Shown: one piece after another, positions 1 through 64,000 of the stretch
Numbering within the stretch: the first letter of the stretch is position 1
How the letters are laid out: the number at the start of each line of letters is the position of its first letter
Assembly (NCBI GenBank): GCA_030425705.1
Contig: JAUHZU010000001.1
Coordinates: forward strand, 62,001 to 126,000
Direction: 5' to 3'
DNA length: 64,000 nt
Source: Phycisphaerae bacterium
GTDB lineage: Bacteria > Planctomycetota > Phycisphaerae > Phycisphaerales > Phycisphaeraceae
The notes under the pieces: model-generated
What the model was told of the DNA's origin: nothing
The model's input: the letters and a program-made list of their open reading frames with translations, nothing else
Database searches by the model: none
Position numbers and translations under genes: made by a program

Positions 1-525
1 TCGATCATGATCGACCACACCGACGAAGAGGTGCGTCGCCTTGCGGAGGTCGTCCTGCAGCGTGCGGGCGATGAGCCGGACGACGAGCGTTTCGCGAAGG
101 CGGCCCGCCGGTACGTGACGCGTTACGTCACCGGGATGAACCTCGCGACGGGCGACGCCACGGCCAGCGAGGTCGCGCGCAACCGCAGCGGCGACTGCAC
201 CGAGTGCTCGGTCCTGCTCGCGGCGATCCTCCGGGCGCAGGGCATCCCCAGCCGGTGCGTGACCGGCCTGGCCTACGCGGACACGGAGTTTGCCGGCGAG
301 TCGGACGTGTTCGTTTATCACATGTGGACGCAGGCGTGGATCGCCGACGCGTCCGGGCAGGGTGGGCGCTGGCTGGACCTCGACGCGGCGCTGTACCGCT
401 ACACCGCGACGCATATCACGCTGGGCACCTCCGCGATGGGCGACGCCGAGGCGGCCGGCGAGATGATCCGCATGCTCCCGCTGATGAACGGCCTGGTGAT
501 CGAGGTCGTCGAGACCGAGCAGTAG
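1..525 (+). CDS. Transglutaminase-like protein, 3' part only
   Basis: The reading frame is open from the first base of the window, so this is the C-terminal part of a longer protein whose start lies upstream; the ATG at base 7 is probably internal. It is a transglutaminase-core (papain-like) domain: the cysteine lies in GDCTE (codon 66 of the window), the histidine in YHMWTQAW and the aspartate in WLDLDAAL, so the catalytic triad is intact. The end, MLPLMNGLVIEVVE, matches the end of the next gene (MLPLMNGLEVKVVE), and the two are clearly tandem paralogues. By analogy with that neighbour it is probably an exported protein acting outside the cytoplasm. The substrate (peptide bond or protein amide) cannot be told from the sequence. 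Confidence 0.85.
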   Translation, partial: SIMIDHTDEEVRRLAEVVLQRAGDEPDDERFAKAARRYVTRYVTGMNLATGDATASEVARNRSGDCTECSVLLAAILRAQGIPSRCVTGLAYADTEFAGESDVFVYHMWTQAWIADASGQGGRWLDLDAALYRYTATHITLGTSAMGDAEAAGEMIRMLPLMNGLVIEVVETEQ

Positions 526-577
526 ACGCCCCGCCCCGAAACCAGATGACACGAGAGACTCGAACCCTGGAGACGCG

Positions 578-2107
578 ATGAATCGTTTGTGGATGCTGAT
601 GTGTTGCTGTGTGCTGGCCGTGCTGCCGACCGTGGTCGTGCACGCTCAGGACGCCGAGGCGTTCGAGCCGTACGAGGCGTGGTTCGTGATGCGGATGAAC
701 GGCGAGAAGGTCGGGTACCTGCACACGCGGATGGCGCTCGACGAGGCGGGCCGGATCGTGACGACCAGCGACTCGCGGATCACGATCGCGCGGGGCGCGA
801 CCGAGATCAAGATCGAGACCGGCTCGCGGTTTGTCGAGACCCGGGACCACCGGCCGGTCGAGGCGAGCACGCGCATGCTCATGGCCGCGATGGCGACCGA
901 GCAGCGGCTGGTGTTCGGGGAAGACGCGTGGGTCATCACGACGACCAGCGCCGGGCGGACCAGCACCGAGACGATGGAGCCGGGCAACACCGACTGGTCG
1001 ACGCCGGCCGCATCGATGCGCGAGGCCGAGGCCGCGATCGCGCGGGGCGACGAACGCATCGAGGTGACCAACTTCGACCTCGGCGCCGGGACCGAGCCGA
1101 TCCGCACGGTGATGACCTTCGTGCAGCGCGGCGAGGTCGAGGTGTTCGGGCGGATGGTGCCCGCGTCGCTGTGGGATGCCGAGGTCTCGATGTACCCGGG
1201 CATCGCGATGCAGATGTGGGTCGACGACCGCGGCCAGCCGGTGGTGCAGACCGTGCCGCTGGCCCCGGGGATGGACGTGGATATCGTCCTGGCGGACGAG
1301 CAGCTCGCGCTGGCGGAGTTTGATGCGCCGGAGATGATGGCGAGCACGCTCATCACGCCGGACCGGAAGATCGAGAGCCCGCGGATGCTCCGCAGGGCGG
1401 TGTACGAGATCAGCGGGCCGGGGCTGGACGCGCTGGACCGCGACAGCGTCCCGACCGCCGGCTTCCAGACCGTCGACTGGCTGGACGAGGACACGATGCG
1501 CATCACGATCGACCTGGGTTTCCAGACGCCCGGCCCCGGGCTTGGCGCAGACGAGGCGGGCTTCCTCGCCGCGACCAACGCGCTCAACCACGCGGACCCC
1601 GCCGTCGCCGGTCTGGTCGAACAGGCTCTGGCGAATGCCGCGGGCAACGGCCCCGCCGCGCAGGCGCAGGTGCTCCGGGCGTTCGTCGCCAACTACATCG
1701 ACGCGAAGAACCTGTCCGTCGGCTTCGCCACCGCCAGCGAGGTCGCCCGTACCGCCGAGGGCGACTGCACCGAGCACGGCTGCCTGCTCGCTGCCATGCT
1801 CCGAGGGGCCGGCATCCCCAGCCGGACCGTCACCGGCCTCGTCTACGCCGACCAGTTCCTCGGCGGCCGCGACATCTTCGGATACCACATGTGGACCCAG
1901 GCCTGGCTCGAGACCGGCGAGGGCCAAGGCGTCTGGGTCGACCTCGACGCCGCCTTCCCCGGGGGGGTCAACCACTTCGACGCCACCCACATCGCCCTCT
2001 CCACCAGCGCCCAGGCCGACGAAGCCTTCATCAACGACATGGTCGCCATGCTCCCGCTGATGAACGGGCTGGAGGTCAAGGTGGTTGAACTGGAGTGGGC
2101 GGAGTAA
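578..2107 (+). CDS. Secreted transglutaminase-like protein
   Basis: A 509-residue protein with an N-terminal signal peptide (hydrophobic stretch to about residue 22, ending VVVHAQ). Residues about 25-330 form a long extracytoplasmic region without recognised motifs. Residues about 345-480 are a transglutaminase-core domain with Cys397 in GDCTE, His437 in YHMWTQ and the aspartate in WVDLDAAF. The start is backed by GGAG seven bases upstream. It follows the partial paralogue with a 52-bp gap and probably shares its transcript. The family includes proteases and crosslinking enzymes; nothing here decides between them. A GC-rich hairpin follows the gene. Confidence 0.85.
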   Translation: MNRLWMLMCCCVLAVLPTVVVHAQDAEAFEPYEAWFVMRMNGEKVGYLHTRMALDEAGRIVTTSDSRITIARGATEIKIETGSRFVETRDHRPVEASTRMLMAAMATEQRLVFGEDAWVITTTSAGRTSTETMEPGNTDWSTPAASMREAEAAIARGDERIEVTNFDLGAGTEPIRTVMTFVQRGEVEVFGRMVPASLWDAEVSMYPGIAMQMWVDDRGQPVVQTVPLAPGMDVDIVLADEQLALAEFDAPEMMASTLITPDRKIESPRMLRRAVYEISGPGLDALDRDSVPTAGFQTVDWLDEDTMRITIDLGFQTPGPGLGADEAGFLAATNALNHADPAVAGLVEQALANAAGNGPAAQAQVLRAFVANYIDAKNLSVGFATASEVARTAEGDCTEHGCLLAAMLRGAGIPSRTVTGLVYADQFLGGRDIFGYHMWTQAWLETGEGQGVWVDLDAAFPGGVNHFDATHIALSTSAQADEAFINDMVAMLPLMNGLEVKVVELEWAE

Positions 2108-2183
2108 GAGACTCCGTTTTTCTGTGACCGGTCCGCCCGTGACCCGCCGATGAACCCAACGGTTTGGCGCACTGCCGAAAGAC

Positions 2184-2220
2184 CAGCCCCCCGCCGTCCC
2201 CGGAAGCCGGCGGGGGGCTG
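2184..2220 (+). terminator. GC-rich hairpin, possible terminator
   Basis: A perfect 13-bp stem (2184-2196 with 2208-2220, core CAGCCCCCCGCCG) and 11-base loop lies between the transglutaminase gene and larB. No T-tract follows, so it is either a weak terminator or an RNA-end stabiliser. Confidence 0.45.
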
Positions 2221-2300
2221 CTGCGTTGGGAGCAGTCTCGCCGATGGGGGTGACAACCCCTGTCACCCACGGGCCCGCTGCCGGGAAAAACCGGATCGCG

Positions 2301-2306
2301 TACCAT
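2301..2306 (+). promoter_or_regulatory. -10 hexamer TACCAT of larB, leaderless spacing
   Basis: TACCAT ends six bases before the larB ATG, so transcription would start at or within a base or two of the start codon. No Shine-Dalgarno sequence is present. Confidence 0.55.
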
Positions 2307-2312
2307 CGCGGC

Positions 2313-3107
2313 ATGGCCGACCCGACCGACCTCGACACCCTCCTGCAGCAGGTCCGCGACGGCGTGATCGATGTGGACGCCGCAGCCGGTCGGCTCAAAG
2401 CGCTGCACGCCCAGCCGCTGGGGTTCGCGACGGTGGACCACCACCGGGCCAGGCGGTGCGGCGCGGCGGAGGTGATCTTCGCGGCGGGGAAAACACCCGA
2501 ACAGGTCGCGCAGATCGCCCGGGCGATCCTTGGTCACGCGCCGCGCGTACTCATCACCCGCGCGTCGGCCGAGCAGCTCGACCATCTGGCGGCCGACCTC
2601 GCCGACTACACGGTCCGCCGCGGCGCGCTGAGCGGCACCGCGCTGGTGCTGTCGAAGGACGCCGCGCAGGATCAGCCGCTCCAGGCCTACCGCCCGATCC
2701 CGATCGTCACCGCCGGGACCAGCGACCTGCCGGTCGCCGAGGAAGCGGCGATGACCTGTGAGGCAATGGGCCACCCGGTCGCGGCGATCAACGATGTCGG
2801 CGTCGCGGGCATCCACCGGGTGCTGGGCCGGGTCGACGAACTGCGGGCCGGGCATGTGGTGATCGTGATCGCCGGGATGGAGGGCGCGCTGCCGAGCGTG
2901 GTGGGGGGGCTGGTCGATGCGCCGGTGATCGCCGTGCCGACCAGCGTGGGCTACGGCGCGAGCTTCGGTGGCGTCGCGGCCTTGCTCGGCATGCTCAACT
3001 CCTGCTCGTCCGGGGTGACCGTGGTGAACATCGATAACGGCTTCGGCGCCGCGTTCGCGGCGTGCCGGGTGAACAAGCTGGGCGGCACGGGTGAGCAGGA
3101 TGTATGA
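2313..3107 (+). CDS. larB: Nickel-pincer cofactor biosynthesis protein LarB
   Basis: 264 residues of the PurE-like LarB family. LarB carboxylates nicotinic acid adenine dinucleotide and hydrolyses its anhydride to give the pyridinium-dicarboxylate mononucleotide, the first step to the nickel-pincer cofactor of lactate racemase-type enzymes. The PurE-like C-terminal half is recognisable from IPIVTAGTSDLPVAEEA, then VIAVPTSVGYGASFGGVAAL. The start at 2313 (MADPTDLDTLL) is preferred over the in-frame ATG at 2226 because a -10 hexamer sits just before it. The stop overlaps the start of the hydrate dehydratase, so the pair is translationally coupled. LarC, LarE and a racemase are not in the window. 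Confidence 0.88.
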   Translation: MADPTDLDTLLQQVRDGVIDVDAAAGRLKALHAQPLGFATVDHHRARRCGAAEVIFAAGKTPEQVAQIARAILGHAPRVLITRASAEQLDHLAADLADYTVRRGALSGTALVLSKDAAQDQPLQAYRPIPIVTAGTSDLPVAEEAAMTCEAMGHPVAAINDVGVAGIHRVLGRVDELRAGHVVIVIAGMEGALPSVVGGLVDAPVIAVPTSVGYGASFGGVAALLGMLNSCSSGVTVVNIDNGFGAAFAACRVNKLGGTGEQDV

Positions 3108-4002
3108 CACAAGCGACATCCCGCCGCCCCCCGCGCGGCCCGACGGTGGCCACAAGGGCACGTTCGGCACGGTGGTCGTCGTCGGCGGGTGCGCGACGAT
3201 GATTGGAGCGCCCGCGCTGTGCGCCCGCGCCGCGTTCCGCGGCGGGGCGGGGCTGGTGAAGCTGGCGACGCCGGCGGACGTCCTGCCGTTTGCGCTAACG
3301 ATCGAGCCGGGCGCGACAGGTATCGCGTTGCCGGTTGATGTGGATGCGTGCTGCGCCGAGATCAACGCGGCCGACCCGGACGGCCGCGCGGTCCTCGCGG
3401 TCGGACCCGGGCTCGGGCTGGGGGACCGGCAGCGCGGGCTGGTGATGCGTCTGCTCGCGGGGCCACGGCCGGTGGTGCTGGACGCGGACGGGCTGAACGC
3501 GCTCGCGGCCACGCTGTGCGACAAGGATCAAAACGGGATTGCTCCACAGGCAGACACGCCCGCGCGCATCCTCACCCCGCACCCCGGTGAGTTCCGCCGC
3601 CTGGCCCGGCCGCTGGGCATCTCGCGCGACCCGACCGACCCGGCCCAACGCCCCGACGCGGCTTCGTCGCTCGCCGCATCGCTCAGCGCCGCCGGCGTCG
3701 GCTGCGGCAACGCCGTCGTCCTGCTGAAAGGCCAACGCACCGTCATCGCCGACGGCCGACGCACCGCGGTCAATACCACCGGCAACCCCGCGCTGGCGAC
3801 GGCCGGGTCCGGCGACGTGCTCACGGGCCTGATCGCCGCGCTGCTCGCGCAGGGCATGGACGCCTTCGACGCCGTGGTCCTCGCCGCGCATGTGCACGGC
3901 CGGGCGGCCGACGCGTGGGCCAAGCCGCACGGCCCATCGGGCCTGCGCGCCCAGGACCTCGCGGATGCGCTGCCCGACGCGCTCCACGCCCTGCGCCGAT
4001 AG
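3100..4002 (+). CDS. nnrD: ADP/ATP-dependent NAD(P)H-hydrate dehydratase
   Basis: About 300 residues of the YjeF C-terminal/ribokinase-like family that dehydrates damaged (hydrated) NAD(P)H back to NAD(P)H. Visible marks: KGTFGTVVVVGG at the N terminus, GPGLG, VLDADGLNAL, ILTPHPGEFRRL, VLLKG and the anion-hole motif TAGSGDVLTGL. The YjeF N-terminal epimerase domain is absent, so the epimerase is encoded elsewhere or missing. The start is ATG 3100 or GTG 3091; both overlap the larB stop. Pairing a nicotinamide-repair enzyme with LarB, which uses a nicotinate dinucleotide, suggests a shared nicotinate theme, but that is inference. Confidence 0.87.
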   Translation: MYDTSDIPPPPARPDGGHKGTFGTVVVVGGCATMIGAPALCARAAFRGGAGLVKLATPADVLPFALTIEPGATGIALPVDVDACCAEINAADPDGRAVLAVGPGLGLGDRQRGLVMRLLAGPRPVVLDADGLNALAATLCDKDQNGIAPQADTPARILTPHPGEFRRLARPLGISRDPTDPAQRPDAASSLAASLSAAGVGCGNAVVLLKGQRTVIADGRRTAVNTTGNPALATAGSGDVLTGLIAALLAQGMDAFDAVVLAAHVHGRAADAWAKPHGPSGLRAQDLADALPDALHALRR

Positions 4003-4035
4003 CCGCCTTTCATGACATCGCGGCGTCGGTCCGAA

Positions 4036-5001
4036 CTACCCCGCGTACTGCGCCGCCGCCTTCTGATGCATCTCCGAGACGAGCTTCGCCAGCGCTTTGG
4101 GCTTGCGCACCCGCACCTGGTCGGCGTACCCGCAGAGCCACCAGGCGATCTCGTGCAGCCCATCGACCTCGAACTTCATCACGCATCCGCCGTCGGGCGC
4201 GATCGTGTGCGACTGGCTGTGGTGCCAGAGCACCTCGCTGACGTTTGTCGCGACCTTGGGCGTGAAGCGTAGCTCGATCTTGTATACCTTCCCGCCGGGG
4301 ATCAGCCGCCAGGCGTGCCCGAGCTTCTGCGCGACCGAGAACCCGCGCGGCCGGCTGAACGACCGCTGCGTCGGCTCGATCGCGCCGAAGCGGACCAGCT
4401 TGAGCACCCGCACCTCGTCGTGCGCCTCGGTCCGCCCGAGCACGTACCACGCGCGGTTCGCGTGGTGCAGCGCGTACGGCTCGAACCCGGTGACCAGGTC
4501 GTCGTCGTCCACCGGTGAGCGGTACGTCACCTTGCAGACGCGCTGCTGCAGCATCGCCGAGTGCAGCGTCTGGTAGTGCCGGCTCTCGGTATCGCCGTCG
4601 ACCTTCGCGTCGGGGTGGATGCTGACGTTGGCCATCATGTCGGCGCAGGTGCTGCGGATCGAATCGGGCGCGGTGGAGATGAACTTGTAGATCGCCGAGA
4701 GCGCCGCGGCGTTCAGCGGCTTGTTGCGGTGCCCCCCGGCCTGCTTGGCGAGCTGCATCAAACCGAGCACCTCCGGGGCCGACAGCGACACCGGCGGGAG
4801 CTGCGCGCCCCTGCCGATGCGGTAGCCCTGGCCCTCGAAGTAGTGGTAGGGCACGCCCGCCTGCTCGAGCGCCTTGAGGTCGCGGAACACGGTCCGCCGA
4901 GACACCCCCAGCTCGCGCGCCAGGCCCGCGGCCGACCACGGCGTCCGCGACTGCAGCAGCGCGATCAGCCGAAGCAGCCGACTCACCCGCTCGCTCGCCA
5001 T
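4036..5001 (-). CDS. WYL-domain transcriptional regulator
   Basis: 321 residues. Residues about 5-60 form a winged helix-turn-helix of the DeoR/HTH_11 type (RTPWSAAGLARELGVSRRTVFRDL). The C-terminal half is a WYL domain, a ligand-sensing module (HHANRAWYVLGRTEAHDEVRVLKL). The start at 5001 has GGAGG nine bases upstream and a TAGAAT -10 further up; longer in-frame extensions are not supported. It converges on the hydrate dehydratase and diverges from the CYTH gene. Its target is unknown; WYL proteins commonly control DNA-damage or defence genes, but no such gene is adjacent. Confidence 0.85.
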   Translation of the reverse strand: MASERVSRLLRLIALLQSRTPWSAAGLARELGVSRRTVFRDLKALEQAGVPYHYFEGQGYRIGRGAQLPPVSLSAPEVLGLMQLAKQAGGHRNKPLNAAALSAIYKFISTAPDSIRSTCADMMANVSIHPDAKVDGDTESRHYQTLHSAMLQQRVCKVTYRSPVDDDDLVTGFEPYALHHANRAWYVLGRTEAHDEVRVLKLVRFGAIEPTQRSFSRPRGFSVAQKLGHAWRLIPGGKVYKIELRFTPKVATNVSEVLWHHSQSHTIAPDGGCVMKFEVDGLHEIAWWLCGYADQVRVRKPKALAKLVSEMHQKAAAQYAG

Positions 5002-5113
5002 GTGTGATCCTCCCGCAAGGGTTCCCGGTGCGGGGGCGATTCTAACCGGCGGTACGGCGCGCGTGTCCCCGTCTGCCGGATACAATCCGCGTTTCAACCC
5101 CACGGGCACCGCC

Positions 5114-5713
5114 ATGAGTATCGAGATCGAAGCCAAGATGCGCCTCCGCGACCGGGACGCGCTCGTCGACACGCTCCACAAGGCCGGGGCGGTCTTCGTC
5201 GCCGACCTCGCCGAAACCAACTCCTACTTCGACTCGGCCGGCGGCGGGCTCAAGAGCACCGACCAAGGGCTCCGTATCCGCGTCGAGGTCGCCGCGGCCG
5301 GCACGCCCGGCGAGTCCGTTACCACCACCATCACGCACAAGGGGCCCCGCGCCCACGGCCGGCTCAAGTCCCGCGAGGAGACCGAGCTGGTCGTCGATAA
5401 CCCCCGCGACGCCGCCATGCTCCTCGACGCGATCGGCTACCACCACGTCCTCACGTTCGAGAAGCGCCGCACCCGCTACACCCTCGACGGCTGCCGGGTC
5501 GAGCTGGACGAGCTGCCGGTCCTCGGCGGGTTCATCGAGATCGAGGGCCCGACCGAAGACCTCGTCATCGCCGCGCGGAACAAGCTCGGCCTCGCCGACG
5601 CCCCGCTGATCAAGTCCAGCTACATCGCGATGCTCAAGACCCACCTGCACGAGACCGCCAGCGACGCCGACACCATCCGCTTCGAGAACGGCAAGTCCGT
5701 CGTCCGCGGGTAG
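5114..5713 (+). CDS. CYTH-domain protein (class IV adenylate cyclase-like)
   Basis: 199 residues covering one CYTH domain. It begins with the hallmark ExExK pattern (IEIEAKM) and continues with acidic and basic tunnel residues: GLRIRVE, THKGP, SREETEL, EKRRTRY, ELDELPVLGGFIEIEG. The family includes thiamine-triphosphatases, triphosphate-hydrolysing enzymes and CyaB-type cyclases; the exact substrate cannot be told. A TACAAT -10 at 5091-5096 predicts a leader of about ten bases, and there is no clear ribosome-binding site. The start MSIEIEAK is fixed by alignment to the family N terminus. Confidence 0.8.
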   Translation: MSIEIEAKMRLRDRDALVDTLHKAGAVFVADLAETNSYFDSAGGGLKSTDQGLRIRVEVAAAGTPGESVTTTITHKGPRAHGRLKSREETELVVDNPRDAAMLLDAIGYHHVLTFEKRRTRYTLDGCRVELDELPVLGGFIEIEGPTEDLVIAARNKLGLADAPLIKSSYIAMLKTHLHETASDADTIRFENGKSVVRG

Positions 5714-5737
5714 GCGCGGCGCACCGCATCCAACGGA

Positions 5738-6391
5738 TCAGTCGGCAGGCAGCACGACCCGCTCCCACGGGATCGCACGCCCACATTCCGGACAGTCCGC
5801 CTGGCCGACGCTGCCGCGCAGGTCGTAGGTGCAGTTAGGGCATTGGCCTTTAGACATCCGGTGGTGACGTGCGGTGTAGCGAGGTGTCTTGACCAACAGC
5901 CACAGGCAGTAGAGCCCAATCGCGACGCCGATGATTGCGGCGATGAACATAATCTCTCGCTCTGAAGTCGGCGCAGATCGTCGCTTGTTTTCGTCAAGAA
6001 TCGTGACTAAAGAGCCGACAAGAAAAAGCCCCGCAAAGACTAGTGCAACAAACAGCGCGACATGAGCGAGGCCAGCCACGGTCCATGAAGGGCCCTTGAA
6101 CGCTGATAGGGCATATCCAATCGAAAAGGCAAGCGCGACTGCGACGGCACCCAGGCCATCGGATTCGGGATACCTTCCCATCCATTGGATCGTATAAAAG
6201 GCGAAGAAGACTGCGAACCATGAGGCCAGAGCGGCCGAAGCTTGCCGGGTGAGTGTGTGATTGAACCGTGACTGCCCTAGAAACCACGCGATCGAAAGGC
6301 CCGTCAACAGCACACTGACCGAAAACACCGAGACCGGGTTCGGGTCGTAGTAGTACCGTCGTGTGCCGAGGATCAGCCCAACCACATCCAT
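5738..6391 (-). CDS. Membrane protein with C-terminal zinc ribbon
   Basis: 217 residues with about five hydrophobic helices between residues 20 and 170, then a short cytoplasmic tail with a C-x2-C...C-x2-C zinc ribbon (CPNCTYDLRG and CPECGRAIP). This tail type is common on planctomycete membrane proteins of unknown role. The gene has visibly lower G+C and less biased codon use than its neighbours, which may mean weak expression or recent arrival. It converges on the CYTH gene. No function is assigned. Confidence 0.65.
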   Translation of the reverse strand: MDVVGLILGTRRYYYDPNPVSVFSVSVLLTGLSIAWFLGQSRFNHTLTRQASAALASWFAVFFAFYTIQWMGRYPESDGLGAVAVALAFSIGYALSAFKGPSWTVAGLAHVALFVALVFAGLFLVGSLVTILDENKRRSAPTSEREIMFIAAIIGVAIGLYCLWLLVKTPRYTARHHRMSKGQCPNCTYDLRGSVGQADCPECGRAIPWERVVLPAD

Positions 6392-6470
6392 CGTATCCGT
6401 TAGTTTATCCTACTGGTTGGGATGCTTGAATCACCAAGTTTCTACATAGACAATCGGTGGTGTGGCGGCA

Positions 6471-6499
6471 TTGCGGGTGTTGCATCTCACCGATACACT
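6471..6499 (+). promoter_or_regulatory. Sigma-70-type promoter before the fatty-acid cluster
   Basis: TTGCGG, 17 bases, TACACT. Transcription would begin near 6506 and give a leader of about 50 bases to the FabZ-like gene. Confidence 0.45.
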
Positions 6500-6555
6500 T
6501 TTTGATCCAACACGGTCCCATCGTTGCTCGATACCTGAAGACCGGCGATTACCCC

Positions 6556-6945
6556 ATGAAGTTTGACCTCATCGACCAAGTGACGGCCCGGGACGACAGC
6601 TCGTTGTCGGCGGTGAAGAATGTGTCGGCGGCGGAGGAGTATCTGGGCGACCACTTCCCTCGCTTTCCCATCCTGCCGGGGGTGATGATGCTTGAGGCGT
6701 TGGTGCAGGCCGGCCGGCACTTCGCGGCCGGGGCCGACGACCCGCCTCCGCGCCCCCTGGTCGTCGCTGAGGTCCGCAACGTCCGCTACTCGGGCATGGT
6801 CCGGCCCGGAGAGACACTCACCCTCAGCGTCACGCTTCGCAAGCGCGACGGCCACCGCTACGACTTCCAGGGCACGGGCACCGTCGGCGACCGCACCGCG
6901 GTCCAGGGCCGGTTCGCGCTGGAGCCGATCGCGGCGACGGCCTAA
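6556..6945 (+). CDS. FabZ-like 3-hydroxyacyl-ACP dehydratase
   Basis: 129-residue hotdog-fold protein. The catalytic histidine is in DHFPRFPILPGVMMLEAL and the catalytic glutamate in the same motif (LEAL), as in FabZ (HFPxxPIxPGVLxxEA). The start is taken at 6556 (MKFDLIDQV), the usual FabZ N terminus; the longer in-frame start at 6457 would precede the promoter. It leads a cluster with an acyl carrier protein and a second hotdog dehydratase, 134 bp upstream of the ACP. The likely role is dehydration of ACP-bound 3-hydroxyacyl chains in a dedicated lipid pathway. Confidence 0.82.
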   Translation: MKFDLIDQVTARDDSSLSAVKNVSAAEEYLGDHFPRFPILPGVMMLEALVQAGRHFAAGADDPPPRPLVVAEVRNVRYSGMVRPGETLTLSVTLRKRDGHRYDFQGTGTVGDRTAVQGRFALEPIAATA

Positions 6946-7079
6946 CGCCCGGCCGAGGCCTCGGTGGGGATACGCACCACCCCGCGACGGCCCCCCGTAA
7001 AACCGCTACGATACGCCCTTGGCCCGCCCAGGGAAGGGGGGCCGACCCGCCCCAACGCTCCACGACAGGAACGCCCGCG

Positions 7080-7466
7080 ATGTCGATGTCCGACGAAGAA
7101 ATCTTTGAGAAGATCCAAGAAGTCCTGGAAGACGCCCTGGGCGTCGACGAGGACGAGGTGGTCCCGACCGCCCGCCTGGGTGAGGACCTGGGGGCCGAGT
7201 CCATCGACTACCTGGATATCAGCTTCCGCCTCGAGAAGGCGTTTGGCATCAAGATCGGCGAGACCGAGATGTTCGACCAGTCCGTGCTCTCCGACGCCCA
7301 GTACGTCCAGGATGGCAAGGTCACCGAGGCCGGCCTGGCCGAGCTGCGTGCCAAGATGCCCCACGCCGATCTGGACACCTTCGCCCAGGACCCGCAGGTC
7401 GAGAAGCTCGGCGACGTCTTCACCGTCGACATGGTCTGCAAGTTCGTCAAGAGCAAGCTGGGCTAA
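7080..7466 (+). CDS. Acyl carrier protein with long C-terminal extension
   Basis: 128 residues; ordinary ACPs have about 80. Residues 1-80 are the four-helix carrier domain with the phosphopantetheine attachment serine Ser41 in LGAESIDYLDI (ESI in place of the usual DSL). Residues about 80-128 form an extra, mostly acidic segment (FAQDPQVEKLGDVFTVDMVCKFV) not present in FabF-type ACPs. A TACGAT -10 lies near 7007, giving a long leader. It is nine bases ahead of the second dehydratase and probably co-transcribed. It most likely serves a specialised fatty-acid or polyketide-like route, since the general ACP usually sits beside fabD/fabG/fabF, none of which is here. Confidence 0.85.
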   Translation: MSMSDEEIFEKIQEVLEDALGVDEDEVVPTARLGEDLGAESIDYLDISFRLEKAFGIKIGETEMFDQSVLSDAQYVQDGKVTEAGLAELRAKMPHADLDTFAQDPQVEKLGDVFTVDMVCKFVKSKLG

Positions 7467-7475
7467 GGGCTCGCC

Positions 7476-8039
7476 ATGCGCTGGATCTGGCTGGACCGTA
7501 TCCTCGAACTTGAGAAGGCCAAGCGCTGCGTGGCGATCCGAAACGTCACCGCGGCCGAGGACGTCCTGCACGACCACTTCGCCTCGAGCAAAACTAACAC
7601 CCTCGGCGGATACAACGGCAGCGCGACCGGCTGCGCCCCCGGAAGTGAGCATCCTGCTTATCTGGTGATGCCCAACACACTCATCATTGAGGGCTATGCC
7701 CAGACCGCCGGCATCCTGACGGGCCACGCCAACGGGTTTAGAGAAAAAGTCATCCTCGCCAAGATCGGCAAGGCCGTGTTCACCGGCCTGAGCGCGACGC
7801 CGGGCACGACGATCCGCCACACCGCCGAGATCACCCACCTGGACGAGCGCGGCAGCTCGACGTCGGGGGTCGTGGAACTGCTGGACCCCGCCGACCCGGG
7901 GGCCGAGCCCAAGCCCCTCGCGACGATCGAGATGATGTTCAGCCACATCGACCAGAACATGCAGGGCCTGGCGTTCCCTGAAGAAAACTTCGTCTTCACC
8001 GACCAGTTCATGGACCTGATCGCGCGGTCTGGGGTGTGA
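7476..8039 (+). CDS. Second hotdog-fold acyl dehydratase (FabA/FabZ-like)
   Basis: 187 residues of hotdog fold. The catalytic histidine is in LHDHFASS and the catalytic glutamate in MPNTLIIEGYAQTAG, the FabA/FabZ pattern, but the two are separated by an extra loop of about 25 residues (NTLGGYNGSATG) that FabZ lacks. The start ATG at 7476 directly follows the ACP stop. Together with the upstream FabZ-like protein this gives two different dehydratases around one carrier protein. No ketosynthase is present, so the pathway must be completed elsewhere. Confidence 0.78.
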   Translation: MRWIWLDRILELEKAKRCVAIRNVTAAEDVLHDHFASSKTNTLGGYNGSATGCAPGSEHPAYLVMPNTLIIEGYAQTAGILTGHANGFREKVILAKIGKAVFTGLSATPGTTIRHTAEITHLDERGSSTSGVVELLDPADPGAEPKPLATIEMMFSHIDQNMQGLAFPEENFVFTDQFMDLIARSGV

Positions 8040-8158
8040 TTAGGCTGTGATTCCTGGGCTAACTTAAGACAACGCATGCCCAATTGCCGCCGCCTCACAT
8101 GCGACGGGTGCTCTCGCAGTGCATCCAATTGTGCAGTGCATCCCCGCTCCCGGGGCCA

Positions 8159-8187
8159 TTGCTCCGGCCTGCTGATCCCGCTACAAT
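8159..8187 (+). promoter_or_regulatory. rpsO promoter
   Basis: TTGCTC, 17 bases, TACAAT: a near-consensus sigma-70 promoter. The predicted start near 8194 gives a leader of about 95 bases. Confidence 0.6.
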
Positions 8188-8289
8188 GTGCGGCTCCCCG
8201 CAGCGACTGGGCTGGGGGATGAACGCCTTCTTGGCTCGCGGGGCGTACCCGCCGGCTCGGAAGTGTCGGGATACTAAAGGTTTACGGAT
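8188..8289 (+). promoter_or_regulatory. rpsO 5' leader, candidate S15 autoregulatory site
   Basis: The leader is GC-rich with complementary blocks (GGCTCCCCGC and GCGGGG) and ends in AAAGG as ribosome-binding site. S15 represses its own mRNA through leader structures in several bacteria; whether this leader does so is inferred only from its length and pairing potential. Confidence 0.3.
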
Positions 8290-8559
8290 ATGAGTATTAC
8301 CGCTGAGAAGAAGCAGGAAGTCATTGGCGCCTACCGCCGGGACGACCAAGACACCGGCAGCCCCGAGGTCCAGGTCGCGGTCCTGACCGCGCGGATCCTT
8401 GAGTTGACCGAGCACCTGAAGGTCCACAAGCACGACTACGCGTCGCGCCGCGGGCTGCTGCAGATGGTGTCCAAGCGGACCCGCCTGTTGCGGTACCTGA
8501 AGAATAACAACCGCCAGGCGTACCTCGACCTGATTGGTCGGCTGGGCCTGCGTAAGTAA
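8290..8559 (+). CDS. rpsO: Small ribosomal subunit protein S15
   Basis: 89 residues, the normal length of S15. It is recognised from [20 protein letters not shown], then the loop with [12 protein letters not shown] and the C terminus [23 protein letters not shown]15 binds the central domain of 16S rRNA early in 30S assembly. It lies upstream of pnp, the classical rpsO-pnp order, with its own promoter and an intrinsic terminator between the two genes. Confidence 0.97.
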
Positions 8560-8570
8560 CCGATTTTGGA

Positions 8571-8602
8571 CGCCCGCGCTGCCGCGCGGGCGTCTGTTTT
8601 TT
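8571..8602 (+). terminator. rpsO intrinsic terminator
   Basis: A 9-bp perfect stem (CGCCCGCGC with GCGCGGGCG), four-base loop, then TCTGTTTTTT. Confidence 0.88.
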
Positions 8603-8895
8603 CGGCCCGGCGATCCTGCTGGGCCGGCCCGGCCGGGGCGTGTGTGTACCGCCCGGCCGGCCGCCTCGTGGCCCCGTGATGTAGCGGGCAGGCGACGACG
8701 GCAGTTAGCCCCGTGCATCGTGTGTGACGGCGTGTCACGTACCGTGCCCCCGGCCACCTGTCATCCGAGTCTGGCTTTCCACCAGGCGGCGACAACGCCG
8801 GCGCGAGGTCCGTCTCGATCGCATCGAGCCGCACCACGATGGCGAACCGCCGGCGCACCCTCCCTCCTCCGCGCCATCGAACAAGGAACATCCCG
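8603..8895 (+). promoter_or_regulatory. pnp leader region
   Basis: A 293-bp gap between the rpsO terminator and pnp. It holds several GC-rich self-complementary stretches (for example GTGTGACGG/CGTGTCAC near 8720-8737) and a possible -10 TACCGT at 8739-8744. AAGGAA lies about eight bases before the pnp ATG. PNPase commonly controls its own leader; a structured leader would fit but is not proven. I see no gene here. Confidence 0.35.
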
Positions 8896-11280
8896 ATGTC
8901 CGAAGTGATCCATCGCGTCGAGCTCGAGCTCGCGGGCCGTACCCTGTCCATCGAGACCGGCAAGCTCGCCAAGCAGGCCGGCGGCTCCGTGCTCGTGCAG
9001 TACGGCGAGACCGTCGTGCTCGGCACCGCCGTCCACTCCGACCCCCGCCCGGGCCTGGACTTCTTCCCCCTCACCGTCGACTACCGCGAGAAGCTCAGCG
9101 CGGCCGGCAAGTTCCCCGGCGGCTTCCGCAAGCGCGAAGGCGCTCCGAACCAGAAAGAAATCCTCACCATGCGGAACATCGACCGGCCCATTCGGCCGCT
9201 GTTCCCCAAGGGCTACATCGACGAGGTCCAGATCCAGTGCTGGGTCATGAGCTACGACGGCCAGAACGAGCCGGACGTCCTCGCGGGCATCGCCGCCTCC
9301 GCCGCGCTGTCGATCAGCAACATCCCGTTCCAGGGCCCCGTCGGCAACGTCCGCGTCGGACGGGTTGACGGCGAGCTCGTCGCCATGCCGACCGCCGCGC
9401 AGGACGCCTACTCCGACCTGGACATGCTGCTCTGTGGCCACGAAGACGGCATCAACATGATCGAGGTCGGCGCCTACGAGATGCCCGAGGACGAGCTCAA
9501 CGCGGCTGTCGCCTTCGGCTACGAGTACGTCAAGCAGATCACCCAGCTCATCAAGGACCTGCAGGGCAAGTGCGGCCAGGAAAAGGTCGGCGGCCCGGTG
9601 GTGATCCCCGACGACATCGCCGAGCTGGTGAACAGCAAGCTGGGCGGCCCGCTGCGTGACGCGAAGACGTCCGACGGCACGAAGCTCGACCGCCAGGTCG
9701 CGGTGAAGGAGTGCAAGAAGGCCTTCTTTGCCGAGCACTTCCCCGCCCCCGGCGAAGACGCCACGCCGTTCCAGATCGACCAGTACCGCGACCGCCTGAA
9801 GCTGGCGAAGGTCGCGGCGCACGACCTCGAAGAAGAGATCACCCGCGCGATCATCCGCGACGGCAAGCGGACCGACGGCCGCGCGGCCGACGAGCTGCGC
9901 CGCATCGTCTGCGAGACCGGGCTGCTCCCCCGCGTGCACGGCAGCGGCATGTTCCAGCGCGGCGAGACGCAGGCGCTGGTCACCGCCGTGCTCGGCACCG
10001 GCAAGGACGAGCAGATCGTCGACGGGCTGGGCCAGGAGTACTCCGAGAAGTTCTACCTGCACTACAACTTCCCACCGTTCTCCGTCGGCGAGGCGAAGCG
10101 CATCACCGGCCCGGGCCGGCGCGAGATCGGCCACGGCAAACTCGCCGAGAAGGCGCTGCTGCCCGTGCTCCCGCCCGTCGAGAAGTTCCCCTACACCGTC
10201 CGGCTCGTGTCGGACATCCTCGAGTCCAACGGCTCGTCGTCCATGGCCTCGGCCTGCGGCGGGACACTCGCGCTCATGGACGCCGGCGTACCGATCAACG
10301 CGCCGGTTGCCGGTATCTCCATCGGCCTGATCCGCGCCGACGAGCCGGGCCAGGAAGACGTCTACCTCACCGATATCCAGGGCGAGGAAGACCACTTCGG
10401 CGACATGGACTTCAAGGTCACCGGCACGCGTGCCGGGGTCACGGCCGTGCAGATCGACATGAAGATCCGTGGGCTCACGCTCGACCAGGTCCGCAAGGCG
10501 TTCGACCTCGCGAAGACCAACCGCGTGCAGATCATCGAGATGATCGAGGCCGAGATCCCCGAGCCCCGCAAGGAGCTGTCGCCCTACGCCCCGCGGATGC
10601 TCACGACGCACATCCATCCGGACAAGATCGGCAAGCTGATCGGCCCGGGCGGCAAGACCATCCGCGCCCTCGAAGCCGACACCGGCGCGAAGATCGAGAT
10701 CGAAGAAGACGGCACGGTCTTCCTCTCCGCCGTCGGGGCGGGCAAGGCCGAGAAGGCCCTCGAAGAGGTCGAGAAGCTGTGTGCCGAGGTCAAGGAAGGC
10801 GCGATCTACACCGGCAAGGTGTCGAGCATCAAGGACTTCGGCGCGTTCATCGAGGTCATGCCCGGCCAGGACGGGCTGTGCCACATCTCCGAATTGACCA
10901 CCGGCTTCGTCGATAAAGTGACGGACATCCTGAAGGTCGGCGAAGAGGTCCGCGTGAAGGTGATCCTCGTCGATGACACCGGCCGGGTGAAGCTGTCGCG
11001 CAAGGCCGCGTACCAGGAAGAAGGCATCGAAGACCCGCACGCGAACCGCGAACGCAGCGGCGGCGGTGGTGGGGGCGGCGACCGTGGCGGCCGTGATGGC
11101 GGCGGCGGTCGTGGCCGGGGACGCGGCGGCCGGGGCGGTCGCGGCGGCCGTGACGGCGGCGGCAAGGGCGGCAACGGCGGCGGCGACAAGCCCGACAACG
11201 GCGGGTCGTCCGGCGGCTTCGAAGGCATGGGCGACGGCGGCAACGAGCCCGACGCCCAGCCCGCGAACAGTGAGGGGTAA
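8896..11280 (+). CDS. pnp: Polyribonucleotide nucleotidyltransferase (PNPase)
   Basis: 794 residues from ATG 8896 (MSEVIHRVELELAGRTLSI); ribosome-binding bases AAGGAA support this start over the in-frame ATG at 8839. Order of domains: two RNase PH domains joined by a helical linker, the second with RDGKRTDGRAADELR and the phosphate/catalytic region SNGSSSMASACGGTLA, then a KH domain (IGPGGKTIRALEADTGAKI) and an S1 domain (GKVSSIKDFGAFIEVMPGQDGL). PNPase degrades RNA 3' to 5' with phosphate. After residue about 715 it carries a 75-residue tail rich in Gly, Arg and Asp that ordinary PNPases lack and that resembles RGG RNA-binding tails. Confidence 0.97.
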   Translation: MSEVIHRVELELAGRTLSIETGKLAKQAGGSVLVQYGETVVLGTAVHSDPRPGLDFFPLTVDYREKLSAAGKFPGGFRKREGAPNQKEILTMRNIDRPIRPLFPKGYIDEVQIQCWVMSYDGQNEPDVLAGIAASAALSISNIPFQGPVGNVRVGRVDGELVAMPTAAQDAYSDLDMLLCGHEDGINMIEVGAYEMPEDELNAAVAFGYEYVKQITQLIKDLQGKCGQEKVGGPVVIPDDIAELVNSKLGGPLRDAKTSDGTKLDRQVAVKECKKAFFAEHFPAPGEDATPFQIDQYRDRLKLAKVAAHDLEEEITRAIIRDGKRTDGRAADELRRIVCETGLLPRVHGSGMFQRGETQALVTAVLGTGKDEQIVDGLGQEYSEKFYLHYNFPPFSVGEAKRITGPGRREIGHGKLAEKALLPVLPPVEKFPYTVRLVSDILESNGSSSMASACGGTLALMDAGVPINAPVAGISIGLIRADEPGQEDVYLTDIQGEEDHFGDMDFKVTGTRAGVTAVQIDMKIRGLTLDQVRKAFDLAKTNRVQIIEMIEAEIPEPRKELSPYAPRMLTTHIHPDKIGKLIGPGGKTIRALEADTGAKIEIEEDGTVFLSAVGAGKAEKALEEVEKLCAEVKEGAIYTGKVSSIKDFGAFIEVMPGQDGLCHISELTTGFVDKVTDILKVGEEVRVKVILVDDTGRVKLSRKAAYQEEGIEDPHANRERSGGGGGGGDRGGRDGGGGRGRGRGGRGGRGGRDGGGKGGNGGGDKPDNGGSSGGFEGMGDGGNEPDAQPANSEG
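11058..11220 (+). repeat. GGC/CGN-rich low-complexity tract encoding the PNPase tail
   Basis: A near-triplet repeat of GGC, GGT, GGG and CGN codons at the 3' end of pnp. It encodes Gly/Arg/Asp runs and is likely prone to in-frame length change. Confidence 0.7.
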
Positions 11281-11304
11281 GCCCCCCATCAACCCCGCAA
11301 CACG

Positions 11305-11336
11305 AAGCCGCGGTCCGCTTGGGCCGCGGCTTTTTT
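11305..11336 (+). terminator. pnp intrinsic terminator
   Basis: Stem AAGCCGCGG with CCGCGGCTT (11305-11313 and 11324-11332) followed by a run of T. Confidence 0.85.
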
Positions 11337-11442
11337 GCGCTGCGATCGCGCGGGGGCCGCTGGCCTGTGCCGCGGCGGGGGTGTAGGATTCTTCCGGCTA
11401 TCGCCCGTCTCGTTCATCTCTTGCCTCGGAGGTCTGCTGCCC

Positions 11443-12954
11443 ATGATCGATCGTGCGTTGGTGTTGGGCGGCGGGAGTGCCGGCTTCCTCGCGGCGATCA
11501 CGCTCGCCAAGAAGGTGCCCGGTCTCACGGTGCGCGTCGTGCGGAGCCCTACGATCGGCGTGATCGGGGTCGGCGAGGGGACGACCGCCGCGTTCCCGAG
11601 GCACCTGTTCAACTACCAGGGCCTGGACGCCGGCGACTTCTACCGCTCGGTGCAGCCGACGTGGAAGCTGGGTATCCGCTGCATCTGGGGCAGCGGGCCG
11701 GACTTCTTCTACCCCTTCGCCGAGGAGTTTTCCCGACCGATCGACGGGCTGACGAAGAAGCCGGGGTTCTACGACGCGCCGGAGGGGTCGGACTGGCTGG
11801 GGCCGACGTCGGCGCTGATGTCCAAGGGGAAGGTGTTCGCGCGGCAGCCCGATGGTAAGCCGGACCTGAAGACGCCGCACGCGTTCCACATCGAGAACGA
11901 ACTGCTGGTCGGCTATCTGGAAAAGGTGGCGCGGTCCCTGGGTGTCGAGATCACGGACGGCACGGTGACGTCGGTCGAGACCGGCCCGACCCGCGCCTCG
12001 GGGCGCGAGGAGGCCGGTGTGTCGGCGCTGGTGCTGGACACGGGGGAGCGGCTTACCGCGGACCTGTTCGTCGATGCGTCGGGCTTCCGTTCGGCGCTGC
12101 TCGGCGAGGCGCTCGGGGTCGGGCGGGTGAGCTACACCGACTCGTTGTTCTGCGACCGCGCGGTGATCGGGCGGTGGGAGCGGACCGACGAGCCGACGCC
12201 CGCCTATACGACAGCCGAGACGATGGACCACGGCTGGGCGTGGCGGATCGAGCACGAGCGGTGGGTCAACCGCGGGTACGTCTTCTCGTCGTCCTTTGTG
12301 TCGGACGACGAGGCCGAGGCGGAGCTGCGCCGCAAGAACCCGAAGCTGACCGGCGACACGCGGGTGGTCGGGTTCCGGTCGTACCGGCTGGAGACGATGT
12401 GGTCGGGCAACGTCGTGGGCATCGGCAACGCGAGCGGGTTCGTCGAGCCGCTGGAGGCGACGGCGCTGCAGGCGATCTGCGTGCAGTGCAGCACGCTGGC
12501 GGATGTCCTGGCCGATAGCTCGCGCGAGCCGACGGTCTCGCTGGTCGCGCACTACAACCGGTACAACACGACGCAGTGGGACGACATCCGCGACTTCCTG
12601 TCGATCCACTTCCGCTACAACGACAAGTTGGACACACCGTTCTGGAAGGCCTGCCGATCGGATGTGGCGATCCACGGCGCGCAGCCGGTCGTGGATTTTT
12701 ACCGGGAGAACGGTCCGAGCACGCTGCTGGCGGGGCTGATCCTCGCGCCGACCAACTCGTTCGGGTTCCAGGGCTACTACAGCATGCTCGCCGGCCAGCG
12801 CGTGCCGTGCGATCGGACGTACGACGCCCCGGCGGGGGAACAGCAGGCGTGGTCGCAATGGATAGGCAAAGTCGGCGACTGGGCCGCGGCGGGCATGGAT
12901 ACCGCCGAGGTGATCGGCTTCTTCCGCGGGGTGGGGTGGTGGCCGGGCGGATAG
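11443..12954 (+). CDS. Tryptophan-halogenase family flavoprotein
   Basis: 503 residues starting at 11443, with CGGAGG upstream. The FAD-binding GxGxxG box is LVLGGGSAGFLAA (residues 7-19), followed by GVGEGTT. A lysine in the position of the catalytic lysine of PrnA-type halogenases is present (Lys75 in TWKLGIR), as is the C-terminal family signature GNASGFVEPLEATAL. The WxWxIP motif typical of true flavin halogenases reads WAWRIEH here (residues 265-271), so isoleucine-proline is lost. It may therefore be a halogenase-fold monooxygenase rather than a halogenase. No flavin reductase or biosynthetic cluster flanks it. Confidence 0.82.
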   Translation: MIDRALVLGGGSAGFLAAITLAKKVPGLTVRVVRSPTIGVIGVGEGTTAAFPRHLFNYQGLDAGDFYRSVQPTWKLGIRCIWGSGPDFFYPFAEEFSRPIDGLTKKPGFYDAPEGSDWLGPTSALMSKGKVFARQPDGKPDLKTPHAFHIENELLVGYLEKVARSLGVEITDGTVTSVETGPTRASGREEAGVSALVLDTGERLTADLFVDASGFRSALLGEALGVGRVSYTDSLFCDRAVIGRWERTDEPTPAYTTAETMDHGWAWRIEHERWVNRGYVFSSSFVSDDEAEAELRRKNPKLTGDTRVVGFRSYRLETMWSGNVVGIGNASGFVEPLEATALQAICVQCSTLADVLADSSREPTVSLVAHYNRYNTTQWDDIRDFLSIHFRYNDKLDTPFWKACRSDVAIHGAQPVVDFYRENGPSTLLAGLILAPTNSFGFQGYYSMLAGQRVPCDRTYDAPAGEQQAWSQWIGKVGDWAAAGMDTAEVIGFFRGVGWWPGG

Positions 12955-12976
12955 TCGTCTCTCGCGGAAGATATTG

Positions 12977-13006
12977 TTGACTTCGGACCCTTTGTGCTGG
13001 TTTATT
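12977..13006 (+). promoter_or_regulatory. Possible promoter of the PEP-CTERM gene
   Basis: TTGACT, 18 bases, TTTATT. The predicted leader of about 85 bases ends in GGAGGAGTGATT before the ATG. Confidence 0.35.
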
Positions 13007-13099
13007 GTGCTGTGGGAGTTACACTGGCGGTAGATATGGGTGGCCGAAGCCGGTGCGGTGTACCGGTGTAAACATCTCTTTACCCATGGAGGAGTGATT

Positions 13100-13948
13100 A
13101 TGAAGACTCGATTGGCCCTCAGCGGCCTGGTTGGCTTGGTTGTCGCGAGCGCGGCGGTGGCGGCCCCCGTGACCTGGAACGGGTCCACGGACGGCAACTG
13201 GGAGACCGGCACGAACTGGAGCACCGGTTCTATGCCCAACCTCGACGGCACCGACACCGCGACGATCGGCAACGGCGACACCGTCACCTACAACCCCGGG
13301 CCCGACCTGACCATCAACGCCGGCAGCAGCTTGACTATCAACGGTGGCAGCACCTGGCAGCAGGGGCCCACCAACTGGAGCCAGGTCAACGGCGGCTCGC
13401 TCGTGCTGGATAACGGCACGTTCTCCCGCACCGGCGGCGGCAACCTCGTGCTCGGCTTCAACGACGGCGACGATGCCACCCTCTCACTCGATAATGGGTC
13501 GGAGATCAACCTCGGCGGCGAGCTCTGGCTGGGCCACACCTCGGCGATCACCAACCAGATCATCTCCGTCAACATCGCTGGTGGCAGCTCGATCAACGCT
13601 ACCACACCGGGCGCGGTCGGGCTCTGGCTCTGGGACCCCGACGCGGCGGGCAATGACTTCAATATCAACTTCGAGTCGGGCTTGGCGGTCAGCTCGATCA
13701 ACGCACGCCTCGGGGTCCGCACGGTGGCGGGCAGCGGGGGCAACGCCGCGCTCTGGGAAACCCTCTGGAACGACGGCATCCTCACGATCGATGGTGGCAA
13801 CGCCGGCAACTTCTCCGACCACTTCGTCACTTCCGGTACGCCCGGGACATCCGACTACTCGATCCAGACCATCCCCGTCCCCGAGCCTGGCTCGTTGGCG
13901 CTCCTGGGACTGGGTGGACTAATGATCGCTCGTCGGCGGCGTGGCTGA
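13100..13948 (+). CDS. PEP-CTERM sorted extracellular protein
   Basis: 282 residues. A signal peptide spans residues 1-22 (cleavage near AVAAPVTW). The body is Gly/Asn/Thr/Ser-rich with beta-helix-like repeats (WNGSTDGNWETGTNWSTG), typical of surface proteins. The C terminus is a textbook PEP-CTERM signal: VPEPGS, a hydrophobic helix (LALLGLGGLMIA) and RRRR. Such proteins are recognised by an exosortase and exported to the outer surface or exopolysaccharide; no exosortase gene lies in the window. GGAGG eight bases before ATG 13100 fixes the start. A terminator follows, so it is a single-gene unit. Confidence 0.9.
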   Translation: MKTRLALSGLVGLVVASAAVAAPVTWNGSTDGNWETGTNWSTGSMPNLDGTDTATIGNGDTVTYNPGPDLTINAGSSLTINGGSTWQQGPTNWSQVNGGSLVLDNGTFSRTGGGNLVLGFNDGDDATLSLDNGSEINLGGELWLGHTSAITNQIISVNIAGGSSINATTPGAVGLWLWDPDAAGNDFNINFESGLAVSSINARLGVRTVAGSGGNAALWETLWNDGILTIDGGNAGNFSDHFVTSGTPGTSDYSIQTIPVPEPGSLALLGLGGLMIARRRRG

Positions 13949-13974
13949 ATTGATCGTCTCTGAGATACGCACCC

Positions 13975-14003
13975 ACCGCGGCCAAGTCGGCCGCGGTTTT
14001 TTT
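13975..14003 (+). terminator. Intrinsic terminator of the PEP-CTERM gene
   Basis: Stem ACCGCGGCC with GGCCGCGGT (13975-13983, 13989-13997), loop AAGTC, then seven T. Confidence 0.88.
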
Positions 14004-14057
14004 GCGCGCCCTTAGGGGTGGTGGGTGCGAGAAGGTGCTGCCCGTCGCGACCCTGAC

Positions 14058-15101
14058 TTACCGCCAGCGGTGCGGTCCGAAGCTGGCCTCGTAGTAGGGG
14101 ACCATCATCCGGCCTGGCGGGCAGAGGGTGTCGATGCGTTCGCGGTCTGCGTCGGTGATCTGGACATCCAGCGCTTTCAGGTTGCTGGCGAGCTGTTCCG
14201 GCGTGCGCGGGCCCATGATCGCGCTGCTCACGCCCGGCTGCTGCGCGACCCACGCGAGCGCGAGCGCGTCGAGGGTGCAGCCCTTGTCGTCGGCGAGCTG
14301 CGCCAGCCCTTCGACCGCATCGAGGGCCTTGTCGTTCTGCAGCATCGTGCCGCCGCGCCCCTCCCCGCCGGCGTATCGCGCATCCTTAGGGATGTCCTTG
14401 CCCCGCCGGTACTTGCCCGACAGCAGCCCGCCGGCGAGCGGTGACCAGGGCAGCAGCCCGAGGCCGTAGGTCTGGGCCATCGGCACGAGTTCGCGTTCGA
14501 TCCGCCGGTCCAGCAGGTGGTAGGGCGGCTGCTCGGTGACGTAGCGGTTCAGCCCGTGGCGTTCGCTGAGCCAGAGCGACTCGACGACCTGCCAGGCCGC
14601 GAAGGTCGAGCAGCCGATGTAGCGGACCTTGCCCGCGCGGACGAGGTCGTCGAGTGCACGCAGCGTCTCGTCGGTTGCGCACTCGTTGTGTGGGCGGTGG
14701 ATCTGGTAGAGGTCGATGTAGTCGACGTCCAGCCGTTTCAGGGAGGCGTGGCACTGCTCGATGACCTGTCGGCGGGAGTTGCCCCAGCGGTTGGGGTCGA
14801 GCTTCGCGAGCAGCGGGTTGTCGCCGTGCTGCGCCTTGAACATGTTGCCGTGGCACTTGGTAGCGACGACCAGCCGGTCGCGGACGTCGGGGCCGAGGTC
14901 CTGGAGGGCTCGGCCGAGGATCCGTTCGGATGCGCCGTGGTTGTAGACGTTAGCGGTGTCCAGGAGGTTGATGCCGTGCTCGACGGCGGAGCGGGTCATG
15001 GCGACGGCGGTGTCGGCGTCGGTGGTGTCGCCGAAGGTCATGGTCCCGAGCGTGAGCGGCGAGACGCGGATGCCGGTGCGACCGAGGTAGCGTGTGTGCA
15101 T
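14058..15101 (-). CDS. Aldo/keto reductase
   Basis: 347 residues of the AKR TIM-barrel family (YajO/Tas-like). Motifs: MHTRYLGRTGIRVSPLTLGT at the start, the catalytic set with Asp and Tyr in DTANVYNHGASE, the lysine in ATKCHGN, the histidine in DLYQIHRPH, and the NADPH site near MGPRTPEQL. It reduces aldehydes or ketones with NADPH; the substrate is unknown. The start at 15101 matches the family N terminus; the same frame stays open far upstream but has no family similarity. It diverges from the next gene with an 96-bp intergenic region containing TACGAT and its near complement. Confidence 0.93.
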   Translation of the reverse strand: MHTRYLGRTGIRVSPLTLGTMTFGDTTDADTAVAMTRSAVEHGINLLDTANVYNHGASERILGRALQDLGPDVRDRLVVATKCHGNMFKAQHGDNPLLAKLDPNRWGNSRRQVIEQCHASLKRLDVDYIDLYQIHRPHNECATDETLRALDDLVRAGKVRYIGCSTFAAWQVVESLWLSERHGLNRYVTEQPPYHLLDRRIERELVPMAQTYGLGLLPWSPLAGGLLSGKYRRGKDIPKDARYAGGEGRGGTMLQNDKALDAVEGLAQLADDKGCTLDALALAWVAQQPGVSSAIMGPRTPEQLASNLKALDVQITDADRERIDTLCPPGRMMVPYYEASFGPHRWR

Positions 15102-15197
15102 GGTGGGCCTGAAATCGTTGTGGCGGCGGGGGGTGTCCGATACGATAGTTGCCCCGTGGGGCGGTGGTTCGATTCTAGCCCGCGAATGGAGCAGAGG

Positions 15198-16445
15198 ATG
15201 GCCCGGACGGCAGGACAGGTACGGCGGATGGGTTGGCATGTTGCATGGCTGCTGGTATTGCTGCTGGCACCGGCAGCGTTCGCGCAAGGCGAGGACGGGC
15301 CGATGCGGCTGAGCGAGGTGAACCGCATGATCCGTGCGGACCAGACGCCGGCCCAGGTGATCGAGGCGGCCGCGACGCGTGGCATCGACTTCGAGCTCAA
15401 CCGGTCGACGCTGAGGCGCCTGGACCAGTGGGGCTTTACCGAAGAGCAGATCGAGCAACTCCGCCGGATCAGCGCGGGCGAGGACCCCGGCGACGCGGAG
15501 ATGGAGGGCGACCCCGCCGAGGGTGAGGCGGGGGAACGGGAGGCGGGAGACTACGCCGTTGGCTACCGGGATGGCGACGGCACGCACGACGCGGAGAAGC
15601 GGCGGATCGAGCGTGCGATCGAGGCGGCGCACCTGGGTTACGAGCGCATCGAGCTGTCTCGCGTCACGCTGTACTGTGAGCGTCGACGGGCGCGTGGGCT
15701 CGCCGAACTGCTCGCCGCGACCGAGCGGGCGGTGATCGACCGGTTCCCCGCGAGCATCGCCAACGCCATCGACCCGCGGTCGGCGCACATCGTGGTGATC
15801 GACGGCGAGAGCGAGTGGGCCCGCTGGCTCGCGGCGTTTCAGGACAGCTACGAGCAGGACGGGATCACCTACCCGCCCACACCCGAGGGCGACTTCAAGA
15901 CCCGCATGGCCAACTCGCCCGGCTACACGACCGGGATCGTCTCGGCCGTGCGCGGCGACCTCATGTCCAGCGAGGAGCAGCTCCAGCGCAGCGTGACCTA
16001 CCACCTCGGCCACCTGATGATGACCGGCGCTTCCCGGCCGGACGGCTTCCTCCAGCGCCCGGCGCACGACACGCTTGTCACCGGCTTCGGGAACCTGACC
16101 GAGACGATCGCGATGGGAAGCCCCTCGGTCATGGTCTATTCGTACTCCGAGCGTGACCTGGACGGCGACGAGAGCTGGGACCAGCGCGTCCGCGGGCGTT
16201 TTAGTGACGGCAAGATCACCGGCGTCACGGATGTCTGGACGTTCTCGACCGACACGATGGAGCCTGGCCAGTATGCCGAGGCATGGTCGATCGTTTCGCT
16301 CCTGTGCCAGGCCCCCGAGAAGTTCGCCGAGGCCGTGCTCCTGGTCCAGCAGGAAGAGGCGTCGATGCCGGAGGCGGTCCGTACCGCCTACGAGTTAGAC
16401 GATGCGCGGCTGCTGCAGGGCTGGCGCCAATGGGCCGGGCGGTAA
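15198..16445 (+). CDS. Secreted protein with degenerate gluzincin-like domain
   Basis: 415 residues from ATG 15198, which has GGAG six bases upstream (ATG 15186 is an alternative). A signal peptide covers residues about 12-32 (AWLLVLLLAPAAFAQ). Residues about 35-90 are a small helical module (LSEVNRMIRADQTPAQVIEA), followed by an acidic linker. The C-terminal 250 residues follow the layout of the peptidase-MA-like protein at 47629-49110, but where that one has HEASH this one has HLGHL (YHLGHLMMTGA), and LHEGLAEYL is replaced by VTGFGNLTET. The zinc-protease active site therefore appears lost, and the protein may bind rather than cut. Function unknown. Confidence 0.7.
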   Translation: MARTAGQVRRMGWHVAWLLVLLLAPAAFAQGEDGPMRLSEVNRMIRADQTPAQVIEAAATRGIDFELNRSTLRRLDQWGFTEEQIEQLRRISAGEDPGDAEMEGDPAEGEAGEREAGDYAVGYRDGDGTHDAEKRRIERAIEAAHLGYERIELSRVTLYCERRRARGLAELLAATERAVIDRFPASIANAIDPRSAHIVVIDGESEWARWLAAFQDSYEQDGITYPPTPEGDFKTRMANSPGYTTGIVSAVRGDLMSSEEQLQRSVTYHLGHLMMTGASRPDGFLQRPAHDTLVTGFGNLTETIAMGSPSVMVYSYSERDLDGDESWDQRVRGRFSDGKITGVTDVWTFSTDTMEPGQYAEAWSIVSLLCQAPEKFAEAVLLVQQEEASMPEAVRTAYELDDARLLQGWRQWAGR

Positions 16446-16496
16446 GGGTGCCCGGCCCGGTTGTGACTCACGACCTTTCTCGATAGGACACACGTC

Positions 16497-18002
16497 ATGC
16501 ATTATCAATGGGCGGTCGGATTGGATGCGGCGGTACTGAGCCGTCGGGGGTTCCTGAGGGCTGCGGCGTGGTCAGCGGGGGCGGCAGCCCTGCCGTGGGC
16601 CGGCTGTGTGGGGCGGCCCGTGGTGACGCAGTCGGCGCGTCGACCGGACGTACTGGTGCTGCTCGCCGACGACCAGACGTTCAGCACGCTGCACGCGATC
16701 AACAACCCGGCCGTGCACACGCCGAACCTCGATGCGCTCGCCGCCCGCGGCACGACGATGACGCACTGCTTCAACCAGGGCGGCTGGCACGGCGCGATCT
16801 GCATGTCCAGCCGCGCGATGATGGCCACCGGCCGGGGGCTGTACCGTATCACCGACCCGCACGACCCCCGCGCCGCGGGACACCTCGACACCCCGCGTAC
16901 CCTCTGGCCCGAGCACTTCCGCAACGCCGGGTACAAGACCTTCGGCACCGGCAAATGGCACAACGGCGACGCGTCCTTCAAGCGATGCTTCTCCCACGGC
17001 GACGCCGTGTTCCTCGGCGGCATGCACCCCTACTCCGACGAGAACGGTGTCAACGGCGGGCCCACCACGCTCGGCCACGAGCACCCCCGGCTGCGCCACT
17101 ACGACGGCGGTGCACAGACCTTCGAGACATACGAAGGCGGGGCCTGGTCGACCGACTGCTTCGTTGACGCAGCGCAGGCGTTCATCACCGAGAACGCCCC
17201 GGGCGACGCGCCGCTGTTTACCTACGTGGCGTTCACCGCGCCGCACGACCCGCACCACGCGCCGCCGCAGTACCGCGCGATGTACCCCGACGCCGAGGTC
17301 GAGCTGCCGCCGAACTTCCTCCGCGAACACCCGTTCGACACCGGCGACATGCGCGTCCGCGACGAAGTCATGCTCCCTACCCCGCGCGACCCGGAGGCGA
17401 TCCGTTCGCGCATCGGCGACTACTACGCGATGGTCACGCACATCGACGCACGCATCGGCGGCCTGATGCAGACGCTCGACGCGCTCGGCCGGCTTGACAA
17501 CACCGTGGTCGTCTTCACCGCCGACCACGGGCTCGCGGTCGGCCAGCACGGGCTGCTGGGCAAGCAGAGCATGTACGACCACTCGGTCCGCGTGCCGATG
17601 GTCTGGGCCGGCCCCGGCGTGCGGGGCGGCATGCGCAGCGACGAGCTGGTCTACCTGCACCAGCTCTACGCCACGACCTGCGACCTTACACGCCTCGCGC
17701 CGCCCGACGGGCTGGACGTCCCCTCGCTCGCGCCGGTGATGCGCGGCGACGCGGCGGGCTACCCGTCGGTCTTCGTCGGCTACCGCGACCGGCAGCGCAT
17801 GGTCCGCACCAAGCGGCACAAGCTGATCCGCTACCCGCACAACGGCGAGGTGCAGCTCTTCGACATGCGCGCCGACCCTTGGGAGATGCACGACCTGGCC
17901 GAGGACCCCGACCGTCACGCGCTGGTGCTTGAACTCGACGGCATGCTTCGCGACTGGCAACGCGAACTCGGCGACCCGCTCGGGCTGGAGCCGTTGGAGT
18001 AG
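16497..18002 (+). CDS. Tat-exported type I sulfatase
   Basis: 501 residues. The N terminus carries a Tat-type signal (SRRGFLRAAAWSAGAAALPWAG), so it is exported folded, possibly as a lipoprotein (AGC). The alkaline-phosphatase superfamily metal site is LLADDQTF with the formylglycine motif CMSSRAMMATGR; the third position is Ser rather than the usual Pro or Ala. Further metal ligands lie in FTADHGLAVGQHGLLGKQSMYDHS. The C-terminal RMVRTKRHKLIRYP and LFDMRADPWEMHDLA are typical of choline/iduronate-type sulfatases. Likely role: removing sulfate esters from algal or other polysaccharides. Maturation needs an anaerobic or aerobic formylglycine-generating enzyme, not seen here. Confidence 0.93.
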   Translation: MHYQWAVGLDAAVLSRRGFLRAAAWSAGAAALPWAGCVGRPVVTQSARRPDVLVLLADDQTFSTLHAINNPAVHTPNLDALAARGTTMTHCFNQGGWHGAICMSSRAMMATGRGLYRITDPHDPRAAGHLDTPRTLWPEHFRNAGYKTFGTGKWHNGDASFKRCFSHGDAVFLGGMHPYSDENGVNGGPTTLGHEHPRLRHYDGGAQTFETYEGGAWSTDCFVDAAQAFITENAPGDAPLFTYVAFTAPHDPHHAPPQYRAMYPDAEVELPPNFLREHPFDTGDMRVRDEVMLPTPRDPEAIRSRIGDYYAMVTHIDARIGGLMQTLDALGRLDNTVVVFTADHGLAVGQHGLLGKQSMYDHSVRVPMVWAGPGVRGGMRSDELVYLHQLYATTCDLTRLAPPDGLDVPSLAPVMRGDAAGYPSVFVGYRDRQRMVRTKRHKLIRYPHNGEVQLFDMRADPWEMHDLAEDPDRHALVLELDGMLRDWQRELGDPLGLEPLE

Positions 18003-18014
18003 TGAACTCGCCAG

Positions 18015-18047
18015 AAAAGAAGCCCACGCTCGTCGAGCGCGGGCTTC
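18015..18047 (-). terminator. cysK terminator, hairpin shared with the sulfatase gene
   Basis: A stem of GAAGCCC-CGCTC with GAGCG-GGGCTTC and a GTC loop. On the minus strand it is followed by TTTTCT, so it terminates cysK; on the plus strand only weakly T-rich sequence follows. Confidence 0.75.
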
Positions 18048-18085
18048 GTAATTGTGAACTCGCTGGTGTTGGTCATGGGGCCAGT

Positions 18086-19042
18086 CTACCCCTGCAGGTC
18101 GGCGAACATCGGGGTGGACAGGTAGCGTTCGCCGAACGAGCAGCCGATGGTGACGATGTTCTTGCCGGCGTTCTCGGGCTTGGCCGCGATGTTGCAGGCG
18201 GCGCAGATGTTCGCGCCGGTGGAGATGCCGCCGAACAGCGCCTCCTCGCGGGTGACGCGGCGGGACCAGTTGAAGGCCTCGTCGTTGGTGACGGTCTCGA
18301 CGCCGTCGAGCAGGTCGGTGTTGAGGTTCTTGGGGATGAAACCGGCACCGATGCCCTGGATCTTGTGCGGGCCCGGGCTGCCGCCGGAGATGACCGGCGA
18401 GTCGACGGGCTCGACCGCGTAGACCTTGATGTCGGGGTTCTTCTCCTTGAGGAACTTGCCGGCCCCGCTGATCGTGCCGCCCGTGCCGACGCCGGCGACG
18501 AGGATGTCGACCTTGCCGCCCAGGTCGTTCCAGATCTCCGGGCCGGTCGTGTGGTAGTGGACCTGCGGGTTCGCGGGGTTCTCGAACTGCTGGGGCATCC
18601 AGGTGTTGCTGCCCGAGGCAACGATCTCGGCGGCCTTGGTCAGCGCGCCCTTCATGCCCTCGGCGGCGGGGGTGAGTACCAGGTCCGCGCCCAGGGCACG
18701 CAGCAGCGCACGGCGCTCGATCGACATCGACTCGGGCATCGTCAGCGTGAGTTTGTACCCCCGCGCCGCGCAGATGAACGCGAGCGCGATGCCCGTGTTG
18801 CCCGAGGTCGGTTCGACGATGTGCGTGTCTTTATTGATCAGCCCGTCGCGCTCGGCGGCCTCGATCATGGCCTTGCCGATGCGGTCCTTGACGCTGGCCA
18901 TCGGGTTGAAGAACTCGCACTTGACGTAGACGTTCGCGCCCTCGGGCGCGACGCGGTTGAGCCGGACCAGCGGGGTGTTGAACACGGTCTCGGCCATGTT
19001 CGCGTAGGCCTTGTGGTGCAGGAGGTTGGCGGTCGCGGTCAT
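18086..19042 (-). CDS. cysK: Cysteine synthase A (O-acetylserine sulfhydrylase)
   Basis: 318 residues of the PLP fold type II family. The PLP lysine is in [14 protein letters not shown], the substrate loop is [12 protein letters not shown], the phosphate-binding loop is [14 protein letters not shown], and the C terminus has the family motif around [12 protein letters not shown]. It condenses O-acetylserine with sulfide to give cysteine. The start at 19042 ([20 protein letters not shown]) has GGAG upstream; the in-frame extension to 19183 is not supported. It diverges from tpx across a 162-bp region, so a sulfur-assimilation gene and a thiol peroxidase share one regulatory region. Confidence 0.95.
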
Positions 19043-19128
19043 GAGTCGGCTCCGGCGGGTGGGGTGTGCGTCTCGTATCGGTCCAACCCCCGATGGTACG
19101 CCGACCCGGCGGCGGTGCCAAGCCCGTG

Positions 19129-19156
19129 TTGCCCCGCGCCACGACGGGCCTACAAT
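19129..19156 (+). promoter_or_regulatory. tpx promoter
   Basis: TTGCCC, 16 bases, TACAAT; predicted leader about 42 bases ending with AAGGA before the ATG. Confidence 0.5.
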
Positions 19157-19204
19157 GCGGCGCAGCACGAACGGCCGAAACACCTACAAAACAAGGAACT
19201 TCCG

Positions 19205-19723
19205 ATGGCACAACGCTCCATGACCGTCACCCTCAAGGGCACGCCCTTCCCCCTCGCCGGCGACGCGGTCGGCGTGGGCGACCCCGCGCCGGGCTTCACC
19301 GGCACGGGCCTGGACCTGGGCGATGTCTCCCTCAGCGACTACGCGGGCCAGACCGTGATCCTCTCCACCGTCCCCTCGCTGGACACCGGCATCTGCGACC
19401 TGCAGACCAAACGCTTCAACCAGGAGGCCGCGGGCGGCGGGCTCGTGGTGCTCACCGTGTCCTGTGACCTGCCCTTCGCGATGAAGCGGTGGTGCGGCGC
19501 GACCGACTCCGAGGCCGTCGTCTGCGTCTCGGACTTCAAGTCACGCTCGTTCGGCAAGGCCTACGGCCTGGAGATTGCCGACGGCCCGCTCAAGTCCCTG
19601 ATCGCACGCAGCGTGATGGTCATCGACCCGTCGGGCAAGATCGTGTACCAGGAGATCGTCCCCGAGATCGCCCAGGAGCCGGACTACGACGCGGCACTCG
19701 AGGCGGCCAAGGCGCTGGCCTGA
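19205..19723 (+). CDS. tpx: Thiol peroxidase (Tpx, atypical 2-Cys peroxiredoxin)
   Basis: 172 residues, normal for Tpx. The peroxidatic cysteine is Cys64 in SLDTGICDLQTKRFN (the S-x-D-T-x-x-C pattern) and the resolving cysteine is Cys97 in MKRWCGA. A third cysteine, Cys87, is extra compared with E. coli Tpx at that position. It reduces hydroperoxides using thioredoxin. The start is fixed by the family N terminus and AAGGA ribosome-binding bases. It diverges from cysK and ends in a bidirectional terminator shared with the converging DUF4159 gene. Confidence 0.95.
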   Translation: MAQRSMTVTLKGTPFPLAGDAVGVGDPAPGFTGTGLDLGDVSLSDYAGQTVILSTVPSLDTGICDLQTKRFNQEAAGGGLVVLTVSCDLPFAMKRWCGATDSEAVVCVSDFKSRSFGKAYGLEIADGPLKSLIARSVMVIDPSGKIVYQEIVPEIAQEPDYDAALEAAKALA

Positions 19724-19788
19724 GCGCCCCGGGTGTCTGCGCGGACGGGCCCTACTGTCGGCGTTGACGCGTTCTCGTGAGGAAACCA

Positions 19789-19817
19789 AAAACCGAGCGG
19801 CATCGCCTCTCGGTTTT
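19789..19817. terminator. Bidirectional terminator between tpx and the DUF4159 gene
   Basis: Stem AAAACCGAG with CTCGGTTTT, loop of 11 bases; T-rich on both strands (TTTTCTAG on plus, TTTTTGGTTT on minus). Confidence 0.8.
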
Positions 19818-19850
19818 CTAGTTGAAACTCGATGAAGAGAGTCGTGTCAG

Positions 19851-22157
19851 CTACTCATCGGCCGGGACCGTCTCGGGTGCGGAGGGGTCGGTCTCGAGCG
19901 CGTCCTGGGTTTCCTGGAACGTCGGGGCGTCCGATCCGGGGTGGGCGACCTCGGCCTCAAGCAGGATGTTGGCCATGATCTTGTGGGCGCTCTCGGCGGA
20001 GTAGCCGTTGATGCCGTACTGCCGGACGCCGAGCATGCCCAGGGACAGGTCTTCGTTGCTGATAAGGATCGGGAAGCGGTCGTCGCCGCGGTAGCCGCGG
20101 AGGAGCATCTCGGTGCCGGGGTCGGCGAACTCGATGGTCAGGGGGCGGTAGATGACCCGGCGGTTGCGGGCGGCTCCATCAGGCAGGTCCCGGCCGGTGA
20201 CGATCGGGGTGCTGGTGCTCTTGATGAGCTGATCCTGGCCGGCGACGAGCCCGGCGAGCTGGCGTGACACCGCGGCGGCGAAGTCGCCGCGCCCGCCGAT
20301 GGTCTCGACCAGCACCGTGCCGCCCGTGGCGAGGTAGGCCTCGATCGCGTCGCGCTCGGCGATGGACAGCTCGACCGCGTCGACGCCCATGAGGTGCACC
20401 AGGGTCGGGTTGGCGGAGACGATGTCGGTCAGCGGGAGCTGCTCGACCAGCAGGTTGTAGCCGGTATGGTTGAAGAGGATGTTGCCCATCGCGCTGTACG
20501 GGTCGGTCTCGGGCAGCGGGCGGTCACCAAGTGTGGGGACGACGACCTTGATCGTGCCGGCTTCGCCACGCGACCGACGGGCGACCAGCGGGGAGGAGAG
20601 CCGGGGCAGCAGCTTGCCACGGTCGGTGGCGACGGCGTAGATGTTGGTGATGTACTGCCAGTGCTCGTCGCGGTCGGCGTCGGGGTTGCGGTCGGCCTGG
20701 AAACGCATGCCCCAGTCGTCCTGCGGGAGGATGATGAGGTCGCGCGCGCCGTTGCTGAGCACCTTGATCGGCGGGCCGCGGCGGGCACGCTGGTCGCCGA
20801 CCACCAGCCCGGCGATCGGGTGGTCCACCGGCACATCTTCAAACGAAAGGTGCGGGTACATCTGCTGGCCCAGGCGGATGACGCGGTCACGCACCGAGCG
20901 GTTCTCGGGGTTGACCATGAGCGTACCGCCCATGTCCAGATACTTCTTGATGTTGGCGACCTGTTCGTCGGTGAAGTTGACGTCATCGGGCGTGGAGAGC
21001 CACAGCAGCGGGGCGCTCAGCCACGACTCTGGGTCGCTATCGACGCTGACAATCTGCCAGTTGACTTCGGTCTCGATAAAGTTGCTGATATAGCGGTTGA
21101 GGAAGTAGATATCGTTGGGGCGGTTGTTCCAGGTGGCGCCGGGGACCTCGAGCTTGTTGATCCAGATCGGGACCCGGCCGCGGGAGAGGAACATCAGGTC
21201 GAACGCGGCGAGGTGGATGCTGTCGCCATAGCGGGCGTTGCGGGAGACGATCTCGTGGGCGATGGTCTCGAACCAGTCGTCACCGCCGAAGGTCCGTCGG
21301 CCCGACGCGAGCGCGACACGCTCGTAGCCGTAGTAGGTGTAGCTGCCGCCGCCGTGTGTCTCCATCTCCTGGACCGACCAGTTACGGTCGAGGAAGTCCA
21401 GGCCCTTCTGGATCGCTTCCTGGATCTGAGCGTTAGGGGTCTCTCGGTCGCGGAAGAGTTCCTGTTGCGCGATGTACAGCACCGTCAAACCAGCGCAGGT
21501 CATCGACTGCGTCGTGTTGGGCGCGCTGCTGTAGGCCCAGCCGCCGTCGCTCTTCTGCATGTTGATGAAGTTGGTGACGGCCGCTTCCCAGAACGGCGCA
21601 GGGATCCGTCCGCCGCGCTTCGCGACCTGCCACAGCGCGAGGATACCGTACTGCGTAGTGGAATTGTCGATGCGGGTGTCGGTCTCGCTGAACTGGTCTT
21701 CGCCGTAGACCCAGTAGTTGAACCGGGCCCCGTCGTAGGCGGAGTTGAGCATGGTGCCGCCGTCGCGGTCCAGAAGTGGCTTGAACCGGTCGGGGAGGTA
21801 GGACCACAGGTGGGCGCGCATCGCGAGGGGGTAGACCCCTCCGATGTGGACCTCAGCGAGTAGTTCAAGGGCTTTGGCGATCTCGGGGCGCTGGGGCGAT
21901 TCGCCGGAGACGATCAGCGCGAGCGCGCCCATGGCGGTCGGCCCCCAGCGGTGGTGGGTCTGGCCGTCGTTCGGGCCGTTCTGGTAAGCGCCGAACCACG
22001 CCCCGCTCTCGTCCTGGGCGTTGAAGAGGTATTCCTTGATGTCATCGATCGCCTGCGTGACCTGCTCATCGGTCAGACGCTGGGCCTGGACCGGGGTCGC
22101 GGGCGTGGCAAGAACAACCGCCGCGACGACGGCTACTGCAAACGATAAGTACTTCAT
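19851..22157 (-). CDS. Secreted prenyltransferase-repeat/DUF4159 protein
   Basis: 768 residues with a signal peptide (residues 1-25, ending TPVQAQ). Residues about 30-300 are alpha/alpha-barrel repeats of the squalene-cyclase/prenyltransferase type (FNAQDESGAWFG, NMQKSDGGWAYSSAPNTTQSM). Residues about 310-540 match the DUF4159 domain that recurs in planctomycetes and bacteroidetes (SAPLLWLSTPDDVNFTDEQV, KYLDMGGTLMVN). A further domain follows (LMGVDAVELSIAERDAIEAYLATGGTVLVE), again ThuA/gasdermin-unrelated but GATase-like in shape. No enzyme activity is assigned; the catalytic DCTAE of terpene cyclases is absent. It lies downstream of the kinase on the same strand with a 116-bp gap. Confidence 0.8.
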   Translation of the reverse strand: MKYLSFAVAVVAAVVLATPATPVQAQRLTDEQVTQAIDDIKEYLFNAQDESGAWFGAYQNGPNDGQTHHRWGPTAMGALALIVSGESPQRPEIAKALELLAEVHIGGVYPLAMRAHLWSYLPDRFKPLLDRDGGTMLNSAYDGARFNYWVYGEDQFSETDTRIDNSTTQYGILALWQVAKRGGRIPAPFWEAAVTNFINMQKSDGGWAYSSAPNTTQSMTCAGLTVLYIAQQELFRDRETPNAQIQEAIQKGLDFLDRNWSVQEMETHGGGSYTYYGYERVALASGRRTFGGDDWFETIAHEIVSRNARYGDSIHLAAFDLMFLSRGRVPIWINKLEVPGATWNNRPNDIYFLNRYISNFIETEVNWQIVSVDSDPESWLSAPLLWLSTPDDVNFTDEQVANIKKYLDMGGTLMVNPENRSVRDRVIRLGQQMYPHLSFEDVPVDHPIAGLVVGDQRARRGPPIKVLSNGARDLIILPQDDWGMRFQADRNPDADRDEHWQYITNIYAVATDRGKLLPRLSSPLVARRSRGEAGTIKVVVPTLGDRPLPETDPYSAMGNILFNHTGYNLLVEQLPLTDIVSANPTLVHLMGVDAVELSIAERDAIEAYLATGGTVLVETIGGRGDFAAAVSRQLAGLVAGQDQLIKSTSTPIVTGRDLPDGAARNRRVIYRPLTIEFADPGTEMLLRGYRGDDRFPILISNEDLSLGMLGVRQYGINGYSAESAHKIMANILLEAEVAHPGSDAPTFQETQDALETDPSAPETVPADE

Positions 22158-22273
22158 TCAAACAGTATACCGCACACAATCTTGTCTGGACAAGACCCCT
22201 GGAGCGGAGAAAGCGAGAGAAATGCCTGAGAAGACCGTTCTAGAAGATGCCCGCCCAAGCTGCCTAGGTCGGC

Positions 22274-23152
22274 TCAGCTCGCGTTGCGGTGTTCGCCGAC
22301 AGAGACGCCCTCTTCGGCCGCGGCGGCGGCACGCTGGGCCTGGGCCGCAGCGATCCCCAGGCGGTCAAGGACGGCCTGCATGCTGTCGGGCCGCTGCTTG
22401 GGCTCGGTCGCGACGCATTCCAGCACGAGGTTGGACAGGGCGGGGGGCACCTGGTCATTGACCTCGATAGGGGGCACCAGGGCGGAGGCGTCACCGTTTC
22501 GCATGGAGATCGTGTTGTCGTTCTTGGGGATCAGCGTGGGCACGTACTTGCCGGTGAGCTTCCAGTACATCGTCGCGCCGAGGTTGAACACATCCGTCCG
22601 GTAGGTGATGGCCCGGCGGAGGACCTGCTCGGGGGCGATGTAGTCCGGCGTCCCCTGGATCCGGCGCTTGATCGTGCCGTACTTGCAGCTCTGACCGAAG
22701 TCGATGATCTTCACGTTGCCTTCGTTGGTGATCATGATGTTGGTGGGCTTGATGTCCGCGTGGACATAGCCCGCCTCGTGCATGACCTGGATACCAGTCG
22801 CCGCGGCGTGGAAGAGCTTGCAGAACGACAGGATCGATGGCAGCTTGATGTGCTCGATCGTCTTGCCCTCGACCATCTCCAGCAGGACCAGCACCTCGTT
22901 GGTGCGGATCAGGGCCCGCTGCTTGATGAGCCGGTGGACCTTGCGCAAGAGGGGGCTGTCGACCTGTTGGGCGATCTCGTATTCGGTGATGGCCTGGTCG
23001 AGGTAGCGCTGCTCGCTGGGCGAATTTTTGACGACGCGCTTGAGGCAGTAGACCTGGCCGTGCTTATCGCGGACCGCATAGAGCGTGCTCGCGGCCCCCT
23101 GTCCGAGGGTCGCTACCACGTCATAGCCGGCGATCTGGTGAAACTCAGCCAT
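22274..23152 (-). CDS. Eukaryote-like Ser/Thr protein kinase
   Basis: 292 residues, nearly all kinase domain. The glycine loop is LGQGAASTLY, the ATP-binding lysine Lys38 is in YCLKRV, the catalytic loop is HADIKPTNIM (Asp133; the usual Arg before Asp is Ala, so this is a non-RD kinase), the metal site is DFGQ (Asp151), and GTPDYIAPEQ is the APE region. There is no transmembrane or sensor domain, so it is cytosolic and probably not controlled by activation-loop phosphorylation in the RD manner. The DUF4159 gene follows on the same strand; whether that is a functional link is unclear. Confidence 0.92.
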   Translation of the reverse strand: MAEFHQIAGYDVVATLGQGAASTLYAVRDKHGQVYCLKRVVKNSPSEQRYLDQAITEYEIAQQVDSPLLRKVHRLIKQRALIRTNEVLVLLEMVEGKTIEHIKLPSILSFCKLFHAAATGIQVMHEAGYVHADIKPTNIMITNEGNVKIIDFGQSCKYGTIKRRIQGTPDYIAPEQVLRRAITYRTDVFNLGATMYWKLTGKYVPTLIPKNDNTISMRNGDASALVPPIEVNDQVPPALSNLVLECVATEPKQRPDSMQAVLDRLGIAAAQAQRAAAAAEEGVSVGEHRNAS

Positions 23153-23463
23153 ACTAAAAGCGGGAGGAAATCCGACAAAGTCCTGTCACACAAGGGCTTG
23201 CGGCTCCCGGGTCACCTTCAGGTTGTCACCGTATGAATGGATAACGGATCATCTCACTATAGCTTGCACTTCTAACCCGTACAAGCGGTCGCGTTTAGCA
23301 TCGACCCGATCCCCCGTGGGCTTGACCCCACAAGCCGGGTCCGAAAAACAAGTTACGGCTTCCTGGCCCTGAAATGGCAGGACCGGGGTAGGGGGAAAAC
23401 ATTAGTGTTTCTTATGGGAACGCGTTTTCGCGGGAGGTTTCGGTGGCGGGGCGCGTCCGGCCA
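23153..23463. other. Gap upstream of the kinase gene
   Basis: About 310 bp with no gene that I can support. It holds a hairpin around 23319-23341 (CCCGTGGGCTTG / CAAGCCGGG) and AT-richer stretches near 23250-23275 that could supply the kinase promoter. Confidence 0.4.
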
Positions 23464-23489
23464 CAAAAAAACCCGCCCGTAGGGGCGGG
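23464..23489 (-). terminator. Intrinsic terminator of the amidase-fold gene
   Basis: Stem CCCGCCC with GGGCGGG and a four-base loop; on the minus strand a run of seven T follows. Confidence 0.85.
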
Positions 23490-23514
23490 CGGGGGTAGGT
23501 TGCGTGGGGGGCGA

Positions 23515-24243
23515 TCAGTCCACCAGCCGGCGGCGGAACTCCGCCTCGGGGAAGAAAAGGGCGGGGGCCTCGGACTGGCCGACCTGCACGATCACGTTCT
23601 CGCGGGGGATACCGAACTTCTGCTGCAGTTCCCGCGTCAGGCGGACGACCGACTCGATCTGATCGTGGCTGAACGGCCGGCTGTCCGCGTCGCCCATCAG
23701 GCAAACGCCGATGGCGATCCGGTTCCAGTGGTCGTCACCCTCGGTATCGATGTAGCCACCGGGGTACTGCTCCTGCCACCGCTGGCAGACCTCGACCCGG
23801 CCGTCGGCCCCGGAGGCCGCGTCATCGATCACAAAGTGGTAGCCCGCGCCCCGCTGGGCCAGGCCCCGGTCCGCGTAGTAGCGATTCCAGGCCTGTTCGA
23901 GGTCTTCGAGCGAGCCGGACTGGCCCCGGCTGTCATGGATGATGATGTACTGCCAGTCGTCCAGCCGCAGGGGCTTGTTGGTGTTGAACAGGGCGTCTTC
24001 GATCGAGGCCGGGTCGTTCTGCTCCATCGCCGACAACGCGAGCGACGGCCCGCGGTGCACCGGACCGGGGTCCAGCAGCATCAGGATCGAGCTGAAGGCC
24101 GTCATCCCGACGACCAGAGCAAAAAGAACCCGAACTGTTCGTTGATCTGGCAAACGCCGCCGCTCCCCGCGACCTGACGATCCGACAGCGCCGCGGACGG
24201 GTTTCCGCTTTTTGCTGCCTTGGTTTGTCGCTAAGGGTTTCAT
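23515..24243 (-). CDS. Membrane-anchored amidase_2/PGRP-fold protein, zinc site degenerate
   Basis: 242 residues: a basic cytoplasmic N terminus, one transmembrane helix (about 38-57), then an N-acetylmuramoyl-L-alanine amidase_2 domain (about 95-242) outside the membrane. The family strand motif is present as YIIIHDSRGQSGS (His103, the first zinc ligand) and GYHFVI (His136). The C-terminal zinc motif, normally GHRD...CPG, reads VGQSEAPALFFP, so the second histidine and the cysteine ligand are gone. It may bind peptidoglycan without cutting it. The start has purine-rich bases upstream; a terminator follows. Confidence 0.75.
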   Translation of the reverse strand: MKPLATNQGSKKRKPVRGAVGSSGRGERRRLPDQRTVRVLFALVVGMTAFSSILMLLDPGPVHRGPSLALSAMEQNDPASIEDALFNTNKPLRLDDWQYIIIHDSRGQSGSLEDLEQAWNRYYADRGLAQRGAGYHFVIDDAASGADGRVEVCQRWQEQYPGGYIDTEGDDHWNRIAIGVCLMGDADSRPFSHDQIESVVRLTRELQQKFGIPRENVIVQVGQSEAPALFFPEAEFRRRLVD

Positions 24244-24320
24244 CGGACGGCATCCTGCCTGACGATCAATTCTTAGGGCCGCACGGGCGATAATCCGGGC
24301 TGGGCCAACATTCGCGGGGC

Positions 24321-24536
24321 CTAGCGGCGCTGGTTGGGGACCAGCCGGGCACGCAGCGCCGGCCGACGGTTCCCGTAGGTATCCAGCTCGTAGACCGGCG
24401 GGGCATCGCCCCGGAGGAGCTGATAACGCTCATAAGGCGTCCGGGGCAGCTCCTTGGAAAACGGGCTCTTCTGGCAGCCCGTGCCCAGCATCAGGCAGCC
24501 CGCCACCAACCAGATCCCTGCCGCCCTTGCCTTCAT
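24321..24536 (-). CDS. Small lipoprotein
   Basis: 71 residues. A lipoprotein signal with lipobox LGTGC (Cys21) is followed by a short basic and proline-rich mature part (ELPRTPYERYQLLRGDAPPVYELD, then RNQ-type arginine-rich end). GGAG lies about ten bases upstream of the ATG. It sits 77 bp upstream of the amidase-fold gene on the same strand and may be co-transcribed, so both are envelope proteins. Function unknown. Confidence 0.65.
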   Translation of the reverse strand: MKARAAGIWLVAGCLMLGTGCQKSPFSKELPRTPYERYQLLRGDAPPVYELDTYGNRRPALRARLVPNQRR

Positions 24537-24682
24537 GCGCTCTCGCTCCGGGCAGACACATCCGGTTCTGCCTTCACCCGAAGTCTAGCCCGCGCACCTT
24601 GCCCAAACAACCGGCTGTTGATAAGTCGTCAGAACCTGTCACCTTCGTTGTCCCTCCGTCACGCCCTGCGGAACCGACGCAC

Positions 24683-24688
24683 TACACT
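24683..24688 (+). promoter_or_regulatory. -10 hexamer TACACT, leaderless spacing
   Basis: Seven bases separate TACACT from the ATG at 24696. No Shine-Dalgarno sequence. Confidence 0.55.
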
Positions 24689-24695
24689 CTGCGAC

Positions 24696-25940
24696 ATGCC
24701 TTCGCCCTGCACATCCGCCCGCGATGCCGCGTTGTCGGTGCTCCGCCGGCTGCGGTCCCACGGCCACACCGCCTACCTCGCGGGCGGTTGCGTCCGCGAT
24801 GCGCTCCTGGGGCTGACGCCCAAGGACTACGACGTCGCCACCGACGCGACGCCCGACCGGGTGCAGTCCTTGTTCAGCCAGACCGCGGCGGTGGGCGCCG
24901 CGTTCGGGGTGGTGCTGGTGTATGTGCCCAAGCCCGGCCGCGGCCGACACACCATCGAGGTGGCCACTTTCCGGGCGGAGGGGGCGTACACCGACGGCCG
25001 TCGGCCGGACGAGGTCCGCTTCACCACCGCCGAGGAGGACGCGAAGCGGCGGGACTTCACGGTCAACGGGCTCTTTGCCGACCCGCCCCCGGAGGACGCG
25101 CCGGCCGACACGCCGGACACGATCATCGACTTCGTCGGCGGGCAGGCGGATTTGGCGGCGGGCGTGCTGCGCGCGATCGGCGAACCGGTCGAGCGTTTCG
25201 GGGAGGACTACCTGCGGATGCTGCGGGCGGTGCGGTTTGCCGCGCGGTTCGGGTTTGAAATCGAGCCGAGGACCGCCGCGGCGATCCGGGAGCACGCCCC
25301 CAAGCTTGATCACATCGCCAGAGAACGCATCGGCGACGAGGTGAGGCGGATGCTGATGGGCAAGAACCCCTCGCATGCAGTACGGCTCCTCAACGACCTG
25401 GGGTTAGACGACGTGATCTTCAGAGATACGGCTCAAGAGGTTTCTATCGAGGCCTTAGATCGCCTTAGCGGTGAAGCAGACTATGCGACCCGACTGACCG
25501 TATGGATGAAAAGCCGCACGCCGGGGTGCAGCCCGAGCCAGATACGCGACTCACTAGCCCTCTCCAACAACGAGTATCAGAGCTATTCTGAAACGGCCCT
25601 GCTCACCTACGAGTTGATTTCGTGGGAGGGAGACAACGATGCGGCACGCAAACGTATCGCCAGTCGTCCCCGATGGTCCCAAGCGATGCTTAAGTGGGAA
25701 GCGGAGCAAGAGGAACCAACTCGCCTCGAAAGGATCAAGGCCGACGTAGTCGCTTTGGAAAACGACGGCATCGGTCTCGCGCCCGTCCCGCTGGTCACCG
25801 GCGACGACCTCATCGCGATGGGGCTGAAGCCCGGCCCGGACTTCAAGACCATCCTCGACCAGGCCTACGATGCGCAGCTCGAAGGGCGGGTGACGACCAA
25901 ACAGGAGGCGTTGGACTACGCGCGTGATCACGCTTCGTAG
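24696..25940 (+). CDS. CCA tRNA nucleotidyltransferase / poly(A) polymerase family
   Basis: 414 residues of class II nucleotidyltransferase. The head motif is YLAGGCVRDALLGLTPKDYD with catalytic Asp44 and Asp46, followed by RRDFTVNGLF, the nucleotide-recognition region EDYLRMLRAVRFAARFGFEI, and the neck (EHAPKLDHIARERIGDE). It adds CCA to tRNA 3' ends or, as in PcnB, poly(A) to RNA; the family cannot be split by eye here. The central part (bases 25400-25740) has lower G+C and different codon use, suggesting a diverged or replaced body domain. The start at 24696 follows a leaderless -10. Confidence 0.88.
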   Translation: MPSPCTSARDAALSVLRRLRSHGHTAYLAGGCVRDALLGLTPKDYDVATDATPDRVQSLFSQTAAVGAAFGVVLVYVPKPGRGRHTIEVATFRAEGAYTDGRRPDEVRFTTAEEDAKRRDFTVNGLFADPPPEDAPADTPDTIIDFVGGQADLAAGVLRAIGEPVERFGEDYLRMLRAVRFAARFGFEIEPRTAAAIREHAPKLDHIARERIGDEVRRMLMGKNPSHAVRLLNDLGLDDVIFRDTAQEVSIEALDRLSGEADYATRLTVWMKSRTPGCSPSQIRDSLALSNNEYQSYSETALLTYELISWEGDNDAARKRIASRPRWSQAMLKWEAEQEEPTRLERIKADVVALENDGIGLAPVPLVTGDDLIAMGLKPGPDFKTILDQAYDAQLEGRVTTKQEALDYARDHAS

Positions 25941-25950
25941 TCGCCCAAAA

Positions 25951-25989
25951 CCCAAGCCGGGCCGGAGCGCAGCGCCGGCCCGGTTTGGG
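25951..25989 (+). terminator. GC-rich hairpin after the nucleotidyltransferase gene
   Basis: A 15-bp stem with one G-T pair (CCCAAGCCGGGCCGG with CCGGCCCGGTTTGGG), nine-base loop. It lacks a clean T-run, so termination is likely but not sure. Confidence 0.5.
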
Positions 25990-26021
25990 GGGAGGGCAGT
26001 ACCGACCGGCCTGTTCCCCGC

Positions 26022-26027
26022 TACCCT
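26022..26027 (+). promoter_or_regulatory. -10 hexamer TACCCT, leaderless spacing
   Basis: Six bases before the GTG start of the DedA gene; no Shine-Dalgarno sequence. Confidence 0.5.
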
Positions 26028-26033
26028 GTCGCC

Positions 26034-26675
26034 GTGATCGAAGAGTGGCTTAACCAGTACGCGCCTAACGCCCCGTACCTCGTGATCTTCGGGGTGCTGC
26101 TGCTGGCCGGCTTCGGGCTCCCGATCCCCGAGGACATCCCGCTGCTCATCGGCGGGTACCTCTGTGGGCAGACGTCCGGCCACCCGCAGCTGTGGGTGAT
26201 GATCCCCGGCTGCATGGCCGCCATCCTCGGGGCCGACTCGCTGATCTACCTCGCCGGCCGACGCTGGGGGCGGTCGCTGCACCGGCACTGGCTAATGAAG
26301 CGGGTTTTTGGCGGGCGCAACCTCGCGCGGGCGCGGGTGCTGTTCACCCGCCACGGCGCGAAGTTTGTCTTCACCGCGCGTTTCCTGCCCGGCGTGCGTA
26401 CCCCGGCGTTCTTCACCGCCGGCACGTTCAAGATGCCCTACAGCCGGTTCATCCTCTGGAACGGATCGGCCGCGTTGTTCAGCGTGCCGTGGGTCATCCT
26501 GTTGGCCTACTACTTCCACCGCGAGATCGAGTACGCCCGCGACGCGATCAGCAAGGGCAAGACCTACGGCTTCCTCGCGCTCGGGGCTGTCATCGCGGTG
26601 CTGGTCGGCTACCACCTGCTGGTCGCGCGCAAGCTCAAGAAGGTGAAGGTCAAGCCCGAGGAACCCCCGGTGTAA
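26034..26675 (+). CDS. DedA/SNARE-associated family membrane protein
   Basis: 213 residues, GTG start. The family marks are ENAFLPIPEDIP-like GLPIPEDIPLLIGGYLCG, the middle motif with the conserved arginine and glycines (FTARFLPGVRTPAFFTAGTF), and MPYSRFILWNGSAALFS. About five membrane-embedded segments, ending in a basic tail (KLKKVKVKPEE). DedA proteins are lipid-carrier (undecaprenyl phosphate or phospholipid) flippase candidates in the inner membrane. The GTG is accepted because a -10 hexamer lies six bases before it, the spacing seen before neighbouring genes. Confidence 0.85.
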   Translation: MIEEWLNQYAPNAPYLVIFGVLLLAGFGLPIPEDIPLLIGGYLCGQTSGHPQLWVMIPGCMAAILGADSLIYLAGRRWGRSLHRHWLMKRVFGGRNLARARVLFTRHGAKFVFTARFLPGVRTPAFFTAGTFKMPYSRFILWNGSAALFSVPWVILLAYYFHREIEYARDAISKGKTYGFLALGAVIAVLVGYHLLVARKLKKVKVKPEEPPV

Positions 26676-26723
26676 TGCGCGAGCATCCGCCGCGACTTCC
26701 TTGCGTGCACCGGGCATCCGCTC

Positions 26724-26729
26724 TACTCT
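26724..26729 (+). promoter_or_regulatory. -10 hexamer TACTCT, leaderless spacing
   Basis: Six bases before the ATG of the YggS-family gene. Confidence 0.5.
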
Positions 26730-26735
26730 TTACGC

Positions 26736-27524
26736 ATGCCTACGGAGAAGATCATGACCCCCGCGGAGCTGCGCGAGGCGTACCGGCAGGTGACCGACCG
26801 GATCGGTGAGGCCGCCGCACGCTCGGGCCGGTCGGCCGAGGACATCGTCCTGGTCGCGGTGACCAAGTACGCCACGGTCGATCAGATCCAGCAGCTCCTC
26901 GAGCTGGGCCACACCGACCTGGGCGAGAGCCGGGTCCAGCAGCTCACCCAGCGCGTCGCGCAGATCGACGAGTTCCTCGCCCGCAAGCGCACTCTCGCCA
27001 ACGCCGCGCCCAAGAGCAAGGACCTCATGCCCGAGCAGGTCCGCTGGCACATGATCGGCCACCTCCAGCGCAACAAGGTCAAGCAGGTCGTCCCGCTGGT
27101 CTCGCTCATCCACAGCGTCGACTCGCTGCGGCTCGCCGAGGAACTGCACAACTACGCGGCCCGGCACGACCTGACCATCGATATCCTGCTGCAGGTCAAC
27201 GCCTCGGGCGAGGGCCAGAAGAACGGCGTCGCCTGCCCCGCAGCCTTCCACCTAGCCGAGCAGATCGACACGATGGTCCACCTCCGCCTGCGCGGGCTGA
27301 TGACCATGGCCGCGCAGAGCGACAACCCCGAGGACGCCCGCGGTGCCTTCGCCCGCACCGCCGAGATCTTCAAGGACATCCGCGACGCGAAGATCGGCGG
27401 GCCGACGCTCAACGTCCTGTCCATGGGCATGTCCCACGACTTCGAGGTCGCCATCGAAGAAGGGGCCAATGTCGTCCGCGTCGGGTCCGCGCTGTTCGGC
27501 GAGAAGCCGGCCGACGACGCGTAA
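26736..27524 (+). CDS. YggS/PLPBP-family PLP-homeostasis protein
   Basis: 262 residues, the alanine-racemase N-terminal barrel fold without the racemase C-terminal domain. The PLP lysine is in LVAVTKYATVDQI; other marks are DLGESRVQQL, RWHMIGHLQRNKVKQVV, IHSVDSLRLA, LLQVNASGEGQKNG and SMGMSHDFEVAIEEGANVVRVG. These proteins hold and distribute pyridoxal phosphate. An insertion of about 15 residues (RKRTLANAAPKSKDLMP) lengthens the usual loop before RWHMIG. The gene probably starts leaderless; the second methionine (MTPAEL) is an alternative start. Confidence 0.92.
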   Translation: MPTEKIMTPAELREAYRQVTDRIGEAAARSGRSAEDIVLVAVTKYATVDQIQQLLELGHTDLGESRVQQLTQRVAQIDEFLARKRTLANAAPKSKDLMPEQVRWHMIGHLQRNKVKQVVPLVSLIHSVDSLRLAEELHNYAARHDLTIDILLQVNASGEGQKNGVACPAAFHLAEQIDTMVHLRLRGLMTMAAQSDNPEDARGAFARTAEIFKDIRDAKIGGPTLNVLSMGMSHDFEVAIEEGANVVRVGSALFGEKPADDA

Positions 27525-27582
27525 CCGGCCGGCCTCCCACGGCCGCCTCCCGCTTTTTCTTGCGGCCGGGCCCGGCTTGGGC

Positions 27583-27588
27583 CAGAAT
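27583..27588 (+). promoter_or_regulatory. Weak -10-like CAGAAT before a TTG start
   Basis: Five bases before TTG 27594. The first base deviates from TAxxxT, so this is only suggestive. Confidence 0.3.
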
Positions 27589-27593
27589 ACGCC

Positions 27594-29294
27594 TTGACCT
27601 CTCTGACCCTGCCCGCCGGGCGGGGGCTTCAACCGGCTTGCCGTGGGGGCGATGCCTTGGCGGACAACTACCAACTCTCGGCGAACCGCCTGAAGATCGA
27701 GAACCGCGCCCGGCTCTACGGGCTGCTGCGGTTTGTGTACGCGCTGCTCGCCGGGGGCGTGTGCACGGTGGCCTTCCTCCTGCTACCGGTCTCGCTGGTC
27801 AACGCCAAGGAAAAGTTCGAGGCGATCAACGACGGCACCGCCGGCATGGCCGAGGCCGTCTGGCTGGTGATGTACGGCGTGGCGGTGATTGGGTTTGTCG
27901 TCGGGGCGATTACGGCGTTGTCCTGCTTCCTGCGCGGGCTCAAGGCGATGCTCACGCTGTTCATCCCCGTCAAGGTGCCTCAGGACCTGTACCTGGGTGC
28001 CCCCCAGCAGCCCAGCCGGTCGACCGTCGGCGCGAAGACGGTGTACCAGGACCTGTTCAAGCACCGAACGATCTCGACCTACACCGCGCTGCCCGGCTTC
28101 GTCGCGCGGGTGGCGCAGCTTGTCTCGTCCCGCCTCCGCTACGCGACCCCGCCGATGCACCGGCCGATCCGCGCGTTCCTCGGGGTCAAGGCGATCGTCC
28201 TCACCCTGCTGCTGTGCCTGCCCGCCATCCTCGCGCTGCCGGTGCTGGAGGACCTCTTCGCGGACATGCTCGGCGACCCGGAGCTGGCCAAGCACCTCAC
28301 GGCGACCAGCGTGCCCTGGCTGCTGCTGGGGGTGGTGCTCGGCGGCCGGTTGATCCGCTTCCTGGTGCTGCTGGCGATGATGCCCGCGGCGCCGCGCGTC
28401 GAGGTGCAGGAGCAGCGCGTCCACATGGAGAACACCGGCAACCCGGTCAACTTCTTCAACCACGCCAACGAGGCGGTCGAGGACGAACGCGTCGCCGACT
28501 TCCCCAACCGGATGTACAAGGCGGTGCGGCCGGATATCGGCACGGCCAAGCCCGGCGAGACCAAGCAGTTCCGCGGGTTCATGCTCTACGAGACCCAGCC
28601 CTGGCCGATGAAGACCGGCGGGGCGCTGGCGTGCATCATTGCGGGTATGGGCGGGGCGTTCATGGGCGCGGTCGGGCTGGCGGCGCTGGTGCTCATGCCC
28701 GTCAACCCGCTGGTCAAGGCGTCGGTCTACGACATCGGCATGTGGATGCTCGGGGCGCTGGTCGCCTGCGTGGTCGCGTCCCGGCTCATGGCCGAGGCCC
28801 GCTCGCTGCAGCTGGTCTACCGCTTCCGCAGCGCGTTCCTGCTCATGGACTTCAACGGCACGTACACCTCCAGCGAGATCGGGCTGGGCGACGGCCGGGG
28901 CGGCCAGCTCCACGCCCGCCGGTCCTCCATGCAGAGCGACACCTACCTCACGCTCTACGCCTCGTCGCTCGTCACCGAGTGCTACGGCCCCAAGGCGCTG
29001 CAGCAGCAGCTCCGCTACATCGTCAGCGCGGAAGTCAACGAAGACCTCAAGCAGCTCACCGGCACGCTGGTCAAGCGGTTCCAGACCTACGCCGACAGCG
29101 GCGCGAGCCTGCCGGGCGTGCGGATCGACCCGCAGGCGCAGCAGCTCATCCAGGCCAACGCGATGATCGAGGAGGCGACCGCCGCCGCGAAGAAGCGGGG
29201 CAGCAAGCTGGGCAAGTCCAAGCACGCCGAGCAGCCGCAGATCGATATCACCCCGCCGCCACAGATCGACGCCGACGGCCCGCCCGAGGAGTAG
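27594..29294 (+). CDS. Large polytopic membrane protein, unknown function
   Basis: About 566 residues from TTG 27594; TTG 27657 (LADNYQLSANRL) is an alternative start. Two hydrophobic pairs near residues 45-125 (LLRFVYALLAGGVCTVAFLLLPVS; AVIGFVVGAITALSCFL), one helical hairpin near 190-260 and another near 340-400 suggest six to eight membrane helices, with large cytoplasmic or periplasmic loops between. The C-terminal 130 residues are helical and end in a charged and proline-rich tail (ITPPPQIDADGPPEE). I recognise no family. It follows yggS by 69 bp. Confidence 0.65.
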   Translation: MTSLTLPAGRGLQPACRGGDALADNYQLSANRLKIENRARLYGLLRFVYALLAGGVCTVAFLLLPVSLVNAKEKFEAINDGTAGMAEAVWLVMYGVAVIGFVVGAITALSCFLRGLKAMLTLFIPVKVPQDLYLGAPQQPSRSTVGAKTVYQDLFKHRTISTYTALPGFVARVAQLVSSRLRYATPPMHRPIRAFLGVKAIVLTLLLCLPAILALPVLEDLFADMLGDPELAKHLTATSVPWLLLGVVLGGRLIRFLVLLAMMPAAPRVEVQEQRVHMENTGNPVNFFNHANEAVEDERVADFPNRMYKAVRPDIGTAKPGETKQFRGFMLYETQPWPMKTGGALACIIAGMGGAFMGAVGLAALVLMPVNPLVKASVYDIGMWMLGALVACVVASRLMAEARSLQLVYRFRSAFLLMDFNGTYTSSEIGLGDGRGGQLHARRSSMQSDTYLTLYASSLVTECYGPKALQQQLRYIVSAEVNEDLKQLTGTLVKRFQTYADSGASLPGVRIDPQAQQLIQANAMIEEATAAAKKRGSKLGKSKHAEQPQIDITPPPQIDADGPPEE

Positions 29295-29317
29295 ACCCTA
29301 GGCGCTAGCCCCTTCGC

Positions 29318-30832
29318 CTACGACGCGCGTTTGCTCATCCGCCGGTCCGGCAGCGGGCAGGCCTTGCTGCCGTGCAGCAGCACGTCCATCAGCTCGTCCA
29401 TCCGCACCGTCGCGAGGGTGGTCGAGCTGTCGCTGGCGGCGTAGGGGATGATGAGCTGGCCGACATGCTCCAGCGCGCCGCAGGTGTAGACGACGTTGGG
29501 CACGTAGCCGTCGCGCTCCTGCTCGTTGGGCGCGATGAGCGGGAACTCCAGGTGCCCGATGACGCGCGACGGGTTGTCCAGGTCCAGCAGCGCCGCGCCG
29601 ATGCAGTAAGTCCGCACCGGGCCCACGCCGTGGGTCAGCAGCAGCCAGCCGTGCGGTGTCTCGATCGGCGGGCCGCAGTTGCCGATCTGCACAAACTCCC
29701 AGGGGTACATCGGGCCCTGCAGCTTCTCGGCGCTGTTCCAGAAGTACGGGTTGTCCGACTTCATCAGGAACAGGTTCTCGCCGTCCAGCCGGGAGACCAT
29801 CGTGTAGAACCCGTTCACCTTGCGGGGGAACAGCGCCAGCCCCTTATTCTGCACGTACCGGCCGTTGAGGGTGTGGACGCGGATCGTGTCGAAGTCTGTC
29901 GTCTCGAACATCTGCGGGAGGATGTTGTGCCCGTTGTACGCGGTGTACGTGCCGAAGTAGGTGACCGCGCCGTCGTCGTCGACAAAGCGGGTCAGCCGGG
30001 CGTCCTCGATGCCGCGGGACTCGTTCTCGGAGGTCGGGAAGATGACCAGCTCCGAGGGGTCGGACTCGTGGGGGATGACCAGCTCGTAGTTGGACCGCGC
30101 GAGCCAGCGCATGATCCGCGCGGCCTCGTCGAAGCCCGGCCCACCGACGCCGTCGCGCCCGTGCAGCTCCGCCGCCAGCTTGTCGAGCTGCGCGTAGCTG
30201 AACCGGTCGGGCAGCTCGTCGAGGATCCGGCGGGCGTCGTCGTTGTACGCCGCCATCTCGATCAGCTTGAGGAAGAACAGCTGCTTGTCGTAGAAACGGT
30301 CGGCGTGGACCTTCATCGGCGCGACCTGCCGGCTGACCTCGTCGAAGCGGACCCGCCCGTCGCGGTCGACCACGCCCGTGCGGAAGACGATCGACGAGAC
30401 GTGCCCCTCGCCGGTCGCGCGCAGCGACATGAGCACCCGCACCTCGCCGTCGGCCAGGCCCAGCTGGCTGGGGTGGGGCACGACCGAGGGGTTGAACAGC
30501 GCCGCCGACTCGATCGCGTACTCCATCGTGAAGTACGCCCCGATCAGCAGCCGGCGGGCGTCGCTGAGGGCGTCGGGCTGCTGGACCCAGTGCGCGACCT
30601 GCAGGAAGTGCTGGCCGAACGTCTGCCGGATATCCCGGTGCCGGTCGTGGAAGCGCCCGACGACCTCGGCCAGGTCACGCTGGACGTCGGCCTCGGGCAT
30701 CCGCAGGACACGGGTGACGACGCTGAGGACCCGGTCGTCCCCGCCGACGGGGAAGAACCGCGCGATGACCCGGCGGTCGTCCGAGTCGAAGCGGATGTCC
30801 GTGCGTCGGACCTGGATCGGGCTGGTCTGCAT
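29318..30832 (-). CDS. GH130-family glycoside phosphorylase/hydrolase
   Basis: 504 residues; the C-terminal 300 form a five-bladed beta-propeller of the GH130 type. Marks: ESRGIEDARLTRFVDDDGAVTYFGTY (the catalytic region, usually EDPR), GLALFPRKVNGFYTMVSRLDGENL, IGNCGPPIETPHGWLLLTHGVG and CIGAALLDLDNPSRVIGHL. GH130 enzymes act on beta-mannosides, by phosphorolysis or hydrolysis; EDAR in place of EDPR is a variation. The N-terminal 200 residues are helical and are not part of the propeller. The start at 30832 has AGGAG upstream. The 3' remnant of a second GH130 gene lies beside its start on the opposite strand. Confidence 0.85.
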   Translation of the reverse strand: MQTSPIQVRRTDIRFDSDDRRVIARFFPVGGDDRVLSVVTRVLRMPEADVQRDLAEVVGRFHDRHRDIRQTFGQHFLQVAHWVQQPDALSDARRLLIGAYFTMEYAIESAALFNPSVVPHPSQLGLADGEVRVLMSLRATGEGHVSSIVFRTGVVDRDGRVRFDEVSRQVAPMKVHADRFYDKQLFFLKLIEMAAYNDDARRILDELPDRFSYAQLDKLAAELHGRDGVGGPGFDEAARIMRWLARSNYELVIPHESDPSELVIFPTSENESRGIEDARLTRFVDDDGAVTYFGTYTAYNGHNILPQMFETTDFDTIRVHTLNGRYVQNKGLALFPRKVNGFYTMVSRLDGENLFLMKSDNPYFWNSAEKLQGPMYPWEFVQIGNCGPPIETPHGWLLLTHGVGPVRTYCIGAALLDLDNPSRVIGHLEFPLIAPNEQERDGYVPNVVYTCGALEHVGQLIIPYAASDSSTTLATVRMDELMDVLLHGSKACPLPDRRMSKRAS

Positions 30833-30955
30833 GCGCGCTCCTGGGGCGTCGCCCCTGAGCACGTTCGGGGCGCAACACCCCGTGAGCATCGGCGGGATGG
30901 CCGGCCCGCGTGAAGCCGTGGCGGGTTATCGGGTTGCGAGTCGCCGGGATCGTCT

Positions 30956-31111
30956 GTCCCAGAACACCGCGGGTCGCTTGTCATACCCTACGCCGCCAGC
31001 GCCAGCGCGACGACGCTGACGACCGTGGGATTGGACGCGCTGATGGACGTCTTACGGCACCAGCCCGAGGTCTTCCCGCTGCCGGCCTGGCGGATGAGCC
31101 GTCGGGGTTAA
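30956..31111 (+). pseudogene. 3' remnant of a second GH130 gene
   Basis: The plus strand encodes, in one frame ending at TAA 31109-31111, a 51-codon peptide that aligns with the last 50 residues of the intact GH130 protein next door: EHRGSLVIPYAASASATT against EHVGQLIIPYAASDSSTT, then GLDALMDVLRHQPEVFPLPAWRMSRRG against MDELMDVLLHGSKACPLPDRRMSKRAS. Homology stops upstream of about 30956, and no start codon with a ribosome-binding site belongs to it. It is the tail of a deleted paralogue, in opposite orientation to the intact copy. Confidence 0.8.
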
Positions 31112-31489
31112 GCGAGACGAGGCGGCCACGGCTTATGTGACCGGTCAACCTGCACCTGCTGGCGATGGGGTGGGTGCTGCGCGGTGCTCAGGCCATGTGA
31201 GGTCGCCGCACTGCACCAGCGTTTATCAGGCGGTTTCTGGATTTGGTGTAGATTTCCACCCTGGGCATTGTAGGGTTGGCCGATACAATGCCTGTGCATC
31301 AATAGCCCGTACACCCTCCGCGAAAGGGGTACCCCATGCGACTCCTTGCACACCCTCTCTGCCCCGCCTGTTGAGTCGGCCTTGCGTCTGGCCTGGCACG
31401 ATACCGATCCAGCGCGCCGCAGCCGATTCCTGACTTGCCGATGACACCGCCGGTCGTGCTATCGCGCGCCGGCCGCAGAGACCCCACCT
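31112..31489 (+). other. Gap with inverted repeat and possible leader peptide
   Basis: A 378-bp stretch between the GH130 remnant and the RbfA-like gene. It contains a TACAAT (31284-31289) inside a perfect inverted repeat, and a 12-codon ORF at 31336-31374 (MRLLAHPLCPAC) with a good AAAGGGG ribosome-binding site six bases upstream. These could be the promoter and leader of the RbfA-like/RtcB pair, or decayed sequence left by whatever removed the second GH130 gene. Confidence 0.35.
31264..31292. promoter_or_regulatory. Inverted repeat covering a TACAAT hexamer
   Basis: GGCATTGTA and TACAATGCC, nine bases each, perfect, separated by 11 bases. An operator overlapping a -10 element would look like this; so would a decayed hairpin. 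Confidence 0.4.
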
Positions 31490-31951
31490 TTGAAACGCAA
31501 ACAAGACCTCGACAAGGTCTGGCGCGAACTTTGCGCCGGCCTCGACGCCGACGATGGCGTCACAACCGATGAACTAAAGCGACAACACAGCCGGTCGAAT
31601 CAGCACTCCGGCCCAAAGCCAGCCAACAAATCAACACTCCGGTTATGCGCGCAGGTCGGCAAGGCGATTGACCTCGCCCTGTCTGCTGACTTTGGCGACG
31701 AGGACCTGCACGCACTGCGTGTCGCACACGTCGAGCCGTATCCCGATGCCCGTCGGCTGCGCGTACACCTCTGCCCCTCGGCCGAGGCGCGGATGCCGGA
31801 CTACACCTCGCTGAACGCCAAGGCGCAGGCCGTCGCGCACCGGCTCGCCTACGTGACCGCGGCCGCGGTCCACCGCAAGCGCGCCCCCGGTCTGGTGCTT
31901 TTCGTCGCCCCGGAAAACGCCGACAACGGCGGGGAGGCGAGCCATGGCTGA
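31490..31951 (+). CDS. RbfA-like ribosome-binding-factor protein
   Basis: 153 residues, probable TTG start (TTGAAACGCAAACAAG). Residues about 45-145 follow the RbfA KH-type pattern: RLCAQVGKAIDLALSADFGD, ALRVAHVEPYPDARRLRVHL, and LNAKAQAVAHRLAYVTAAAV with a hydrophobic ending GLVLFVAP. A 45-residue N-terminal extension precedes it. RbfA binds 30S precursors during 16S rRNA maturation. It overlaps the rtcB start by eight bases, so the two are translationally coupled, which links a ribosome-assembly-like protein with an RNA ligase. It could be a second RbfA with a specialised role; the standard rbfA normally lies beside infB. Confidence 0.6.
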   Translation: MKRKQDLDKVWRELCAGLDADDGVTTDELKRQHSRSNQHSGPKPANKSTLRLCAQVGKAIDLALSADFGDEDLHALRVAHVEPYPDARRLRVHLCPSAEARMPDYTSLNAKAQAVAHRLAYVTAAAVHRKRAPGLVLFVAPENADNGGEASHG

Positions 31952-33086
31952 CCCCCAACACCGGCCGGCGCTGGCCACGCTCATCGACGCTTCCGGCGAG
32001 CGATGGCCCGGCGATGTCGCCAAGATGATCGATACGACACGCCGGCTCAAAGACGCCCGGCACGTCGCGGTGATGCCTGATGTCCACCTCGCCAACGGGT
32101 TCTGCGTCGGCACCGTCCTGGCGACCAGCCGACTGCTCTACCCCACGGCGGTCGGGGGCGACATCGGCTGCGGCATGCTCGCTATGGCCTTCAACGCCAG
32201 TGCCCAGCAAGTAGGCGAGCACGTCGCGCACCGGCTGCTGTGCGTCCTGCCTACGCTCGTGCCCGCGAACCGGCACCCCGACGGCCGGCTCGCGGAGTTC
32301 AACCCACGCCAACGGCTGAGCGCGCCAAAGCTCCAGCGCGTCCTCCAACGCGACGGCCGCGTCCAGCTCGGCACGCTCGGGCGGGGCAACCACTTCCTCG
32401 AACTACAACGCGACACCCAAGACGATCGGCTCTGGCTCATGGTCCACACCGGTTCGCGAGGGCTGGGCCAAGCCGTCAGCACCCATCATCTCCGGCAGCC
32501 CGATGGTTCTTCGCACGGGCGACCCTATGTCGATGCATACAGCGATGCGGGCCGGGGCTACCTGCGCGATCTAGGAATCGCTCGGGCGTACGCCCGGCTG
32601 AATCGGATTCGGATCGCACAAGCCACGACGCACGCACTGCACGCATTGATTGGCGCACGGCCCGACCCCGCATCCATCATCCACACCGATCACAACCATG
32701 TCCGCCGTGAGTTTGTGGAGGGCCGGTGGCTCTACGTCCACCGCAAGGGCGCAGCCCCGGCACATGCCGGCCGGGTAACGGTGGTCCCCGGGTCGATGGC
32801 CGCGCCGAGCTTCCATGTCATCGGTAAGGGCGATACGCCGTCACTGTGTTCCTGTGCGCATGGTGCGGGCCGACGCCTGGACCGTACCACCGCCCGGCGG
32901 GTGGTCAGTACCAACGACCTGAATCGACAGATGGCTGGGGTGTGGTTCAGCAGCCAAGCCGCTAGTCGGCTCACCGACGAGGCCCCGGCGGCTTACAAGG
33001 ACATCCGCCGGGTCATGAAACGGCAGGGCCGGCAGGTCCGCATCCTCCGCGAACTGGAACCGGTCCTGAACTACAAGGGGTTCTGA
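31944..33086 (+). CDS. rtcB: RtcB-family RNA ligase
   Basis: 380 residues, slightly shorter than E. coli RtcB (408). The manganese and guanylate site is intact: MPDVHLANGF, GGDIGCGML (Cys ligand), RGNHFLEL, HTGSRGLGQ, TDHNHVRRE and the guanylylated histidine in CAHGAGRR. It joins 2',3'-cyclic-phosphate or 3'-phosphate ends to 5'-OH ends, in tRNA or rRNA repair. GGAGG precedes the ATG. The archease activator gene is not present. The coupled RbfA-like gene suggests its target may be ribosomal RNA, but this is inference. Confidence 0.95.
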   Translation: MADPQHRPALATLIDASGERWPGDVAKMIDTTRRLKDARHVAVMPDVHLANGFCVGTVLATSRLLYPTAVGGDIGCGMLAMAFNASAQQVGEHVAHRLLCVLPTLVPANRHPDGRLAEFNPRQRLSAPKLQRVLQRDGRVQLGTLGRGNHFLELQRDTQDDRLWLMVHTGSRGLGQAVSTHHLRQPDGSSHGRPYVDAYSDAGRGYLRDLGIARAYARLNRIRIAQATTHALHALIGARPDPASIIHTDHNHVRREFVEGRWLYVHRKGAAPAHAGRVTVVPGSMAAPSFHVIGKGDTPSLCSCAHGAGRRLDRTTARRVVSTNDLNRQMAGVWFSSQAASRLTDEAPAAYKDIRRVMKRQGRQVRILRELEPVLNYKGF

Positions 33087-33098
33087 TCGCAGGGCCCC

Positions 33099-35573
33099 TC
33101 AGAGCACCGAGACCGGGTCGACGTCGATGGCGGTGTGGTGGTCGCTGATGAGCAGGGACTGGTTGCGGAGGGCGGTCATGAGCTTCTGGATCGGCGGGGC
33201 GGAGGCGGCCTGGAGCAGGAGCTCGTAGCGGTGGTGGTCGGCGACGCGGGCGATGGCGCAGGGGTGCGGGCCGCGCAGGTGGACGCCCAGCCCTATCGAA
33301 TCGTTCGCGGCGCGGAGGTGCCCGGCCAGTTCGTGGGCGCGGCGCTGGGCGGCGGCATGATCGGTGTCGCGCAGGACGATCCGCGCCAGCCGGCCGACGG
33401 GCGGGAGCATCATCTCCCGGCGGATGGCGATCTCGTCGTGCGCGAAGCCGGCGTAGTCGTGGTGGGCCGCGCGCTGCACCGCGGGGTCCTCGGGCGCGAA
33501 GGTCTGCAGGACGACCCGGCCGACCTGCTCGCTGCGCCCGCTGCGGCCGGCGACCTGGGCGATGAGCTGGAACGTGCGTTCGCGCGCGCGGAAGTCCGGG
33601 AAGTTCAGCGCGGTGTCGGCGCTGACCACGCCGACCAGCCGCACGCCGGGGAAGTCCAGCCCCTTGGCGATCATCTGCGTGCCCAGGAGGATGTCGATCT
33701 CGCCCCGGCGGAAGCGGTCGAGGGTCTGCTGGTAGTCCTCGGCGTTCTTCATGGTGTCCGAGTCCATGCGCGCGATCACGGCCGAGGGGAACTTGTCGTT
33801 CAGCTCGTCCTCGACCTTCTGTGTGCCCAGGCCGAAGACCGTGGTCTTCTTGCCGCAGTCCGGGCACGCGGCGGGCAGGACCTGCTCGGCCGTGCAGTGG
33901 TGGCAGCGCACGACCCCGCCCAGGGGGAGCCGGCCGTCGCGGTGGTAGACCATGGATGCGTCGCAGTGGTCGCAGCACATCAGCCAGCCGCAGCGGTGGT
34001 CGGGACAGGCGATGTAGTTGGCGTAGCCCCGGCGGTTGAGCAGGACCATCGCCTGCGCATGCTGCTCGTCGATCGTCTGTTGAAGCCGCTGCTCCAGGCG
34101 CGCGGAGAGCAGGTGGATGCCCCGGCGGCGTCGGCGTTCCTCGATCAGGTCCACGATCTCCACGGTCGGCAGGCGCATCCCCGGCACGCGGTCGGGCAGG
34201 TGGAGGTAGCTGGCGGAGGAGCGAGGGGCGGGGACCGAGGATCGAGCGCCGGCGGCCGATACGGCGCTGGCTTCGCTCCTCGGTCCCCGCCCCTCAATCC
34301 TGTCGGCCACCGCGTTGTAGTAGCTTTCCAGCGACGGCGTCGCGCTGCCGAGCACAACGGGAACGCCCTCGAGCTGGCCGCGCTTGATGGCGACGTCGCG
34401 GGCGTGGTAGCGGGGGAGCTGGTCCTGCTTGTAGGAGCTGTCGTGCTCCTCATCGACCACGATGAGCGCGAGGTGGCGGACCGGGGCGAACACGGCCGAG
34501 CGGGCCCCGACGACGATGGTGGCCTTGCCCTCGTGGATGCGTCGCCACTGGGCGTGGCGCTGCGCGGCGGTGAGCCCGGAGTGCAGGACCGCGACGCGCT
34601 CCCCGCCGAAGCGCGCGAGGAACCGCCCGACGGTCTGGGGCGTCAGCGCGATCTCGGGGACCAGGACGATGGCGGCGGGGGCCGAGTGCGGCGCGGCCTT
34701 GGCTTCTTGGATTTCTTCTTCACTCAACCCCTCGGCCCCTGGGTCCCTTGGCCCCTCGCGCAGCGCCGCGATCGCGCGGAGGTAGACCTCGGTCTTGCCG
34801 CTGCCGGTGACGCCGTGCAGCAGGTGGACGCCGAAGCGATTGGCGTGCCGCCGGAGGTGGTCGACCGCAGCCCGCTGGGCCTCTCCGAGCGTGACGGGCG
34901 GGTCGTCTTCACTCACCTCGCGGGCGCGGAGGTCCAGCGTCGAGCGGACGGTGTCCTGGTGCTCGGCCAGCAGCAGCCCCTTGGCGATGAGCTGGGTGAC
35001 CGGGCCGCGGGTCTTCGCCCCGGCGAGGTCGGCGAGGGCGCGCGTATCGATCCAGCCGCCGTGCCCGCGGGCCGCGTCGAGCACCGCCTGCTGCAGCTTG
35101 GTCGGCCTGATCGGTTGGCCGTCGTGATCGACGGGCGGCGGGTCGGCGGGGCGGACGACCTGCCGGCGGGTGCTGCCCGTGCCGCGCGTGACGGCCGCGG
35201 GCAGCATCGCCCCGAACACCATCCCCAGCGGGCAGACGTAGTACGACGCGATCCAGCGGGCGAGCTCGACGAGCGTCGGCGGCAGCGACACGCCGCCGGG
35301 CGCGGGCCGCGTGATTGGTTTGATCTTCCTGGGGTCCAGCTCCGCCGCGTCGCGCAGGCGAACGACGTAGCCCGTCGCGCCGCGGTTGCCCCGGCCCAGC
35401 GGGACGACGACGCGCTGTCCCACGGCGAGTGGCTCGAGCTTCTTCGGTACGCGGTAGGTCAGCCCGGTCGACGACAGGTCGATGCCGCGCTCGATGGCGA
35501 CGTCGGCGAAGCGTTCGCCCGGCTGGGGCGTGTCGTCTTGCGTCGCGGGGTCTTGCGGGAACAGGCCGGGCAT
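33099..35573 (-). CDS. priA: Primosomal helicase PriA
   Basis: 824 residues (E. coli 732). The N-terminal 3'-end-binding domain is followed by Walker A GVTGSGKTEVYLRA, VDEEHDSSYKQD (DEEH box), GSATPSLESY, and a zinc-binding insert (CPDHRCGWLMCCDHC, then RCHHC and CPDCG). It restarts stalled replication forks. The extra length comes from two in-frame inserts in loops: about residues 273-298, between YLRAIAALRE and AAIVLVPEIALTP, and about 427-451, before SYLHLPDRVP. Both are coded by palindromic repeats. The start at 35573 is seven bases after a TACAAT on the minus strand. It ends 12 bases from the rtcB stop (convergent). Confidence 0.96.
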   Translation of the reverse strand: MPGLFPQDPATQDDTPQPGERFADVAIERGIDLSSTGLTYRVPKKLEPLAVGQRVVVPLGRGNRGATGYVVRLRDAAELDPRKIKPITRPAPGGVSLPPTLVELARWIASYYVCPLGMVFGAMLPAAVTRGTGSTRRQVVRPADPPPVDHDGQPIRPTKLQQAVLDAARGHGGWIDTRALADLAGAKTRGPVTQLIAKGLLLAEHQDTVRSTLDLRAREVSEDDPPVTLGEAQRAAVDHLRRHANRFGVHLLHGVTGSGKTEVYLRAIAALREGPRDPGAEGLSEEEIQEAKAAPHSAPAAIVLVPEIALTPQTVGRFLARFGGERVAVLHSGLTAAQRHAQWRRIHEGKATIVVGARSAVFAPVRHLALIVVDEEHDSSYKQDQLPRYHARDVAIKRGQLEGVPVVLGSATPSLESYYNAVADRIEGRGPRSEASAVSAAGARSSVPAPRSSASYLHLPDRVPGMRLPTVEIVDLIEERRRRRGIHLLSARLEQRLQQTIDEQHAQAMVLLNRRGYANYIACPDHRCGWLMCCDHCDASMVYHRDGRLPLGGVVRCHHCTAEQVLPAACPDCGKKTTVFGLGTQKVEDELNDKFPSAVIARMDSDTMKNAEDYQQTLDRFRRGEIDILLGTQMIAKGLDFPGVRLVGVVSADTALNFPDFRARERTFQLIAQVAGRSGRSEQVGRVVLQTFAPEDPAVQRAAHHDYAGFAHDEIAIRREMMLPPVGRLARIVLRDTDHAAAQRRAHELAGHLRAANDSIGLGVHLRGPHPCAIARVADHHRYELLLQAASAPPIQKLMTALRNQSLLISDHHTAIDVDPVSVL
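34223..34295 (-). repeat. In-frame palindromic element inside priA
   Basis: Perfect 19-base inverted repeats (34223-34241 and 34277-34295; arm begins GAGGGGCGGGGACCGAGG) flank a 35-base centre. On the priA strand it reads EGRGPRSEAS and onwards for about 25 residues not found in other PriA proteins. Confidence 0.85.
34676..34759 (-). repeat. Second in-frame insert in priA, related to the mutS element
   Basis: On the priA strand it encodes EGPRDPGAEGLSEEEIQEAK, close to KGPRGQGAEGISEEQQ in mutS and in the same reading phase. Only short remnants of opposing arms (GGGGCCGAG / CTCGGCCCC) remain. Confidence 0.65.
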
Positions 35574-35580
35574 GGCCGGG

Positions 35581-35586
35581 ATTGTA
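35581..35586 (-). promoter_or_regulatory. -10 hexamer TACAAT of priA, leaderless spacing
   Basis: On the minus strand TACAAT lies seven bases before the priA ATG; no Shine-Dalgarno sequence. Confidence 0.6.
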
Positions 35587-35609
35587 GACCGTGCGGTGCG
35601 CAACGCCCG

Positions 35610-35987
35610 CTACTCGAACAGCGGCAGGCCGAAGAAGCGGGGGGCCGCACCATCGGGTCGCGGGCGGGTCGCGGGCGGGTCCGCATCGGTCGCGGCGGGC
35701 ACGATCACGTGCGGCGGCTGGTCAAGCGAGGCGGCATCGTCTTCGGAACCGGCCGTGGCCGTCGCGGGGGTCTCGGGCGTGCGTGTTGCCGTGACCGGCC
35801 GGGCGGTGTCCGAGGCCGGCGTCGCATCGGCGATGCGTGAGTCGGCGGGCGGTTCCGGCGGGTCGCCGCCGGTCATGACGAGCATCAGCGTGAACAGGTT
35901 GATGAGCATGAGCCCGCCGAGCAGCACGACGACTGCGCCCTGGGTCGGCTGGCGGCGATCGCGGGTGGTCGGGGCGGGGCTGGGCAT
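35610..35987 (-). CDS. Small membrane protein, unknown function
   Basis: 125 residues: basic N terminus, one transmembrane helix (about 18-40, GAVVVLLGGLMLINLFTLMLVM) and a proline/alanine/threonine-rich extracytoplasmic part ending in RFFGLPLFE. It lies 36 bp upstream of priA on the same strand but priA has its own -10. Divergent from mutS. The start ATG has no clear ribosome-binding site. No family recognised. Confidence 0.5.
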   Translation of the reverse strand: MPSPAPTTRDRRQPTQGAVVVLLGGLMLINLFTLMLVMTGGDPPEPPADSRIADATPASDTARPVTATRTPETPATATAGSEDDAASLDQPPHVIVPAATDADPPATRPRPDGAAPRFFGLPLFE

Positions 35988-36155
35988 GCGGCGGAGGGAT
36001 CGGTGGGCGGGTCTCTGGCAGGGGAGGTCGGCGGTTAGCCGGGCGGGGTTGCAGGATTGTACGCGGAACGACGCGTGCGGTGTGAAGCTGGGGGGCGCAG
36101 CCGTTGCAGGCGTCACACGGCGTCGCCGGACCGACAGCGCGGCGCGGCGATGCGT

Positions 36156-36161
36156 TACAGT
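36156..36161 (+). promoter_or_regulatory. -10 hexamer TACAGT of mutS, leaderless spacing
   Basis: Six bases before ATG 36168; no Shine-Dalgarno sequence. Confidence 0.55.
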
Positions 36162-36167
36162 AGGGCG

Positions 36168-39053
36168 ATGGCCCAGGCGACCGAGAAACCGACCCCCGCG
36201 GCGCAGCCGGTGCCCGCGTCCAAGCCGGGCAAGGGCGCGGACACGCCGGCGATGCGGCAGTACAAGCGCTTCAAGGCGCAGCACCCCGGGTGCGTGCTGT
36301 TCTTCCGCATGGGCGACTTCTACGAGATGTTCTTCGAGGACGCGGTGCTCGCGCACAAGACGCTGGGCGTGACGCTGACGCAGCGGACCGAGGGCGTGCC
36401 GATGGCCGGCGTGCCGTACCACGCGGTCGAGGGCTACCTCCGCCGGATGATCCAGGCGGGCCACCGGGTGGCGGTGTGCGAGCAGGTCGAGGACGCGAAG
36501 GACGCCAAGGGCGTGGTGAAGCGTGACGTGACGCGCGTCGTGACGCCGGGCACGCTGACCGACGAGTCGCTGCTGGACGAGGGCGAGGAGAACCCGCTGG
36601 CGGCGGTGGTGTTTCATGGGGAAGGGGCCAAGGGGCCGAAGGGCCAGGGGGCGAAGGGCAAGGCGGGGGACGCCGCGCCCGGCGGCTCGGAGAAGCAGGC
36701 CCCGGCTGCCGTGTCGATCGCGTGGGCGGAGCTGTCGACGGGGGCGTTCTACGTGGCGACGGTGCCGGAGGACCAGGCCGCCGACGAGCTGGCACGGGTC
36801 GCGCCGCGGGAGCTGATCTACTGCGAGACGGCGACGGGCGAGCCGCCGCCCCGGCTGGCGCGGCTGGCGCAGGCGCTGGGCTGCGCGACGACGGGCCGGC
36901 CCGGCTGGCAATTCCGGCTGGGCGAGGCGCAGGAGGCGCTGCGTCGGCAGTACCGCGTCGCGCAGCTCGGCGGGTTCGGGTTCGCGGACGACGACCCGGC
37001 GCTCATGGCCGCGGGCGGCATCGTGCACTACCTGCTCGAGACGCAACGCGCCGACGCGGACGGCCGGCTGGCGCACCTCCGCCCGCCGCGCCGGTTCGAG
37101 CGCACCGCGCACCTGGTCATCGACCAGGCGTCGCTGCACGCGCTGGAGGTCGACAAGACCCTGCGCAGCGGGCAGGTGCAGGGCTCGCTGCTGGGCGTGT
37201 TCCGCGGCAAGACCGGGCCGGTCACCGCGATGGGCAAGCGTCGGCTGCGGCAGTGGCTGTGCTACCCGCTGGCGGACCGGGAGGCGATCGCGCAGCGGCA
37301 GCGCGTCGTCGGCGCGATGGTTGCGGACGAGCGGTTCCGGCAGGAGCTGCGCGACGCGGCGGACCGGGTCCACGACATCGAGCGGATCACCGCCCGGCTC
37401 GCGGTCGGCCGGGCCACGCCGCGGGACCTGGTCGCGCTTGGGCGCAGCGTCGCGCAGGTGCGTGCACTGCACGCGGTGCTCGAGGGCCGGCCCAGCGAGC
37501 GGGCGTACCTGGACCGCGTGGCCGTGTTGCTTTGCCCATTGGAATCGCTGGGCGGGTCGATCAACGACGCGTGTATCGAGTCGCCGCCGGCCCACCTGCG
37601 CGAAGGCGGGCTGATCCGCGACGGCGTCGATAAGGAGCTGGACGCGCAACGCTCGCTGCAGCGCGACAGCCACGCCTGGCTGGCCGAGTACCAGGCGAAG
37701 CTCTGCGAGCAGTCGGGCATCCCGTCGCTGAAGGTCGGCTACAACAAGGTCTTCGGGTACTACCTCGAGGTCACCGCCGCGAACAAGCAGAAGGCCCAGG
37801 ACTACCTGGACACGACGCCCGACGGCGGGGGCTGGGCGCGGAAGCAGACGCTGAAGAACGCCGAGCGGTACGTGACGCCGGAGCTGAAGGAATTCGAGGG
37901 CAAGGTGCTGAGCGCCGAGGGGCGGGCGGTCGCGCGGGAGCAGACGCTGTTCGCGGGGCTGTGCTCCGAGGCGCAGGCGGTGATGGACGACCTGCACGGC
38001 TTCGCGGAGGTCGTGTCCGAGCTGGACGTGCTGGGCGCGTTCGCGGAGCGGGCGGTGCGCTCGCGTTACGCCTGCCCGACGATCGTCGAGGAGCCGGTGC
38101 TGGAGGTCGAGGCCGGCCGACACCCCGTCCTCGACGAATTGCTGGGAGACCGGTTCGTGCCTAACGACGTCGCGCTGGGGAAGGGGCCGAGGGGCCAAGG
38201 GGCCGAGGGGATAAGTGAGGAACAACAAGACGGGATCGATGCGCAGCACCCGGCCCCCGGGCCCCTTGGCCCCTCGGCCCCTTCCGCCTCGCTCGCCCTC
38301 ATCACCGGGCCGAACATGGCGGGCAAGTCGACATACATCCGCCAGACGGCGCTGATCGTGCTGCTCGCGCACACCGGCTCGTTCGTCCCCGCCGACCGCG
38401 CGGTGGTCGGGCTGACCGACCGGATCTTCACACGCGTCGGCGCGAACGACGAGCTGCACGCCGGCCAATCCACGTTCATGGTCGAGATGACAGAGACGGC
38501 CAACATCTGCCACCACGCGACGGACCGGTCGCTGGTCATCCTCGACGAGATCGGCCGGGGCACGAGCACGCTCGACGGCCTGTCGCTGGCGTGGGCCATC
38601 GCTGAGCACCTGGCGGAGAAGGGCCCGCGCACGCTCTTCGCGACGCACTACCACGAGATCACGACCCTCGCCGACCGGTACGAGAGCGTGACGAACCTCA
38701 GCGTGACCGTGCGCGAGTGGCAGGACGAGATCGTGTTCCTCCACCGCATCGCGCCGGGCGCGACCGACCGCAGCTACGGCATCCACGTCGCCAAGATCGC
38801 CGGCCTCCCCCCGGCCGTCGTCGAACGCGCCAACCAGCTCCTCGCCGAGCTCGCGGTCAACCACGCCGGCACGGGCACCCCCGCGCCGAGCCCCGCCCAT
38901 GCCGCACCGGCCCCGCCCCAGCTCTCGCTGTTCACCGAGTACGTCGACCACCCCGCCCTCGCCGAGTTGAAGGCCCTGGACCTGGACACGTTGTCCCCGA
39001 TGCAGGCCTTCGACACGCTCCGCCGGCTACGCGGGCTCACCGATGGGGCCTGA
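36168..39053 (+). CDS. mutS: DNA mismatch repair protein MutS
   Basis: 961 residues (usual about 850). Mismatch-binding motif GDFYEMFFEDA in domain I, then connector, lever, clamp and ATPase domains. Walker A is GPNMAGKSTYIRQ (near residue 714), followed by VGLTDRIFTRVGANDEL, the DEIGRGTSTLDG Walker B and ATHYHE. It recognises mismatches and recruits MutL. The extra length is due to a 30-residue N-terminal extension and two in-frame inserts at about residues 149-177 and 671-706, the latter a 105-bp perfect-armed palindrome placed directly before the Walker A strand. The start at 36168 is set by the family N terminus and a -10 six bases upstream. Confidence 0.97.
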   Translation: MAQATEKPTPAAQPVPASKPGKGADTPAMRQYKRFKAQHPGCVLFFRMGDFYEMFFEDAVLAHKTLGVTLTQRTEGVPMAGVPYHAVEGYLRRMIQAGHRVAVCEQVEDAKDAKGVVKRDVTRVVTPGTLTDESLLDEGEENPLAAVVFHGEGAKGPKGQGAKGKAGDAAPGGSEKQAPAAVSIAWAELSTGAFYVATVPEDQAADELARVAPRELIYCETATGEPPPRLARLAQALGCATTGRPGWQFRLGEAQEALRRQYRVAQLGGFGFADDDPALMAAGGIVHYLLETQRADADGRLAHLRPPRRFERTAHLVIDQASLHALEVDKTLRSGQVQGSLLGVFRGKTGPVTAMGKRRLRQWLCYPLADREAIAQRQRVVGAMVADERFRQELRDAADRVHDIERITARLAVGRATPRDLVALGRSVAQVRALHAVLEGRPSERAYLDRVAVLLCPLESLGGSINDACIESPPAHLREGGLIRDGVDKELDAQRSLQRDSHAWLAEYQAKLCEQSGIPSLKVGYNKVFGYYLEVTAANKQKAQDYLDTTPDGGGWARKQTLKNAERYVTPELKEFEGKVLSAEGRAVAREQTLFAGLCSEAQAVMDDLHGFAEVVSELDVLGAFAERAVRSRYACPTIVEEPVLEVEAGRHPVLDELLGDRFVPNDVALGKGPRGQGAEGISEEQQDGIDAQHPAPGPLGPSAPSASLALITGPNMAGKSTYIRQTALIVLLAHTGSFVPADRAVVGLTDRIFTRVGANDELHAGQSTFMVEMTETANICHHATDRSLVILDEIGRGTSTLDGLSLAWAIAEHLAEKGPRTLFATHYHEITTLADRYESVTNLSVTVREWQDEIVFLHRIAPGATDRSYGIHVAKIAGLPPAVVERANQLLAELAVNHAGTGTPAPSPAHAAPAPPQLSLFTEYVDHPALAELKALDLDTLSPMQAFDTLRRLRGLTDGA
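36616..36700 (+). repeat. In-frame insert in mutS, arm-like G-rich repeat
   Basis: Encodes GEGAKGPKGQGAKGKAGDAA between NPLAAVVFH and VSIAWAELSTG. Its DNA repeats GGGGCCAAGGGGCCGAAGGGCC, like one arm of the downstream palindrome, but no opposing arm is left. Confidence 0.6.
38180..38284 (+). repeat. 105-bp in-frame palindromic element inside mutS
   Basis: Perfect 25-base inverted repeats at 38180-38204 and 38260-38284 (arm begins GAAGGGGCCGAGGGGCCAAG) flank a 55-base centre. The total is exactly 35 codons, encoding residues 671-706 of MutS, a stretch absent from other MutS proteins. Confidence 0.92.
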
Positions 39054-39357
39054 CCCGGAGGTTCTCAGAGGAATCGCGTGGCTGGGCCGGCATTTCGAAC
39101 CCCCTGAACGGGCTTTCAGGCATATGAAGCGTGTTTTTCCCTCCCTAAGCGGGGTAGGCCAAAGACCCTATTCTTCTTTTTTAGAACGATTTTAGGCTGT
39201 TGGCCCTTCCCCTCGGCCTACATCATTCGTACTATCTGTGTAGTTCATGTGATCCCCCTCGCGGCCTGCCGGCCTCCCCCCACTCCGGCAGGTCGCACTT
39301 TTTTAATCCCGCTGTGCCGAGCCCCTACAATGGCCGCCCCCACCCCGGAGCGGCACG
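39054..39357 (+). other. Gap after mutS with an intrinsic terminator and possible small RNA
   Basis: 304 bp without a supported gene. A TACTAT hexamer (39230-39235) is followed about 65 bases later by the terminator at 39261-39304, which could delimit a short RNA. A TACAAT at 39325-39330 probably serves the next gene. Confidence 0.3.
39261..39304 (+). terminator. Intrinsic terminator
   Basis: A 12-bp stem with one G-T pair (GCGGCCTGCCGG with CCGGCAGGTCGC), 12-base loop, then ACTTTTTT. It lies 207 bp after mutS. Confidence 0.8.
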
Positions 39358-39951
39358 ATGATCCAGCATGTGAGCAAAGCCCTGAGCGCGTGGTGGACGC
39401 TGGCGATGGGCGTGTTCCTCGGGCTGGCCGGGGGCCTGGTCCTGGCGGTGATCCTGGCGTTCCGCTCGGCACGGGCGATGCAGGCCCGGCCCGGGGTCGA
39501 GCCGTACCGCGACCCGCTGTTTGCCGACCATCACGCCGACGCCGTGGCCGGGCACCTGGGCCAGCAGCTCTTCGCCGTCGGCGGGGTCGCCGCGCTGGTG
39601 CTCCTCGGTCTGGCGGTGCTGGCGTTGGTTTTGCGCGGGCTGGTGCTGTGGAACCGGCCGACGGTCGGCAGCCGGCGGGTCGGCTGGTGGCGGGTCGTGG
39701 CGCTGTCGGGGGCGGTGTGCTGGATGGGTGCGGGCGCGACCGTTACGCTGCAGATCAACGAGCGCTGGCCGGGCCTGTACGACACGTCGGCGGACCGCGA
39801 TGAACTTATGACCCGCCGGGCGGCGTTTGACCAGCTTCACAGCCGGTCGGAACGTTTCGTTACAATCGCATGGCTGTGCGGCGCGTTGGCGCTGGGGCTC
39901 TCGCCCTGGTGCCCACAGCCCGCGCCGCGCCACGGGGTGGACCCGTCGTAG
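39358..39951 (+). CDS. Membrane protein, unknown function
   Basis: 197 residues with four hydrophobic helices (about residues 12-36, 72-96, 110-130 and 168-182) separated by short loops. Highly conserved features: none recognised. CCGGAG lies about eight bases before the ATG and TACAAT about 30 bases upstream, so unlike many neighbours it has a leader with a ribosome-binding site. It precedes the aldolase-like gene by 50 bp. Confidence 0.6.
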   Translation: MIQHVSKALSAWWTLAMGVFLGLAGGLVLAVILAFRSARAMQARPGVEPYRDPLFADHHADAVAGHLGQQLFAVGGVAALVLLGLAVLALVLRGLVLWNRPTVGSRRVGWWRVVALSGAVCWMGAGATVTLQINERWPGLYDTSADRDELMTRRAAFDQLHSRSERFVTIAWLCGALALGLSPWCPQPAPRHGVDPS

Positions 39952-40001
39952 CCGGGTGCCCGGCAGGCGGGGTGGCCCTTTCGCACTGAGGTACGTGGCC
40001 C

Positions 40002-40595
40002 ATGGATGATCAACAGGTTCGGCAGGCCGTCTGCCGGGCATCGCACGAGCTGTGGTCGCTGGGCCTTGTGGCCGGCGATCACGGGATGGTCTGTGTCGAG
40101 CTGACACGTCGGCGGTACCTGGTCGCGTGCCCGGGGACGCGGAAGGCGAACCTGCAGCCGCACCAGCCGCGGGAGGTCGACCTGGACGGCGAGATGGTGG
40201 GCGCGACCCGCGAGGGTGCCCATCGCGCGGTGCCGCCGGCGTACTGGCGGCCTTGCATGATCGCGTTCCAGGTCGGCGCCCGCCACGAAGCGGACCGGCG
40301 TGCCGAGGGGCCGACGGTGCACGCGTGCCTCGTGGTACAGCCCGTCGCGGCGATGGCGCTGATGCACAAGTCGGCCGGCGCCTCCGAGGTGCAGCTCGCG
40401 TCCGGCCGGTCGCTGCCGATGATCGACCTCAAGCACGAGGGCGGCGAGGACCTGTTCCGCGACACGCTCGGGGAGACGCCCGGCGTGCTGCTGCCCGGTG
40501 TCGGGCTGTTCGTGCCCGCGGCGACGCTGGACCGCGCGCTCAACCGCGCCGAGCGGCTCGCGCACGACGCGGCGGTGACGCTCGCCCTCCGCTAG
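40002..40595 (+). CDS. Class II aldolase/adducin-like protein, degenerate
   Basis: 197 residues. The N-terminal half follows the class II aldolase pattern: AVCRASHELWSLGLVAGDHG (usually GTSGNxS), YLVACPGTRKANLQPHQPREVDLDG (usually PSG...DLVxVDLDG). The metal-binding H-x-H of aldolases is not visible; HRAVPPAYWRP replaces the substrate and zinc segment. It is therefore either a non-enzymatic relative or a divergent lyase. The C-terminal part (LLPGVGLFVPAATLDRAL) still fits the family ending. Upstream bases GAGGT could be the ribosome-binding site. Confidence 0.55.
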   Translation: MDDQQVRQAVCRASHELWSLGLVAGDHGMVCVELTRRRYLVACPGTRKANLQPHQPREVDLDGEMVGATREGAHRAVPPAYWRPCMIAFQVGARHEADRRAEGPTVHACLVVQPVAAMALMHKSAGASEVQLASGRSLPMIDLKHEGGEDLFRDTLGETPGVLLPGVGLFVPAATLDRALNRAERLAHDAAVTLALR

Positions 40596-40612
40596 TCCGC
40601 CGACCCCGCCGC

Positions 40613-40618
40613 TACAAT
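40613..40618 (+). promoter_or_regulatory. -10 hexamer TACAAT of nth, leaderless spacing
   Basis: Six bases before ATG 40625; no Shine-Dalgarno sequence. Extended by GC at the 5' side. Confidence 0.6.
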
Positions 40619-40624
40619 CGGCCG

Positions 40625-41323
40625 ATGCCTCCGCCACGACCGACCGCGAAACCGACGATCGAGAAGGCCCCCGAGCCCGAGCGCCGCCGGGCCGCGCGGG
40701 TCTACAAACGCCTGCAGCAGCGCTACCCCGACGCCCACTGCGCACTCATCCACCGCAACCCCTTCGAGCTGCTGGTCGCCACGATCCTCTCGGCCCAGTG
40801 CACCGATACGCTGGTCAACAAGGTCACACCCGGGCTCTTTGCCGCGCTGCCCACGCCGCAACAGATGGCGGACGCGGACCCGGCCGTGATCGAGCAGCAC
40901 GTCAGCAAAGTCAACTTCTGGCGGAACAAGGCCAAGAACCTCCACGCCATGGCCAACATGCTCGTCGAGGAGTTCGACGGCGAAGTGCCGCAGACGATGG
41001 AGGAGCTGACCCGGCTCCCCGGCGCGGCGCGCAAGACCGCCAACGTCGTGCTCGGCAACGCCTTTAACATCAACCACGGGGTCGTCGTCGACACCCACGT
41101 CGGCCGGCTCTCACGACGCTTCGGCTTCACCGAGCACGACGACCCCAAGAAGATCGAGCGGGACCTGATGGCCCTGTTCCCCCGCAAGAACTGGTGCATG
41201 CTCTCGCACCTGCTGATCTATCACGGCCGACAGGTCTGCAAGGCCCGCCACGCGCTGTGCGCCGACGACGCGATCTGTCGGGCGTACTGCAGCCACGCGA
41301 AAGAACAGATGATGGGGCAGTAG
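40625..41323 (+). CDS. nth: Endonuclease III (DNA glycosylase/AP lyase)
   Basis: 232 residues. HhH motif ELTRLPGAARKTANVVLG with the catalytic lysine, and the catalytic aspartate in VVDTHVGRLS. It removes oxidised pyrimidines and cuts the abasic site. The iron-sulfur cluster loop has Cys205, Cys212, Cys218 and Cys222, so the spacing is C-x6-C-x5-C-x3-C rather than the usual C-x6-C-x2-C-x5-C. All four cysteines are present, but cluster geometry may differ. The HhH glycines (LPGVGRKTA) are also changed to LPGAARKTA. Probably leaderless; ends 25 bp before a REPIN-like repeat. Confidence 0.93.
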   Translation: MPPPRPTAKPTIEKAPEPERRRAARVYKRLQQRYPDAHCALIHRNPFELLVATILSAQCTDTLVNKVTPGLFAALPTPQQMADADPAVIEQHVSKVNFWRNKAKNLHAMANMLVEEFDGEVPQTMEELTRLPGAARKTANVVLGNAFNINHGVVVDTHVGRLSRRFGFTEHDDPKKIERDLMALFPRKNWCMLSHLLIYHGRQVCKARHALCADDAICRAYCSHAKEQMMGQ

Positions 41324-41347
41324 CACGATGACCCCGCACCAGGATTC

Positions 41348-41417
41348 AGCCGCCGCGTCACACGCGGCGGGAGTACGCTTGTCTAAACTCCATCCCGCCG
41401 CGTGTGACGCGGCGGCT
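41348..41417. repeat. REPIN-like palindromic element, copy 1
   Basis: Two 23-base arms in inverted orientation (41348-41370, 41395-41417), each itself a hairpin (CCGCCGCGT-CAC-ACGCGGCGG), with a 24-base spacer. The arms are identical in all three copies of the window; the spacers are not. Confidence 0.92.
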
Positions 41418-41449
41418 GATCACACCGCACAGGACACCGTCACAGCGGG

Positions 41450-43162
41450 ATGAGCGGACTAAGCCACAGCCCGACCCAGCGCAAGCTGCTCGTCGTCCTC
41501 GCGTTCGTCGCCGGAGCGTTCGCGGTGCACGCGCTGGCGCTGGGCAACCCGTTTGTCATCGACGACCACAGCGCGATCGGCCAGCACCCGGACGTGCAGG
41601 ACACCGCCGGAGTGCTGCGCCTGTGGACGCACCACTACTGGGAGGGCTCGCCGTCGCTGGACGACCAGCTCTACCGGCCTGTCACAGTCTTCAGCTACTG
41701 GCTGAGCCAGCGCGTCACGCCCGGCAGCCCGGCCGGGTTCCGTGTCGTCAACCTCCTGCTGCTCGCGGGGATCGCGTTGGGCGTGGTGTCCTGGCTTCGG
41801 CGGTACGCCGGCACACTGCCCGCGCTGCTGGCGGGGGTGCTGGTCCTGGCACACCCCGCGAACACCGAAGCGATCAACCACATCGTCGGCCGGGCCGACC
41901 TGCTCGCGGTGCTCGGCATCGTCGGCTTCCTCGCGCTGCAGGCCGGTGCCCAACAACTCGGCTGGACCTGGCCCCGTATCGCGGGCGCGGCGGCGTTCGC
42001 GCTGCTCGCGCTGGGCTCGAAAGAGAGCGGGCTGGCGCTGCTCCCCTGCGCGCTCGCGCAGGGGTGGGTCGGCTCAACACACTGCGTGGATACAGCCAAC
42101 CCCGAGCCGCGACCGTCAGGGGGCGTGCCAATCCCCTCTGAGCAGCCGAACGCCTGCCGCACCACCCGTGGCATCTGCCCCAAGCGTGCCCTCTTCCTCA
42201 CGCTGTTCCTCCCCGCCGCGCTGTACGCCGCCGCCCGGCTGGGCGTGGTCGGCGTGCCCGCCGGCTACACCCCCGCGGCCGACGACCTCACGGGCAACCC
42301 TTTACGCGGGATGGGCTTCGTGGAGCGCCTGCCGGACGCCTGCGCGGTCGCGGCCTGGTACATCAAGCAGTTCGTCTGGCCAAGCACGACGTACAACCAC
42401 ACGCCGCCGCCGGGGGTGGTCGGGGCCTGGCGGCTGGCGAGCGGGTTGGGTGTCCTTGTCTATGCGGCGCTGTTCGTCGGCGTGGCGGTGCTCTGCCGGA
42501 AGCAGCGGCCGATGGCGGTCCCCGCGGTCCTTGTGCTCGCCCACCTGTTGATCGTTGGGCACCTGCTCACGGCCACGGGGGCGTACGCGGCGAACCGGCT
42601 GACGGTCGCAACGACCGTCGGCGGCGCGATGCTCCTGGGTCTGGTGCTGGCCCGGCTGACGGATCGCAGCGCCGCGCACCGGAACGCCGTCGTGGTGGTG
42701 GCGCTGATGATCGTGGTGGGGTTGGCGGGCTTGACCGCCCGCGCCAACCGCACGTGGTCCAGCGAGCTGGCCCGCATGCACGCGGACGTCCGGGCCGACG
42801 ACGAGGACCCGGTCGCGCTCTATTGGCTGAGCCAGGCCCAGCTTCAACGCGCGCCCGACGCCGCGGTGTCCCACCTGAAGCGTGCCCACGCGCTGGCCCC
42901 CGGGTCCAACCAGGCCGCCGCCGCGCTCGCGGATGCGCTACTCGCCACCGGCGACGACCGCGCCGCGTGGAAGCTCTACGACCAGCTCCTCGCCCGCAAC
43001 GCCATGCTCACCGACCAGCAGCGCGCCTACGCTGCGATGGCCGCGTTCAACACCGGCCGTGACGCGAGGGCCGAAACACTGGTCCGAGGGCTGCCCGACG
43101 ATCTGGCGCAGCCCATCCGCGACGCACTTGAACTTCGCCAGCAACCGACCGACAGCCCGTAA
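41450..43162 (+). CDS. TMTC/DUF1736-like polytopic membrane protein with TPR end
   Basis: 570 residues. The N terminus (FVIDDHSAIGQHPDV, then LYRPVTVFSYWLSQR and HPANTEAINHIVGRADLLA) matches the O-mannosyltransferase-like TMTC family, with the acidic DD in the first loop. About nine to ten membrane helices follow, then a C-terminal TPR-like part (YWLSQAQLQRAPDAAVSHLK, NQAAAALADALLATGDDRAA). Such proteins are thought to glycosylate exported proteins; the activity here is inferred. A polar insert between two helices (VDTANPEPRPSGGVPIPSEQ) has the look of a translated intergenic repeat. It follows REPIN copy 1. Confidence 0.72.
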   Translation: MSGLSHSPTQRKLLVVLAFVAGAFAVHALALGNPFVIDDHSAIGQHPDVQDTAGVLRLWTHHYWEGSPSLDDQLYRPVTVFSYWLSQRVTPGSPAGFRVVNLLLLAGIALGVVSWLRRYAGTLPALLAGVLVLAHPANTEAINHIVGRADLLAVLGIVGFLALQAGAQQLGWTWPRIAGAAAFALLALGSKESGLALLPCALAQGWVGSTHCVDTANPEPRPSGGVPIPSEQPNACRTTRGICPKRALFLTLFLPAALYAAARLGVVGVPAGYTPAADDLTGNPLRGMGFVERLPDACAVAAWYIKQFVWPSTTYNHTPPPGVVGAWRLASGLGVLVYAALFVGVAVLCRKQRPMAVPAVLVLAHLLIVGHLLTATGAYAANRLTVATTVGGAMLLGLVLARLTDRSAAHRNAVVVVALMIVVGLAGLTARANRTWSSELARMHADVRADDEDPVALYWLSQAQLQRAPDAAVSHLKRAHALAPGSNQAAAALADALLATGDDRAAWKLYDQLLARNAMLTDQQRAYAAMAAFNTGRDARAETLVRGLPDDLAQPIRDALELRQQPTDSP

Positions 43163-43169
43163 AGCGGAG

Positions 43170-44234
43170 CTACAGCAGCCCCGCCGTCTCCGGCAGTTCG
43201 AACACCGCGTTCATGTTCTGGATCGCCTGGCCCGATGCGCCCTTCATCATGTTGTCCTCGGCCGCGAAGACCACGACCGTCTTCTCGTCCCCGTGCTCGG
43301 TCAGGCGGACCGACAGGTCACAGAAGTTGGTCCCCACCACGTCCTTGATGCCCGGCAGGTCCTCGCGCACGCGCACAAACGGCTCGTCGGCGTAGGCGTC
43401 ATCGAACGCGGCGAGCAGCTCGACCTCCGTCACGTCCGGGTCCGCGGGCTCGAGGTAGATCGTCTCGAGGATGCCGCGGTCGACCGGCAGCAGGTGCGGG
43501 ACGAACAGCGGGTCGATCGGCTTGCCCGCGACGCGCGAGAGGGTCTGGGCGATCTCGGGCTGGTGGCGGTGGCCGCCGATCGTGCCGTAGGCCCGGTAGT
43601 CCTGGTTGAACTCGGGGAAGTGCAGGTGGGGCTTAGGGGAGCGCCCGGCCCCGGTGACGCCGGAGTTGGCGTTGATGGTGATGCGGGAGGTCTTGACCAG
43701 CGCGTGGCTGAGCAGCGGGGCGACGGCAAGGGCCGCGGCGGTCGGGTAGCAGCCGGGGTTGGCGACGAGGGTCGCGCCGGGCAGCTCGTTGCGGAACAGC
43801 TCCGGGATGCCGTACACCGCGTCGGCCAGGTTGGCGGGGTCGTCGTGGGGGACGGCGTAGACCTCCTCGTAGAGCGCCTGAGAGGTGAGGCGGTAGTCCG
43901 CGCTGAGGTCGATGACGCGCAGCCCCGCGTCGAGCAGCGTCGGGGCGTAGGCCATCGCCGCCTTGTGCGGGAGCCCGAGGAAGACGACGTCGGCCTCCTG
44001 TGCGATCGCCTCGGCGTCGATCGGCCGGGCAACGGCGACCTCGGGGTCCAGCCGGCCCAGCAGGGGCGGGAACTCGTCGCGCAGGTCCGGCAGCTCGTCC
44101 CGGTGCGAGGCGAGGTAGGTCGGCTCGGCGTAGGGGTGCCGCAGCAGCAGGTCGATGAGCACGAAGCCGGTGTACCCCGTGCAGCCGACGATTGCGGCGC
44201 GGGTCTTCAGGCGTGGGGGGGCGGGGTCAGGCAT
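43170..44234 (-). CDS. argC: N-acetyl-gamma-glutamyl-phosphate reductase
   Basis: 354 residues. NADP-binding loop AIVGCTGYTGFVLIDLL, GLPHKAAMAYAP, the catalytic cysteine in LVANPGCYPTAA (about residue 160), SGVTGAGR, and the C-terminal DNMMKGASGQAIQNMN. It reduces N-acetylglutamyl phosphate in arginine synthesis. The start at 44234 is six bases after TACGAT on the minus strand; the longer in-frame start at 44315 is not supported. No other arg gene is adjacent. Confidence 0.96.
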   Translation of the reverse strand: MPDPAPPRLKTRAAIVGCTGYTGFVLIDLLLRHPYAEPTYLASHRDELPDLRDEFPPLLGRLDPEVAVARPIDAEAIAQEADVVFLGLPHKAAMAYAPTLLDAGLRVIDLSADYRLTSQALYEEVYAVPHDDPANLADAVYGIPELFRNELPGATLVANPGCYPTAAALAVAPLLSHALVKTSRITINANSGVTGAGRSPKPHLHFPEFNQDYRAYGTIGGHRHQPEIAQTLSRVAGKPIDPLFVPHLLPVDRGILETIYLEPADPDVTEVELLAAFDDAYADEPFVRVREDLPGIKDVVGTNFCDLSVRLTEHGDEKTVVVFAAEDNMMKGASGQAIQNMNAVFELPETAGLL

Positions 44235-44240
44235 GGCGGC

Positions 44241-44246
44241 ATCGTA
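44241..44246 (-). promoter_or_regulatory. -10 hexamer TACGAT of argC, leaderless spacing
   Basis: Six bases before the argC ATG on the minus strand. Confidence 0.55.
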
Positions 44247-44434
44247 TCGGATGCGGCAGGGCGTCGGACGGGGCAACCCTCCACGTCCGCCGCCGCCCGC
44301 CCGGCAGCGCACCATGGCCTCTGGAAAGCTGCGGCCTTGACCCCCCGGCCGTGCGAAACTGCCAGATCGGCAGCGGCAGGTCTCGGCCGAATCGTTGTAA
44401 ACACTTGTTATTCAATCATGTACGGTGGAATGGT

Positions 44435-44451
44435 TTGGCACGGGGGTTGTA
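44435..44451 (+). promoter_or_regulatory. Sigma-54-like promoter of hsp20
   Basis: TTGGCACGGGGGTTGTA: the -24 element TGGCAC and, after five bases, TTGT in place of the consensus TTGC at -12. The start would lie near 44462, giving a 70-base leader with AAGGAG before the ATG. No CIRCE repeat is present. Confidence 0.6.
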
Positions 44452-44533
44452 TCTCTGTCTCCCGCACGTCGGCCGGGGTTGGCCGACCTGGTTTGATCGG
44501 GGCCCGCCCCGCCACTGATAAAGGAGACACACC

Positions 44534-44956
44534 ATGATCCGCACCGTTCAGAAAGTCTGGGACAACCCGCTGGACATGTTCCGCGACGTCGAGCAGGCGC
44601 TCGGCCAACGGTTCAAGTTCGACACCGGCGACCTCACCGCGCAGTACCCCGTGGATATCCACGAGGACGAGGACGTGCTGACCGTCGAGGCCGAGCTGCC
44701 CGGCTTCTCGAAAGACGAGATCGACATCAACATCGAGCAGGGCGTCCTGTCGATCCACGCCGAGCGCAAGCCGCAGGAGCGCAAGGAAGGCACGACGCAC
44801 GTGAACGAACGCCGGTACCTCCGTGTCGCGCGCAAGTTCACGCTGCCCAGCTCGGTCGACCCGACCAACGTGGACGCGAAGCTGGCGGACGGCATCCTGA
44901 CGCTGAAGCTCGCGAAGCGTGACGAGGTCAAGCCACGCAAGATCCAGGTGCAGTAA
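44534..44956 (+). CDS. Small heat-shock protein (Hsp20/alpha-crystallin)
   Basis: 140 residues. N-terminal arm with DNPLDMFRDVEQ, then the alpha-crystallin domain (YPVDIHEDEDVLTVEAELPG, KDEIDINIEQGVLSIHAERK, RRYLRVARKFTLPSSVDPT, AKLADGILTLKLAKRDE) ending in the I-x-V type tail KIQVQ. It holds unfolding proteins in the cytoplasm without ATP. A strong AAGGAG and a sigma-54-like promoter precede it, so stress control may go through an enhancer-binding protein. REPIN copy 2 follows its stop by 37 bp. Confidence 0.95.
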   Translation: MIRTVQKVWDNPLDMFRDVEQALGQRFKFDTGDLTAQYPVDIHEDEDVLTVEAELPGFSKDEIDINIEQGVLSIHAERKPQERKEGTTHVNERRYLRVARKFTLPSSVDPTNVDAKLADGILTLKLAKRDEVKPRKIQVQ

Positions 44957-44993
44957 GGCGATGCCCGGCACGCTCATCTGAACGCTTGTGAAC

Positions 44994-45063
44994 AGCCGCC
45001 GCGTCACACGCGGCGGTAGCCCGCCTGGCCCGCACAGCTCCCGCCGCGTGTGACGCGGCGGCT
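44994..45063. repeat. REPIN-like palindromic element, copy 2
   Basis: Arms at 44994-45016 and 45041-45063, identical to copy 1, with a 24-base spacer of different sequence. It lies between the convergent hsp20 and HAD genes. Confidence 0.92.
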
Positions 45064-45127
45064 AAAAAACAACCTTGTTTTTCTCCTCCGCCGCCGCGCG
45101 TTTCCGATCAGGGAGCCGTGGCGGTTT

Positions 45128-46246
45128 TTAGAGCACAAAATCCTCGATCGCGTGGCCGACGGCCTCGTTGTCGTTGCCTTCGAGGAGGATGATGTCGGCG
45201 GCATCGCGGGCGCTGCCGAAGGCGTTGGCGACGGCGCATCCCTGGCCGGCCCAGCGGAGCATGTCGGCGTCGTTGGGCGCGTCACCGATGGCCAGGCATC
45301 GCTCGGCGGGGATGCCCAGACGCTCGGCGACCCACGCGAGCGCCGCGCCCTTGCCCACCGCCGGGTGCACGATCTGCATGATGTGCTCGTCGCTCTCGGC
45401 GAAGGCGGCCCGGCCGGTGAACACCTCTGTGATCGCGGCGCGGATCGGCTTGAGCCGGTCGCCGGGCGCGAGGAACATCAGCTTGGTCACGTCTTCTTGG
45501 AGGGGCTCGTCGAGCGGGCCGATGTAGTCGGGCCGGAACTTCTTGGCGGTCTCGGTCTGGAGGTTGGGGTCGTCGTGGTCGGTGTAGCAGGTGTCTAGCC
45601 GTTCGAGGGTGACGACGACGCCGGGGTCCAGCGAGCGGGCGAGCTCGACCATGGCGCGAGCGGTGTCGGCGGCGAGGGGGTGGTGTGCGAGGTGGGTGCG
45701 GGTGGCGCGGTCGTGGATGAGCGCGCCGTTGTAGTTGATGAGGGGGGTGTCGAGCCCGAGCTGCTCATGGATCTCGCGGGCCGAGCGGGGCGGGCGGGCG
45801 GTGGCGATGACGACCTTGACGCCGCGTCGGAGGGCGCGTTTGATGGCGTTGACGTCGTACATGGCGACTTTTTTGTCCGAGCGCATCAGCGTACCGTCGA
45901 GGTCGAGCGCGATGAGGTCGAACTTCGGCGGGCCGGCGACGAGCCTGGGCCGGGGCGGCTGGGGCTCGTCGGCTTTCGGCAGGCCGACGAACCTGCCGGT
46001 CGCGTAGCAGAACCCGGCCCGGACGCCGTAGGGGAACACGCTGTCGGAGACGCCCTGCTTGGGCAGCTCGAAGTAGTGGCGGTTGACCGGCGGGGGGGTG
46101 ACTTCGACCGCCTCGGGCAGGTCGGCCAGCGGGTCGTCCCCGTCGGCCGGGTCGGCGGAGGTATCGGCCTGGGCGGTGCGCGGCGTGGTGCCGGGCGCGG
46201 GGGCGTCGGGCCAGTCGTCGAAATCGAAGTCGTCTTCGGGGGTCAC
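45128..46246 (-). CDS. HAD-family hydrolase (Cof-type)
   Basis: 372 residues from GTG 46246; TTG 46255 is a possible alternative and no ATG is available after the -10. Residues about 1-105 are acidic and proline-rich with no fold recognised. The rest is a Cof-type HAD phosphatase: DLDGTLMRSDKK (nucleophile Asp), VVIATARPP, a C2-type cap (residues about 150-290), and KGAALAWVAERLGI with GDAPNDADMLRWAG. It dephosphorylates a small sugar or nucleotide phosphate, unknown which. The N-terminal extension is unusual for Cof proteins. Confidence 0.82.
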   Translation of the reverse strand: MTPEDDFDFDDWPDAPAPGTTPRTAQADTSADPADGDDPLADLPEAVEVTPPPVNRHYFELPKQGVSDSVFPYGVRAGFCYATGRFVGLPKADEPQPPRPRLVAGPPKFDLIALDLDGTLMRSDKKVAMYDVNAIKRALRRGVKVVIATARPPRSAREIHEQLGLDTPLINYNGALIHDRATRTHLAHHPLAADTARAMVELARSLDPGVVVTLERLDTCYTDHDDPNLQTETAKKFRPDYIGPLDEPLQEDVTKLMFLAPGDRLKPIRAAITEVFTGRAAFAESDEHIMQIVHPAVGKGAALAWVAERLGIPAERCLAIGDAPNDADMLRWAGQGCAVANAFGSARDAADIILLEGNDNEAVGHAIEDFVL

Positions 46247-46306
46247 GTGCGTCAATGGGTGGGTGGAGCGTGAACAGCCGGCCGGTGCACGGCGGATGGG
46301 AGGGCC

Positions 46307-46312
46307 ATCATA
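46307..46312 (-). promoter_or_regulatory. -10 hexamer TATGAT of the HAD gene
   Basis: TATGAT on the minus strand, about 55 bases before the start codon; it excludes all ATG codons further upstream as starts. Confidence 0.45.
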
Positions 46313-46384
46313 GCCCGTCGTCGGCCCGAGCCGGTCGGCGGGGCTACACTTGAGAGCCCGCGACCGAGTTACCGGAGCCCGCCG

Positions 46385-47488
46385 ATGCCCCCGTCTTCTT
46401 CGACCGATGCGCTGCGTCCCGCGTCCACAGCCGGTTCGCGGCCGGTGAATGACGCGAACCGGCTGGGGCTGGACTTCAAGCGGGAGTCGGCCTGCTTCGG
46501 GTACGACGGGCCGATCACCGATATCCACACCCACATCAGCTCGCCCGCGGCGGCCCGTCTGTACTTCCAGGCCGCGGACGACTACGGCGTCGGGCACGCG
46601 TGGACGATGACGGGTCTGGACAACGCCCGACGCAACACCGCCGAGCTCGAACCCGCTTTGCGCGACCGGCTGCACTACATCGCCGTACCCGACTACGCCA
46701 AGCGCGACGACCCGGACACGTTCACGACCCAGTGGCACAAGGACCTCGTCTCGTTCTACGAAGAGATGGGCTCACGGATCATGAAGCTGTGGGCCGCGCC
46801 GCGGGCGCGCGACTTCGCCGGGGACGCGCTGCTGCTGGACTCGCCCAACCGGCTCGAGGGCATCCGCATCGCGTACGAGACCGGCTACCGCGTGTTCATG
46901 ACCCACGTCGGCGACCCGGACACCTGGTTCCAGACCGCCTACGCCGACGCGGGCAGGTATGGCACGAAGCCCGACCAGTTCAAGCCGCTCGAAAAACTCC
47001 TCGACCGGTACGGCGACGTGACGTGGATCGGCGCGCACATGGGCGGCAACCCCGAGGACCTCGACTGGCTTCACGCTTTCCTCGAACGCCACCCCAACTA
47101 CGTTGTCGATACCTCGGCGACCAAGTGGCAGGTCCGCGAGTTGAGCCGGCACCCCAAGCGGTTCGTGCAGTTTGTCGAGGCCCACCCCGGCCGGGTGCTG
47201 TTCGGCACGGACATCGTCGCCAACGACGACAACCTCACACCGCCCGAGGCCGGCGGCCCCGAGACCGGCGGGGGGTACGACCTCTACGCCTCGCGGTTCT
47301 GGGCGCTGCGCACCGTGATCGAAACGGATTACGCCGGCCCGAGCCCGATCGTCGATCCGGACCTGCACCAGGTCGACCCGTCGGTGGACCCCAAGTCCAC
47401 GGCCGGCCTGCGCGGCGCGTCGATGCCCGCCGACCTGCTGCCGATGCTGTACCACGGCGCGGCGTCACGGGTAACCGGGCACGCCTGA
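46385..47488 (+). CDS. Amidohydrolase_2-family metal-dependent hydrolase
   Basis: 367 residues of the TIM-barrel amidohydrolase type. Metal site DIHTHI near the N terminus, FMTHVGDP, WIGAHMGGNPEDLDWL and LFGTDIVAND with the final aspartate. The family covers ACMSD-like decarboxylases and lactonases; the substrate is unknown. A 40-residue leader (proline/serine-rich) precedes the barrel but is not a signal peptide. CCGGAG lies before the ATG and TACACT about 35 bases upstream. Confidence 0.82.
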   Translation: MPPSSSTDALRPASTAGSRPVNDANRLGLDFKRESACFGYDGPITDIHTHISSPAAARLYFQAADDYGVGHAWTMTGLDNARRNTAELEPALRDRLHYIAVPDYAKRDDPDTFTTQWHKDLVSFYEEMGSRIMKLWAAPRARDFAGDALLLDSPNRLEGIRIAYETGYRVFMTHVGDPDTWFQTAYADAGRYGTKPDQFKPLEKLLDRYGDVTWIGAHMGGNPEDLDWLHAFLERHPNYVVDTSATKWQVRELSRHPKRFVQFVEAHPGRVLFGTDIVANDDNLTPPEAGGPETGGGYDLYASRFWALRTVIETDYAGPSPIVDPDLHQVDPSVDPKSTAGLRGASMPADLLPMLYHGAASRVTGHA

Positions 47489-47564
47489 CCGGGGCACCCC
47501 GCGGAAACGTCACGCCGCTGTTCGCGTCGTTCCGGTGAGGCGAGGGCTTGTCTTGGCAACATGA

Positions 47565-47593
47565 TTGAATTGCCTTTGGCGAGCGCCTATCCT
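47565..47593 (+). promoter_or_regulatory. Promoter of the secreted gluzincin gene
   Basis: TTGAAT, 17 bases, TATCCT; leader about 30 bases with GAGG before the ATG. Confidence 0.6.
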
Positions 47594-47628
47594 TAGGGTC
47601 CACCCCACCCCTGTTCCGGCGAGGCCAC

Positions 47629-49110
47629 ATGCAAGACCAAAACGATTCGCGGTTGGTACGACCGACATGGCTGGCGATCCTCGCCCTGGCGGCGGGTGTG
47701 CTGCTGGTGCAGTCGATGCTGACGGCCCGGCCGGTGCTGGCCGAGGACGAGCCCGCCGCCGAGTCGCCGGAGACCGGCACCCCGCCCGGCAGCGCCGAGG
47801 ACGAAGGCGGAGAAGACGCGGAAGCCGAGGTGGAAGTCGCCGGCCCGTTCGAGCCGGCCCGCGACAACGCCCGCCTGAACATGGAGACCCGCGACGAGCA
47901 GCGCATCACCGGCACCGTTGTGTCGTACACCACCGCAGCGCTGACCTACACCGACGGCGACGACGCGGAGCAGACCATCGCCTGGGCCGACTTCGAGGCC
48001 GAGGACATCGAGCGGTTCTACCCCCGGCTGATCGAGTCGCGCGATGTCGAGGCGTGGTACCGGCTGGTGACGATCCTCGCGCCGCTGGAGGACGGCAAGG
48101 CACCGGCCGAACGGGTGCTGCGTCGGCTGGAGCGGATGGACCCCGAGGGGACCGACCGGCAGGCCGAGGCGCAGGCGCTGGTCGAACGCGGCGGACGTCC
48201 CGCGTCATCGGGCGGTGCTGAGGGGGGCGACGGTGCCGAGGGCGGGCAGGCACAGGGCGGCGGGCCGAACCAGGCGGAGTTCGAGAACCCGCGCCCCTGG
48301 CCGGTGCTGACCGACGAGGAACAGGCCGCGGCGGTCGAGCGGCTCGAGAGCGGGATGCGCGAGAGCCTCGAGGCCCTGCGTATGCCGATGGGCAACACGC
48401 AGACCGAGCGCTTCATCGTGTTCACCGACCTGCCGCGGAACGAGGCCCGCAACTGGGTGTCCGTGCTGGACCGTCTGTACGCGCGGATGTGCGGCATCTT
48501 CGACCTGGACGAAGACACCAACCTCTGGCAAGGCAAGTGCGTGTTCGTCCTGTTCAACGATGTGGAGGACTACTACCGCTTCTCCGCCCAGGTCTTCGGG
48601 TTCAACGCCCAGGGGTCCGGCGGGTACTGCGCGCTGCGGGACGGCGGAGACATCTACATCATCATGTACAAGCACCGCGACGAGGACTACCTGGCGACCG
48701 TCCTGGTCCACGAGGCGTCGCACGCGTTCCTCTTCCGGTACATCAGCCAGTTCAGCGTGCCTAACTGGCTGCATGAGGGGCTGGCGGAGTACCTCGTCGA
48801 GGTGCTGCTGAACAACGGCAACGCCGAGGCACGGCTCGACAGCGCGCACCGCTATCTCCGCAGCCGGGGCCGGCTGGACAACTTCCTGACCGCACGCAAC
48901 ATCATCGGCCCGCACTACGGCATCGCCTACGATGTGACCGACATGATGATCGACGAGAACCGACGGGGGTACGTCGACATGATCCGCGGGATCAAGGAAG
49001 GCATGACGGTCGAGGAGGCGTTTGAGGAACGCTACGGCGCCTCGCTGGAACGGGTCATGAAGTACTACGGCCGGACCCGCCTGGGGATCAACGACCTGCC
49101 GCTGAACTGA
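47629..49110 (+). CDS. Secreted gluzincin (peptidase MA-like) metalloprotease
   Basis: 493 residues. N-terminal signal/anchor (WLAILALAAGVLLVQSML, residues about 12-30), an acidic linker, a helical middle part, then the gluzincin domain: TVLVHEASHAFLFR (HExxH) and WLHEGLAEYLVEV with the third zinc ligand Glu. The DUF1570/peptidase-MA group is common in planctomycetes. It probably cleaves or processes extracytoplasmic proteins. The protein at 15198-16445 is a relative with the active site lost. Confidence 0.85.
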   Translation: MQDQNDSRLVRPTWLAILALAAGVLLVQSMLTARPVLAEDEPAAESPETGTPPGSAEDEGGEDAEAEVEVAGPFEPARDNARLNMETRDEQRITGTVVSYTTAALTYTDGDDAEQTIAWADFEAEDIERFYPRLIESRDVEAWYRLVTILAPLEDGKAPAERVLRRLERMDPEGTDRQAEAQALVERGGRPASSGGAEGGDGAEGGQAQGGGPNQAEFENPRPWPVLTDEEQAAAVERLESGMRESLEALRMPMGNTQTERFIVFTDLPRNEARNWVSVLDRLYARMCGIFDLDEDTNLWQGKCVFVLFNDVEDYYRFSAQVFGFNAQGSGGYCALRDGGDIYIIMYKHRDEDYLATVLVHEASHAFLFRYISQFSVPNWLHEGLAEYLVEVLLNNGNAEARLDSAHRYLRSRGRLDNFLTARNIIGPHYGIAYDVTDMMIDENRRGYVDMIRGIKEGMTVEEAFEERYGASLERVMKYYGRTRLGINDLPLN

Positions 49111-49149
49111 CCTAGCACAACGACAGTTGCCACCATTGGGTGGTGCCGA

Positions 49150-50070
49150 TTAGACCGCCCCACGGCTGCGCTGTGCGCGGACGAGCAGGTAGCGCCGCAG
49201 CGTCTCGTGCAGCGGGCGGTCGGTGCGGACGAGCGTGTAGTCCGTGTCGCGCGCCGCGAGGGCCCGGCGGATCGCGTCGTTGTGCGCGTCGATCAGGCGG
49301 GCGTAGCGCTGCGCGACCGCGCGGGGCCGGGTCCGCACCGAGCCGGCGGACTCCGGGTCGGTGAGCAGGAAACCGCTGCCGTCGGGCGCGCTCAGGCGTA
49401 GCTCGTCGGGCGTGAGCACCTGGAAGACGGCGACCTCCGACCCGCCATGGCGCAGCCGGTCGATCCCCGAGAGCAGCGGCGCGGGATCGTCGAGCAGGTC
49501 GGCGATGAGGACGACGACGCCCCGGCGGGTGATCAGCCCGCCTAGTCGCTGCAGCGCACCGCCGAGGTCGCCCGGCCCGTAGCCCGCCTCGGCCAGTTCG
49601 AGCGTCGCGGTCATCGCCTGCAGCCGGCGGAACGACCCGGTCGGTGGGGTGTGGTGCCGCAGCCCGTGGTCGAGCAGCGACAGCCCCGCGCGGTCGCCCT
49701 GCCGTAGCGCGAGCGCCGCGAGCGCGGCGGCCAGTTCCCGCGCCACCGCCAGCTTGCTCCGGCCGGCCGGCCCGCCGCGCCGCCGGGGCAGGCCGGCGAA
49801 CGCCATCGATGCCGAGGTATCGACCGCCAAGTGCAGGTTCAGGTCCGTCTCACGGCGGTAGCGTTTGAGGTAGTACCGGTCGGTCCGGCCGTACAGCTTC
49901 CAGTCCACGCCGCGCGGGTCGTCGCCGGGCGTGTACGGCCGGTAGTCGTGGAACTCGATGCCCGCGCCACGCAGGGGCGAGGCGTGCCGGCCGGCGTACA
50001 GCCCATCGACCAGCAGCCGCGCGGTGAGCATCAGTCCGCCGAGTTGTCGGCCCGGGTCGGGTCGGGGCAT
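49150..50070 (-). CDS. DUF58 protein with vWA-like region
   Basis: 306 residues. GAGIEFHDYRPYTPGDDPRGVDWKLYGRT is the DUF58 signature, followed by a MIDAS-like DTSASMAF and a vWA fold. These proteins are usually encoded beside MoxR ATPases and help assemble or activate enzyme complexes; no moxR gene is in the window. The start at 50070 is six bases after TACAAT on the minus strand. It diverges from comEC, with the two -10 hexamers only 50 bp apart. Confidence 0.88.
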   Translation of the reverse strand: MPRPDPGRQLGGLMLTARLLVDGLYAGRHASPLRGAGIEFHDYRPYTPGDDPRGVDWKLYGRTDRYYLKRYRRETDLNLHLAVDTSASMAFAGLPRRRGGPAGRSKLAVARELAAALAALALRQGDRAGLSLLDHGLRHHTPPTGSFRRLQAMTATLELAEAGYGPGDLGGALQRLGGLITRRGVVVLIADLLDDPAPLLSGIDRLRHGGSEVAVFQVLTPDELRLSAPDGSGFLLTDPESAGSVRTRPRAVAQRYARLIDAHNDAIRRALAARDTDYTLVRTDRPLHETLRRYLLVRAQRSRGAV

Positions 50071-50076
50071 GTATGG

Positions 50077-50082
50077 ATTGTA
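50077..50082 (-). promoter_or_regulatory. -10 hexamer TACAAT of the DUF58 gene, leaderless spacing
   Basis: Six bases before its ATG on the minus strand; no Shine-Dalgarno sequence. Confidence 0.6.
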
Positions 50083-50130
50083 GGGCCGTGTGATCGCCGG
50101 CTGCAGGTCCCGCCGCCGCGGGGGATGCCG

Positions 50131-50136
50131 TAGACT
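50131..50136 (+). promoter_or_regulatory. -10 hexamer TAGACT of comEC, leaderless spacing
   Basis: Six bases before the GTG start of comEC. Confidence 0.5.
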
Positions 50137-50142
50137 TCTGGC

Positions 50143-52710
50143 GTGCGGGTCATCGCCGAGAGTCCGGGGGCCGATGATGCCGGGGGCGGCTGGGGGCTGC
50201 TGCTGGTCCGGCTCGCGCTGGCGTGGTCGGCGGGCATCGTCGCGGGCGCGTGGGTCGGGGTGCTCTGGCTGTGGCTCGTTGCGGGGTGTCTGCTCTGTGT
50301 GGCGAGCGCGGTGCTGGTGTGCCGCGGGGAAACGTACCGCCGGTCGTCGGCGCGTCGTCGGCTGGTCCATGCGGCCGCGCTGGCGGCGCTGGGGTGCGTC
50401 GCGGCGTCGTGGCTGATCGTCCAACGCGACTACACCGATGCGCACACCGCCGCGCGCTACATCCACGACGAGGGCGCGATCGTAAGGGTCGCCGGCCGGA
50501 TCGCCAGCCCGCCACGCGATGTCGTGCCCGAGCAGGGGCCGTTTGGTGCGTTCAACTACCGCGACCCCGGCACGCTGTTCGAGCTGGACCTGGAGCGCAT
50601 CGACGCCGGCACGGGCTGGGAGCAATGCACCGGCACGATCCTCGTACGCATCAAGCAGCATGACCACCGGCCGGAGCTGGGACAGGATATCGAGGCCGTC
50701 GGCTGGCTGAGCACGATCGGTCCGACGCAGAACCCCGGCGAGTTCGACTACGCCGCGTACCTCAAGCGCGAGGGCGTGCTCGGCCGGATGACGCTGATGC
50801 GCCGCGGCAACTGGCGTCCGCTTGGCCCGCCGCCGCGGTACACGTTCACCGGGCTGCGGCGTTGGCTGGGCGACGAGGCGGCGCACTCGCTGCGCCGCGG
50901 GCTGCCGCACAACCCGCAGCAGACCGGCCTGCTCGAGGCGCTGCTGCTGGGCCGACGCACCGGCGACATCGACGAGTTGAGCGATGCGTTCCGTGCGGTC
51001 GGGCTCGCGCACGTGCTGTCGATCAGCGGCGCGCACCTGGGCATCCTGCTGCTGCTGGTCTGGGGGCTGGGCCGGCTGCTGATCGGTCGGCCGACGGCGG
51101 TGGCGTGGCTCGTGATGGCCGTGCTGGTGCTGTTCCTGCTGGTCGTGCCGTGGCGGACGCCGATCGTGCGGGCCGCGATCATGGCCGGGGTCTTCTGCGT
51201 GGGCTACGGGTTTGGCCGGCGGCTGCGGGGGGTGGAGATGCTCGCCGGGGCGGCGCTGATCGTGCTGGTCTGGAAGCCCCAGGACCTGTTCACCGCGGGG
51301 TTCCAGCTCAGCTTCGGCGCGGTCGGCGGGCTGCTGCTGTTTGCCCGGCCGGTCTCGCTGCGGATGTGGCCCGAGCCGACGGTCCAGCTCTACCACCCGA
51401 CCGCGGCGCAGCAGGGCTGGCGGTGGTTCGTCGATTTCGTGTCGGTCAGCGTGGTGGCCTTCCTCGTTGCGGTGCCGCTGGTGATGTACCACTTCAAGCT
51501 GCTGAGCCCGCTGGCGGCGCTGCTGTCGATGTTCGCGCTGCCGGTGCTGACGGCGCTGCTGGGCGTGGGCTACCTGAAGATCCTACTGGGGCTGCTGGTG
51601 CCCAGCGCGTCGTCGCTGCTCGCGCTGCCGACGGCCTGGCTGGCGGACTCCCTGGTCGCGCTGGTCGACCAGTCCCGCCGGATGCCCGCGGCGAGCGTGC
51701 CATTGATGAACCAGCCGTCGATCGCGTGGACCGCCGCGGCGCTCGCGGTCGTGGTCGCGTGGATGGCGGGCGGGTTTGGTCAGCGACGCGCTGCCGGGCT
51801 GGTCGCGGTGGTGCTGGTGGTGGGCTGGGCGGTGCTGGAGCAGCGGTCGCACGACGGGCCGGCGTTCACCGAGCGACCGCCGGCGATGGAGGTGGTGATG
51901 TTCGGCGTCGGCGACGGGTCGTGCTACCTGCTCCGCAGCGGCGGGGAGGCGGCGATGTACGACTGCGGCTCGCAGGAGTTCCTGCGGATCGGGGAGCGCA
52001 GCATCGTGCCGGCCCTGCAGGAACTGGGCGTGCACCGGCTGTCGTTCGTCATGCTCTCGCACCCGGACCTGGACCACTTCGCCGGCGTGCTGGACGTGAT
52101 CGACGCGGTCGAGGTCGGGCGGGTGCTGGTCTCGGCCGAGGTGATCCGCGAGGCGGAGCAGGTCCCCTCGGGCTCGGCGGGCTACCTGCTGCGGTCGCTG
52201 CGCGAGCGCGGGATCGAGCCGATGATCGTCGGGGCGGGATGGTCGGAACCGTTTGGCGAGGCGCGGCTGGATGTGCTCTGGCCCGAGCCGGGGTTCGAGT
52301 CCGACCGCAACAACAACCACTCGCTGGTCCTGCGTGCCGAGGCGGCGGGGATGCGCATGCTGCTCAACGGCGACATCCAGGGCGAGGCGATCGATGCGCT
52401 GCTGGCCCAGGGGGCCGACCTCCGCGCGGACGTGACCGACCTGGCCCACCACGGGAGCTGGGTCGACCCATCGCCCGCGTGGTTCGAGGCGGTATCGCCC
52501 CGGCTGGTGCTGCAGTCGTCGGGGCCGCGTCGGCCGGAGCGCGACCGCTGGGCGGGGTACCTGCAAGAGCAGGGCGTGTCCCGGCTGGCGACGGACGCGG
52601 TGGGCATGGTGCGCATCGCGTTCACGCACGACGGCCGGCTGGTCTGGACCAGCCACCGCGGCGGCGGGGGCGACATGCAGGTGCGGGCCGAGGAAGATGA
52701 CGGGCGCTAG
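50143..52710 (+). CDS. comEC: ComEC/Rec2 DNA-uptake channel
   Basis: 855 residues, GTG start. N-terminal membrane part and OB-fold (GRIASPPRDV, TILVRIKQHDH), the competence domain with about eight helices (LLLGRRTGDIDELSDAFRAVGLAHVLSISGAHLGIL; AIMAGVFCVGYGFGRRL), and a C-terminal metallo-beta-lactamase domain (MLSHPDLDHFAGVLDVID, LLNGDIQGEA, LAHHGSWVDPSP). It forms the inner-membrane channel that takes up single-stranded DNA; the C-terminal domain is thought to degrade the other strand. No other com gene is nearby. Confidence 0.93.
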   Translation: MRVIAESPGADDAGGGWGLLLVRLALAWSAGIVAGAWVGVLWLWLVAGCLLCVASAVLVCRGETYRRSSARRRLVHAAALAALGCVAASWLIVQRDYTDAHTAARYIHDEGAIVRVAGRIASPPRDVVPEQGPFGAFNYRDPGTLFELDLERIDAGTGWEQCTGTILVRIKQHDHRPELGQDIEAVGWLSTIGPTQNPGEFDYAAYLKREGVLGRMTLMRRGNWRPLGPPPRYTFTGLRRWLGDEAAHSLRRGLPHNPQQTGLLEALLLGRRTGDIDELSDAFRAVGLAHVLSISGAHLGILLLLVWGLGRLLIGRPTAVAWLVMAVLVLFLLVVPWRTPIVRAAIMAGVFCVGYGFGRRLRGVEMLAGAALIVLVWKPQDLFTAGFQLSFGAVGGLLLFARPVSLRMWPEPTVQLYHPTAAQQGWRWFVDFVSVSVVAFLVAVPLVMYHFKLLSPLAALLSMFALPVLTALLGVGYLKILLGLLVPSASSLLALPTAWLADSLVALVDQSRRMPAASVPLMNQPSIAWTAAALAVVVAWMAGGFGQRRAAGLVAVVLVVGWAVLEQRSHDGPAFTERPPAMEVVMFGVGDGSCYLLRSGGEAAMYDCGSQEFLRIGERSIVPALQELGVHRLSFVMLSHPDLDHFAGVLDVIDAVEVGRVLVSAEVIREAEQVPSGSAGYLLRSLRERGIEPMIVGAGWSEPFGEARLDVLWPEPGFESDRNNNHSLVLRAEAAGMRMLLNGDIQGEAIDALLAQGADLRADVTDLAHHGSWVDPSPAWFEAVSPRLVLQSSGPRRPERDRWAGYLQEQGVSRLATDAVGMVRIAFTHDGRLVWTSHRGGGGDMQVRAEEDDGR

Positions 52711-52718
52711 CCCACGGG

Positions 52719-54692
52719 CTATTCGTCGGCGTCGGGGTCCGGCGCGGGCTCGGCAGGGGGGGATGCGTCAGCGGGTGCGCTGTCGGCGTCTTCGTCCGCT
52801 TCGGGCTCGGCGGTGCCCGGCGCGGCGGGACCGTCCGCCGGTGCGGGGTCCGGGTCCTGCGCCGCCTGGGGGATGATGACGATCGGCACCAGCCGGGCGG
52901 CGGGCGGGTCGGTCCAGAGCGGCGTGGTTGGTGCGAGCGGGACCTGGGGCATCAGCCAGTTGCCGCGCGGCGCGGGCGTACGTGTTTCGCGCTCGTTGGC
53001 CGGGTCCTCCGCTTCCGCCTCGTCCGCCTCGTCCGCAGACTCTGCGGCCTCCAGTAGTTCGAGGTCTTCCGCGGGCGCTGCACCACTCCGGCCGCCGCGC
53101 TGCGCCTCGGATTCTTCCGCGGCGGCGTCGCCCTCGGGTTCGGTGAGTGCCTGGCCTTCGGTGTCCGCCGGCTTGTCGTCGTCGGCGCTGTCCCCGGCCC
53201 GTGACGCGCCCCGGCTGGGTGCGGCGCGGCTGCCACCGCGTCCGCCGTCGAGCCCGCCGGCCCGTCCGGGGGCGTTGTCGTCCGCGAACCGGCCGCCGGG
53301 CCCCTGCTCCTGCTGGGCGTCCAGGAACGCCTCGCCCCCCGGGTCCGCGGGTGTTTCTCCGGCTTCGGCCATGCTGACGCCCGGATCGTCGCGGCGCTGG
53401 TTGCGGAGCACCTCGGCGTTGCGCTGCGCGGTGCGCGCCAGGTCCTCGTTGTTCGAGTACGCGAACGTGTTGGCCAGGTTCTGCTGCGTCAGCGCTTCGT
53501 CGCCCAGGTCCTCGGGCACCTTCAGCCCGACGACCTGAGGCAGCTCGTTGTCGACCAGCGCCGCCTGAGCAGCGCCGGCATCGTCCGCGTCGGCCGGTGC
53601 CTGGTTAAGCACGTTGTTGCGCTGCTGCTCGTTGTAGGCGTTGACCGGCGTGTCGATTGCCGCGCGCTGCCGGCGGGCGGGGGCGAGCTCGGCCTGGTTC
53701 ATGCGCGTCACCAGCGCGTCGAGCTGGTCTTCATCGATGAGCAGCGCGTAGGGCTCGTCGGTGTTGCTGTCCCCGTAGGCGGTGCCCTGGGCGAACTGCT
53801 GCTCGACGACGGGGATGCTGTTGTCGATGCACCAGTCGAGGATCTGTCGGCGGGTCTCGTCGGGGTTGTCGGACTCGACCCTCAGCGCCTGGTTGGGCGA
53901 GAGCGCGGCGAAAGCGAGCAGCGTCTGGCCCAGCGGCCACTCTTCGCCGGCTAGCGCGGGGTCGGCGGGGGGCGCGGTATCGCGCGCCAGCGCGGCGGGG
54001 GAGTCGGGGTTGGGCGGCAGGGGGTTCGCGCCGCCGAGCAACGCATCCCGGGCGCGTTCGACCCGGCTGCGGGGGTCGGCGTTGCTGTCGGCGACCCGCG
54101 GTGGCGGGTCGGTGTTCGTGATGCCGTTGGCGCTGCGGGCGGCCGCGGCACCGCCCAGGTTGCCGCGGTTCGTGCTGACGCCGTCGGCGTCGGCGCTGCC
54201 GCTGCGCAGGCCCGCCGCGGCGTTGGATTCGTCGGCCGTGCCGCCCGGCTGGGTGGGCGCGGGGGATTGCGAGAGGTCCAGCGCGGTGCGGGGCAGCGAG
54301 CCGCTGTTGTTGACGTAGAAGACCAGCCCGGTCGCGAGCGCGACCGCCGCCGCGAGACTGCCCACGCCGATGGCCCGGCTCCAGGGGAAGCCCGCCGCGG
54401 TCGGCGCCAGGCCCGCGCCGCGCTGGATCGGGATCGGGCTGCCCGCGTCCACCTGTGGCGCGTCCAGCAGCATCCGCCGCTCCAGCCCCTGCACCAGGTC
54501 GTGGCTGAGGTCATCGGGGGCCTGCTCGGCCGGGAGCGCCCGCAGCATCGCGCGGTCGCTCTCAAGCCCCTTCATCAACGCGGCGAGCTGCGGGTCCTCG
54601 GCGAGCACCTGCTCCACCTGCGCGCGTCGGTCCGCGTCGAGGTCGCCCTCGAGGTAGTCCAGCAGCAGGTCGTGGTCGTATCGGTCGGTCAT
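52719..54692 (-). CDS. Anti-sigma-like protein with very large low-complexity extracytoplasmic part
   Basis: 657 residues. N-terminal 60 residues resemble anti-sigma cytosolic domains (DLLLDYLEGDLDADRRAQVEQVL) but lack the zinc motif. One transmembrane helix lies at about residues 112-132 (AIGVGSLAAAVALATGLVFYV). The remaining 520 residues are outside and rich in Ala, Pro, Asp and Glu, with coiled stretches (VTRMNQAELAPARRQRAAID) and a proline/acidic end. It follows the ECF sigma gene by 64 bp on the same strand, which supports sigma-antisigma pairing. The start has no strong ribosome-binding site. Confidence 0.72.
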   Translation of the reverse strand: MTDRYDHDLLLDYLEGDLDADRRAQVEQVLAEDPQLAALMKGLESDRAMLRALPAEQAPDDLSHDLVQGLERRMLLDAPQVDAGSPIPIQRGAGLAPTAAGFPWSRAIGVGSLAAAVALATGLVFYVNNSGSLPRTALDLSQSPAPTQPGGTADESNAAAGLRSGSADADGVSTNRGNLGGAAAARSANGITNTDPPPRVADSNADPRSRVERARDALLGGANPLPPNPDSPAALARDTAPPADPALAGEEWPLGQTLLAFAALSPNQALRVESDNPDETRRQILDWCIDNSIPVVEQQFAQGTAYGDSNTDEPYALLIDEDQLDALVTRMNQAELAPARRQRAAIDTPVNAYNEQQRNNVLNQAPADADDAGAAQAALVDNELPQVVGLKVPEDLGDEALTQQNLANTFAYSNNEDLARTAQRNAEVLRNQRRDDPGVSMAEAGETPADPGGEAFLDAQQEQGPGGRFADDNAPGRAGGLDGGRGGSRAAPSRGASRAGDSADDDKPADTEGQALTEPEGDAAAEESEAQRGGRSGAAPAEDLELLEAAESADEADEAEAEDPANERETRTPAPRGNWLMPQVPLAPTTPLWTDPPAARLVPIVIIPQAAQDPDPAPADGPAAPGTAEPEADEDADSAPADASPPAEPAPDPDADE

Positions 54693-54756
54693 CGTGCGTT
54701 CGATTCTTCGGGGTCGGCCGCCAGGTTGCGCGGCGGGGGGCTTCAGGTCGTATCGG

Positions 54757-55374
54757 TCAGGCCTCGGCGGGTTTGCCACGGGTGTGGTCGAGTTTCTGGA
54801 CCTCCTGCCGCAGCGCCAGCCGGGCCCGGAACAGCCGGCTCTTGACGGTGCCGACCTTCAGCTCCAGGACCTCGGCGATCTGCTGGTAGTCCATCTGCTC
54901 GATGTCGCGGAGCACGAGGACAGCGCGGAAGTCGTCGTCCAGCCGGGCGATCGCTTGTTTGAGGAACTCGAGCATCTCACCGGTTTCGACGCGATCCCCG
55001 GGCCCGGGTTCCCCCGGATCGGCGAGGAATTGCCGGAGCGAGGTCGCCTGGTCCTCGCCGTTGGCGGACGGGCCGGTGGATTCTAAGCTGATGTGGTTAC
55101 GGACTTTACGTTTGCGGAGCAGCGAGATGCTCAGGTTCATGACGATCCGCGTCATCCACGTGGTGACCTGCGCATCGCTACGGAAGCCGTCGATGTGCTC
55201 GCAGACCTTGAGCATCGCATCCTGCGTGACCTCGGCCGCGTCGTCGCGGTTGCTGACCATCCGCAGGGCGACGTTGTAGAGCCGCTGCTGATGCCGCTGG
55301 AGCAGCGTGCCCAGCGCGGACCGATCGCCCTGCTGGATCTGCTCGATCAGCGTGGCATCGGTGATTGGGTCCAT
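54757..55374 (-). CDS. ECF-type RNA polymerase sigma factor
   Basis: 205 residues. Region 2 (RHQQRLYNVALRMVSNRDDAAEVTQDAMLKV; DGFRSDAQVTTWMTRIVMNLSISLLRK) and region 4 (ARLDDDFRAVLVLRDIEQMDYQQIAEVLELKVGTVKSRLFRARLALR) are both clear; there is no region 3. It is co-oriented with the anti-sigma-like gene. The target promoters cannot be predicted; a self-regulated promoter upstream is not obvious, and the ATG has AAGGGG about 12 bases before it. Confidence 0.92.
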   Translation of the reverse strand: MDPITDATLIEQIQQGDRSALGTLLQRHQQRLYNVALRMVSNRDDAAEVTQDAMLKVCEHIDGFRSDAQVTTWMTRIVMNLSISLLRKRKVRNHISLESTGPSANGEDQATSLRQFLADPGEPGPGDRVETGEMLEFLKQAIARLDDDFRAVLVLRDIEQMDYQQIAEVLELKVGTVKSRLFRARLALRQEVQKLDHTRGKPAEA

Positions 55375-55594
55375 CGGGCACGCACCCCTTGCCTCGGCCT
55401 TCCCTGGCCCGGCGGAGACTCTTGACCGGCCCCGCTACACAACACGGGGCACACGACTCCTAGCGCCCGCCGTCCACGACGGGTTCACCGTCCCCGCCGA
55501 TTCACGCCGACGCGCAGCGCCGGGCCCGCCCGGCGGGGGGGTGGGACCAAGTGTACCATGACCCGTTTGCACCCCCCAGCCCACGCCCGACACG

Positions 55595-57040
55595 ATGGCC
55601 GACGACACCACCTACGTCTCCCCGCTCGCTTCCCGCAACGCCTCGCCCCGGATGCAGCGCATCTGGTCCCCCCGCACCAAGTTCACGACCTGGCGGAAGC
55701 TCTGGCTCGCCTTGGCCGAGAGCGAGATGGAGCTGGGCCTGGGCGTGACGCATGAGCAGGTCGACGCACTGCGGGCCCACCTCGACGACATCGATTATGA
55801 CAACGCCGCGCGGTACGAGAAGAAGCTCCGCCACGACGTGATGGCCCATGTCCACGCGCTGGGCGATGTCGCGCCGCAGGCCCGGCCGATCATCCACCTG
55901 GGCGCGACCAGCCAGTTCGTCGTCTGCAACACCGAGCTGATCCAGCTCCGCGACGGGCTGTCCTGCGTCGCCGAGAAGCTCGCTATCGTGATCGACCGGC
56001 TGGGCGCGTTCGCGGCCGAGCACCGCGCGCTGCCGACGCTGGGCTTCACGCACTACCAGCCCGCCCAGCCGACGACCGTGGGCAAGCGGGCGACGCTGTG
56101 GATGCAGGATCTCGCCCTCGCGCTGGCCGAGGTCGAGCACCGCCTCGACACGCTCCGCTTCCGCGGCGTCAAGGGCACGACCGGCACGCAGGCCTCGTTC
56201 CTCGCCCTGTTCGACGGCGACCCGGACCCGCACGGAAAAGTCGAGCAGCTCGACCAACGCGTGACCGAGAAGATGGGCTGGCCCGCGGACCGACGCTTCC
56301 CGGTCACGGGCCAGACGTACCCCCGGCTGCTGGACGCGATGGTCGGCGCGACGCTCTCGACCGCCGCCGCCGCGCTGATGAAGATGGCGACCGACCTCCG
56401 CCTGCTCGCCAACCGCAAGGAGGTCGAGGAGCCGTTCGAGAAAGACCAGATCGGCAGCTCGGCCATGGCGTACAAGCGCAACCCGATGCGCAGCGAACGC
56501 ATGTGCGGGCTCGCGCGGTTTGTTATCTCGCTGACACAGGCCCCCTTTACTACCGCGGCCGAGCAGTGGATGGAACGCACGCTCGACGATTCGTCCTGCC
56601 GCCGGCTGACGCTGCCCGAGCCGTTCCTCGCGCTCGACGGTGTGCTGGACATCGCCATCAACGTCGCCGGCGGGCTCATCGTCTACGAGAACACCGTCGC
56701 CGCGAACCTCGCCAAAGAACTGCCGTTCATGGCGACGGAGAACATCCTCATGGCCGCGGTCAAGGGCGGCGGCGACCGGCAGGAACTGCACGAAGTGATC
56801 CGCACCCACAGCATGGCCGCGGCGCACAGCGTGAAGTCCGAGGGCGCGGACAACGACCTGCTCGCCCGCCTGCGTGGCGAGGACGCCTTCATGGGCGTCG
56901 ACCTCGACGACGTGCTGGACCCGAGCCGGTACGTCGGCCGAGCCCCCGAGCAGGTCGACGCATTCCTCGCCGAGGTCGTCGCGCCGATCCGCGAGCGGTA
57001 CGCGCAGGCGCTGGACTACGACCCGGCGTTGAAGGTGTAG
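55595..57040 (+). CDS. purB: Adenylosuccinate lyase
   Basis: 481 residues of the fumarase/aspartase superfamily. Marks: [44 protein letters not shown], and the flexible signature loop [17 protein letters not shown]. It splits adenylosuccinate and SAICAR in purine synthesis. TACCAT at about 55553 predicts a leader near 30 bases; no clear ribosome-binding site. It diverges from the ECF sigma gene and is followed 21 bp on by a small zinc-ribbon gene. Confidence 0.95.
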
Positions 57041-57061
57041 CCGCTCGGCAGGGAGTGCCGT

Positions 57062-57310
57062 GTGCTCTGGGCTGTTGGATTCTCGATCGCCGTGCTGGTT
57101 CTCCTGGGTGTTGTGCTGGCACGCGCCGCGCGACCTGCCAAGGCCCGTGCCGCGGTGCGCGACGCGCGGTGCCCGGTCTGTGGCGGGCTGGGGTTCCGGC
57201 AAGGCGCGTTGACGCGGGTCACGGCCGAGGGGACCGCGATGTGTACCGCCAGGTGCCAGCTCTGCGGCGAGCGGGTACGCTTTGACCACCGAGGAAACCC
57301 CCTGGTTTAG
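57062..57310 (+). CDS. Small membrane protein with zinc ribbon
   Basis: 82 residues, GTG start. One transmembrane helix (residues about 4-22, VGFSIAVLVLLGVVLARAA), then a treble-clef-like C-x2-C...C-x2-C pair (CPVCGGLGF and CQLCGERVRF). Function unknown. Its stop codon TAG overlaps the first two bases of REPIN copy 3, so the repeat inserted at, or supplied, the end of the gene. Confidence 0.6.
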   Translation: MLWAVGFSIAVLVLLGVVLARAARPAKARAAVRDARCPVCGGLGFRQGALTRVTAEGTAMCTARCQLCGERVRFDHRGNPLV

Positions 57311-57377
57311 CCGCCGCGTCACACGCGGCGGGGTCACGCCAAGACTAAAAATGCCCGCCGCGTGTGACGCGGCGGCT
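57309..57377. repeat. REPIN-like palindromic element, copy 3
   Basis: Arms at 57309-57331 and 57355-57377, identical to the other copies; 23-base spacer. Here the inverted repeat extends outward by three more bases (TTT/AAA). Confidence 0.92.
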
Positions 57378-57396
57378 AAAAAGGGAGCGGACTGCC

Positions 57397-58020
57397 ATGC
57401 TCAAGACCACGACCCCCGTGATCCTCGTCGCTGCGCTCGCCCTCGTCGGTTGCGGCGACAACACGGCCAACGAAAGCGATCTGCCCGCGGGCCAGCCGCC
57501 TGTGGACCGTGCGCAGACCCCCGACACACCGGGGCCCGGCCTCGGTGGAGACGCGTCGCCGGACGGTGAACCGGCCGCGGAGACGCACACCGCCGAGGGG
57601 CTGGTCTACACCGTGCCCGCCGGCTGGTCGGTGGGCGAGCCGAGGCAGATGCGGGTGCTGACGCTGATGGCGGGCGACGGCGTGGAGATCGCGGTCGCGA
57701 AGTGGCCCGGCGGCGTGGGCACGCTCGAGTCCAACCTGACGCGCTGGCTGGGGCAGGCCGGCTACAACCCCGCCGACGCCGTGGCGATGCAGCAGGTCCG
57801 CGCGGGCTTCGAGGCGATCACGCTCGGCGACGCGGAGGCGACCTGGATGCCGCTGCTCAACGGCACGGGCAGCCCGATGATCGGCGTCTGGGCACCGCGC
57901 GGCGCGAACCCCACCCCGCAGAGCGAGACGTGGACCCTCAAGATCACCGGCGAGGCCGACGCCTTACGCGAGAACGCCGAGGCCATCCGCGCCTGGACCG
58001 AGGCGCTGTCGTTTGAGTGA
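57397..58020 (+). CDS. Lipoprotein, unknown function
   Basis: 207 residues. Lipobox LALVGC (Cys20), a 35-residue Pro/Asp/Gly linker, then a compact domain (LVYTVPAGWSVGEPRQMRVLTLM, VAKWPGGVGTLESNLTRWLGQAG, WTLKITGEAD) that looks like a small alpha/beta extracytoplasmic fold. GGGAG lies ten bases before ATG 57397. It follows REPIN copy 3 by 19 bp and converges on lpxA. Confidence 0.7.
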   Translation: MLKTTTPVILVAALALVGCGDNTANESDLPAGQPPVDRAQTPDTPGPGLGGDASPDGEPAAETHTAEGLVYTVPAGWSVGEPRQMRVLTLMAGDGVEIAVAKWPGGVGTLESNLTRWLGQAGYNPADAVAMQQVRAGFEAITLGDAEATWMPLLNGTGSPMIGVWAPRGANPTPQSETWTLKITGEADALRENAEAIRAWTEALSFE

Positions 58021-58038
58021 CGTTGTGGTTTAGCGTGT

Positions 58039-58097
58039 GACGCGCAGCGTCCAGCGCGTTTCACCTTGACCGCTTTAGGTGCCGGACGCTGCGCGTC
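58039..58097. repeat. 14-bp perfect inverted repeat between convergent genes
   Basis: GACGCGCAGCGTCC and GGACGCTGCGCGTC with a 31-base loop. It begins near TGTGACGCG, as the REPIN arms do, but is otherwise different. It may end both transcripts or be a further repeat type; only one copy is in the window. Confidence 0.6.
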
Positions 58098-58109
58098 GTG
58101 CGCAAAGCG

Positions 58110-58958
58110 TCACTCCCCGCCGTTGGCCTGCTGCTGGTAGAACTCGGGCTTGAGCCAGGGGCGGTGCTTGAAGGACTCGCCGTAGCCGGTGACGCCGCGT
58201 TTGCTGTCCCGGATGAAGCCGACGAACTCGCGGACGCAGGGGTCCTCGCCGATGGTCATGCCGTCGATCATGTCCAGGGCCTTGCCGCCGGGGATGCCGC
58301 GCCGGTAGTAGAGGTCGAAGGCCTCGCGGAGCGCGGCGATGTGCGGCCGCAGCCCGGCCCGGCGGAGGCCAATGAGGTTCAGGGCGGACACCTGCTTGGT
58401 GTGGTGGATCATGCAGAAGGGGGGCAGGTCCATGGTCATGCCCTCGGCGCCGCCGACCATGGAGAGCCGGCCGATACGGCAGAACTGCTGGACCCCGCAG
58501 TTGCCGCCGAGGATGACGCGGTCGCCGACCTCGCAGTGCCCGCCGAGCAGGGCGGAGTTGGCGAACATGCAGTCGCTGCCGATCACGCAGTCGTGGGCGA
58601 CGTGGCTGCAGGACATGAAGTAGTTCTTGTTGCCGATGGTGGTCGGGTGCTCGTCCTTGGAGGCACGGTGGATGGAGACGGACTCGCGGAAGACGTTGCC
58701 GTCGCCGATGCGTGTGCCCGGGCCGTCGCGTTTGGGGTCGGCCTTCCAGTCCTGGGCCTCGAGCCCGAGGGTGACGAACGGGTAGAGCGTGTTGTTTTCG
58801 CCGACGGCCATCGGGCCCTTGAGGTAGCACTGGGCGATCAGCCGGGTGCCGGCCCCGATGGTGACCGCGCCCTCGATGATGCAGTTGGGGCCGACGACCA
58901 CGTCCTCGGCGAGGGTGGCCCGTTCATCGACGATGGCGGAGGGGTGGATCGTGGGCAT
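58110..58958 (-). CDS. lpxA: Acyl-ACP-UDP-N-acetylglucosamine O-acyltransferase LpxA
   Basis: 282 residues of left-handed beta-helix (hexapeptide) family. N terminus MPTIHPSAIVDERATLAEDV; catalytic histidine in MSCSHVAHDCVIG; C-terminal helix LIGLRRAGLRPHIAAL. It starts lipid A synthesis by 3-O-acylation of UDP-GlcNAc. LpxA usually has HQFCRIG, here QQFCRIG, so the neighbouring histidine is lost; acyl-chain or substrate preference may differ. No other lpx gene is present. The start is 58958; ATG 58982 would add eight residues. Confidence 0.9.
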   Translation of the reverse strand: MPTIHPSAIVDERATLAEDVVVGPNCIIEGAVTIGAGTRLIAQCYLKGPMAVGENNTLYPFVTLGLEAQDWKADPKRDGPGTRIGDGNVFRESVSIHRASKDEHPTTIGNKNYFMSCSHVAHDCVIGSDCMFANSALLGGHCEVGDRVILGGNCGVQQFCRIGRLSMVGGAEGMTMDLPPFCMIHHTKQVSALNLIGLRRAGLRPHIAALREAFDLYYRRGIPGGKALDMIDGMTIGEDPCVREFVGFIRDSKRGVTGYGESFKHRPWLKPEFYQQQANGGE

Positions 58959-59031
58959 GGGGCGGGGGATTCCGAGCCGCATATCATACGGTAATCATCG
59001 TCCGTTTGCCCCGTTCCGGCCCTCCCCTGTT

Positions 59032-59748
59032 ATGGCTAGCCCGCACGACCCGCTCACGATCCAGGACCTCGGCCGGCTGGGCTACGGCCCGGCGTTGCAG
59101 CGCCAGCGGGACCTCAACCAGGCCGTCATCGACGGAGCCGCCCCGCCGACCGTGCTGCTGGTCGAGCACGACCCGGTCATCACGCTCACCCGGCGGAAAG
59201 CGATCGGCGAGCACCTGGTCGCGACGCCCGCGCAGCTCGACGCCGCCGGCGTCACCACCCACGAGACCGACCGCGGCGGCGACATCACCTACCATGGCCC
59301 GGGCCAGCTGGTCGTGTACCCGATCCTCAGGCTCGCCGACTTCGGGCTCAACCTCAGCCGGTACATGCGGCTGCTGGAGCAGACGGTCATCGACACCACC
59401 GCGCGGTTCGGGATCGACGCGCACCGCGAGCCGGGCGCGACGGGGGTGTGGGTGAAAGCACCCGATGCGACAGGGATCGGTGCTGCTCCGGGCACCGCCA
59501 AGCTCTGCGCGATGGGCGTGCGGATCCGGAAGAACACGACGCTGCACGGGCTCGCGCTGAACGTGACGACCGACCTGGACCACTTCGGGCTCATCGTCCC
59601 CTGCGGCTTGCATGGCCGGCCGGTGACGAGCCTGCGGCAATTGCTGGGCGACGCGTGCCCCCCGATGCCAGAGGTGAAGCGCGTGTTGGTTGAGGTGTTA
59701 TCAGCCAACCTCGAAGCGGGCCGGGCCGATGCCCGGGCCGCGGGCTGA
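59032..59748 (+). CDS. lipB: Lipoyl(octanoyl) transferase LipB
   Basis: 238 residues. The signature RGGDITYHGPGQLVVYPIL, the catalytic lysine and cysteine regions AKLCAMGVRIRKN and FGLIVPCGLHGRPVTSL are all present. It moves octanoyl groups from ACP to lipoate-dependent enzymes. The start ATG 59032 has no clear ribosome-binding site; the longer in-frame start at 58846 overlaps lpxA and is not supported. It diverges from lpxA by 73 bp. No lipA is adjacent. Confidence 0.94.
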   Translation: MASPHDPLTIQDLGRLGYGPALQRQRDLNQAVIDGAAPPTVLLVEHDPVITLTRRKAIGEHLVATPAQLDAAGVTTHETDRGGDITYHGPGQLVVYPILRLADFGLNLSRYMRLLEQTVIDTTARFGIDAHREPGATGVWVKAPDATGIGAAPGTAKLCAMGVRIRKNTTLHGLALNVTTDLDHFGLIVPCGLHGRPVTSLRQLLGDACPPMPEVKRVLVEVLSANLEAGRADARAAG

Positions 59749-59755
59749 CCGCGCT

Positions 59756-60574
59756 TCAGCGGACGGGCACGAGGAACGACTCCTGCACCCCGCCGACGCC
59801 GTTCTCGCGGCGTTCGAACGTGAGCCCGTTCATCGCGTTGTAGGGGAAGCGTTCCTGCAGGCGTTTTACGGCGGGGCTGTACATCTCGGTCTGCCCGTTG
59901 GGCACGAGGGCCTCGGCGCGGGTGAACAGCCCGACGGTGATCAGCGATCGGTTGGGCCCGTGGTAGAAGTAGGCCTCTTCGCCGTCGGCGCGGAGCGTGG
60001 CGACGGCCTGCTCGGCGGCGGCGCGGAAGTTCGGGCCGTAGTTCACGTCGTAGAAGCCGATCTGCAGGGTGATCGACCCGCGGTAGTTGCGCAGGTCCAG
60101 CTCGTTGTAGACCGCCTCGCCGGTGCCCGCGCCCGAGAGCGGGACGAGCTTGGCCTGCGCGAAGGGTCGGCCGCCATCGAGCTGCGCCGCGCGCACGTGC
60201 CGGAGCATCGCCTGGGCGCGCTCGTCGCGCGGGTCGCGGAAGCGGCCAGCGTACACCGTGCTCGCCACGCTCCCCTCGGTGTACCACAGGTCGGCCAGCC
60301 CGGCCTGCTCGCGCAGGCGCGACGTCAGCGCGACCGCGTTGCCCGTCGCGTCCGCGCCGGTAAATCGTGTCAGTTCGACCGCGTACCCCTGCGGCGAACG
60401 CACCCGCGGGTCGGTCGGGTCCAGGTCCGGCTGGTCCACCGGCTTGGGGTCGGCGATGTCGCCGAAGTTGTCCGCCCAGGTGTTGCTCACCACCCGGGTC
60501 TCCATCGCGCAGCCGGCCCCCAGCAGGGCCAGGGCCAGCACGAGCAGCGGGATCAAGCGGGGCAGGTATGTCAT
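59756..60574 (-). CDS. Lipoprotein, unknown function
   Basis: 272 residues. Lipobox LGAGC (about residue 22), then an extracytoplasmic domain with two similar halves (DLWYTEGSVASTVYAGRF; ITLQIGFYDVNYGPNFRAAAEQAV) that resemble a SPOR-like repeat of beta-alpha-beta type, plus a basic end. CGGAG precedes ATG 60574 and TACAAT lies on the minus strand further up. It ends eight bases from the lipB stop (convergent). Function unknown. Confidence 0.65.
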   Translation of the reverse strand: MTYLPRLIPLLVLALALLGAGCAMETRVVSNTWADNFGDIADPKPVDQPDLDPTDPRVRSPQGYAVELTRFTGADATGNAVALTSRLREQAGLADLWYTEGSVASTVYAGRFRDPRDERAQAMLRHVRAAQLDGGRPFAQAKLVPLSGAGTGEAVYNELDLRNYRGSITLQIGFYDVNYGPNFRAAAEQAVATLRADGEEAYFYHGPNRSLITVGLFTRAEALVPNGQTEMYSPAVKRLQERFPYNAMNGLTFERRENGVGGVQESFLVPVR

Positions 60575-60697
60575 AAGTCTCCGCGAGAAAGGCGATTGTA
60601 TCCGTCGCCCGCGCCTCCGGGCAAGCATGAAGTGCTTGGATGGCACCCTGGGTTCAAGAAATCCATGGTGGCGCTGCCGCGGGCGTCCGGCGTCGGC

Positions 60698-60730
60698 TAT
60701 ACTACTCGTACATCCGGATGAACGGATGAA
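60698..60730 (+). promoter_or_regulatory. Promoter and candidate operator of the ArsR-methyltransferase gene
   Basis: TATACT (60698-60703) is followed, over the expected start site, by CATCCG-GATGAA-CGGATG, an inverted repeat that is also two direct copies of CGGATGAA (60715-60730). An ArsR-type repressor acting on its own gene would bind at this position. Confidence 0.5.
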
Positions 60731-60735
60731 TCAAA

Positions 60736-61689
60736 ATGCCCCCGACCGCCACCCAACCCGACCGCCTGCTGAAGTGGATGGCCTCCCTGGCCGACGCGAC
60801 CCGGCTGCGTCTGCTCGCGTTGACCGCCGAGCAGGAGCTGGGCGTCTCGGACCTGTGCGAGGTCGTGCAGCTCCCGCAGTCGACGGTATCCCGCCACCTG
60901 AAGATCCTCGCGGACGAGGGGTGGGTCGTCAGCCGGCGGCAGGGGACGACGAACCTTTACCAGCTCGTGCTGGATGAGCTCGACCCGTCGCAGCGCGGGC
61001 TTTGGATGCTGGCGCGGGAGGAGTCCGCGGGCTGGCCGGCGCTCGGGCAGGACCAGGCCCGGCTTGAGCGCGTGCTGCGCTCGCGCGCGCAGGACGCCTC
61101 GGCCTTCTTCGCCGACGCCGCGGCGCAGTGGGACGACCTCCGCCACGAGCTGTACGGCCAGGCCTTCACCCGCGACGCGCTGCTCGCGCTGCTGCCCGAC
61201 CACTGGACCGTTGCCGACCTGGGCTGCGGCAGCGGGGCGCTCGCGGCGGACCTCGCGGGCTACGTCGCGAAGGTCATCGGCGTCGACAACAGCGCGGCGA
61301 TGCTCAAGGCCGCGCGCCGCCGGCTCAAGGGCACTAAGCACACCGAGCTGCGCAAGGGCGACCTCGCCCACCTCCCCCTCGCCGACCACGAGTGCGACGC
61401 GACGCTTTGCGTGCTGGTGCTGACGTATCTGGACGATCCGGCCGGGGCGATCAAGGAGATGGCGCGGGCGGTGAAGCCCGGCGGGAAGGTCGTCGTGCTC
61501 GACCTGCTCGCGCACAGCCGCGACGCCTTCCGCCGGCAGATGGGCCAGCTCCACATGGGCTTCGAGCCCGAGACGATCCAGCGGATGTTCGAGGACGCCG
61601 GGCTGCAGCGCGTCCGCTGCCGAACACTCCCACCCGCGCAAGACGCGTCGGGCCCGGCCCTGCTGCTCGCAACGGGAGCGAAGGATTGA
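60736..61689 (+). CDS. ArsR-family regulator fused to a class I SAM methyltransferase
   Basis: 317 residues. Residues 1-95 are an ArsR winged helix (WMASLADATRLRLLALTAEQELGVSDLCEVVQLPQSTVSRHLKIL) without visible metal-binding cysteines. Residues about 120-310 are a Rossmann methyltransferase with motif I VADLGCGSGALAADLAGY and VIGVDNSAAMLKAA. It lies directly upstream of ahcY. Proteins of this build can sense S-adenosylmethionine or S-adenosylhomocysteine and control methionine-cycle genes; that role is inferred from architecture and position. The methyltransferase site looks complete, so catalysis is also possible. Confidence 0.85.
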   Translation: MPPTATQPDRLLKWMASLADATRLRLLALTAEQELGVSDLCEVVQLPQSTVSRHLKILADEGWVVSRRQGTTNLYQLVLDELDPSQRGLWMLAREESAGWPALGQDQARLERVLRSRAQDASAFFADAAAQWDDLRHELYGQAFTRDALLALLPDHWTVADLGCGSGALAADLAGYVAKVIGVDNSAAMLKAARRRLKGTKHTELRKGDLAHLPLADHECDATLCVLVLTYLDDPAGAIKEMARAVKPGGKVVVLDLLAHSRDAFRRQMGQLHMGFEPETIQRMFEDAGLQRVRCRTLPPAQDASGPALLLATGAKD

Positions 61690-61800
61690 TTGCCCCTCGA
61701 CGCCGACTCGGAATACCCCGCCGTCCCGGCGGCGGCAAACACGACACGGATACCTAACTAACCACCAGCCACTAACCACCAGATAGCAGGAACCCCACCC

Positions 61801-63327
61801 ATGACCACCGCGACCGCCACACCGTTCAAATCCACGCATTGCACGATCGACACCGCATCGAACGGCCTCGAGTACAAGCTCAAGCCCGGCGCTTCGCTGG
61901 ACGAGCTGCAGCAGCTCGCCGACTGGGGCCGCAAGGAGATCGAGCTGGCCGAGCAGGAGATGCCCGGACTGATGGCCTGCCGCGAGGAGTACGGCGCGAG
62001 CCAGCCGCTGAAGGGCCACCGGATCATGGGCTCGCTGCACATGACGATCCAGACGGCGGTGTTGATCGAGACGTTGAAGATGCTGGGCGCGGACGTGCGC
62101 TGGGTGTCGTGCAACATCTTCTCGACCCAGGACCAGGCCGCCGCCGCCGTCGTCGCGGGCCGGCCCGACCAGGGCGGCGGCGACATCGCCGACCCCAAGG
62201 GCGTGCCCGTCTTCGCGTGGAAGGGCGAGACCCTCGAAGAGTACTGGTGGTGCACCGACACCGCGCTGGATTTCGGCGGCGGCAACGGCCCGACGCAGAT
62301 CGTCGACGACGGCGGCGACGCGACCCTGCTCATCCACAAGGGCTACCAGTTCGAGAAGGACGGCGCGGTCCCCGCGTTTGATGCCGAGAACGAGCCCGAG
62401 GAGTGGGGCGAGATCCTCGCCTGCCTCCGCCGGGGCCAGGAGAAGTCGATGACCCGCTGGCAGCAGGTCGCCGAGCAGTGCAAGGGCGTGTCCGAAGAAA
62501 CGACGACCGGCATCAAGAACATGGTCAAGATGCAGAAGGACGGCACGCTGCTGTACCCGGTCATCAACGTCAACGACTCGTGCACCAAGAGCAAGTTCGA
62601 CAACCTCTATGGCTGCCGGCACTCGCTGATCGACGGGCTCAACCGCGCGACCGATGTCATGATGTCCGGCAAGGTCGCGGTCGTCTGCGGTTACGGCGAC
62701 GTCGGCAAGGGCTGCGCCCAGTCGCTCAAGGGCCAGGGCGCGCGTGTGATCATCACCGAGATCGACCCGATCTGCGCGCTCCAGGCCGCGATGGAGGGCT
62801 TCGAGGTCACGACGCTCGAGGACGTGGTCGAGACCGCCGACATCTTCATCACCACGACCGGCAACTTCGACATCATCACCGCCGAGCACATGTCCAAGAT
62901 GAAGGACAAGGCGATCGTCGGCAACATCGGCCACTTCGACAACGAGATCCAGATGGCCAAGCTCGCCAAGATCGCGACCAAGACCAACATCAAGCCGCAG
63001 TACGACAAGTGGACGTTCAAGGACGGCCACAGCGTGCTCATCCTCGCCGAGGGCCGGCTGCTCAACCTCGGCTGCGCAACCGGTCACCCCTCGTTCGTGA
63101 TGTCCGCCAGCTTCACCAACCAGACCATCGCGCAGATCGAGCTGGCCCAGAACATCGACCAGTACGAGAAGAAGGTCTACGTCCTGCCCAAGCTGCTGGA
63201 CGAGAAGGTCGCCCGGCTGCACCTGGACAAGCTCGGCGTCAAGCTGACCCAGCTCACCCCGGCCCAGGCGGACTACATCGGAGTGCCCATCGAGGGCCCG
63301 TACAAGTCCGAGCACTACCGGTACTAA
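61801..63327 (+). CDS. ahcY: Adenosylhomocysteinase
   Basis: 508 residues. Substrate domain ([38 protein letters not shown]), NAD domain [20 protein letters not shown], and the C-terminal KSEHYRY that completes the neighbouring subunit's site. It hydrolyses S-adenosylhomocysteine to adenosine and homocysteine. The longer form (compared with 430 residues) carries the insert common to many bacterial enzymes. AGCAGGAA lies 12 bases before the ATG. The regulator upstream and the terminator downstream make a two-gene unit. No SAH riboswitch is seen in the 111-bp gap. Confidence 0.97.
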
Positions 63328-63376
63328 ACCCATCGCTGCGCCCGAAGCAGGCGAGGTTCGCGATGCACATGTGACT

Positions 63377-63416
63377 CCTCGGCCGCGCAGCAACACCTGC
63401 GCGGCCGAGGTTTTTT
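63377..63416 (+). terminator. ahcY intrinsic terminator
   Basis: A perfect 14-bp stem (CCTCGGCCGCGCAG with its complement), loop CAACAC, then TTTTTT. Confidence 0.92.
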
Positions 63417-63478
63417 GTGCCTTCGCTGCCGAACCCGCCGTCAGCGAGTAAGCAATTCTCTGTGTTGACGGCTGATCC

Positions 63479-63940
63479 CTAAGCGGCCTGGCGGTGGTGG
63501 GTGAGGTACCACGCGGCGAGGTCGATCATCGACAGGGCGTCGTGGCGGACCTTGATCCCGAGCGTGCGTGCTTCCTCGGCCGTGACCCAGCACAGCTTGC
63601 GGTCTTCGTCAGCGGCGGTGTCGACGGCGTAGCGTGCGAGGAAGACGGTGGTCGGGTGCGCACGGCCGCCCTGCTTGCGGTGGGGGTACGACCCGAGGTT
63701 GCGCTGGGCGAAGGCCTGGACGCCGGCCTCTTCGCGGGTCTCGCGTAGGGCGGCCTGGGCCGGGGTTTCGCCGGCATCGATCTTCCCGCCGGGGAGCGTG
63801 TAGCGGCTTGCCCGGCCCGCGCAGCTAACGAGCAGGAACTCGGGCACGCCGGCCCGCGGTCGCCAGACCACCGCGCTGGCGCGGGGCTTGCCGGGGCGGA
63901 CGGGGGCGGTGTAGTTGGGTGTGGTAGCGGCGAGCGTCAT
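63479..63940 (-). CDS. NUDIX hydrolase
   Basis: 153 residues, a single NUDIX domain. The box is complete: G-x5-E-x7-REUxEExGU, seen as GKIDAGE, seven residues, RETREEAGV. It cleaves a nucleoside-diphosphate-linked compound; the substrate cannot be told. AGGGG lies about ten bases before the ATG. The remaining 60 bases of the window are upstream of it and show no further gene. Confidence 0.88.
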   Translation of the reverse strand: MTLAATTPNYTAPVRPGKPRASAVVWRPRAGVPEFLLVSCAGRASRYTLPGGKIDAGETPAQAALRETREEAGVQAFAQRNLGSYPHRKQGGRAHPTTVFLARYAVDTAADEDRKLCWVTAEEARTLGIKVRHDALSMIDLAAWYLTHHRQAA

Positions 63941-64000
63941 GCGGCGATCCCCTGAGGCGGTAGGGTCCGTGGGTTATCCGGACCATCGGCCAGATCGGGG

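Follow-up and report, generated by a model that had tools for sequence, protein, structure and literature searches.

The mutS gene of this Phycisphaerae genome raises the question of what a palindrome lying in frame just ahead of the Walker A motif of a DNA-repair protein is, and how it came to be there. The gene was located at positions 36168..39053 on the forward strand of the window (the whole 64-kb stretch of DNA that was analysed), where the NCBIfam models NF003810 and TIGR01070 both scored over cut-off, and 33 distinct PDB sequences matched at E ≤ 1e-50. It has two insert sites, referred to below as the C-site and the N-site.

Position and anatomy of the mutS inserts

A sequence-only reading had described the C-site element as 105 nt in total, with perfect 25-nt arms (38180-38204 and 38260-38284) around a 55-nt centre, and this anatomy was confirmed. 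The best ungapped palindrome found by script spans 38179..38285 on the forward strand, with 32-nt arms that are 94% paired and a 43-nt centre; with more mismatches allowed, the arms reach 39 nt (87% paired). The 5′ arm (38179..38210) is G-rich and consists of about four 8-nt units, AGGGGCCR, detected by script as copies 8 nt apart, while the 3′ arm (38254..38285) is its C-rich complement. The centre (38211..38253) bears the AGTG...CGCARCAC edges of its repeat family. The insert ranks first of 27 inverted pairs detected in the window at a distance of up to 200, and out-folds all 200 of 200 shuffles (z = -6.78 as DNA and -7.14 as RNA).

The in-frame placement before Walker A was likewise borne out, by the open reading frame throughout the insert, by NF003810, and by solved MutS chains. 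These chains, which have no extra residues at this position, align up to query residue 670-671 and then again from 704. The insert falls between chain residues 603 and 604, a numbering that we take to be that of E. coli MutS, just before the Walker A strand; the Walker A codons (TGPNMAGKST, read from the sequence) lie at 38304..38333 on the same strand. The length of 105 nt had been equated with exactly 35 codons, which did not stand: the linker comprises 60 residues in the source genome (G000) versus 30 in its congeners G002 and G003, a net gain of 30 codons. The short linkers of these close relatives show the insert to be lineage-specific, rather than conserved at the same site in all distant relatives. 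An ancestral MutS feature was not supported, as linkers are short in both congeners and outgroups, and an intein or intron was ruled out by the small net size, the palindromic structure, and the continuing frame. Searches for a known RNA family returned only microRNA hairpin models of Rfam, all below their gathering scores, and no match was found in a phage or plasmid collection.

The N-site (36617..36650, forward strand) holds an in-frame half copy of the same repeat, GGGGCCRA, and a full palindrome is present there in the sister species (G001). Elsewhere in the window, a further palindrome occurs in three copies (41346-41419, 44994-45063, and 57306-57380), its arms being 27 nt long and nearly perfect around AGCCGCCGCGTCACACGCGGCGG.

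Dispersal of the repeat in the source genome and its sister species

Searches with the mutS arm located the repeat at at least 14 places in its own genome, some of them partial (E < 0.001, with 40 of 52 candidates scored). Eight copies lie in frame within genes, namely mutS (twice), priA, queG, ruvB, putA, mfd, and miaB, with those in priA, putA, mfd, and miaB being partial; six others read as outside genes. Gene names are those of the best NCBIfam matches, and ORFs cut at locus ends score below the curated cut-off. The exact arm is present in three of the 61 genomes, with 12 matches in G000, nine in G001, and one in G013. The nine places in the sister species are within priA, mutS, valS, tgt, rarA, and miaA (the last being out of frame in the assembly, with two shifts), at the 3′ end of cutC, and at two intergenic positions. 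In the window, priA (33099..35603, reverse strand; TIGR00595, 552.8 bits versus a cut-off of 230.35) carries the partial copy in frame at its site A (34676..34766, reverse strand), found in the own-genome search. A different, heptad-type palindrome with GGGACCGAG arms, detected by script, lies in frame at site B (34217..34301, reverse strand). The earlier suggestion of a selfish element resembling those of Rickettsia was upheld in part: the repeat is dispersed and in frame in several genes, and the mutS insert is lineage-specific and placed at a gap in the chain alignments, but no autonomous partner was found.

The AGTG...CGCARCACYYGG centre edges were matched in eight of 26 copies of the repeat family, the mutS copy included, and the remaining copies gave no pattern match. 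Since the same edges occur in copies within unrelated genes, arm and centre appear to have moved together. The GCARCAC edge lies 3′ on the coding strand in all seven pattern-matching coding copies (mutS, queG, ruvB, miaA, priA, valS), a uniform orientation that perhaps reflects selection for a hydrophilic reading. As judged by eye, the intergenic copies L024, L025, L028, and L029 end a few bases from TAnnnT motifs closely 5′ of an ATG, placed as if beside promoters of leaderless genes.

The arm search yielded 12 genes across the two sister species, ten of which belong to DNA repair and replication (mutS, priA, ruvB, mfd, rarA) or to tRNA function (queG, miaB, miaA, valS, tgt). With a background share of these classes of 12%, which is our assumption, the chance of such a bias is about 3e-8, a value that serves as a guide only, the classes having been picked after looking. 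The bias may reflect tolerance of the inserts. In species other than these two sisters, palindromes also lie in metabolic genes, namely purL, nadE, and lipB, as described below.

Reuse of the mutS site and of other sites with changing units

Of the 61 genomes, 60 yielded a mutS gene, and 58 linkers were parsed; the two missed by the parser (G024 and G059) are short on reading. Repeat inserts occupy the mutS site in 11 of the 35 rows of the window's family, versus none of the 23 outside it, with seven of them being strict palindromes and four assigned by eye. The claim that the insert is absent from the family is correct for the congeners G002 and G003, but other family genomes carry other repeat inserts at this site. 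The strict periodic palindromes are built of GGGGCCRA in G000, AGTGAAC in G001, TCGGGTA in G010, GTGACGA in G013, GGGGTCT in G018 and G032, and GAGTCCA in G031, and those counted by eye are degenerate in G012, G026, and G027, and composite in G025. In the G025 linker (L111), reading by eye showed a heptad array and a 12-nt microsatellite array in addition to a GTAG-type repeat, all in frame. Weak, non-periodic inverted repeats in the non-family linkers of G057, G039, and G056 (p 0.01-0.045) were not counted as inserts. On a MutS tree built without the linker by a quick method, with 20 of 55 inner branches open, the insert label needs 10 changes, no fewer than expected by chance (mean of 10.3 for shuffled labels), and at least five changes are forced by starred branches. 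The mutS site is a hotspot at which small DNA repeats, themselves probably selfish, have probably landed again and again, since some related bacteria, including the sister species and members of other genera, carry differently worded palindromes there.

The peptide encoded by the arms varies between genera. An acidic EE is encoded in the centre of seven of the 11 mutS inserts, compared with three of 24 other family linkers and two of 23 linkers outside the family, which may mean that a hydrophilic loop is selected for, or that the centre is older than the arms. A long-arm scan across many genomes returned 66 stretches, 57 of them without an inverted repeat within 200 nt. The scan also revealed a full palindrome at the same mutS site in an uncultured Algisphaera (MutS 62% identical), and a long-arm stretch in frame in dnaE of Phycisphaerales 7-NCT_044. 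The same 8-nt unit was seen in tandem in unrelated phyla (L190, L191, L196, L198, L226, L230, L231, and others), mostly without an inverted repeat within 200 nt.

Some units are nearly private to one genome. In G031, whose mutS unit is GAGTCCR, GAGTCCRGAGTCCRGAGTC gave 63 overlapping matches at 15 places, compared with two in G041 and zero across the remaining 59 genomes; GGGGTCTGGGGTCTGGGG occurs in eight of the 61 genomes. Four further G031 loci comprise three with the palindrome in frame (tgt, dnaG, purL) and one near a gene start. Of four further loci in G018, two are in nadE and lipB, one precedes a gene start, and one lacks a periodic palindrome; no periodic palindrome was found at four G019 loci with a GGGGTCT array. 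In priA, palindromes of four different units occupy site A (GGGGCCRA in both G000 and G001, and others in G013, G010, and G029), and palindromes of three units occupy site B (G000, G001, and G013).

The sister species G000 and G001 share about 77-92% protein identity in MutS, PriA, RuvB, and PNPase, and carry different palindromes at a shared site in mutS (C-site), priA (site B), and mfd. Both have related arms (AGYGGCCN) in queG, where the end of the centre is common and the arm unit differs. In miaA, G001 has the palindrome of 8-nt units where G000, as seen by eye, shows an array of heptads with a different unit; the script found no palindrome in miaA of G000. Both sisters have copies of a common repeat family in ruvB and putA, at the N-site of mutS, and at site A of priA; inserts in valS, tgt, and rarA and at site C of priA occur in G001 but not in G000. 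At the miaB and putA sites of G002, a short fragment of that genome's own palindrome, AGCCGCGACGCTACGCGTCGC, was discerned by eye.

Among 45 distinct periodic palindromes, which are not independent as many share units, the 5′ arm has G over C in 41, the reverse in three, and a tie in one. The period is 7 nt in 29 and 8 nt in 16, and the median arm and centre measure 29 nt (4.1 units) and 31 nt. As a control, PNPase genes showed a periodic palindrome in none of 30, with ruvB showing one in two of 30 and priA in at least four of 30, a lower bound, since the detector missed copies read directly (site A in G000 and G001, site C in G001). Over 711 kb around mutS in 40 genomes, tandem-armed genic palindromes were found only in mutS or priA, after five weak coding matches lacking a tandem array (G029, G054, G007, G055, G041) had been excluded by eye as chance, and G034 (L102) left unassigned. 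Samples of 400 kb gave 14 periodic palindromes in G001 and 10 in G013, compared with none in one shuffle of each; at least three of the matches look like chance, and L129, L133, and L158:3682 were set aside by eye. The clearly genic cases in these samples were dus and, twice, an ORF whose acetyltransferase matches stay below threshold, with most others reading as intergenic or at gene ends.

Origin of the inserts and their relation to known repeats

The mutS insert is likely to be a copy of a dispersed, non-autonomous convergent-repeat palindrome that turns over at tolerant protein loops. Such an element would consist of two facing arms, each made up of some four 7- or 8-nt units in tandem, usually with the G-rich arm first, around a centre of about 10-100 nt. 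We infer that copies spread within a genome, and that genic copies would persist where the frame is kept and the protein tolerates an extra hydrophilic loop, the added peptide being presumably neutral; the MutS stretch before Walker A would be one such loop. Over time, a loop might lose its copy, exchange it for a different one, or keep it with arms converted to another unit, and the sister species would thereby come to differ in the palindrome at one site. Reuse with different wording would need either repeated insertion at a few tolerant loops or in-place rewriting of the arms: the queG case speaks for rewriting, and the valS and tgt cases for insertion. Site reuse could also represent a single old insert with rewritten arms, and the shared centre end in queG, together with the enrichment of EE in the mutS inserts, suggests that the centre is possibly older than the arms. 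No target-site duplication was visible at valS, tgt, or rarA, where the flanks have diverged and could hide a short duplication. No full-length parent with the same ends was seen in about 2 kb around 16 places in the source genome.

How the copies would have moved is a separate matter. Mobilization in trans by a REP-associated tyrosine transposase (RAYT, Y1_Tnp), which would make the insert a REP-type element, seems rather doubtful. Matches to Y1_Tnp occur in 49 of the 61 genomes, including all 11 with a mutS insert, but also in 38 of the 50 without one. The GTAG-type repeat at the G025 mutS site was matched by eye to the repeat beside the RAYT of the source genome. RAYTs do land in genes here, as valS of G001 contains an entire RAYT in frame, with a GGGGCCRA palindrome about 1.2 kb off in the same gene. 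On the other side, the mutS element has ends GGAAGGGG and CCCCTTCC, lacking a GTAG or CGTC tag, and the single Y1_Tnp match of the source genome is flanked by an unrelated GTAGGGTGGG palindrome; a RAYT as partner of the mutS element is unsupported by position. By coordinates, the listed Y1_Tnp places do not adjoin the host's arm repeats in four of five cases in G031, two of three in G018, and three of three in G001. The Y1_Tnp match of the source genome (L036, G000:C3:47800-48153) lies between GTAGGGTGGGTGGAGCGAG...TACCCACC repeats. The valS gene of G001 (L377:787-4728) is a 1314-residue ORF, in which the complete RAYT spans residues 492-626 (NCBIfam NF047646, 80.7 bits, cut-off 80), bounded at both ends by peptides that are presumably REP-encoded. 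The palindrome lies near the N-terminus, and G000 has neither palindrome nor RAYT at these sites.

A more speculative, and in our judgement improbable, proposal is that a sequence-independent process makes and rewrites the palindromes. A site would then inherit its architecture (two convergent arrays of about four 7- or 8-nt units and a kept centre), the arm wording would be overwritten by the genome's common unit, and fixed loops of DNA-repair and tRNA proteins would serve as long-term addresses. If true, the rewriting process would be a copying or concerted-evolution mechanism; to our knowledge, no such mechanism has been described for Rickettsia palindromic elements (RPEs) or REPs.

An origin in place, in which slippage makes tandem 7- or 8-nt repeats in a tolerant linker, template switching at a stalled fork inverts them, and nothing moves, is unlikely. 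It would accommodate the use of different units by the sister species at one site, the miaA heptad array of G000 where G001 has a palindrome, and the predominance of long-arm stretches that lack a nearby inverted repeat (57 of 66). Against it stand the match of the mutS unit to repeats that recur at other places in the same genome and are nearly confined to it, and the centre edges common to copies in unrelated genes. Very improbable is a functional insert under selection, whether a hairpin or G-quadruplex regulating expression or a loop tuning repair (a mutator advantage), which the predominance of repair, replication, and tRNA genes (10 of 12 in the two sisters), the G-rich first arm of 41 of 45 palindromes, and EE in seven of 11 mutS centres would suit, but which the absence of an insert from G002, G003, and 24 of 35 family genomes, the change of the arm-encoded peptide between genera, a gene bias that may reflect tolerance, and the additional hits in the metabolic genes purL, nadE, and lipB in other species all oppose.

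RPEs are dispersed palindromes of about 100 bp that lie in frame in protein genes and are tolerated as added peptide. The mutS element is likewise a dispersed palindrome in frame within protein genes, and on the best reading, by analogy, it would work like an RPE. The two, compared by description, differ in that the element described here has tandem 7- or 8-nt arm units, is worded differently in sister species at one site, and occurs in another phylum. Small dispersed repeats of cyanobacteria, as treated by Elhai in 2008, are reportedly very small mobile repeats linked to heptamer repeats.

RPEs are also mentioned in the accessible text of a study of intragenic REPs (PMC3733652). According to that text, many of the GTAG/CGTC REPs that lie within genes are in those for replication and repair, tRNA synthetases, and tRNA pseudouridine synthases, the recB genes of two Xanthomonas species hold different REPs at nearly one position, and a mutator role for REPs in repair genes has already been proposed (PMC3733652); the words MutS and RuvB are absent from its main text. 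The repeats described here thus resemble REPs in being intragenic, in favouring repair and tRNA genes, and in differing at one site, whereas the mutS element lacks the GTAG/CGTC end tag, its arms are periodic, and no RAYT belonging to its repeat lies next to it. Heptamer repeats of Xanthomonas and Nostoc consist mostly of four 7-nt G-rich units and are dispersed, with convergent inverted pairs in 70 and 75 cases in two Xanthomonas (PMC4692102, as far as its accessible text goes). In the corresponding text for Geobacter metallireducens, four-heptamer elements occur also within genes (PMC2700814), and both sources treat such repeats as G-quadruplex or regulatory elements. Two inverted arrays of about four 7- or 8-nt units, G-rich arm first and dispersed, were found here as well; the main unit here is 8 nt, however, and the accessible text of PMC4692102 and PMC2700814 describes no recurrent in-frame site.

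Judged by titles, no earlier description of such inserts in mutS or Phycisphaera was found. The kind of element is already known; new are the host group, the periodic palindrome class, and how widely sites are reused while the units change. In-frame palindromic inserts, as in Rickettsia and among REPs, are extended to Phycisphaerales by palindromes of another make, and the published bias towards DNA-repair and tRNA genes is repeated with a different repeat class. Comparison of these genomes allows insertions, losses, and replacements at one codon-scale site to be traced across genera, and whether such inserts tune repair or are merely tolerated becomes directly testable in MutS.
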